Shown here: piece after piece, positions 1-32,274 of the stretch
How positions within the stretch are numbered: position 1 is the stretch's first letter
Layout: each line of letters starts with the position of its first letter
Program-made: the position numbers and the translations under genes
DNA from: Granulosicoccaceae bacterium
GTDB lineage: Bacteria > Pseudomonadota > Gammaproteobacteria > Granulosicoccales > Granulosicoccaceae
Reading direction: 5' to 3'
Assembly (NCBI GenBank): GCA_020629835.1
Contig: JAHDCO010000044.1
Span: 1-32,274, forward strand
DNA length: 32,274 nt
The notes under the pieces: model-generated
Databases searched by the model: none
The model's input: only the letters and a program-made list of their open reading frames with translations
Told to the model about the DNA's origin: nothing

Positions 1-606
1 ATTTTCATCATCCTCAACCACCAGTCGTTTGGTGAATTCTGCCGCTAAAGAGAATGCTTCAAAGCGCACAGCAAGTTCTGCGGAACGCTTCAGTAATGAG
101 ACGTGAGTGACAGATTGAGTGCGTTGCACATCGTGTAGTGCTACAACAATTGAATTCTCTAAACTCCCCTGTATCCCGTTATCAACCTGCTGGACATTTG
201 TGGCTATTTCGCTTGTATTACTGGCTACCTCTGCGTCACCTGTGTTCAAAGACTCGTAATACTTCACCATCAACCGCTCAATGCGTAAAGCCAGCTCATC
301 TTGCTTTGACATACGGACATCTGGACGATCCGCTAGCAGCATCTCCGCTTCGTCAATTCGTCCAGCACGCACTAATGCAGTAGCCGCTTTCAGTACATCC
401 TCAGCAGATTGTTGTGCTGACGCGCGCTCTGCTTTTAAGTAGGCAACATCTAGCTCACTAATACCGGTTTCAACAATAGTATCTTGCAGAGTCAGTGCCT
501 GGCGAGCAGGCGCAATCCAGACAAAGGCTGCAGCAAACCCAGCTATCGCCAGAAGCAGATGCCACGGCTTTAATAATTTTTCACGCTGGGCATCGGAGCG
601 AGACAT
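1..606 (-). CDS. pelB: PelB-like outer-membrane export protein, N-terminal part (runs off the left edge)
   Basis: An uninterrupted reading frame of 202 codons runs from an ATG at 606 to the window edge without a stop, so this is the N-terminal part of a longer protein. Residues about 15-33 form one hydrophobic membrane segment (LLLAIAGFAAAFVWIA). The rest is an acidic/alanine-rich helical region suggestive of TPR repeats (for example the stretch around AATALVRAGRIDEAEMLLAD). Family knowledge: PelB of Pseudomonas is about 1190 residues, with an N-terminal membrane helix, a long periplasmic TPR scaffold that binds PelA, and a C-terminal outer-membrane porin that exports Pel. The start overlaps the end of pelA by 26 bases, supporting co-translation. 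The identity rests on position and architecture, because the porin lies outside the window. About 1000 residues should be missing if the length is typical. Confidence 0.75.
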   Translation of the reverse strand, partial: MSRSDAQREKLLKPWHLLLAIAGFAAAFVWIAPARQALTLQDTIVETGISELDVAYLKAERASAQQSAEDVLKAATALVRAGRIDEAEMLLADRPDVRMSKQDELALRIERLMVKYYESLNTGDAEVASNTSEIATNVQQVDNGIQGSLENSIVVALHDVQRTQSVTHVSLLKRSAELAVRFEAFSLAAEFTKRLVVEDDEN

Positions 607-3600
607 CGCCAGTATCCTTTTGCGTGAAAGAAAATTTAACACCTGCATCGGTACGAACGCCGGCTGTACTGCCCTGGGGTCCGCTGAGTCGACATCCACT
701 GGCGTTTTGTAGGACAACTTCGACGGGCACTTCGGCTTCTACACGAAAATCCAACGAACGCGCATTCTTAATCCATGAACGCAATCGGCCATTAGAGGAA
801 ATCAAATACGGCGTTAAGGATCGCGATTCCTGTGCTTTAAATTTTGCCGCACCTGTGGATGTTGGGTGTATGTATAACCCATCATGTAAGTGTCTTTGAC
901 CTGCCACTCCCACACTGGATTCGATATCAACTTTTTCACGTTTATCCAGCCAACGAATGGATTGCACTTGATTCAGGCCTGATACACGCCAGTACCCATC
1001 CATAGACCGCGACACTTGAGCCGCTCTGAATTCTTTGATTCTTTTGGCGTAATCACTAACAAACAGCGGCGCAATATCCTGAGCTATGGTCCAGTCGTAT
1101 ACTTCACGCATAGCGAGAACGGCAGATATTTTCGTACCGGTGTAGAAATGATAATAAATTCCGATCGGTTTGATTCGCTTCGGATAATCAGTCATTTCGA
1201 AGGTTTCTATTACACGCCGAAACCCATCAAAGGGACCCAACCAGTCGTTGGTGTAAACATTCTCATTCATGATATGAGCGTATACCTGCTCATACTCACC
1301 CACCGGGCGCATCATGGGTGAAATGCGTTCTAAATTTGGGAAAGCTTTAGTAATCGTGGTATTCCCGCCATTGATGTTGGGTAATCCTAAGGCTTCTACC
1401 CGAGCCAATGCTTCAGGCCCCGGTATAGCATCGCCCGACCAAAACACCACAGCAACTTCTTTGTTCGAAGGCGCAAGGTTTTCATTGATGAAGTCAATGG
1501 ATCCATCAATCTCACGTTCGTAGGAGAACGGATAATCAGGCACATTTAAATTGTATTTACCCGACAACTGATTCGGTTTTATGAGCTGCCACTTAAACGG
1601 GTGACTGTAAGTATGGGTTGCCAGTTCTACATGCGGCTCTTCAAAGATCGACCGCATTGCGCTGAACATACGTTCACGTCGGTCGGCAAAGGCTTCTAAA
1701 CCAACCATCTCCCCTTCAACGATGGAAATGGATTGCGGAAATTCATACGGCCCAATGATGACATCATGCAACACTTCAGCGCCTAAGCGCTTACCGGGCA
1801 TTTCAGCCCACGATGGCAACGCATCGCCATCAATGTGCGCCGTTGCAATCCGACGCCCCGCTTGCGTGGTGATGTCCGGTTGTGGAATATTCTGAAGACG
1901 TAATGCGCGTTTAAAAAATTCAAACGGCTCAATTACCCAGTACAAGTTACCACTGGGATCAGTATCAATAAGCCCAGGCGTAACGCCATAAGCACCCCAG
2001 GGGGTATAAGCAACTGCGTCTACCTTAGACTGCTTTTTATCTGACAACGTTAACTGAATATCGTGATCGGCACTGACACTACGCATCGGTGTGCCGAGGT
2101 AGTCAACACGCGGCGAAGGCGGCCGTTCAAAGCCAATCAGATCGGTAGCGTAAGCCACTGACACAGCACCCGGCGTAATGTGTGATCGCTTCAATCCTAA
2201 AGCGTCGAACACAGTGACCGACGCACCCGCACCCACATAGCCCAGAGAAGCATACGGCACGCCGTGATTGATTTGCGCCTGTAACCAACTCGACCAGTTT
2301 GTATTGGAAAACGCAGCTTCTGACCAACTCACAATGCCGGCGTATTGGCCAGCAAGATTCCCGGTGGGTAGTGACTGCTTCGCAAGGTCTACGTACTTAG
2401 GCACATAGCCTAAGTATTCAATGGGCATCGCCACCATGCGGTGCACTAGAGTCTGTTCAACCGGCCCATCGGTTTTACTATCGTATAACATGATGACTTC
2501 ACGAGGGAATACTTCGGTTAAGCCCAAGCCCACCTGATCTAGCCCAGGTGTACTAACCCATGGAATAACGCCATGCTCAGCTATCCTTGCCGCCACTTTA
2601 CGCGCTACATCGCGTTTACTCGGTTCAACATAATCAATCGACAAGGCCTCTAAACCGTAACGATTTCGGGCGTTCATCAGTTGCCCCAGGAGCCAGGCAC
2701 GATCATTCTCCGGTACAGCTTGATACCCACCGGACGCCCCATGCCACCGCGCATATAAAGACTCAGCAGCAATTACTTCAAGATGCTCAGCGATACGCGG
2801 TAATAGTTCAAAACCCCGATTAGCAATTAATCGAATAGAGGGATGTTTTGCTTTCACCGACGCGATAAAGGTTACCAACCCGTCTTGCTGACGCTGCTTT
2901 TCAGCTTCACTGTTTGTTACCAGGTGATAGCTATCCATTGTGTCCAGAAAAAAACCTTCGAACCCACGTTGCTTTAACTGATCCACCCGACGCATAAGAA
3001 ACGCCCGCCAGCCCGGGTTGGCAAGGTCCATTACCTCACTGTTCCAATTCCCGTTTACACCTAACACCCACGAGGAATCGAGTGAACGTCGCCAGGAACG
3101 CGTTGGCCCAACCTCACCCACACTCAAATAGGCAAACAACGCCGAATGCACGTCAGATCCGGAGTTAAACTGAGCAAGTTCTGAATCGGTCACCGCATCT
3201 GCTTCAAGTACGACACGGTCAAATTCATTCAACATCACGACTGGGGGTTTGGCAGCGTAATACAAGGCCACACTCCCTCCTGGCGCGAACTGATCCAGGG
3301 TAAATGCTCGCTGAGCGCTAACAGAACCCGCCGACTCATCCCGACTAAGACGAATGGCATCGCGACCGGCTAAGGTTGCTGCCGTATTCGCCTGTGTTAA
3401 CTCCGGGTTAGCGGCTGTGGTCAGTTGATCGGTGACAGCGCCCACCGCACCACTACTTACAATACCGGTAGGTCCTTCGGCTGACGGAATAGAAATATCA
3501 GACACTAAACGTGACAGTACCGCGGTGGCAACAGACACCACCGAATCACCTAGTTTGCCTGATTCACGATGTTTCTGCCGCCAGACAACCTCATTCGTTT

Positions 3601-3943
3601 TTGTATCAAATACCTGCAGCTCAATGGCTACATCCGGCCTTGATCTTGGTAGCGAAGAGTAAGACCACTGCTCAACTCTACCGGCTAACGCATAGGAAGC
3701 CATTGCCGCCGCATCGGCTTGGGCTGAATCAAACAGATTGCGAACACCACGGTTACGTAACTGATCACCAGCGATAGCTTGCGCACTTTGCACTGCAGAT
3801 AATGTTGTGGACTCATTCTCGAACGGAAGTACCACCCATGCCCCTTCGGGTAGCGGACTGGTTAATTTATCCGGTGATCCTTGAAAGCAACCAGATAACA
3901 GTAGTGCTATTAGCAGGGTGCTAATGAATCGGTAAACGTTCAT
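581..3943 (-). CDS. pelA: PelC-PelA fusion: lipoprotein domain + Pel hydrolase/deacetylase
   Basis: This 1120-residue protein modifies Pel polysaccharide in the periplasm. Residues 1-19 are a lipoprotein signal ending in the lipobox LLSGC (Cys19). Residues about 33-150 resemble PelC. Residues about 220-470 are a GH166/GH114-like endo-galactosaminidase domain (SVGE with Glu277; FFLDTMD). Residues about 690-970 are a NodB-like (CE4) deacetylase with DGD at 705-707 and HTYSHP with His777 and His781. A C-terminal beta-rich domain follows. The 72-residue spacing from Asp705 to His777 equals that of Asp528 to His600 in P. aeruginosa PelA, so the deacetylase is probably active. P. aeruginosa PelA is 948 residues with a cleaved signal and no PelC part; the excess here is about one PelC length. 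The start is fixed by an ATGA overlap with the pelG stop. Phe after the lipobox Cys predicts outer-membrane anchoring. Confidence 0.93.
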   Translation of the reverse strand: MNVYRFISTLLIALLLSGCFQGSPDKLTSPLPEGAWVVLPFENESTTLSAVQSAQAIAGDQLRNRGVRNLFDSAQADAAAMASYALAGRVEQWSYSSLPRSRPDVAIELQVFDTKTNEVVWRQKHRESGKLGDSVVSVATAVLSRLVSDISIPSAEGPTGIVSSGAVGAVTDQLTTAANPELTQANTAATLAGRDAIRLSRDESAGSVSAQRAFTLDQFAPGGSVALYYAAKPPVVMLNEFDRVVLEADAVTDSELAQFNSGSDVHSALFAYLSVGEVGPTRSWRRSLDSSWVLGVNGNWNSEVMDLANPGWRAFLMRRVDQLKQRGFEGFFLDTMDSYHLVTNSEAEKQRQQDGLVTFIASVKAKHPSIRLIANRGFELLPRIAEHLEVIAAESLYARWHGASGGYQAVPENDRAWLLGQLMNARNRYGLEALSIDYVEPSKRDVARKVAARIAEHGVIPWVSTPGLDQVGLGLTEVFPREVIMLYDSKTDGPVEQTLVHRMVAMPIEYLGYVPKYVDLAKQSLPTGNLAGQYAGIVSWSEAAFSNTNWSSWLQAQINHGVPYASLGYVGAGASVTVFDALGLKRSHITPGAVSVAYATDLIGFERPPSPRVDYLGTPMRSVSADHDIQLTLSDKKQSKVDAVAYTPWGAYGVTPGLIDTDPSGNLYWVIEPFEFFKRALRLQNIPQPDITTQAGRRIATAHIDGDALPSWAEMPGKRLGAEVLHDVIIGPYEFPQSISIVEGEMVGLEAFADRRERMFSAMRSIFEEPHVELATHTYSHPFKWQLIKPNQLSGKYNLNVPDYPFSYEREIDGSIDFINENLAPSNKEVAVVFWSGDAIPGPEALARVEALGLPNINGGNTTITKAFPNLERISPMMRPVGEYEQVYAHIMNENVYTNDWLGPFDGFRRVIETFEMTDYPKRIKPIGIYYHFYTGTKISAVLAMREVYDWTIAQDIAPLFVSDYAKRIKEFRAAQVSRSMDGYWRVSGLNQVQSIRWLDKREKVDIESSVGVAGQRHLHDGLYIHPTSTGAAKFKAQESRSLTPYLISSNGRLRSWIKNARSLDFRVEAEVPVEVVLQNASGCRLSGPQGSTAGVRTDAGVKFSFTQKDTGDVSLRCPA

Positions 3944-5352
3944 ACGCTTTCCTCAACCAGCGGTGCCGGGGCTTTATCATTTCGGCGCTCTCTCATGAAC
4001 GTATGGAATTCAATGCTATCGAGCTCACGTCCAATGAGCACCACACCTAAACAGGCAGTAAGCGCCATGGACACACCAAAGCCATAACCGAAATAAACCG
4101 GCCCCCATTGAATAGACAACCAGGTAAACAGCGCATTGGTCACGAACATAAAAAATGTCAGCGCTAGCGCATCCTTCAATTTGTCCAAATAGAAGGCTAC
4201 GTTTAGTACCGCTAACATCAATACCTGTGCCGCTACGCCAACAAGATCAACGTAGTAGAGGTGTACAAATTTCTCGGGTAATTCAAGCCATTTGACAATG
4301 CTGGGCCCAAGCACATAAAGCAACAACACAGTAATGCCCTGCACCCTTACAATCTGAAACAAGCCTTCTCGTACCGCCACTACCATGGCATTACCTAGCT
4401 GCTCGATTTCTTTTAAACTAGCGTTACCACGAACCGCAGCGAAAAACCCTTCATATGCCTCGGCAAATTCAGTTTCAATGGTTAACAGGAAAACGGCCAT
4501 ACCCGGAATGATGCTGAGGTACGCCAGAAATATTGGCAGGTCGTAGATGATTGATGTCCGTAGCGGACCGATTACCATCTCGGAGGTATCCGGATGCAGC
4601 CAGAAAATAATCTTATCGGCCCAAATGCCCAGATTATAGAAAAAACCCACACCAATCAGCATAGGATGAATATTGGGCAGGCGCAGAAAATCCCACCGTA
4701 CTCGTCCGTTCACTGGATATTCAGGAACGATGGCACCCACCATCATAAATACAAGCACCACATGACCAATAAACAAGCCAAGAAGTAACCCTTCCAACCC
4801 CGCAGACATAAAGACAAACGACAGTAATACCGTCACAGAGTAAGCGATGGCAAATGTCCACAGGATAATCTTAAATCGGCGCAAACCCGCTACAAAGATA
4901 ACGGCTATCCAAACAGCGGAAAGCGCAGAAAAGTTTGCGATCATCAGGACTTCATAAGCCAGTGATTCATCAAACAGTGTGAGCGCAAGGATGCCTCCAA
5001 CCACCACACTTGTAATAACACTAAGTAACAGCGCACCAAAAAGGTTGGAGTTAATGATGTCGAATTGACGTTCAAACAACCGGTCGGCAACAAAGCGGGT
5101 AAACATCAGCTGCAGCAATCCGGTAAGAATTAACGAAGCTCCCATCAACCACGTAACTGATGTTGTGAACTGCCTGACCTGGGCATCCACCAGCGCATAA
5201 GACACGGCCACTATGCCAATCAGCATAACGCCCAGAATAGACAGCACCCATGGGCCCGCACTGATCAGACCGGCAAAGCCATACGCTTTGGCAGACCCTG
5301 TAAAGGTGTCATCATTTAGATACTTACGCAGCTCAAAGCCGATGCCAGCCAT
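3940..5352 (-). CDS. pelG: PelG, Pel polysaccharide inner-membrane transporter subunit
   Basis: A 470-residue multi-pass inner-membrane protein with about 12 hydrophobic segments, close to the 456 residues of P. aeruginosa PelG. It begins MAGIGFELRKYL, typical of the family. Family knowledge: PelG is a MATE/Wzx-like transporter that, together with PelD, PelE and the glycosyltransferase PelF, forms the synthase complex and moves the polymer across the inner membrane. The start at 5352 lies two bases after the pelF stop, and the stop overlaps the pelA start as ATGA, so pelF, pelG and pelA are translationally linked. Confidence 0.93.
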   Translation of the reverse strand: MAGIGFELRKYLNDDTFTGSAKAYGFAGLISAGPWVLSILGVMLIGIVAVSYALVDAQVRQFTTSVTWLMGASLILTGLLQLMFTRFVADRLFERQFDIINSNLFGALLLSVITSVVVGGILALTLFDESLAYEVLMIANFSALSAVWIAVIFVAGLRRFKIILWTFAIAYSVTVLLSFVFMSAGLEGLLLGLFIGHVVLVFMMVGAIVPEYPVNGRVRWDFLRLPNIHPMLIGVGFFYNLGIWADKIIFWLHPDTSEMVIGPLRTSIIYDLPIFLAYLSIIPGMAVFLLTIETEFAEAYEGFFAAVRGNASLKEIEQLGNAMVVAVREGLFQIVRVQGITVLLLYVLGPSIVKWLELPEKFVHLYYVDLVGVAAQVLMLAVLNVAFYLDKLKDALALTFFMFVTNALFTWLSIQWGPVYFGYGFGVSMALTACLGVVLIGRELDSIEFHTFMRERRNDKAPAPLVEESV

Positions 5353-5354
5353 AG

Positions 5355-6923
5355 TTAAGAGACCTTACGCTGGTGAGATGAATTCAACGGTTGCCCACTG
5401 TGTTGGGTGTACGCATCACGATAAGTCGCGATCATTTGGTCGTCAGCGTAGTAGGTTTCTACCCGTTCGATCGCGGCTTTACTGGCTTTATGCCACTCGT
5501 CCGGATCCCTTAATAAACCCAACACAGCTTCGGCAAATTCAGTCGGACTCGCCATGGGCACGACAGCGCCAGCAGACCCTATCGCCCGATCTTCTTCGGT
5601 TACGCCAAAGATCAATTCGGAACAGCTTCCCACATCGGTGGTAACTGCCGGAATACCCGCTGCGAAGCCCTCCAGTACGACGAGGGGCTGTCCTTCGGAT
5701 ACCGATGTCAGCACCGACAGGGCAATTTGAGGAAACATTTCCGCAGGTTTCTGAAAACCTTTGAAAATGACCGTGTCTTCCAAATCCAAACTAGCCACAA
5801 GCTGCTTACACTCTTGGGTGTAAATTGGGTCCTCATCTTCGGGCCCAATAAGCCACCCTTGCGCATCCGGTAGAGACGCGCGGATAACGCGCATTGCTCG
5901 GATAAACGTTTTTATGTCTTTTATTGGTACTACGCGACCAATCAAACCAATAACCGGCGGTACAGCCGCTCCTTCCGGACGCCGAACTGCCGCGTATGGC
6001 GCTATGGCAACTCCGTTTGGAATGATTCGTAAACGACTTTCATCGGCGCCGTCTTTAACCTGCCTGCGCCGATTACCCTCATACAAGGTATAAACCTCAT
6101 TAGAGACGGCATAAGTCATTCGGCCTAAAGAATGGAAAAAGCGAATCCAGACCTGCCGCAAGTAGCTCATCTGATCGTTTAAACCCACACGGAATGGGTC
6201 ATACTCTTCAGGAATCCAGTTGACTTGTGCTAAATCCAGTTCACGCTCTTTTGTGTAAATGCCGTGTTCAGAAACCAACAACGGTTGTCCGGTTTTCTGC
6301 TTTAGCAGCGCTCCGAGGAACCCCGCATATCCAGTCGATACCGAATGATAAAGTGCAGCCGGGGGTGCATTTTCAGCAATCGCTGAAAGCACAAACATCG
6401 GCCCATGCATACTTCTGATGGTCCAGAAGTAATGGTTGAAGTCCAATCCTTCCGGCGCTTTTAGATATTGTTTGCGAATGCTTTCCCAAGCCAGTCTATG
6501 ATGCTGTAAGTCATGCTCAGTAACCGGATGTTTACCACTCATCACTTCAGCGAAACCGTGTAGCGTTTCATCGGTAAGCACACCGCTGCGTAAGCTTTCA
6601 TGCATCGCATCGTTGAGTTCAAACGTTTTCTGCAGGCGGCGAGTTCTAAACCATTGCTTTTGAGTTTTAGGGGGTTCGTCCAGCGCATCCAACAGACTAT
6701 GACACTCCACATGCACCACATTGTCTGGAATCTCATACACCGGGGTTTCCATATCTTTTTGACTGGCGCCCAAAAAAATAATGGAGAATGTACGCTCTGG
6801 CAGGCCCTCGATAATCTGCTTAACCCAAGTGGATACACCACCGCGTACATACGGAAAAGTACCCTCCAACAGCAAACAGACATCAGCCTTCTGGGTCGGG
6901 TTAAACGGTAGTTCAGTACTCAT
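5355..6923 (-). CDS. pelF: PelF, GT4 glycosyltransferase that polymerises Pel
   Basis: A 522-residue cytoplasmic GT-B fold glycosyltransferase of family GT4. The N-terminal domain has the PelF-type motif LLEGTFPYVRGGVSTWV (residues 18-34). The C-terminal nucleotide-sugar domain has IGLIGRVVPIKDIKTF (about 325-340) and the EX7E motif EGQPLVVLE (Glu410 and Glu418). The P. aeruginosa homologue is 507 residues and uses UDP-GalNAc/UDP-GlcNAc (family knowledge). The start at 6923 overlaps the pelE stop as ATGA. The upstream epimerase gene in the same operon could supply its sugar nucleotide. Confidence 0.95.
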   Translation of the reverse strand: MSTELPFNPTQKADVCLLLEGTFPYVRGGVSTWVKQIIEGLPERTFSIIFLGASQKDMETPVYEIPDNVVHVECHSLLDALDEPPKTQKQWFRTRRLQKTFELNDAMHESLRSGVLTDETLHGFAEVMSGKHPVTEHDLQHHRLAWESIRKQYLKAPEGLDFNHYFWTIRSMHGPMFVLSAIAENAPPAALYHSVSTGYAGFLGALLKQKTGQPLLVSEHGIYTKERELDLAQVNWIPEEYDPFRVGLNDQMSYLRQVWIRFFHSLGRMTYAVSNEVYTLYEGNRRRQVKDGADESRLRIIPNGVAIAPYAAVRRPEGAAVPPVIGLIGRVVPIKDIKTFIRAMRVIRASLPDAQGWLIGPEDEDPIYTQECKQLVASLDLEDTVIFKGFQKPAEMFPQIALSVLTSVSEGQPLVVLEGFAAGIPAVTTDVGSCSELIFGVTEEDRAIGSAGAVVPMASPTEFAEAVLGLLRDPDEWHKASKAAIERVETYYADDQMIATYRDAYTQHSGQPLNSSHQRKVS

Positions 6924-7951
6924 GTCCAGTACTCCACTACTTGTCTCAACGGTGGGTACTTTTTAAAGGCATCATCCAGCGAGTCCAATAGTTGCTGCAC
7001 CTTTCTGAAATCCCGCTTACCAAAAGCCACTTCAGCAAGATACGGCACTACCTTATCGGCTGGCATACCCAGTGCCATCGCTTTTTGGAACGCTACATCG
7101 GCAGCGTTCAGCTCGCCTGCAGCCAATGACACTCGTCCCAATACCAGGAATGCGTTACGGTTAGTCCGATCTTCATTCACCGACTGTTTGGCAGACGAAA
7201 TGGCTTTTTTTAGCAACTGCTTTCGGGCTACCTCATCCCCTCGTTCCAGTGTAAGTAGCTCCCAATAATTATTGGCAATCTGCAACCACGTTGTACTGCG
7301 TGCACTTTGGCTGCCCTTCTGAGCCACCGCTTCTAAGCGTTGGATTTCAGCATTCAAAGCATTTACTTTGCGATCCAGAATCTGATACGCGGTTAAGCGT
7401 ATGCGCTCATCACTGTGTTTTACCGCTTCCCGTAGCACATCAACAGATATCGAATTTCGGATGTAACTGCTGGAAAGTACCTTTTGATAGAGTGCGTCCG
7501 AGTCTTTTGAATACCGCAGCTGTTCAACAAAACCTCGACTGTCTGGAACAGAGGCCTTTCTACCGCTCGGCGTTGTAAACGGTAGGTCCGTGTTTTCGGT
7601 GATTACGAAATCTGTAGATTCAGCGTCTCGGTTTTTCCACACCCGATAAGCCACGATAAGCGCGATCAGAGAACTGATACCGCCAACACCAGGCATGCAC
7701 AATGTCATGATGCCTAAAAACCATGAGGTGGGTTTGGCTTCGATATTCGTGAAAGACGCTATCCAATTGCCTGTAACCCACCCGAACGCTGCCGCGCTCA
7801 ACGCATGCAAGCCTAGCCAAATCAAGCTGTGTTCGAGAATCTCGAACCAGGGGGAGAGCAACTGCCACAACAACAGTAGCTGCAGCAGAGTCACCAAAAC
7901 TACCAATGCGAAATAGCGAGTACTACGCCACACGACCGGCATCCTTACCAT
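6920..7951 (-). CDS. pelE: PelE, membrane protein with TPR domain
   Basis: A 343-residue protein with hydrophobic segments near residues 14-33, 42-60 and 78-101, followed by a soluble helical region. Residues about 210-335 show TPR-like helix pairs (NAFLVLGRVSLAAGELNAADVAFQKAMALG). Family knowledge: PelE (about 330 residues in Pseudomonas) bridges PelD and PelF in the inner-membrane synthase complex. The start at 7951 overlaps pelD by 29 bases; a second ATG at 7942 has an AAGG too close to serve as its ribosome site, so the first is preferred. The call rests on architecture plus position between pelD and pelF. Confidence 0.88.
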   Translation of the reverse strand: MVRMPVVWRSTRYFALVVLVTLLQLLLLWQLLSPWFEILEHSLIWLGLHALSAAAFGWVTGNWIASFTNIEAKPTSWFLGIMTLCMPGVGGISSLIALIVAYRVWKNRDAESTDFVITENTDLPFTTPSGRKASVPDSRGFVEQLRYSKDSDALYQKVLSSSYIRNSISVDVLREAVKHSDERIRLTAYQILDRKVNALNAEIQRLEAVAQKGSQSARSTTWLQIANNYWELLTLERGDEVARKQLLKKAISSAKQSVNEDRTNRNAFLVLGRVSLAAGELNAADVAFQKAMALGMPADKVVPYLAEVAFGKRDFRKVQQLLDSLDDAFKKYPPLRQVVEYWT

Positions 7952-9317
7952 TGGATTGCCCGTGTGCAGAGCCTACCAATCCAGAAACCCGGTTTACAAA
8001 CTCAAGACAGCTAGCTCGTGTGTCTGATTTACCAAGTTCCATCACATCAATCTCGGCGACCACAGACGGTAATGCGATATCGTGTTTTTTCAGTAGATCA
8101 CTGGCAACACGCCGCAAGTAATCGGTACTTTGCTGGCGATTTTGCAACGGCAGCAAAATCGCGACTGTAGGCCCATCAGATTTCGAAGGCAAAACCCATG
8201 ACTTATCCAGGCTACGTAAATCCGTACTGATCCAGTGCGCCACAGCCCGTGACTTTTCTTTCTTCTCTAGCCGGATACACACTAATGTTGATGGCACTGA
8301 ATGCGATTTGCAAAAACGCAGCGCACTATCAAGCTCAGCCAGGAACCATGCGGTACGTGAGGTACTACGCCCTTCTGAGCGGCTGAGTAGGTCACCCGAG
8401 TAACCACCGAGCAGTGCCAGGACATTTAAATTTTCCTGCTGAAATGCCATGAAATGCATTTCGCGCACAGCAAGAATGCCATGCAGACGACCGCTGGAAT
8501 CAGCAATCGGCACTACGGCAATTAAAGAATCATCGGTGGTATCCACACTGACTGAATCAATGCGTAAGCTAGCCAGTTTTCGTTGCTTTAGCGCTTCCCG
8601 AATCAGCGGATCAAAAACCGGTAGCTCACCCATTTGCCCGTGAGTCGCTATGGGTTTGGGGTCGACCAAGGTGTCTGTTTTCATTGAATACAAACCGGCC
8701 ACTTGCACAGAGCAAAACTGAGCAAACACCGCCATGAGCTCACTACCGGCCTTAATACCTTCGGGCGAAGAAGTAAACACCGGCGATAAGGCCTGCAAGG
8801 CCGAACGCAAACTTAAACGTTGCCCCGCCATAAATTCTTCCAGATGACCATGGGAGACTTTTAAGACGTGATAATCGTTAGAAAATTCTTTCAGACGATG
8901 CCGTAAGTAAGCGTTTTCAGCTTCAGACTGATTACTGCGTGTACGCCAACGATCCGATGAACCACCGACGATAACCGCCAAACATAAGGTTCCGATTGCC
9001 ATAACCGTTCGCTGTGCCAGGGTGCCTTCAAGCAGCATAAACGGCTGCACCAGCATAAGGCCGGCAGTCAAGGCACATAATGCTCCCCAACTACTGCCGT
9101 ATCGAGCGGCGTAAACAATCGGTAAGGCAGCCACCCATAGGTAGCCTGAGGCCAAACCTAAAGAGTGTTCTTTAAATAACACAGCCCCCAGGATTGCCGG
9201 GACCAAAGCAAAAAACGGCAGCTCCATCAGTCGCTGCCGATTACTTCTTTCGGCACCGGAGATCAGTGCTTCACGCGCTCGTTTTCGTAACGCTTTAAAC
9301 AATTGGGAGGATGTCAT
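7923..9317 (-). CDS. pelD: PelD, c-di-GMP receptor with GAF and degenerate GGDEF domains
   Basis: A 464-residue inner-membrane receptor that activates Pel synthesis when c-di-GMP is bound. The N-terminus has about four hydrophobic segments (residues 31-120), then a helical linker (128-165), a GAF-like domain (about 170-310) and a GGDEF-like domain (about 320-450) with no GGDEF signature. An RxxD I-site is present as RSLD (Arg368, Asp371), with Arg402/Arg403 downstream. In P. aeruginosa PelD the ligand-binding residues are Arg367, Asp370 and Arg402, an almost identical numbering and spacing, so c-di-GMP binding is probably retained. It starts 6 bases after the pelC stop. Confidence 0.94.
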   Translation of the reverse strand: MTSSQLFKALRKRAREALISGAERSNRQRLMELPFFALVPAILGAVLFKEHSLGLASGYLWVAALPIVYAARYGSSWGALCALTAGLMLVQPFMLLEGTLAQRTVMAIGTLCLAVIVGGSSDRWRTRSNQSEAENAYLRHRLKEFSNDYHVLKVSHGHLEEFMAGQRLSLRSALQALSPVFTSSPEGIKAGSELMAVFAQFCSVQVAGLYSMKTDTLVDPKPIATHGQMGELPVFDPLIREALKQRKLASLRIDSVSVDTTDDSLIAVVPIADSSGRLHGILAVREMHFMAFQQENLNVLALLGGYSGDLLSRSEGRSTSRTAWFLAELDSALRFCKSHSVPSTLVCIRLEKKEKSRAVAHWISTDLRSLDKSWVLPSKSDGPTVAILLPLQNRQQSTDYLRRVASDLLKKHDIALPSVVAEIDVMELGKSDTRASCLEFVNRVSGLVGSAHGQSNGKDAGRVA

Positions 9318-9323
9318 GTCGGT

Positions 9324-9848
9324 TTACAGATTCGGTTGAACCCGCACTCCTTCCAGTAATTCATCCACAAGTTTCTGACCCACGGTTGACAAGGAGGAGA
9401 AACCCCATCCTGCTTTTGCAGACGTAGCCTGCCAAACAACACGGCCAGTTTGTACATCAGTCAGGCTTAAGCTCAGCGCAACGGATGGCTCTCTGTCTGG
9501 ACCATTTTTGTAATGCCATTCATGCACCGTTCCGGACAACGCCAGTGGCAAGCCAGACTCCTGTGCCCAAGCTTTGCCCGGTGCCGAGTTAGTCGATGTT
9601 TCCAGCAACGCACTTAAACCCAATGCCTTAGGCGCATTGTATATTTCAAGATCCGCTACACCACGTGAACGCAACACTGACTCTGCGATCGTGGCAACTT
9701 GTTCACCGGCTAAAGGCGTAGAGGACAAGTTGCTGATCGGCAAAATCGCGATGCCCTGTGAGCTACTGATGCTCACCGCAGGTGTCGTTGTTACTGTGCT
9801 GCATGCCGTGGCACACAGCAGTAAGGCTGCAAGCCAAAGCGATTTCAT
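9324..9848 (-). CDS. pelC: PelC, outer-membrane lipoprotein of Pel export
   Basis: A 174-residue lipoprotein with signal MKSLWLAALLLCATAC (Cys16, followed by Ser, predicting outer-membrane sorting). The mature part has the motifs GIAILPISNLSS, LRSRGV and GRVVWQ, which also occur in order in the N-terminal domain of the PelA in this operon (WVVLPFENES, LRNRGV, NEVVWR). P. aeruginosa PelC is 172 residues and forms a dodecameric ring under the outer membrane that funnels Pel to the PelB porin (family knowledge). The ATG at 9848 overlaps the epimerase stop codon (TAATG), which fixes this start over an upstream ATG at 9896. Confidence 0.88.
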   Translation of the reverse strand: MKSLWLAALLLCATACSTVTTTPAVSISSSQGIAILPISNLSSTPLAGEQVATIAESVLRSRGVADLEIYNAPKALGLSALLETSTNSAPGKAWAQESGLPLALSGTVHEWHYKNGPDREPSVALSLSLTDVQTGRVVWQATSAKAGWGFSSLSTVGQKLVDELLEGVRVQPNL

Positions 9849-10870
9849 TAAGCTGCCATCCCCGGCTTGCCACCAGACATCAAGTGGCGTTCCCAATCCA
9901 GCGATGTCTTAACAATGACATCGAGATCGTCGTATTGAGGAGTCCAATCCAGGGTTTTGTGAATCTTGTCTACTGCAGCAATTAGTGCTGGTGGATCACC
10001 CGCACGTCGGGGTTCTTCAATAACTTTAATCGGTGTACCGTGTACCCGGTTCACAGCATCAATCACTTCTCTGACAGAATAGCCACGGCCATACCCACAG
10101 TTCACTAAGGTGGACTCACCACCGGCAACTAAATAATCCAACGCCGACAAATGCGCCGAAGCCAAATCGGATACATGGATGTAATCTCGGATGCCAGTAC
10201 CGTCAGGCGTGGGGTAGTCGGTACCGTAGACGTATAGCTGTTCTCGCTTACCCAGGGCAACCTCTGCCGCCACTTTTATCAGCAACGTAGCGTTCTTAGT
10301 GGACTGACCGATACGTCCATCAGGATCAGAACCTGCCACATTGAAGTAGCGCAAAATGACGTGTCGCATATTGGATGCAGCATCTAAGTCCTGCAACATC
10401 ATTTCAGACATGAGTTTTGATGTGCCGTACGGGTTAATCGGCGCTGTTTGCAGGGTCTCTACGCACGGCTTGGATGCGTCACCAGGAATCCCGTAGGTGG
10501 CAGCTGTTGACGAAAATATAAAATTCTCGACACCCGCGTCTTCGCAGCATTCCAGGAGGTTGCGCGTGCAGGCCGTATTGTTACCGTAGTATTTCAACGG
10601 TTTTTCCACGCTCTCCGGTACGATGGTATGTGCCGCGAAGTGCATGACCGTGGAGATGTTGTATCGCTTCAATATATTCGACACCAGCGTCTGGTCGCCC
10701 GTATTGCCCTCTACAAATTCTCCATACAGCGCAGCCTCTCGGTTACCGGTTGATAGGTTGTCAAGCACCACCATCTGTTCACCACGTTCACCCAGCAGCT
10801 TAACTACGTGACTTCCAATGTAGCCCGCACCACCGGTAACTAGAATTGCGCCTTGCTTTTGATCTTGCAT
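9848..10870 (-). CDS. galE: UDP-glucose/UDP-N-acetylglucosamine 4-epimerase (GalE/Gne type)
   Basis: A 340-residue extended SDR that interconverts C4 epimers of UDP-hexoses. It has the NAD-binding motif TGGAGYIGSH (residues 12-21), SST at 120-122 and the catalytic YGTSK (Tyr148, Lys152). At the position of the E. coli GalE gatekeeper Tyr299 (DLPAYWAD) this protein has DPPALIAA with Leu296. A smaller residue there is generally linked to accepting N-acetylated sugars, so UDP-GlcNAc to UDP-GalNAc conversion is plausible. It is the first gene of the pel operon, a job like that of PelX in some pseudomonads. The ATG at 10870 has an AGGA ribosome site 7 bases upstream. The longer frame up to 11017 lacks family sequence. 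Confidence 0.9.
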   Translation of the reverse strand: MQDQKQGAILVTGGAGYIGSHVVKLLGERGEQMVVLDNLSTGNREAALYGEFVEGNTGDQTLVSNILKRYNISTVMHFAAHTIVPESVEKPLKYYGNNTACTRNLLECCEDAGVENFIFSSTAATYGIPGDASKPCVETLQTAPINPYGTSKLMSEMMLQDLDAASNMRHVILRYFNVAGSDPDGRIGQSTKNATLLIKVAAEVALGKREQLYVYGTDYPTPDGTGIRDYIHVSDLASAHLSALDYLVAGGESTLVNCGYGRGYSVREVIDAVNRVHGTPIKVIEEPRRAGDPPALIAAVDKIHKTLDWTPQYDDLDVIVKTSLDWERHLMSGGKPGMAA

Positions 10871-11133
10871 GGTTATCCTGGACGAAGTTAGCCACGTGCA
10901 CATGGCTGTGAAACACGGATGTAATACCGCTACAGTAGAAACATCCGTGCCACTCACTGCGGCGTAGTGCGGCCAACAACAAATAAACAGCGCCTTACGT
11001 ACGCAGTGCGAAACCAATCACGAATCGCAATATGTACCCGTCGAGAAGATGAAAACAATCATCACTGGGGTGTGAGGGATAGGGGCTAACTACGAAAAGT
11101 TGACACACAAACAGCCAAAGGTATGACGGTTGG
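10871..11133 (-). promoter_or_regulatory. Leader region upstream of the galE-pel operon
   Basis: A 263-base non-coding stretch between the end of the upstream EPS gene and the epimerase start. It contains two dyads close to the start codon: CACGGATGT/ACATCCGTG at 10914-10949 and a near-palindrome GCCACGTGCACATGGC at 10891-10906. I found no convincing sigma-70 promoter and no rho-independent terminator on the minus strand. It probably holds the pel operon control region, but the promoter is not located. Confidence 0.5.
10914..10949. repeat. Perfect 9-bp inverted repeat upstream of the pel operon
   Basis: Arms CACGGATGT (10914-10922) and ACATCCGTG (10941-10949) are perfect inverted copies separated by 18 bases. 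It ends 44 bases upstream of the epimerase start. It could be an operator for a dimeric regulator or an RNA hairpin in the leader; the sequence alone does not decide. Confidence 0.6.
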
Positions 11134-12435
11134 TCAAGTAACTGTCGCAGGGGTGCTTGCGCTTGCCTCGGGTTTAACCAGTGTCGGAGCTTCGATAGTC
11201 TTCTTTGACGCTAAGCCAATAAACATGAGCCCGGGCCAAATGAGATACGCCAAGACTTCTAAATTTTCACCAAAGGTGTAAAGAAACAACAGCAACATGA
11301 TTGCGCAGGCAACGCGCCCTTCTTTTGACGTCAGTGACTTGAACAGAAAATAAAAGAAACTCGCTGCCAGCGGCACCGCCATGGCCACAAAACCCACAGC
11401 GCCTTTCACGTACAGCAAGCCGTACCACGTGTGGTGTGAGCCAATCATCATGTACTCTACCAAGTGCGGCCCAGCCTCTACCTGACCATGCCCCCATATA
11501 GGCGCTTCCTCACGCCAACGATTCACAGCAATTCGCGCAAGGGCTTCCCGAACTCGTGAGGAATCTGCCCGCGCCTCACGAAATTTGGTTGCGAAATCTT
11601 CAATAAAATTCAGCAGCGGCGCCATGATTAATCCAACACAGGTTGCCCCTACACCACTGATCCAAAGAATCACTGGCCTACCCATCATACTGAGCCACCA
11701 CGCGATAAAAGATACCGACAGCAAGGCCAATAACCCTAAGCGCGAACCGGACATCAGGATCATGAGAACGCAACCAATATAGCCGGCATAACGGTAAAAC
11801 TTAACCTTCTCTTGTAAGGCAAACACAAAATAGATGTTCGCGACAAAACCCAATGCAGGCGCCCACGGTGTAAACAATCGCCAGCGCGGTGAGCCATTGG
11901 ATGGGTCAATCTCATACAAGCTCATGGCAAAGAATTCAGGCCCTGGCCCCCCTACCGCTTTCAACGGAGAAACATACAACTGTTGGGGTAAACCAGCCGC
12001 CCATGCCACTATAAATATCGGGCAAAGAATAATCGTGTGTAAGCTCACAACGCAGGCTGCACGGTAGATAAGCTCTGGCCGTATACGCAGGCAGCCAATC
12101 ATCGGAAAAATAGCCAGTAGTGCCCACCCTTTTGCCCAACCGATGGTGGACTTGATGACAGCCCCCAAGCCAAAATCGTTGGTGAAATGCCCAACAATCA
12201 GCGCTATCAGCATGACAAACATGCCGATAAACCAAATGACCACAATCGTAGGTACAGGCACGTGATACTTTGCGTCGCCCTCAATAATAAAGCGTAGGGT
12301 TCTGACCACCACGATACCGAAAAGTATCCACGCAATAACCGGCGCTAACACATAGAGAGCACCCAACACGTAGAACCCATAGGTTCCTACGATGGAGTAC
12401 CAGACTATGCGTTCTTCAATATTAGACGGCGCCAT
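11134..12435 (-). CDS. O-antigen ligase/polymerase-like membrane protein (Wzy_C family)
   Basis: A 433-residue protein with about 10-12 membrane segments and one large periplasmic loop. The loop includes NRWREEAPIWGHGQVEAG followed by SHHTWYGLLYVKG, the pattern of the Wzy_C/O-antigen ligase family (conserved Arg, G-x-G and His-containing segment). In an EPS locus with Wzx, Wzz and Wza partners it most likely acts as the Wzy polymerase that joins lipid-linked repeat units in the periplasm; ligase activity cannot be excluded. The start at 12435 overlaps the end of the Wzz-like gene by 31 bases, so the two are co-transcribed. It is the last gene of the minus arm. Confidence 0.82.
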   Translation of the reverse strand: MAPSNIEERIVWYSIVGTYGFYVLGALYVLAPVIAWILFGIVVVRTLRFIIEGDAKYHVPVPTIVVIWFIGMFVMLIALIVGHFTNDFGLGAVIKSTIGWAKGWALLAIFPMIGCLRIRPELIYRAACVVSLHTIILCPIFIVAWAAGLPQQLYVSPLKAVGGPGPEFFAMSLYEIDPSNGSPRWRLFTPWAPALGFVANIYFVFALQEKVKFYRYAGYIGCVLMILMSGSRLGLLALLSVSFIAWWLSMMGRPVILWISGVGATCVGLIMAPLLNFIEDFATKFREARADSSRVREALARIAVNRWREEAPIWGHGQVEAGPHLVEYMMIGSHHTWYGLLYVKGAVGFVAMAVPLAASFFYFLFKSLTSKEGRVACAIMLLLFLYTFGENLEVLAYLIWPGLMFIGLASKKTIEAPTLVKPEASASTPATVT

Positions 12436-14114
12436 CTTTCTCTGTACTTCACAACAAGGATACCGACGACCACCAGCAAGGTACCGATCAAAGCACCAAC
12501 AATGGCAAGCAGTTTAAGTAAGCGTTTGGGTTTTTCAGGTAACGTCGGCTCTACTAGTAATTGCGTTAACGGGTAGGTTGCATAAATATTGGAACGACCC
12601 AAGTCCAGATTCGCCGTAGCGGATACCAGTATCGTTGTAGCAATATCGTGGTTACGTTCCAGGTCTTCTAACGTATCCAGGTCAGTTCCAGCTACGGCGA
12701 TACGTTCTCTGAGCTGTTCCAATAACATCTCAGACGACTCAAGTTCCTGAGTCAACATATCCCGCTCTACAGCATATGAAACCAGTTCCTTAAACACTTG
12801 ACCGTCATCTGCAGAAGGGTCGGGTAGAAAATTCACCAGCTGATCCGCATCAACTTCACCCACTAACTCGGATACACGGGTCAATACACTTTGCTTTGCC
12901 GCTGAGGCTTTCGATTGTGCGTGTACAACCTTCGGATGACGTGAGCCCAGAATGGCTGCCTGTTCCACATAGCTGGCTTGCAGGCGCGCGTACTCTCCCG
13001 AGAGTACCTGCACCAACCTATCTCGCCGCAGCACCATAAAATCAGCAGCCTGATCAGAATCCACCTCAAGCAACTCGGCTAAAGACTCCAGCTGACGAGC
13101 CGCGCCGTCACGTTTAACCCGTACCTGCAGAAGGTTTTGCTCAAGATCACTGGCAGCGCCAACCAGTGCCTGGTATTGCTCCAACGAAACCACGGACGAT
13201 TGCTTGCGAAACTCTGCCAATGCGTCGCGCGCGATATCGGCTTGCACAGCATATTCCTCTAACTGCTCGTTACTGCCTGCACGACGAGAATTCACCTCGT
13301 CTTTGCGTAACTCATTGAGCTTGTTTTGAAACGCGTTATAAATGGCCTGAGATTTGTCTTTTGCGCCTTGCGCAGTATCGCTACTGAAAACCACAGCAAG
13401 CGTTGCTGCCTGATCCGTTACTTTGATCTTCGGTGTGCCGAATTCTTCTAACGTCATGTCCAGACTTTCAGCGGCGGCAGTTAACACGCTAACGCTGGAC
13501 ATGATCATTTTGTAGTTCACACCGGGGCTGAACGAGCTTCCCCCGTAAGGTGTTTTCACGTCGGTGTTGGCTTCACCCAGGTTCACCAGATCTACCGATG
13601 CTCCGACCTGGGTACCAGGAATCAGGATAGTCCAGGTACTGGTAAATACAGGGGCTGCTTTAAACACGTACGACAGCACCGGGAACCAGATAACAAGCAT
13701 GGCGATGAAGAAAAACATCGTATAGAACCAACGCCTGAAAAACGGTGGTTTCGGTTCTGAACTCTCTCGTCTCCTGGGCAGAAACACAGCTCTAAAACCG
13801 CGAAACCCGAACGAGAGCAACTCAGTCACTATCTCAACGTAAAACGGTTTTTCAGGCGGCGGTGAGAGTTTTACGGGATTGGTTGCTGACGGCGTAAATC
13901 GCGCCGCCATCTCGTAAGCACTGGCTCGAAGCTCCGGTCGTAGGACCACATCAACCGTTCCGTCCGCCGAACCATTCTGCTCAGCTGAATGCGTACCTAC
14001 CTGCTCGGCGTTGGCAGCGTCGGCGTCGTTTTCTTTGGCCACAGCAGAAGTGGCCACAGGTTCTAACCACTGTGGCCATCCAGACGCTCGAAAATAACGC
14101 TTCGCCTTACTCAT
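12405..14114 (-). CDS. Wzz/GumC-like polysaccharide co-polymerase without kinase domain
   Basis: A 569-residue inner-membrane chain-length regulator. It has two membrane segments (about 131-152 and 533-556) flanking a periplasmic domain with a long coiled-coil region (about 280-480). The second segment is preceded by the proline motif VEPTLPEKPKR typical of Wzz proteins. A Gly/Ser-rich and periplasmic beta region follows TM1. There is no Walker A or tyrosine cluster, so no BY-kinase domain is attached, and none is encoded nearby. Unusual is the 125-residue cytoplasmic N-terminal extension, low-complexity at residues 20-52. The start lies 8 bases after the OmpA-Wza stop. Confidence 0.85.
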   Translation of the reverse strand: MSKAKRYFRASGWPQWLEPVATSAVAKENDADAANAEQVGTHSAEQNGSADGTVDVVLRPELRASAYEMAARFTPSATNPVKLSPPPEKPFYVEIVTELLSFGFRGFRAVFLPRRRESSEPKPPFFRRWFYTMFFFIAMLVIWFPVLSYVFKAAPVFTSTWTILIPGTQVGASVDLVNLGEANTDVKTPYGGSSFSPGVNYKMIMSSVSVLTAAAESLDMTLEEFGTPKIKVTDQAATLAVVFSSDTAQGAKDKSQAIYNAFQNKLNELRKDEVNSRRAGSNEQLEEYAVQADIARDALAEFRKQSSVVSLEQYQALVGAASDLEQNLLQVRVKRDGAARQLESLAELLEVDSDQAADFMVLRRDRLVQVLSGEYARLQASYVEQAAILGSRHPKVVHAQSKASAAKQSVLTRVSELVGEVDADQLVNFLPDPSADDGQVFKELVSYAVERDMLTQELESSEMLLEQLRERIAVAGTDLDTLEDLERNHDIATTILVSATANLDLGRSNIYATYPLTQLLVEPTLPEKPKRLLKLLAIVGALIGTLLVVVGILVVKYRERWRRLILKNA

Positions 14115-14122
14115 CTATTGAT

Positions 14123-15892
14123 CTAAAACTGCCCGAAGATCGACGTGAGCGTAGATAGCGGACTAAAGAAGTCGCTTAATGTCAAAGCTAGTTCACGGAT
14201 GTTGGTCACATCAGAGTCGTAGCACGCCAATGCATCGCCCGGCATTAAATAAGGATTCACATCCAACCGGTTCGGTTCACGTAACAACCGATTGATGGAA
14301 CGCTCGGTGACTGACAATTCCCCGGTTATGTAGTCTTTTGTGATCAAGACTGTGCGGCGTGCCGCATTAACGCTTTGCGCACCGCCCACACAGTTCATAC
14401 TGGTTAAGGCCTGCACCACCCGCGTTCCGTAGGGTACTGAGGCTTCCTCCTTCTCATTGTTAGACAACGCATTATTGAAGACAGGTGCTGTTGCGTTCGA
14501 CTGATAGACACGAATACCCGGAGGCGTCACCTGCGTAGGCGTCACGAGGTTATGATCAAAGCGCCCCGTGCTGGGTACGATGACTTCATCTCCGGATATC
14601 AAAGGCACATCGCGAACCAGTTCACCGTGAACCAGCCCCGCAAGGTCAACCGGTATGGTTTCCCCGTGTCTTAGAATTTGAATGCCAGCCAAGTCAGCAT
14701 CAGGCCGAACACCACCGGCTGCTCTGAGTGCTGCGCTGATTAATCGCCCACCGCCGGCGTCACCACCATCTCTCAAACTTTTCAGCGCACGATTTTCTGC
14801 GATGGCCGCGTTAACCGTGACGCGCCCCTTATTAAAGACAGCGCCCCGCACGTAAACCTCAACACCTGCCCACTCAACCACGTGAGCGGCCACATTCACC
14901 GCACTTCGGCGAACCAGATGTCGGTCCACCAGTTGATCGGATATCACCGCTTGAATGGCAGGGATGGTTAACCCTGCAACCGTTTGACGGCCCAGCAACG
15001 GGATATTGATTCCACCGCCTAATGACACCTCATAAATACCATTCCAATCTTCATCGCCGGCGATTCGAATTTGTAGCTGATCACCCGGAGACACGGGCAG
15101 ATCGCCTTCAAACGCTTCCAACCGATTCCGTTTTGCTTGATCCGTCATTGAAGGTACGGCTGCAACCTGTAAGGCTGTGCCGGTCGCGAGTGGGCCAGCT
15201 TGACCTGGCAAGGAGCACAGCGTGGTATCAATATTGGTTGTGTCCGCTCCATCGGAGATGATGCGCACATCCACGCGTCGGTCGGTTGCTAACTCGGACA
15301 CGTTGTCACGGGCGTGCGATTTGGATTCGCCCAAGCTGAGTACCCGAGTGTTCACGGGCCGTTCAAGGTTGTTTAACAACCACGTCCTTACCGATTCAGC
15401 GCGATTCAGCGCCAGCGTGTAGTTATCAGAAGCGCTACCCCGTAAATCTGCATGACCGACTAATTCGATTCGTTTGATGTTTGGATAAAACGCGAGCCGG
15501 CGCTTAAGCTGGCGCAGGATGGCATCCCCGGCCACCGAGATGTCATGTATCGAAGTATCGAATAAGGCATCTGAGGCAAGCAAGACATCGTCAACGACCA
15601 AATCGTTATCCACCCCGTTACCGGCCTGAACGCTACAAAAGCCCTCGAGTGAACCCAGTCGCCAGACCGTGCGTTCTTTAGAAACTGTTCCTTCAAGACG
15701 ATGGTCGTATTTATCCGACTGAATGGGCAGCGATCCAGCGACCGCGCGTACCGGGCCCGTGTCCGAGTTATTGGATAGGGCGTAACATCCGGTCACCGCC
15801 ACAGCCACAACAACACACAATGACGCCTTATATATAGAACGCAGCAGTCGCACTACCCTGGAGGTAGCGCGTAATGAGTTTTCAGGCAGCAC
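14123..15892 (-). CDS. OmpA-Wza fusion lipoprotein: peptidoglycan-binding + polysaccharide export
   Basis: A 589-residue outer-membrane lipoprotein that should form the EPS export channel and hold on to the cell wall. After a signal with lipobox AVTGC (Cys36), residues about 100-215 are an OmpA-like domain (ELVGHADLRGSASDNYTLAL, then NRAESVRTWL, then RRVDVRI). Residues about 265-350 are a Poly_export domain (VSPGDQLQIRI, INIPLLGRQTV), followed by SLBB-like segments. The C-terminal 23 residues ending in SIFGQF are amphipathic and may be the Wza-type membrane helix. I prefer the GTG at 15892 because AGGGAGGG lies 5 bases upstream; the ATG at 15934 in the same frame has no ribosome site. It overlaps the STAS gene by 11 bases. 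Confidence 0.87.
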   Translation of the reverse strand: MLPENSLRATSRVVRLLRSIYKASLCVVVAVAVTGCYALSNNSDTGPVRAVAGSLPIQSDKYDHRLEGTVSKERTVWRLGSLEGFCSVQAGNGVDNDLVVDDVLLASDALFDTSIHDISVAGDAILRQLKRRLAFYPNIKRIELVGHADLRGSASDNYTLALNRAESVRTWLLNNLERPVNTRVLSLGESKSHARDNVSELATDRRVDVRIISDGADTTNIDTTLCSLPGQAGPLATGTALQVAAVPSMTDQAKRNRLEAFEGDLPVSPGDQLQIRIAGDEDWNGIYEVSLGGGINIPLLGRQTVAGLTIPAIQAVISDQLVDRHLVRRSAVNVAAHVVEWAGVEVYVRGAVFNKGRVTVNAAIAENRALKSLRDGGDAGGGRLISAALRAAGGVRPDADLAGIQILRHGETIPVDLAGLVHGELVRDVPLISGDEVIVPSTGRFDHNLVTPTQVTPPGIRVYQSNATAPVFNNALSNNEKEEASVPYGTRVVQALTSMNCVGGAQSVNAARRTVLITKDYITGELSVTERSINRLLREPNRLDVNPYLMPGDALACYDSDVTNIRELALTLSDFFSPLSTLTSIFGQF

Positions 15893-16223
15893 GCTGCCCT
15901 CCCTGCTCAGTGTTGAAGATCGTGAACACCTCATGCAACCGTGTTAACTCGAGCAAGGTCAGTACCTCGTCACTGATATTCACCAACGCAAAGGCACCTT
16001 CTTGCTTCTGAACGCTCTTCATGACACTCACTAAGGCTGAAAGACCGCTTGAATCGATGTACGACACCGCAGACATGTCCAAGTGCAGCACGCCGCACCC
16101 GTTGTCGTAGATAACGATCAATTCATCAGCAATTCCCGCACTCACAGACGCGACCAAGCGCCCATTTAGTAAGACCAAGTCACGGTCTTCGTGGGCTTGA
16201 TGATCTAGCGAAATCACGCGCAC
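15882..16223 (-). CDS. STAS-domain protein (anti-sigma factor antagonist type)
   Basis: A 113-residue single-domain STAS protein. The signature YIDSSGLSAL (residues 55-64) carries the serine that is phosphorylated in SpoIIAA-type antagonists (Ser58 here and Ser58 in B. subtilis SpoIIAA). Such proteins bind a serine kinase/anti-sigma partner when unphosphorylated; no HPK-like kinase or PP2C phosphatase is encoded in the window, so the partner must be elsewhere. It is the first gene of the minus EPS arm and overlaps the export gene, so it is likely a regulator or structural adaptor of this locus. The start is a GTG at 16223 with a GAGAG ribosome site directly upstream; a downstream start is possible. 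Confidence 0.87.
   Translation of the reverse strand: MRVISLDHQAHEDRDLVLLNGRLVASVSAGIADELIVIYDNGCGVLHLDMSAVSYIDSSGLSALVSVMKSVQKQEGAFALVNISDEVLTLLELTRLHEVFTIFNTEQGGQRAA
15897..15904 (-). promoter_or_regulatory. Strong ribosome-binding site deciding a GTG start
   Basis: On the minus strand AGGGAGGG precedes GCAGC and GTG at 15892. It is a near-ideal Shine-Dalgarno sequence at normal spacing and lies inside the end of the STAS gene, which is why the OmpA-Wza protein is annotated from this GTG. Confidence 0.65.
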
Positions 16224-16584
16224 CTCTCAAAAAAGCGGATTGTTGTGATGCAGGTATCGGCACCAATGCGAAATGATGGAGTTTTTTAACAAAGTGTATA
16301 AGACGACTGAATGCTGAACAGTTGGCAAAAAAAGTGTGGACCACTTCTCGTAACCGGCGTTTGAATACCCAAGGAGTATCGGTATTTAAAGATATGCACC
16401 CTTTGTGAACAAATTTCTTTAGCCAAAAAATATTCGATCGCGTCGCAAAATTCGCAGTCTTTTGGACTGGGCCGCAAGATGGCCTATCTTGCGTGAAGTA
16501 AAGGTAAGTGATTTTCATAACCGGCCGTAAACACTGGAGACGGTGGTGAAATCCCGTTAATTGAAAATAATAAGAAGCATCGAA
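16224..16584. promoter_or_regulatory. Divergent intergenic control region between the two EPS arms
   Basis: This 361-base stretch separates the STAS operon (minus) from the flippase operon (plus) and must hold promoters for both. It is AT-rich at about 16400-16450. Two tandem inverted repeats lie at 16455-16469 and 16473-16493. I could not identify a sigma-70 or sigma-54 promoter with good spacing on either strand. Open frames in it have no ribosome site and no family sequence. Confidence 0.6.
16455..16493. repeat. Two tandem inverted repeats (possible operators or leader hairpins)
   Basis: The first is CAGTC-TTTTG-GACTG (16455-16469). The second is CGCAAGAT-GGCCT-ATCTTGCG (16473-16493), a perfect 8-bp stem with a 5-base loop. 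Neither is followed by a T-run on either strand, so they are not typical terminators. They lie 92-130 bases upstream of the flippase ATG and about 230 bases upstream of the STAS start. Confidence 0.6.
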
Positions 16585-17946
16585 ATGCTCAATGACCCCA
16601 ACACATCTGGGGCGAGAAACAGCTTGATAGATCGCCTTGTTTCTTGGCCCCGAAACATCATTAACAAGATCGCATCCGATGCGTTTCTCAGCGGCGCTGG
16701 CTGGCTGGGGATGGCACAGATAATCGGCCGAATCTTTCGACTCCTGACCACGCTGATCGTTGCTCGTCTAATGACGCCTGAGTATTTCGGCCTGGCAGCG
16801 ATCGCCCTTGCCAGTAACGAGATTGCTCACGTTATCGCAAGATTTGGCACCACCGCCTACCTTGTTCAATGTACTGACGAGCAACTCGCACGCCACAAGC
16901 ACATCGCTAATGTACTTAACTGGGTGATCGGCATCACATTGTGCTTACTGCAATGCGCAGCCGCTTTCCCGATTGCTGCCTGGTACGACGCACCCGAGCT
17001 GGTATGGCCTATCTGTGTGCTGGCTTTATCCTACGTCATGATGCCATTAGGCGAATTACACGCCGCTCTTAACCACCGTAACAACCACTTGGACGCGTTA
17101 GCTAAAGGTGATATCTACCAGGCCATCGGTGATTCAGCCCTGACGATTACCTTAGCGCTATGCGGCTTTGGTGTATGGGCGTTGATACTGCCCAAGGTGC
17201 TGGTTGTGCCTTTATGGATCATCCCACAACGTCGCCGAGTAAAGTACGTACCCAAGTGGCCAACCTCGTGGAAGCCGACAGCCAAGATCGTGCGCTTTGG
17301 CCGGCAGGTACTTGGGGTCGAACTTCTGACAATCTTCAGAACGAATATCGATGTTTTAATCGTAGGTAGTTTGCTGGGCGTTAACGCTTTAGGTGTTTAT
17401 TTCTTTGCCATGAACGCCGGTTTGGGAATCACGCGAAGCCTCTTATCTGCATTAAGTCGAGCCTTGTATACATACTTATGCTCCAGCACACCAGAAAGCC
17501 CTATTCAGAAGCGCTTTAAGCGCGGACTTGGCTTAACGTTCTTAGTGGTCATTCCTTGGGTAGCGTTACAGTCCAGTACCGCACAATGGTATGTACCGGT
17601 TGTATTTGGCGAGCAATGGGTTGAGCACGGTGCAGTACCTATCCTGATGCTGTTTTGCTTAGCGGGTATACCGTTAGCGTTTAACGAATCAGCCTCACAA
17701 TATTTACGTGCAACTGACAGAACAAAGGCGGACTTACGCTGGTATGTCCCATTCACCATTCTGTACACCATCGCTCTATTAGTTGGCGTGCAATGGGGAA
17801 TCATGGGCGCGGCACTGTCTGTCCTGGTGATCTATTGGTTGAACGCACCTTTGTATTACTGGATCAATGTGCGAAAGCACAACCAGCAGGAATTAAACTC
17901 AACTTCACTAACAACAACAGCGGCTCACCCTGCCGCACAGCAGTGA
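16585..17946 (+). CDS. Wzx-like polysaccharide flippase
   Basis: A 453-residue membrane protein with about 12-14 hydrophobic segments of the polysaccharide biosynthesis/MOP exporter family (GWLGMAQIIGRIFRLLTTLIVARLMTPEYFGLAAIA is split over the first helices). It should flip the lipid-linked repeat unit across the inner membrane for the Wzy-like protein encoded on the other arm. The frame extends up to a TTG at 16561, but the ATG at 16585 has a purine-rich AAGAAG 9 bases upstream and is preferred. It is followed after 11 bases by the GT2 gene. Confidence 0.87.
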   Translation: MLNDPNTSGARNSLIDRLVSWPRNIINKIASDAFLSGAGWLGMAQIIGRIFRLLTTLIVARLMTPEYFGLAAIALASNEIAHVIARFGTTAYLVQCTDEQLARHKHIANVLNWVIGITLCLLQCAAAFPIAAWYDAPELVWPICVLALSYVMMPLGELHAALNHRNNHLDALAKGDIYQAIGDSALTITLALCGFGVWALILPKVLVVPLWIIPQRRRVKYVPKWPTSWKPTAKIVRFGRQVLGVELLTIFRTNIDVLIVGSLLGVNALGVYFFAMNAGLGITRSLLSALSRALYTYLCSSTPESPIQKRFKRGLGLTFLVVIPWVALQSSTAQWYVPVVFGEQWVEHGAVPILMLFCLAGIPLAFNESASQYLRATDRTKADLRWYVPFTILYTIALLVGVQWGIMGAALSVLVIYWLNAPLYYWINVRKHNQQELNSTSLTTTAAHPAAQQ

Positions 17947-17957
17947 GAATAATAACA

Positions 17958-19010
17958 ATGACTGAAGCTTCGAAAAGTCCTAATAAATCCCCACTGGTCA
18001 GTGTCGTCATGCCCATCTACGGTGTAGAGAAGTTTGTGGCAGAAGCTGTTGATTCGGTATTAAGTCAAACCTTCACTGATTTTGAATTCATCATTGTTGA
18101 TGATGTGTCGCCTGACGACAGCCGAAAGATCTGTGAAACCTATGAGGACGAGCGCATTCGTATCGTTGTTCATGAGAAAAACCGCGGACTAGCCGGTGCG
18201 CGTAATACCGGTATTCGTCACGCACGCGGACGCTATATCGCCTTGTTGGATTCAGACGATAAGTGGACCATGGACAAGTTGGAAAAGCACGTTGAGCATT
18301 TAAACAATGCACCCAACGTTGGTGTGAGCTTTTCACGATCAATCTTCATGAATGAAGATGGCGAACTGATGAATACCTATCAGATGCCAAAACTCAGCGG
18401 AATTACACCCGAGCATCTATTGTGTCGCAACCCGATCGGTAACGGTTCCGCCCCCGTTATTCGTAAGGCCGTATTCAACGATATCGCTTTTCAAGCTGAC
18501 TTCTACGGTGAAACTGAAGACTACTTCTTCGATGACCGCTTCCGTCAGTCTGAAGACATCGAATGTTGGATTCGAATTGCGTCACTTACAGCGTGGGACA
18601 TCGAAGGCCTGTCGGATGCGCTAACGGTTTACCGACTGAACTCCGGAAGCCTGTCGGCCAACATCCCAAAGCAACTTGCTACATGGGAAGCGGTAATGAA
18701 AAAAGCAGAAGAGCACTCTCCCGAACTGGTAGCTCGCGCCGGTGGTTTAGCGCGTGCTTATCAACTGCGATACCTGTCTCGCCAGGCGATACGTTTGCAA
18801 GATGGCAAGATGGCGTTGTCCTTAGTGGCACAAGCCATAAAGCAATCGCCATCCATTTTATGGAGAGAGCCATCTCGCACACTGATGACTGTGGGTGCAG
18901 CCTTACTGCAGCGAGTCACCCCGGCTGCGGTATATCGTTCGATGGAGCCGGTAGCAATACGTTTACTGGGTTCAACACAACGCCTGCGCATCGCCTTGGC
19001 CAAAAGCTAA
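17958..19010 (+). CDS. GT2 family glycosyltransferase
   Basis: A 350-residue GT-A glycosyltransferase of family 2. The nucleotide-binding half has VSVVMPIYG, IIVDDVSPDD (about residues 42-51), GLAGARNTGIRHA and the metal-binding DSDD (about 99-102). The C-terminal helical part is typical of enzymes that extend undecaprenyl-linked glycans in the cytoplasm. The ATG at 17958 is chosen because family sequence starts just after it; the longer open frame back to 17793 lies inside the flippase gene. The acceptor and donor sugars cannot be read from the sequence. Confidence 0.88.
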   Translation: MTEASKSPNKSPLVSVVMPIYGVEKFVAEAVDSVLSQTFTDFEFIIVDDVSPDDSRKICETYEDERIRIVVHEKNRGLAGARNTGIRHARGRYIALLDSDDKWTMDKLEKHVEHLNNAPNVGVSFSRSIFMNEDGELMNTYQMPKLSGITPEHLLCRNPIGNGSAPVIRKAVFNDIAFQADFYGETEDYFFDDRFRQSEDIECWIRIASLTAWDIEGLSDALTVYRLNSGSLSANIPKQLATWEAVMKKAEEHSPELVARAGGLARAYQLRYLSRQAIRLQDGKMALSLVAQAIKQSPSILWREPSRTLMTVGAALLQRVTPAAVYRSMEPVAIRLLGSTQRLRIALAKS

Positions 19011-19054
19011 GCAATCACTGGGGACTTTAAAACCACCCGTTGGGAGATAACACT

Positions 19055-20965
19055 ATGATGCCCGATCGCCAACATCGAGTAGTATTTGACAGGCTATCCG
19101 CTTCTGCTGTCATTTTGTTTCTAGCACCGATCTTGTTAGCGCGTGCTGTGCAAGCAAAATACAGAACAGGACGTATCTTCGACCGGCAAAACCAGGCCGA
19201 TGGTCGTCATGCACTGTTACGCTTCGCTGGCATTCCAAAAGGTAGAAACCTGGCGTTATTACTTAACGTTGCGGCTGGCACAGTGGCTTGGGTGGGGCCT
19301 CCCGTTTTACCTGCACACAGACGCCGACGTGCAGGCGATTTGCCTTTGTCCGAATTGCGTCCAGGTTTAATTTCTGTCTGGCGCTTACAACAACTGACCG
19401 GTTCAGCGTACGACGAACGGCCTCGACACGCCTCGTACCCAAACCACACGTTAAAAGAATCTATCGCGATAATGCTTCGCTATGCAGTGGCTCGCAGCCT
19501 CGGTGTAAATCCTGCTGCGCCTAAGCCCGACACGTTTACTATGCTGGGCGTTAGCATATCGAACTTATCCATTGAAGGCAGCTTAGAGCGCATCAAAAAC
19601 GCGATCGATTCAAGGGAAGCCACGCAGTTTGCGTTTGTAAACCCGGACTGCTTAAATAAGTCGTATAACGACCAACAGTACACGGACACCTTAAATCAGC
19701 TGCCGACTGTATTTGCTGACGGCATTGGTATTCGCATTGCGTGTAAACAGCTTGGTATTGGGTTACGCGATAACATCAATGGCACCGACCTCTTCCCGCT
19801 GATCTGTGCACAGGCAGTAGAACACGGTCATTCTATCTATTTTCTAGGTGGCGCTCCGGGCGTTACCGATACGATGATAGAGAGAATACGCAAGCAATTC
19901 CCTGCATTGAACGTAGCAGGTCATCGCAACGGGTTTTTCGAACCACACGAAACGCCTGCCGTCATTGATGAAATTAATGCCAGCAACGCCGACATCTTGC
20001 TTGTTGCATTCGGCGCACCGTTACAGGAGTTCTGGTTAAACGAACACCACGATGCACTCAACCCAACCGTTCGAATGGGCGTAGGCGGCTTGTTCGACTT
20101 CTACACCGATCGCATTTCTCGAGCGCCTCGCTGGCTTCGTGATATCGGAATGGAATGGACCTGGAGGCTGCTGCAGGAGCCAGGCCGCATGTGGCGTCGT
20201 TACCTGGTGGGTAATCCGTTGTTTTTATACCGCGTGCGTAAGGAAGCCAAACAAGTACGAAGAACCGCAGCCATTCATCGGTACAGTGATTCTCGCCTGG
20301 GTTTTGGAAGCGCGGTACTTCGATATCGGGTTCGACACTTCTTCTGGACGTTGGCCGTGTTGATTGGTCGTGTACTGAAACGGCTCTTAGACATTGTGGT
20401 ATCCACGTGCGCGCTGATCGCTCTGTCACCGTTGTTACTGATTGTCTCCGCCTTGATTAAATTAGAATCACCCGGCCCATTGGTGTTTTCTCAAGTTCGA
20501 GTGGGTCAATACGGTCGCTATTTCACGATGTATAAGTTTCGCTCCATGCGGACTGATGCGGAGGAAATCAAGAAGAAGTTAATGGAACAAAACGAAATGG
20601 ACGGTGGCGTTCTGTTCAAGATGAAACACGACCCCCGGGTAACGAAAACCGGACGTTTCATTCGCAAGTATTCCATTGATGAATTACCGCAGCTGTGGAA
20701 TGTATTAAACGGTTCGATGTCTCTGGTTGGCCCGCGCCCGCCTGTGCCGTCGGAAGTGGACCAGTACAGCATTCAGGACAGACGCCGTTTGGGTGTAAAG
20801 CCTGGCATAACCTGTATCTGGCAAGTATCCGGCCGAAGTGAAATTGCTTTTGCCGAACAAGTGGAACTGGATGTCGACTATATCGAATCTCATGGATTCT
20901 TAACGGATATAAAAATACTCTTTAAAACAATCCCTGCTGTTTTACTTGGAAAGGGAGCCTACTAA
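19055..20965 (+). CDS. Three-part enzyme: degenerate sugar transferase + WecG/TagA GT26 + active sugar transferase
   Basis: A 636-residue protein that probably starts and extends the lipid-linked repeat unit. Residues about 8-150 resemble a bacterial sugar transferase (phosphoglycosyltransferase) but lack the catalytic Asp-Glu (only fragments such as NVAAGTVAWVGPP and LRPGLISVW remain). Residues about 160-400 are a GT26 WecG/TagA/CpsF domain (FVNPDCLNKSYND, FADGIGI, FLGGAPGV, AFGAPLQEFW). Residues about 440-636 are an intact sugar transferase: hydrophobic segment, SPGPLVFSQVRVG, YKFRSMRTDAE, SIDELPQLWNVL with Asp542-Glu543, SLVGPRPP and KPGITCIWQVSGRS. The ATG at 19055 has GGGAG 8 bases upstream; the TTG at 19040 is rejected. 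Confidence 0.9.
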   Translation: MMPDRQHRVVFDRLSASAVILFLAPILLARAVQAKYRTGRIFDRQNQADGRHALLRFAGIPKGRNLALLLNVAAGTVAWVGPPVLPAHRRRRAGDLPLSELRPGLISVWRLQQLTGSAYDERPRHASYPNHTLKESIAIMLRYAVARSLGVNPAAPKPDTFTMLGVSISNLSIEGSLERIKNAIDSREATQFAFVNPDCLNKSYNDQQYTDTLNQLPTVFADGIGIRIACKQLGIGLRDNINGTDLFPLICAQAVEHGHSIYFLGGAPGVTDTMIERIRKQFPALNVAGHRNGFFEPHETPAVIDEINASNADILLVAFGAPLQEFWLNEHHDALNPTVRMGVGGLFDFYTDRISRAPRWLRDIGMEWTWRLLQEPGRMWRRYLVGNPLFLYRVRKEAKQVRRTAAIHRYSDSRLGFGSAVLRYRVRHFFWTLAVLIGRVLKRLLDIVVSTCALIALSPLLLIVSALIKLESPGPLVFSQVRVGQYGRYFTMYKFRSMRTDAEEIKKKLMEQNEMDGGVLFKMKHDPRVTKTGRFIRKYSIDELPQLWNVLNGSMSLVGPRPPVPSEVDQYSIQDRRRLGVKPGITCIWQVSGRSEIAFAEQVELDVDYIESHGFLTDIKILFKTIPAVLLGKGAY

Positions 20966-20994
20966 CCCTGACATTCAGGTGGTTTATAAGCACT

Positions 20995-22350
20995 ATGCAT
21001 ATAATAATAATTGCAAACCATCAGCCTGCTACATTATCACCACTAACCGACGAAGGAAGCGCAGCAATGCTTCCTGTTGGCGGTAAGCCGCTTATTGAGC
21101 ACTTACTGGAAAACGTGGCCGACGTGGCACATGCAAAGATGACGATCGTTACCTCTCGAGGGCTTAATACACTGCGTGACTTCGTGGGTATTGGAGAGCG
21201 CTGGGGCCTGGCTATTGAAGTATTAACGTCGCGACCCAACGAACCGGTAAACTCATTAAAGCGTCGGCACAAGTCGGTATTCAAAGGCAAGATATTGGTG
21301 TTGTCTGCGGATCGTTTGTACACCGAAAGCCTTGCCGATCATGAGGCTATCAAGCACTTGCACACGTTGGAGGACCCTACTCCTGAACCCACGCACGTGC
21401 TAGAGCCTTCTATTCCGGTCAATAGTCACAAAGACTATCTCGAGCTGAACTTAGCAGCCGCCCGAGGCGAGATCGAGCGTATTCGATTGACCGGCCGCGA
21501 GCGTGCAGTAGGCTTGACCACCGGTTACAGCACACGCATTGACCCGCGCACTGTTCGAGTCGGACAAACGCATGCGGGCAATCACTGTCGAGTAGATAAA
21601 TCGGCTGAGCTTTCTGGCACCGTAGTCATCAATTCCAGTGTTGTCATCGATCGCAACACACGATTGCACGATACCGTAGTGCTGGATCAAACGTATGTGG
21701 GTGAGCATCTCAACCTTAAGCGCTGTATTGTCAGCGGTCCGCATATTATTCGAGTGGACGAAGATGTAGTGTTGAAACTAGCAGACACCTTTATGGCAGC
21801 GCCGTTACAACAAGGTCTGTATTCCACTCACTTTGCAGGCCCTGCCAATCGTGTTACCGGTGCCTTGGTTAGCCTGCTAAGTTTGCCGTTGATGGCAGTT
21901 GCTTTTGCAGTCGGTGTTTGGGAAAACCCTTACGAACCGATTCAACGCAAAAACTGGGTCAGTAATCTTGCACCAAAGGCCGGTCAGCCGTACCGAACTT
22001 ACGATACATTCGAATTTAATGTATCCAATCCCTTGCTTCGTCGACTACCGCAGGTGTTCGATGTTTGCAAAGGCCATGTGCGTTGGTTTGGGGTATCGGT
22101 GGCGACAGCCATGGAACTGGATGCCCGCAATGAATCCTGGCAAATGACGCGCGACAGCTGTCGCATGGGAGTTTTTGGATACGCTCAACTTAACTGCCCA
22201 GCCAACAGCAAACCAGAGGTTCGTTTTCTGAGTGATGCAGCCTATGTACCGGTTGCCGGCTGGAAAACCAACTGGGGTGTTTTCCGGGATGCCTGCAGAA
22301 AATTGGTAGGCGCAGGCTCGCCTGCATTACAAGCGGCAAGACGAGGATAA
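20995..22350 (+). CDS. Degenerate nucleotidyltransferase + beta-helix + dead sugar-transferase-like tail
   Basis: A 451-residue protein. The N-terminal about 170 residues look like a sugar-nucleotide pyrophosphorylase (IIIIANH, LPVGGKPLIEHLLENV) but the GxGTRL signature is absent. Residues about 180-265 are hexapeptide-like left-handed beta-helix turns (SAELSGTVVINSSVVIDRNT). Residues about 280-445 resemble the bacterial sugar transferase domain: a hydrophobic segment, then LRRLPQVFDVCKGHVRWFGV, where the catalytic Asp-Glu is replaced by Arg-Arg, and a C-terminal WGVFRDACRKL. It is thus probably not an active enzyme as drawn; a scaffold or regulator of the active transferase encoded 30 bases upstream is an inference. 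Confidence 0.72.
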   Translation: MHIIIIANHQPATLSPLTDEGSAAMLPVGGKPLIEHLLENVADVAHAKMTIVTSRGLNTLRDFVGIGERWGLAIEVLTSRPNEPVNSLKRRHKSVFKGKILVLSADRLYTESLADHEAIKHLHTLEDPTPEPTHVLEPSIPVNSHKDYLELNLAAARGEIERIRLTGRERAVGLTTGYSTRIDPRTVRVGQTHAGNHCRVDKSAELSGTVVINSSVVIDRNTRLHDTVVLDQTYVGEHLNLKRCIVSGPHIIRVDEDVVLKLADTFMAAPLQQGLYSTHFAGPANRVTGALVSLLSLPLMAVAFAVGVWENPYEPIQRKNWVSNLAPKAGQPYRTYDTFEFNVSNPLLRRLPQVFDVCKGHVRWFGVSVATAMELDARNESWQMTRDSCRMGVFGYAQLNCPANSKPEVRFLSDAAYVPVAGWKTNWGVFRDACRKLVGAGSPALQAARRG

Positions 22351-22360
22351 CTCGGCGAAG

Positions 22361-23320
22361 TTAATCCGTGCATTCCAACGCGGCGCGGATGCTGTCGACC
22401 CCCGTGAAGGGGCCGGCATCATCCGTGACCAACGTCGTTTCTTTCACTGAAGTCAAAAGAATCCGCTCCCAACGCGAATCCGCGGTAACAAGTTGCAAGC
22501 GTCCTTGACAGGAACGCACACCGCTGGATATAAAGTCTTCCCCAATTCTGTGATTGGTAAACCCCGGCGCTGAGGCAATCTCTTCCAGTTCATTGGATTC
22601 GGTGTAGGAAACCACCCTTAATATGCGGGCAAGATGGGGCCTGTCGACGTAAGCGATGTCCATGCGGCCGTCGTTATTGAAGTCACCCATACCAATCGGT
22701 GCCAGCCAACGAAACGGTGTACCGATGGCACGCGTTGAGGCTTTCAGCTTTAGTTGAGATCGATCGCCCGCAGCGTATCCAAAAACAGCAATTCGGGCGC
22801 CCTTTTCAGCATGGCTGATGATCGTGACAACGTCCATCTCACCATCGCCGTCCATATCCACTAATCGTGGAGCAAGATCTTCAAATACTTCGTTATCGTC
22901 CAGCACGACCTGCTGGCTGCACTGCGTGCCAGCTTCGTTAGCAATCACAAACAACTCACTGGCTTCGATGTCATCACCGAGCACACCATGCGGATATCGA
23001 GTGGTGGCACCGTCGTACCACGCAGCCACCAGGCCATCATTTTCATCCACCAAATGCACCACCAGCGAATTGGGGAAATCTGACTCTGCCGAATTGGCCA
23101 TGACGCAATGAGCGGACATTTCCACCGATTCAGTACCTGGATTGGCTTGAATGTTCTCAGCTAACTGATTGCTGTCCGCTTGCACGTCAGCGGTTTGGGC
23201 CACAACATCTTGCACCCCAATAGGGCACATTAATATCAACGCACAGACCGTCATTAACCGGACGCGAGTGCCTAACAGCCAGAGCTGACTTAACCAAGCT
23301 ATCGTAATTCGCACACTCAT
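22361..23320 (-). CDS. Secreted FG-GAP/VCBS-like repeat protein
   Basis: A 319-residue exported protein with a hydrophobic signal ending near residues 38-42 (VVAQTA). It contains two calcium-binding-type loops of FG-GAP/VCBS repeats: DMDGDGEMD (about 155-163) and DFNNDGRMD (about 213-221). Such repeats form beta-propeller blades found in surface and extracellular proteins; no enzymatic domain is seen. The start may be the ATG at 23320 or the one at 23254 that gives a shorter, more usual signal peptide; neither has a good ribosome site. It converges on the EPS plus arm with only 10 bases between stop codons. Confidence 0.7.
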   Translation of the reverse strand: MSVRITIAWLSQLWLLGTRVRLMTVCALILMCPIGVQDVVAQTADVQADSNQLAENIQANPGTESVEMSAHCVMANSAESDFPNSLVVHLVDENDGLVAAWYDGATTRYPHGVLGDDIEASELFVIANEAGTQCSQQVVLDDNEVFEDLAPRLVDMDGDGEMDVVTIISHAEKGARIAVFGYAAGDRSQLKLKASTRAIGTPFRWLAPIGMGDFNNDGRMDIAYVDRPHLARILRVVSYTESNELEEIASAPGFTNHRIGEDFISSGVRSCQGRLQLVTADSRWERILLTSVKETTLVTDDAGPFTGVDSIRAALECTD

Positions 23321-23482
23321 TCACAGAGTGTACCCCGACTACCGGCAAATACCGGCATTGAATGCGACAGAACCGACACCGGTGACGTGGTGAACGAACC
23401 CAGAATGGGTTACCTTGTACGCCGATTAAGAGCCAGCGCATGACGTTTTGCAGCGGCTTCACGACAGATGACTGGAAATTCC

Positions 23483-24577
23483 ATGAGCACGACAAATGGC
23501 GCGGCCGTCCGATTCGAAAAGGTTCAAAAGAGCTACGACGGCAAAAATTTAGTGGTAAAAGACTTGAACCTGGATATAGCGCCAGGTGAGTTTCTAACCA
23601 TGCTGGGCCCCTCGGGCTCAGGCAAAACCACGTGTTTAATGATGTTGGCGGGGTTTGAGCCAGCCACGCACGGTGAAATTTTTCTGAACGACCAACCCAT
23701 CAACAACGTGCCGCCTTACAAAAGAGGCATCGGTATGGTGTTTCAGAATTACGCACTGTTTCCTCACATGACGGTGGCGGAAAACCTCGCGTTCCCGCTG
23801 CAAATTCGCAAACTCCCAAAAAGCGAGCGCGACGCCAAGGTGCAAAAGGCGCTGGACATGGTTGAGCTGGGTCAGTTCGGTAACCGCCGCCCGATTCAGT
23901 TATCCGGCGGTCAACAACAGCGAGTGGCGGTGGCGCGCGCGTTGGTCTTTGACCCGGATTTAGTCTTAATGGACGAGCCGTTGGGTGCGTTGGATAAGCA
24001 ACTGCGTGAACAGATGCAGTATGAAATAAAACACATTCACGAAAACCTCGGCATCACTGTCGTATACGTGACACATGATCAGTCTGAGGCACTCACCATG
24101 TCCGACCGAGTCGCGGTGTTTGAAGACGGCGTCATCCAGCAGCTATCCGGCCCTGATGCGCTCTATGAAAATCCTAAAAATTCATTCGTTGCGCAATTCA
24201 TTGGCGAAAACAACAAGTTATCCGGCACGGTTAAATCACTGGAGGATGGCCGCTGTCGCGTGGAACTCAATGACGGTACGGAATTATCCGCCGACCCGGT
24301 CAACGTGGCTAACGTTGGTGACAAAACCACGCTGTCCCTGCGACCGGAACGCATTGAATTTGAACCGGTGGAATCCACCGAAAACGTGGTGAACGGAACC
24401 ATAAAAGAAGTCATCTACCACGGGGATCACCTCAGGGTGGTTATGGAAGTGGCCGGTAACGATGAATTCATCGTGAAGGTTCGTAATCGTGGTGATCAGC
24501 GCATCCTCGAACCTGGCCAGATGCATTCACTGGGCTGGGCGGCGAACGATTGCAAAGCGTTGGATTTCGTTCAATAA
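23483..24577 (+). CDS. PotA-like ABC transporter ATPase (polyamine/opine importer family)
   Basis: A 364-residue ATPase that powers import through the two permeases encoded downstream. Walker A GPSGSGKTT, Q-loop QNYALFPHMTV, signature LSGGQQQRVAVARAL, Walker B LVLMDEPLGALD and switch HDQSEA are all intact. The C-terminal about 120 residues form a TOBE-type domain (LRPERIEFEP). The ATG at 23483 is preferred to 23468 because GGAAA lies just upstream of it. The substrate is not certain: family members import spermidine, putrescine and related amines. Confidence 0.9.
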   Translation: MSTTNGAAVRFEKVQKSYDGKNLVVKDLNLDIAPGEFLTMLGPSGSGKTTCLMMLAGFEPATHGEIFLNDQPINNVPPYKRGIGMVFQNYALFPHMTVAENLAFPLQIRKLPKSERDAKVQKALDMVELGQFGNRRPIQLSGGQQQRVAVARALVFDPDLVLMDEPLGALDKQLREQMQYEIKHIHENLGITVVYVTHDQSEALTMSDRVAVFEDGVIQQLSGPDALYENPKNSFVAQFIGENNKLSGTVKSLEDGRCRVELNDGTELSADPVNVANVGDKTTLSLRPERIEFEPVESTENVVNGTIKEVIYHGDHLRVVMEVAGNDEFIVKVRNRGDQRILEPGQMHSLGWAANDCKALDFVQ

Positions 24578-24822
24578 GTGTTCAGGACGCGCCACCGATT
24601 TACTAGTAAGAAATCGTGATTCAGACCGGTTCAGCCAGTGGTGTGAACAAGTCGACACTGATTTAGCGCGATTACTTACCTGGCAGTGCCGAATCAACGC
24701 CAAAACCTCGAATCTGCCAGCCCTGAGCTCTATTTGGGTTTTGGCACACCCTGACCGGTGGGTTATGATTGGGTACGGTTTGCGTTAAGCGAACCTTCAA
24801 TCCCTCGGAGAGAAATACAACT
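24578..24822 (+). promoter_or_regulatory. Intergenic region between ATPase and binding-protein genes
   Basis: A 245-base region inside the transporter cluster. A short hairpin CGATTT/AAATCG (24596-24616) follows the ATPase gene without a T-run. The second half carries the promoter at 24741-24769. No coding frame with family sequence is visible. Confidence 0.5.
24741..24769 (+). promoter_or_regulatory. Sigma-70 promoter of the binding-protein gene
   Basis: TTGGCA (24741-24746, five of six matches to TTGACA), a 17-base spacer, and TATGAT (24764-24769, five of six matches to TATAAT). Transcription would start near 24776, giving a leader of about 46 bases before the ATG at 24823. Confidence 0.7.
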
Positions 24823-25959
24823 ATGAGCAAGACAAGCACACTGGCAACAGCTGTTGCCTTGGCGTTAACGCTCGGAGCAGGCGCGTCAGTGAACGCGATG
24901 GACATGCCCGAATGCGAAAACTGCGCTGATGAACTAACCATCGTTTCATGGGGCGGCGCGTACTCTAAGTCGCAGCTGCGTGCGTACCACGAGCCGTACA
25001 CAGAATTGACTGGCACAGCCATCGTTAACGATGACTCATCCGCTGAAGCAGTTGCAAAGCTGCGTGCGATGAACGAAGCCGGCAACGTCACTTGGGACGT
25101 GGTTGACGTCGTTGCCGCTGACGCGATTCGCTTATGCGATGAAGGGTTAGCAGAAGAAATCGATGCAGACGCCGATTTGGCAGCAGCACCCGATGGCACA
25201 CCAGCGTCGGAAGACTTTGGCGACCTGTTGGTATCGGATTGCTTCATTCCACAGATTGTTTATTCAACAACCTTTGGTTACCGTACTGACATAGAGGACT
25301 GGAACGGCGCAACACCTGAAGATGTATGTGCAATCTTCGATACCGAGACTTTCCCTGGCCAGCGTTCACTGGAAAAGCGTCCTATTGCCAATATGGAATG
25401 GGCACTGATGTGTGACGGCGTTGCCATCGAAGACGTGTACGACGCTCTGGAAACAGATGAAGGCGTAGCGCAGGCATTGGCAAAGTTAGACACCATCAAA
25501 GATCAGACAATCTGGTGGTCAGCAGGTGCTGAAACTCCACAGCTGCTAGCTGATGGCGAAGTTGCCATTGGTTCAACCTACAACGGCCGTCTCTTCTCAG
25601 CAATCGAAGAGCAAAACCAGCCAATCGCTATGTTGTGGGACGCTCAAATGTTCGACCTTGATGGTTGGATTGTTCCAGCCGGTTTGAGTGAAGAGCGTAA
25701 AGCACGTGCAATGCACTACTTGAAATTCGCAACTGACACTCAGCGTCTGGCTGATCAAGCGAAGTACATCTCGTATGGTCCAGCACGTGCCTCATCTGCA
25801 CCATTAGTGGGCAAGCACGCTGACCTAGGTATTGAAATGGCGCCTCACATGCCAACAGATCCTGCTAACGCTCAAAACACCTTCTTGTACAACTACGAGT
25901 GGTGGGCTGATAACCGTGACGATCTGGATGCGAAGTTCCAGGCTTGGTTAGCTAACTAA
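24823..25959 (+). CDS. Periplasmic substrate-binding protein, PotD/PotF-like
   Basis: A 378-residue periplasmic binding protein with a Sec signal (about residues 1-25, ending SVNA-MD). The mature protein starts with the family pattern LTIVSWGGAYSKSQ and continues with VWDVV-type and LADGEVAIGSTYNGRLF motifs of the spermidine/putrescine-type SBP_bac_8 group. It is acidic and contains several cysteines. The ATG at 24823 has GGAG 11 bases upstream; the open frame back to 24769 is leader. Its own promoter upstream and terminator downstream suggest higher expression than the membrane parts. Ligand unknown. Confidence 0.9.
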   Translation: MSKTSTLATAVALALTLGAGASVNAMDMPECENCADELTIVSWGGAYSKSQLRAYHEPYTELTGTAIVNDDSSAEAVAKLRAMNEAGNVTWDVVDVVAADAIRLCDEGLAEEIDADADLAAAPDGTPASEDFGDLLVSDCFIPQIVYSTTFGYRTDIEDWNGATPEDVCAIFDTETFPGQRSLEKRPIANMEWALMCDGVAIEDVYDALETDEGVAQALAKLDTIKDQTIWWSAGAETPQLLADGEVAIGSTYNGRLFSAIEEQNQPIAMLWDAQMFDLDGWIVPAGLSEERKARAMHYLKFATDTQRLADQAKYISYGPARASSAPLVGKHADLGIEMAPHMPTDPANAQNTFLYNYEWWADNRDDLDAKFQAWLAN

Positions 25960-25964
25960 GTTTT

Positions 25965-25982
25965 CTCTCGTCCTATCGAGAG
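25965..25982 (+). repeat. Small inverted repeat after the binding-protein gene
   Basis: CTCTCG (25965-25970), a 6-base loop, and CGAGAG (25977-25982) form a perfect 6-bp hairpin 6 bases after the stop codon and ahead of the main terminator. It may protect the 3' end of the transcript. Confidence 0.45.
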
Positions 25983-25991
25983 TTTAAGCAC

Positions 25992-26028
25992 AAGCACCAG
26001 AGCGTCTTGCTCTGGTGCTTTTCTTTTT
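25992..26028 (+). terminator. Rho-independent terminator after the binding-protein gene
   Basis: A perfect 12-bp stem AAGCACCAGAGC (25992-26003) and GCTCTGGTGCTT (26009-26020) with a 5-base loop is followed by TTCTTTTT. It lies between the binding-protein gene and the first permease gene, so permease expression depends on read-through or on a promoter not recognised here. Confidence 0.92.
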
Positions 26029-26054
26029 GTTGTTTGTCATTTTAGGCGTGCGCT

Positions 26055-27626
26055 ATGACATCTGCTTTAACTACACACGACGGCCAACCGCTCCACAAGA
26101 GTTTAGCCAGAGCACTTCGTAGAGAGAAGCTGCGATCGTTGTTACTGATAGCGCCACTACTCGCATTCGTATTAGTTACCTTCGTGTTTCCAATTGCAGA
26201 CATGCTGTTTCGCTCCGTCGAAAACAGCATCGTGCCTGACACGCTACCGGGCACCACAAGAACGATTCAAAGTTGGGACGCCACAGGTGACGAGTTGCCC
26301 AGCGAAGAGGTATACACTTCTCTAGCCGATGACCTGCTGCTGGCACAAGAACTCAAAATCCACACGCGCTTAGGCAGTCGTTTGAACTACGACCAGCCGG
26401 GAATCGCCTCCACGTTTCGCAAGTCCGGACGTCAGGTTAGAAAGCTGGATGCAAGCGCTCACCTGGACAGTTTCAGCGAGTTCAATAAGGAATGGGGCAC
26501 ACCCAGCGCATGGGCCGATATAAAAACTCACGCACTATGGCCCACGGCATTTCCCGCATCATCAATTGCGTTCAACAACTGGACGCGTTACATCATCAGT
26601 GATGAAGGTGACGATGCTGACTTATCCAGCATGACACCCTACGGCACGGTGTACTCCGCGCTTTTTTATGATGTGCAAAAGTTTAACGACGACCAATGGA
26701 GTCAACTCACCGCCAGTTCATCCGCGGTTAGCCACCTGTTTACCGGCTTAAAAGACCAACTACCCAACTTCCCTAGTGCAAATTATAAAGAACAGTTTTT
26801 GGATATTGACGATGGCTGGGGTGAAATAGACAACTGGCGGACCATTCATCGACTGTCACCTCGCATGGTAGACAGCTACTACTGGGCATCGATTGACAGA
26901 GAGCGCACCGTGGAGGGTGTTGAACATAAACCTGCCAACGAACGCATTTACGTCAAGTTGTTCATACGCACGTTTGTAATGAGCATGGTCATTACCGTGT
27001 CATGCATATTGCTTGGCTACCCAATTGCGTATTTGTTAGCCACCCTACCAACCCGAACTTCAAACTTACTGCTTATCCTGGTGTTACTGCCGTTCTGGAC
27101 ATCGCTGTTGGTACGAACCAGTGCGTGGAAAGTCCTGCTACAGCAACAAGGTGTTATCAACGACATACTAGTTTGGGCACGCATCATTGGTGATGACGGC
27201 CGCTTAGCCCTGATCAACAACATCACGGGCACGATAATAACCATGACGCACATCTTGTTGCCGTTCATGATTTTGCCGCTGTTCTCGGTTATGAAAACCA
27301 TATCCCCCAGCTATGTCAGGGCCGCAAAATCGATGGGCGCAACCGATTGGACTGCATTTCGACGGGTGTACTTCCCTAACACCATACCCGGTATCGGGGC
27401 GGGATCCATCCTGGTGTTCATACTCTCTATCGGTTACTACATTACCCCTGAACTTGTGGGCGGCACCTCTGGCGTGTTTATCTCCAATCGAATCGCGTAC
27501 CACATCTCAAGCTCTTTGAATTGGGGTCTTGCAGCAGCACTCGGGTCAATCCTGTTGGCATCGGTACTCATTCTCTACTGGGCTTACGACAAAGTCGTTG
27601 GCATCGATAACGTGAAGCTGGGGTAA
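26055..27626 (+). CDS. ABC transporter permease, PotB-like, with large periplasmic insert
   Basis: A 523-residue inner-membrane permease. The first membrane segment (about residues 28-52) is followed by about 240 hydrophilic residues before the next segment (about 304-330). The C-terminal part is a standard binding-protein-dependent permease core with the EAA loop AAKSMGATDWTAFRRVYFPN (about 420-440). PotB proteins are usually near 280-300 residues, so the insert accounts for the excess; a smaller insert at this site is known in related permeases. It pairs with the next gene, which starts 6 bases downstream. Confidence 0.88.
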   Translation: MTSALTTHDGQPLHKSLARALRREKLRSLLLIAPLLAFVLVTFVFPIADMLFRSVENSIVPDTLPGTTRTIQSWDATGDELPSEEVYTSLADDLLLAQELKIHTRLGSRLNYDQPGIASTFRKSGRQVRKLDASAHLDSFSEFNKEWGTPSAWADIKTHALWPTAFPASSIAFNNWTRYIISDEGDDADLSSMTPYGTVYSALFYDVQKFNDDQWSQLTASSSAVSHLFTGLKDQLPNFPSANYKEQFLDIDDGWGEIDNWRTIHRLSPRMVDSYYWASIDRERTVEGVEHKPANERIYVKLFIRTFVMSMVITVSCILLGYPIAYLLATLPTRTSNLLLILVLLPFWTSLLVRTSAWKVLLQQQGVINDILVWARIIGDDGRLALINNITGTIITMTHILLPFMILPLFSVMKTISPSYVRAAKSMGATDWTAFRRVYFPNTIPGIGAGSILVFILSIGYYITPELVGGTSGVFISNRIAYHISSSLNWGLAAALGSILLASVLILYWAYDKVVGIDNVKLG

Positions 27627-27632
27627 GTCACT

Positions 27633-28487
27633 ATGTCCGCACTACCACCGTACGCCTCAACCAGCCAGCGCATTTGGCATTACACATTTCGCTATGGTAT
27701 CTGCGGTGCCATCTTTGTGTTCTTGATAACACCCATCCTGGTCATCATCCCCTTATCTTTTAATGCCCAGGATTTCTTTACGTTTACAGAAGCCATGTTG
27801 CGGCTGGACCCGGAAGGGTTTTCCACCAAGCATTACCAGGATTTCTTTACCAACAACGATTGGCAACTGGCACTGAAAAACTCTTTCAAGATTGCTCCTA
27901 TGGCCACCATTCTGGCTACGGCATTCGGCACCTTAGCGGCTATTGGTCTGTCGCAAGCCCATGTACCAGCGCGACGCGCCATCATGGCAATCTTGATCTC
28001 TCCGATGATCGTGCCGCTGATCATTTCGGCAGCTGGCATGTACTTCTTCTACTCTCGCATCAACTTGCAGGGATACTGGAGTGTTGTACTGGCGCATGCG
28101 GTGCTTGGTACGCCGTTCGTAATCATCACAGTTACCGCTACGCTGGTTGGCTTCGATAAATCCCTGACACGGGCGGCCGCGAGTTTAGGCGCTACACCGA
28201 TTAGAACGTTTTTCAAAGTTCAGATGCCATTGATCATTCCTGGTGTGGTATCCGGTGCTTTGTTTGCGTTTATTACATCGTTTGATGAAGTGGTCGTGGT
28301 GTTATTCCTGGGCTCAGCCAAAACCAAAACCCTGCCCTGGCAAATGTTCACAGGGCTGAGAGAACAGATCTCACCGACCATACTGGCGGTTGCTACGATC
28401 ATGATCGCGATTTCCATTGTGCTGCTAACGGTACTTGAATTATTGCGGCGCCGGTCTGAACGTTTACGTGGTATCACCGCAACCTAA
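27633..28487 (+). CDS. ABC transporter permease, PotC-like
   Basis: A 284-residue inner-membrane permease with six predicted membrane segments and the EAA loop RAAASLGATPIRTFFKVQMP (about residues 184-203). Length and layout are normal for PotC. It forms the heterodimeric channel with the preceding permease. The start at 27633 follows the upstream stop by 6 bases. Confidence 0.9.
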   Translation: MSALPPYASTSQRIWHYTFRYGICGAIFVFLITPILVIIPLSFNAQDFFTFTEAMLRLDPEGFSTKHYQDFFTNNDWQLALKNSFKIAPMATILATAFGTLAAIGLSQAHVPARRAIMAILISPMIVPLIISAAGMYFFYSRINLQGYWSVVLAHAVLGTPFVIITVTATLVGFDKSLTRAAASLGATPIRTFFKVQMPLIIPGVVSGALFAFITSFDEVVVVLFLGSAKTKTLPWQMFTGLREQISPTILAVATIMIAISIVLLTVLELLRRRSERLRGITAT

Positions 28488-28504
28488 TCATTTGAGAAAC
28501 GTTG

Positions 28505-29260
28505 GTGTTAAACACAGCCTACGGCAGCTTGCAGGGAAAACATGTTCTGATCACCGGTGGTGCTTCTGGCATCGGTGAAAGCCTGGTCGAAGGATTCGTG
28601 GCGCAAGGATGCACTGTCAGCTTTCTCGACATACAAACCGATGCTGGGCAGAAGCTCGCTCAAACGCAAGGCGATAGCGCCCATTTTTATCACTGTGATT
28701 TAACCAACATAAACACCATCCGTTCGGTTACCGAAGAACTGATCGATGCACACGGCCCTGTGGCCGTACTTGTCAACAATGCCGCAAACGATCAACGCCA
28801 GGCGTTACACGAAACTGAGGTTGATGACTGGGATTGGTCTCAACACGTCAACTTACGATCTCAGTTCTTCGTTGCACAGGCTGTGTTTCCATCCATGCAA
28901 CACTTGCCCACCGCTTCCATAATCAACTTGTCGTCTATCTCCTGGCGAATCGGCGTGGAAGATTTAACCGCTTACTCCACAGCAAAAGCCGGCATTCTTG
29001 GTTTAACGAATTCACTGGCCAAAGAATTTGGCCAGCAAGGAATTCGAGTTAACGCGGTAGAACCGGGTGCCATCATGACCGAAAAACAGCGCAAGCTTTG
29101 GTATCCAACTGAAGCCGATGTTGCGAAAATGACCGAGCGCCAACTGACACCCAATGTGCTTGTCAGTGATGACGTTGTTGCGCTAGTGCTGTTCTTAGCC
29201 TCCGATGATAGCGCCGGTATCACGGGACAATCCATTCGCGTAGACGGCGGCTACCGATAA
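28505..29260 (+). CDS. Short-chain dehydrogenase/reductase
   Basis: A classical SDR of about 251 residues, NAD(P)-dependent. Visible are the cofactor motif TGGASGIG (about residues 17-24), NNAAN (about 92-96), the catalytic Ser in NLSSIS and YSTAK (Tyr/Lys), then EPGAIMTE. It begins at GTG 28505 (or TTG 28502, one codon earlier); GAGAAA lies 7-12 bases upstream and there is no ATG nearby. It is 17 bases after the permease gene, so probably in the transporter operon and acting on the imported compound or a product of it. The substrate is unknown. Confidence 0.86.
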   Translation: MLNTAYGSLQGKHVLITGGASGIGESLVEGFVAQGCTVSFLDIQTDAGQKLAQTQGDSAHFYHCDLTNINTIRSVTEELIDAHGPVAVLVNNAANDQRQALHETEVDDWDWSQHVNLRSQFFVAQAVFPSMQHLPTASIINLSSISWRIGVEDLTAYSTAKAGILGLTNSLAKEFGQQGIRVNAVEPGAIMTEKQRKLWYPTEADVAKMTERQLTPNVLVSDDVVALVLFLASDDSAGITGQSIRVDGGYR

Positions 29261-29289
29261 ACCTTTCTAATTACCGTGACTATTAGGGA

Positions 29290-30282
29290 TTAACGCGGGC
29301 TCGCACCATCACAGTTATACAAGTCGCCTACCAACGAGTCGATCTCTTCAATCGTCGATTCAGGCAAAGCTCCAAACGCTAGCGCCCCAGCCAAACCTTC
29401 AACCTGTTCAACTGTGCGTGCACCAGGTACCGGTATATTATTTTCTGACTTTCCCCATAACCAACCCAGCGCTCCCTGCACTTCAGTACGACCGCCGGTT
29501 TTCAACAGCTCGCGTATCGCATCAAATCGAATCATGTGCTCAGGATTTGGTTTGCCGTCGATGTAGTTACGCGTCCAACTTTGTTGTGTTGAGCGCACAT
29601 CGTCCTGCGGCATTACGGTGTCTACCGTATATTTACCCGACAACAAACCCATCGCCAACGGCGATCGAATCAGTACATCCAACGGCTTATCCTGAAGGAT
29701 CTGGCGCATGGACGGAGCGTCCATCAACACATGCATCGCGTGTTCAATCACTTTAAATCCAGGGCGGTCATGAAAGGCCTGCACGTGATCAACGTAATCG
29801 GTGCTCCACCCGAAACTGCGTACTTTGCCCTGCGTGACGGCTACTTCCATCTGATCAAAAATATCCGACGCTACATCCAGATCTACACGATTTGGGTGAA
29901 GCAACACGCAATCGATCTGCTCACGTTTCAGACGAGCCAGGCACCGATCAATGGCCGGTATCACGGACGACGACTCCAGTTCTTCACCAACGATTACGCG
30001 CTCGTTCTCTTTTATCTCTAAACCAATCTTGGTGACGATAAATACATCGTCGCGTCGCTGCAAAGCCTCAGCTAATAAGGTTTCCGAATGCCCAGCGCCA
30101 TAGGCTGCTGCCGTATCAAATAGCTTAATACCGTTCGCAACGGCTGCGTGAATGGCATTGATAGACGTTTTATCATCAACCCCGGTATAACCCAGTGACG
30201 TACCATCTGCTGCGTACATGGCACCACCGATCGGCCAGCAACCTAGCCCAAGTTGTGGTCTTGTTCTATCGAACACTGTCAT
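29290..30282 (-). CDS. Aldo/keto reductase
   Basis: A 330-residue NAD(P)H-dependent oxidoreductase of the AKR superfamily. It starts RPQLGLGCWPIGG, then DTAAAYGAG (catalytic Asp and Tyr), VTKIGLE (Lys) and VLLHPN (His) complete the tetrad. The C-terminal GARTVEQVEGL is the typical cofactor phosphate-binding region. The ATG at 30282 has AGGG 7 bases upstream and is preferred to the ATG at 30321. It is divergent from the LysR-type regulator with 83 bases between starts, suggesting regulation by it. Confidence 0.9.
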   Translation of the reverse strand: MTVFDRTRPQLGLGCWPIGGAMYAADGTSLGYTGVDDKTSINAIHAAVANGIKLFDTAAAYGAGHSETLLAEALQRRDDVFIVTKIGLEIKENERVIVGEELESSSVIPAIDRCLARLKREQIDCVLLHPNRVDLDVASDIFDQMEVAVTQGKVRSFGWSTDYVDHVQAFHDRPGFKVIEHAMHVLMDAPSMRQILQDKPLDVLIRSPLAMGLLSGKYTVDTVMPQDDVRSTQQSWTRNYIDGKPNPEHMIRFDAIRELLKTGGRTEVQGALGWLWGKSENNIPVPGARTVEQVEGLAGALAFGALPESTIEEIDSLVGDLYNCDGASPR

Positions 30283-30320
30283 TTTCAGCCCTTGTTTCTT
30301 ATGTGGCGGGTATTCCAGCA

Positions 30321-30348
30321 TTCATAACTTGCTCGGTAAACCTCGCAA
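30321..30348 (-). promoter_or_regulatory. Candidate promoter of the aldo/keto reductase gene
   Basis: On the minus strand TTGCGA, a 16-base spacer and TATGAA lie in the 83-base gap between the divergent genes, about 40 bases before the ATG at 30282. Each box matches the sigma-70 consensus at four of six positions, so this is only a candidate. Confidence 0.35.
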
Positions 30349-30365
30349 AATGTAATATCCGTTTC

Positions 30366-31193
30366 ATGGATGAAACACAGTTTGACTGGGATGACTTACG
30401 GTTGTTTATGGCTGTGGCCAAGCATGGCGGGTTGGCAGGTGCCTCAGAAGAAAGTGGGAAAAGTGCACCAACACTAGGAAGGCGCATGCTGATTCTTGAA
30501 CGCCACTTAAACCAAACACTGTTCGAAAGAAAAAACACCGGCTACGACTTAACCGAACAAGGTCAAGCGTTAATGCAAAAAGCCATGAGTGTGAACAACA
30601 TCGTGGCTCCCATAACAACGTCGGCACCTTATACCGAGCACAAACGTGTAAAGGTATCAGCAGGTTGTTGGACAACGGTTTGGCTGTGCCGATCGCTTAA
30701 CTCCATAGCGATGGACCAGCCAATCACTTATCAGTTTATTGCCGCTGATGAAGAGCTCGACATCCCTCATCGAGAAGCGGTTATCGGTGTACGCAACAAA
30801 CGCGTAACCCACCCTAGCCTGGCAAGTCGCCGTGTTGGCCATGTGGAGTTTGCGGTTTACGCATCCAACGCGGAAGTGCAACCTTGGGTACATGTATTGG
30901 GCACAACACCGTCAGCATTGTGGGTTGCCGAACACGCATCTGACAATGCGAAAGTAGAGGTATCCCACCCGAGAAGCGCTTTAGACTTGGCAGTTTCTGG
31001 TGTGGCTAAGGCCGTGCTACCACGCTTTATAGGCGATAACGAACCTGGCCTGATACAAGTAGGCGAGAGCATCCCTGCCCTTCAGCATGATCGTTGGTTA
31101 GTTTGTCACCATGATGATCGTCATTTGCCTGAAGTAAGACAGGCACTGACGTTTATCGGAGATGCCTTACTAGCCGATACAACAGTCAGCTAA
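30366..31193 (+). CDS. LysR-type transcriptional regulator
   Basis: A 275-residue regulator. Residues about 4-63 are the winged helix-turn-helix (WDDLRLFMAVAKHGGLAGAS, TLGRRMLILERHL, LFERKNTGYDLTEQG). The rest is a short, divergent effector-binding domain; typical family length is near 300. The ATG at 30366 is chosen because the DNA-binding domain begins there; the open frame back to 30195 lies inside the divergent gene. Its neighbour, the aldo/keto reductase, is its probable target by the usual divergent arrangement. Confidence 0.87.
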   Translation: MDETQFDWDDLRLFMAVAKHGGLAGASEESGKSAPTLGRRMLILERHLNQTLFERKNTGYDLTEQGQALMQKAMSVNNIVAPITTSAPYTEHKRVKVSAGCWTTVWLCRSLNSIAMDQPITYQFIAADEELDIPHREAVIGVRNKRVTHPSLASRRVGHVEFAVYASNAEVQPWVHVLGTTPSALWVAEHASDNAKVEVSHPRSALDLAVSGVAKAVLPRFIGDNEPGLIQVGESIPALQHDRWLVCHHDDRHLPEVRQALTFIGDALLADTTVS

Positions 31194-31201
31194 CAAGTAA
31201 A

Positions 31202-31720
31202 TCAGTTCGCGCAGCGAACGCCATCGATCATCGCTACACCCGTTTCATCAAATGCTGCGTTCAATGCACCGTGCACATCTGCAGACAACAGCACCACCCC
31301 GTTTTCAATTTCAGTTCCCGCTACACGTATTTGGCCCAGGGCACTGTTTGTGAGCGTGTCATCAACATCGATAGTGAAACTTGCTTGTTCGCTCATGGGT
31401 AACAGACCGATCTTTACGGTTAGCGTCTTATCGCCATCGTTTACGCGCGCCGACGACATCAACTCAACATCCCCGCTTCGTGTTTCAAAAGGCTGAAAAA
31501 CCTCAACTCCAGGGCCATCCGCGGTGGTGTCAAAAATGAGCCCACCACGGGTGTTGGTGAGGTCCAGTTCGATAGTGATATCCCGAAGCTCGCAAGCATT
31601 GGTGTTTTTAATCACAAAACGATCTTTCGGTGCACTTTCGACAAACCGAACTTCAAGCGCTTGTGCGGCCGCACTACCCGCCATGAGTACGACGGATGCA
31701 GCTACCGGTAGAATTTTCAT
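31202..31720 (-). CDS. Small secreted protein of unknown function
   Basis: A 172-residue exported protein with signal peptide MKILPVAASVVLMAGSAAAQA cut near residue 19-21 (AAA-QA). The mature part has a Cys pair (NTNACELRD and the terminal VRCAN) and beta-rich segments such as GGLIFDTTADGPGVEVFQPF. Similar short proteins in proteobacteria are sometimes labelled aggregation factor core; I recall this only as an annotation and no function is established. Convergent with the LysR gene, 8 bases between stops. Confidence 0.7.
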   Translation of the reverse strand: MKILPVAASVVLMAGSAAAQALEVRFVESAPKDRFVIKNTNACELRDITIELDLTNTRGGLIFDTTADGPGVEVFQPFETRSGDVELMSSARVNDGDKTLTVKIGLLPMSEQASFTIDVDDTLTNSALGQIRVAGTEIENGVVLLSADVHGALNAAFDETGVAMIDGVRCAN

Positions 31721-31815
31721 TTTGGCCCCATATAGCTCAATGTTGTACCGGTTTTACGTACGAAACCGCGCTAAGGGCCATGTTTGTCGGCCATGAGACT
31801 AAACAAATACGAAAG

Positions 31816-32178
31816 TTACCGCCGGAAGCCCGTTTCCATCACGAAAAATGACGGGTTCAGGCCAGCTAACGGTTCGCGAAGCGCGTCAACTTCAGATGCT
31901 GGTCCGTGCACCTCTAATAGATCTAAGTCGGCGATTTTTAACGCTGCCTGCAGAAGTTCGTCAACATTTTCTAAATGCGCCAATATACCAGCAGCACTGT
32001 TGTACCCCTCACGGCAATGCGCCCTTTGCCCTGAGAAACTAAAGCCATAGAACACAACATCCGACTCAGATTGCGTGCGTTCTACCATCTGTTCGCCTAA
32101 CGCTTTGAATTCATCAAGCTTGCCGTCATGAACAGTAAAGTAAGGAACCAAGGTACAGACCGTGTCTTGTAATGCCAT
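31816..32178 (-). CDS. Small dimeric alpha-beta barrel (ABM-like) protein
   Basis: A 120-residue cytoplasmic protein. VCTLVPYFTVHDGKLDEFKAL at the N-terminus and the repeated beta-alpha pattern suggest the antibiotic biosynthesis monooxygenase/quinol monooxygenase-like ferredoxin fold; no catalytic residue can be assigned. The ATG at 32178 has GGAGAGG 4-10 bases upstream, a strong ribosome site, so the 16 residues upstream in the same frame are excluded. Confidence 0.6.
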   Translation of the reverse strand: MALQDTVCTLVPYFTVHDGKLDEFKALGEQMVERTQSESDVVFYGFSFSGQRAHCREGYNSAAGILAHLENVDELLQAALKIADLDLLEVHGPASEVDALREPLAGLNPSFFVMETGFRR

Positions 32179-32229
32179 AAGACCTCTCCAATTGTTGTGG
32201 CTTATCAGCGTAACATTTTCCCCCAACGC

Positions 32230-32256
32230 AAAAAGGCCACCCCGAAGGATGGCCTA
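32230..32256 (-). terminator. Rho-independent terminator with UUCG loop, for a gene beyond the right edge
   Basis: On the minus strand AGGCCATCC (32255-32247), loop TTCG, GGGTGGCCT (32242-32234) and then TTTT form a 9-bp stem with one G-U pair and a stable C(UUCG)G loop. A TAG overlapping the stem at 32254-32256 could be the stop codon of a gene coming in from the right, but only six codons are visible. Confidence 0.85.
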
Positions 32257-32274
32257 ATCGCGTGTTGCTGCACC

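Follow-up and report, generated by a model that had tools for sequence, protein, structure and literature searches.

A PelC-like lipoprotein domain at the N-terminus of PelA in Granulosicoccaceae, a candidate outer-membrane anchor

PelA, the enzyme that trims Pel, carries a relative of PelC in front in a single marine bacterial family, the only family with this arrangement in the genomes sampled, and the question raised by this locus is what such a domain does there. The fusion bears on whether PelA contacts the PelC ring, a point on which two 2025 papers disagree (PMC12141448, PMC12022489). Passages of the first suggest that PelC may assist PelA by way of its subunit K, which the enzyme would touch (PMC12141448), whereas the model in the corresponding part of the PelA structure paper contains no PelA-PelC interaction (PMC12022489). 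The need for a PelC ring in Pel export is itself called "puzzling" in a passage of the former, as cellulose and PNAG exporters manage without such lipoproteins (PMC12141448). A clade with the fusion beside sisters with a plain PelA offers a natural experiment on this contact, and a source of constructs for capturing PelA at the channel.

The locus was analysed in a window of 32,274 nucleotides (contig JAHDCO010000044.1, assembly GCA_020629835.1), in which the pel genes lie on the minus strand. The gene pelA (3943..581), for which the sequence-only reading gave no strand, adjoins pelB and pelG within the operon. Only the start of pelB is present (1..606, the first 202 codons), overlapping the end of pelA and cut by the contig end; relatives have a full-length pelB at the same place. 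On the other side follow pelG (3940..5352, Pfam PelG, E=8e-140), pelF (5355..6923, NCBIfam PelF, E=7e-195), pelE (6920..7951, a TPR protein with weak TPR matches, named from gene order), pelD (7923..9317, Pfam PelD_GGDEF, E=2e-12) and a stand-alone pelC with equivalents of D119, E121 and W149 (9324..9848, the start being set at MKSLW; the listed ORF extends to 9896). In the fused clade, every operon readable to this point (18/18) holds a separate PelC; they comprise 17 of the 19 genomes with the fusion and the probable member G788.

Translation of the pelA ORF gives a product of 1120 residues. Searched whole against the PDB as a single sequence, it matched PelC (9h80_C, E=2.2e-7) at residues 5-151 and PelA (9cgy, E=4.2e-172) at residues 223-1118. 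The latter stretch aligns with the Pseudomonas enzyme (9CGY), which combines a CE21 deacetylase with a hydrolase domain. A Pfam GH114 match and the alignment to the PelA structure place the hydrolase domain at residues 223-480 (2504..3277, minus strand), and the same alignment assigns the remainder, including the deacetylase, to 584..2503. D334 and E394 align with D160 and E218 of P. aeruginosa PelA (numbering offset counted by hand on the alignment), and D705, D707, H777 and H781 with its D528, D530, H600 and H604; all six are invariant among 12 fused sequences. By alignment, then, PelA keeps the catalytic residues of both activities. Between the PelC-like domain and the hydrolase lies a low-confidence linker (residues 154-222, 3278..3484, minus strand): pLDDT was below 50 for residues 154-223 of the full-length model, itself a weak one (mean pLDDT 71.0, pTM 0.52). 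The sequence-only reading had equated the extra length of PelA with one PelC; the PelC part of that holds, although the domain is shortened in its middle to about 120 residues and the rest is a linker of about 65.

That reading had also proposed a PelC-like domain at the N-terminus, to be checked by structure prediction and an HMM search, and both bear it out. The first 157 residues alone matched PelC in the PDB (E=2.3e-10), and a profile of 17 fused domains gave four PDB matches at E up to 10, all of them PelC (E 2e-24 to 7e-23). Against a PelC profile built from the clade and one outgroup, the domain profile reached a probability of 99.9, and in the window's own genome its only matches were PelA and PelC. 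An AlphaFold2 model of residues 19-158 had a mean pLDDT of 85.5. In a Foldseek search with this model the 19 top matches were PelC chains (best E 7e-13), and in VIA structure comparison PelC scored Z 16.7-18.0, with CsgG next at 13.8. The N-terminal domain of PelA (about residues 33-153, 3485..3847, minus strand) is thus, by sequence, a PelC homologue with a predicted PelC fold. Descent from another lipoprotein family (LpoB, DUF4136 or CsgG) was considered and rejected, their scores lying far under those of PelC; absence from a match list is itself no proof. Pfam LpoB matched the domain under its gathering score (domain E=9e-4) and reached an E of 0.01 or lower with 7/17 fused domains (best 3.1e-5); LpoB structures ranked far under PelC in Foldseek.

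The lipoprotein signal proposed for residues 1-19 (3887..3943, minus strand) was likewise recovered. The translation has the lipobox LSGC with Cys19 as predicted lipid-attachment site, and Cys stands in a lipobox-like context in 19/19 fused homologues, with Ser at -3 in G013. The residue at +2 is Phe in the window's PelA, and Asp occurs there in 0/19. In plain sister PelAs the catalytic domain comes directly after a short signal that by eye looks ordinary, and P. thermotolerans PelA has a predicted Sec signal at residues 1-22; in place of an ordinary Sec signal, the window's PelA has a lipobox, the PelC domain and the linker. Lipidation of the fused PelA and its outer-membrane location are inferred from these features.

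A survey of PelA homologues, as the sequence-only reading had advised, recovered the fusion in 19 of the 34 PelA-bearing genomes of the order; 12 have a plain PelA and three are undecided. No such fusion occurred outside the family among the 369 genomes of the class and 398 of the phylum sampled. An assembly or frame error was considered as the source and is very unlikely because 19 genomes carry the fusion. The PelA tree (39 rows) requires one change of state, with support of 83 for the fused set, and in a tree of PelC domains the fused ones form a single clade (100/99). Without constraint they fall outside the family's PelC (98/92), a placement in which long branches may mislead; in an AU test, a duplicated pelC of the clade itself as the source was neither shown nor rejected (p=0.327, three long rows left out). 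The domain is best explained as derived from PelC itself or from one of its near relatives. An intermediate, namely a separate second pelC ahead of pelA, was absent from the 11 plain sister operons examined.

The domain differs markedly from stand-alone PelC. Asp119, in the D-loop of PelC, is tied to docking on PelB arginines, and Trp149 packs lipid anchors and is tied to stability of the complex, PelB alone being isolable with W149A (passages of PMC12141448). The equivalents of D119, E121 and W149 in the window's PelA are R100, R102 and K130. Among the 19 fused domains, D119 was found in none, E121 in none (R/K in 14) and W149 in none (R/K in 11), as against 32/34, 34/34 and 30/34 stand-alone PelC rows, where the four rows counted as lacking Trp are one with Phe and three that end before position 149. 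The stand-alone PelC of the fused clade itself keeps Asp119 in 15/16 (Glu in one) and Trp149 in 16/16. The cap loop-helix (PelC 70-98) is mostly deleted, with 10 residues in the window's PelA against 29 in P. aeruginosa, 5-18 residues in 15/17 fused domains and about full length in 2/17. Net charge of two loops averaged -0.39 in PelC (31/34 rows, three cut rows being dropped) and +2.71 in 17 fused domains, the ranges not overlapping; outside the loops it was -1.0 and -2.0, respectively. Constraint persists in weaker form. Fused domains were less identical than PelC in 91/91 genome pairs (median 27.9% vs 45.9%), and dN/dS in three close pairs was 0.19-0.29 for the fused domain vs 0.07-0.10 for PelC, four more pairs being set aside (mostly for saturated synonymous values, one for want of a PelC). 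The fused domain is under purifying selection, weaker than that on stand-alone PelC.

A PelC homologue, a lipobox and a PelA with its catalytic residues together make tethering at the outer membrane the natural reading. We consider it fairly probable that a relative of PelC has here been remodelled into a lipidated anchor with a cationic face, by which PelA is tethered to the outer membrane next to PelB. A single fusion event would have placed PelC, or a near relative of it, ahead of pelA in an ancestor of Granulosicoccus and its two sister genera g467 and g468, replacing the usual secretion signal. The fused PelA would carry its lipid on Cys19 and be sorted to the outer membrane, on whose inner face the PelC-fold domain would sit as an anchor with its cationic face presumably towards the membrane. 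From there a flexible linker of 46-74 residues would give the hydrolase/deacetylase body access to PelB's TPR scaffold, so that PelA could stay beside the channel with or without PelB binding, and the export ring would still be built by the separate PelC. A greater freedom of PelB to drift, granted by such an anchor, was suggested by a first comparison and then dropped, since no clear difference between fused and plain lineages appeared at similar PelF/PelG identity, where few pairs overlap.

The sequence-only reading had gone further and tethered the enzyme at the export ring, perhaps within a mixed PelC/PelC-PelA ring, coupling deacetylation to export. Its tether survives in the anchor proposed here; ring membership finds no support. 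Substitution of the domain for at least one PelC among the twelve, with PelA thereby held at the ring, would accord with its PelC homology, fold and lipobox, with PelBC models of 11 or 13 PelC being similarly confident, and with the proposed reach of PelA to subunit K (passages of PMC12141448). The residue signature demotes it as the leading reading: D119, E121 and W149 are gone from 19/19 fused domains; the domain has lost this ring signature and probably does not serve as a subunit of the ring. The shortened cap in 15/17, the separate PelC in every readable operon, the lower identity in all genome pairs and the P. aeruginosa stoichiometry of 1:12, the only one observed according to a passage of PMC12141448, also weigh against a mixed ring, which we regard as very unlikely. 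One odd subunit among 12 is not forbidden by the loss of W149 and D119 itself, and two fused domains do retain a full-length cap segment.

The charged loops could instead dock on an acidic surface of PelB or on the outside of the PelC ring, positioning PelA without making it a subunit. Basic residues were gained in two loops and not elsewhere, the domain has been retained as a fold and not merely as a signal, and PelC position 120, beside D119, is altered in the same clade (Lys/Arg in 16/16, against Asn in 11/11 plain lineages and Gly in 7/7 outgroups), a change suggestive of some influence on the ring. Anionic phospholipid would account for the charge equally well, however, and PelB divergence, compared at similar PelF/PelG identity where few pairs overlap, does not clearly differ between fused and plain lineages; we consider docking rather unlikely. 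A bolder variant, decidedly unlikely, makes the domain a dedicated collar subunit of inverted charge, lying within the PelC ring or up against it once per PelB, fixing one PelA per channel and passing the chain, once deacetylated, directly into the pore, with Lys/Arg at position 120 of the clade's PelC as its counterpart. At the other extreme, the lipobox alone would matter and the domain would be a mere remnant, a spacer so weakly constrained that it drifts. Its fast evolution fits, but dN/dS far below 1, A50, L62 and W112 kept in 17/17 and N43 in 15/17, and positive loop charge in 17/17 make this highly improbable. For a plain anchor a lipobox would suffice, and purifying selection on the whole domain hints at more; the cationic face could also have protein rather than lipid as its partner.

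PgaB of the PNAG system is a lipid-anchored deacetylase/hydrolase at the outer membrane. The anchored PelA would resemble it as a two-activity modifying enzyme tethered there, acting on another polymer, and PgaB is not known to have a PelC-fold domain. PelC itself (5T0Z, 5T10, 5T11, 9H80), the dodecameric lipoprotein of the Pel exporter, shares with the fused domain the fold, the lipobox Cys and core residues; the latter differs in being joined to PelA, in its cap, signature residues and cationic loops, and in its weaker constraint. No paper naming a PelA-PelC fusion was found in the open-licence literature searched, and none is named in the passages of PMC7112194 on fusions in exopolysaccharide operons. 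Those passages do describe fusions of the BcsZ-BcsC type, in which a periplasmic enzyme is likewise joined to an export component (PMC7112194).

The ORF for PelA with a PelC-like N-terminus lies at 3943..581 on the minus strand (1120 aa in translation), in an operon which, read on that strand, has the order galE-pelC-pelD-pelE-pelF-pelG-pelA-pelB. The window (C93) is a complete contig, and pelB, which overlaps the end of pelA, runs off the contig with its first 202 codons present. Comparison of the whole protein with the PDB using phmmer matched PelC to residues 5-151 (E=2e-7) and PelA to residues 223-1118 (E=4e-172). A profile of the N-terminal domain, built from 17 fused homologues, was then used at an E cut-off of 10; it matched four PDB sequences, all PelC (E 2e-24 to 7e-23), and at E up to 10 matched two places in the window's genome, PelA and PelC. 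The AlphaFold2 model of residues 19-158 (mean pLDDT 85.5) gave PelC chains in the first 19 Foldseek ranks, and VIA gave Z 16.7-18.0 for PelC and 13.8 for CsgG, the next family. The PelC domain at the N-terminus of PelA is real: phmmer, profile and fold comparison all point to PelC, and the fusion claimed in the sequence-only reading was upheld.

In the full-length PelA model, which was weak overall (mean pLDDT 71.0, pTM 0.52), residues 154-223 had pLDDT below 50, so the PelC domain is probably attached via a flexible linker. Linker length, taken from HMM limits, ranged from 46 to 74 residues across 18 fused proteins. The PelA crystal structure could be aligned with the body over residues 223-1118. 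All 12 fused sequences compared have the hydrolase residues (D334, E394), the base of the deacetylase (D705) and its metal triad (D707, H777, H781) unchanged; the numbering offsets were counted by hand on the alignment, and the roles are those assigned in PMC12022489.

PelA was found in 34 of the 48 genomes searched in the order Granulosicoccales. Where the N-terminus was in view, 19 genomes carried the fused form (15 of the window's genus, three of genus g468, one of g467) and 12 carried plain PelA (11 of g469, one of g466). The sister proteins have a short signal, ordinary-looking by eye, with the hydrolase directly after it. Three of the 34 were left unclassified: G010 has the C-terminal half of PelA alone, PelA of G774 starts at the edge of its contig, and in G788 the N-domain stands at the end of one contig with the remainder on a different one, the pattern expected of a fused gene split by assembly.

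A class sample gave PelA matches in 21 of 369 genomes, two of them from the window's genus; none of the other 19 starts before residue 205, and six start at 263 or later, their N-termini being uncompared there. In a phylum sample 33 of 398 genomes matched, one being the window's; none of the other 32 matches starts before residue 193, and 12 start at 266 or later. The samples overlap, G030 and G247 matching in both. A search of the class sample with the PelC-domain profile, limited to ten scored candidates in each genome, matched at least 18 genomes, and its 17 matches outside the genus, from 16 genomes, fell in ORFs of 175-232 aa. Among the collected loci, the HMM check found 143 ORFs with a PelA-body match, the same gene recurring in several loci; 43 also had the PelC domain, all from this family. 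Since both searches were samples, rare PelA-PelC fusions may exist outside the family. The fused/plain state changes once on the PelA tree (39 rows; support for the fused group 83), and the fused domains form a single clade on the PelC tree (100/99). A single gain of the fusion is the simplest, if not strongly supported, reading.

Other arrangements of PelA were seen. In two Nitrospirae loci (L111:2360-5281 and L112:1796-4999), each of which stops inside the ORF, a single ORF apparently joins PelG to the PelA middle/deacetylase region, without the hydrolase. Phylum genomes such as G502, G537 and G541 have PelA split between two ORFs, one for the hydrolase (about 290-360 aa) and one for the deacetylase, and G335 has two neighbouring PelC-like ORFs (C87:7159-8243) close to a PelA split across separate ORFs.

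A separate PelC was present in all 18 clade operons readable that far, namely that of G788 and those of 17 among the 19 fused genomes; the stretches available for G014 and G770 stop short of the pelC position. The sequence-only reading had suggested that the PelA N-domain might stand beside PelC as a subunit of a mixed ring under PelB. The P. aeruginosa PelBC cryo-EM study (PMC12141448) links Asp119 to docking onto PelB arginines and Trp149 to packing of the lipid anchors between subunits, W149A leaving PelB alone isolable, and terms residues 70-98 the cap. Across 34 PelC sequences, D119 occurs in 32, E121 in all and W149 in 30 (one has Phe and three rows end before 149), and of 16 PelC sequences from the fused clade itself, all have Trp149 and 15 have Asp119, the remaining one having Glu. 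In contrast, none of 19 fused domains has Asp119, Glu121 or Trp149; position 121 is Arg/Lys in 14 and Asp in three, and position 149 is Arg/Lys in 11. The cap is reduced to 5-18 residues in 15 of 17 fused domains, remaining near full length in two, and A50, L62 and W112 are retained in all 17. Net charge over loops 115-122 and 147-151 is -2 to 0 in PelC, whereas fused domains range from +1 to +6; the remainder of the domain shows no comparable shift.

The fused rows have a common origin, and the charge and signature change is therefore one event retained over time, not seventeen. The change has nevertheless persisted through divergence of the domain to a median identity of 27.9% (91 pairs), the values for PelC and the PelA body being 45.9% and 51.8%. 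In rough dN/dS estimates from three close pairs (dS 1.0-1.4), the fused domain gave 0.19-0.29, PelC 0.07-0.10 and the PelA body 0.08-0.09; four further pairs were mostly saturated. Position 120 of PelC is Lys/Arg in 16 of 16 sequences of the fused clade; all 11 plain sisters have Asn there and all 7 outgroups Gly. This difference may reflect an altered ring or may be a change on a single branch. The basic loops match the PelC ring position poorly, since there an acidic loop meets arginines. The mixed ring, the weakest step of the earlier proposal, now seems unlikely, and the fused domain seems to be a PelC relative that has departed from the ring. PelC C-terminal tails are long and often proline-rich in the plain sister clade (L141-L150, L154) and in L151 and L152; none were seen among PelC of the window's genus.

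The proposed tethering of PelA stands as a predicted anchor. Lipobox lipoproteins without Asp at +2 are sorted to the outer membrane under the Lol rule, and as the PelA lipobox has no Asp at +2, it should direct the protein there. In P. aeruginosa the outer-membrane location of PelA depends on PelB repeats 9-14 (PMC12022489). Here the lipid anchor could by itself give that location. The linker would leave the PelA body able to use PelB, whose gene is truncated in the window and whose repeat region is present in the relative G021. The basic loops, membrane- or pore-facing in PelC, fit a single anchor that rests on anionic phospholipid, or docking against a protein with an acidic surface.

The passages covered by the search of open-licence literature do not mention PelA fused to PelC. 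An operon survey (PMC7112194) treats fusions and pelA rearrangement, and the passages of it covered name no fusion of this type. The components were already known, and their joining is new to this literature. Two further ORFs of the window have joined domains. At 14123-15934 (minus strand) an OPX polysaccharide export protein has an OmpA domain preceding the Poly_export domain, and at 19040-20965 (plus strand) a WecG-type glycosyltransferase and a bacterial sugar transferase are fused in one ORF, within a second polysaccharide cluster adjoining the pel operon.
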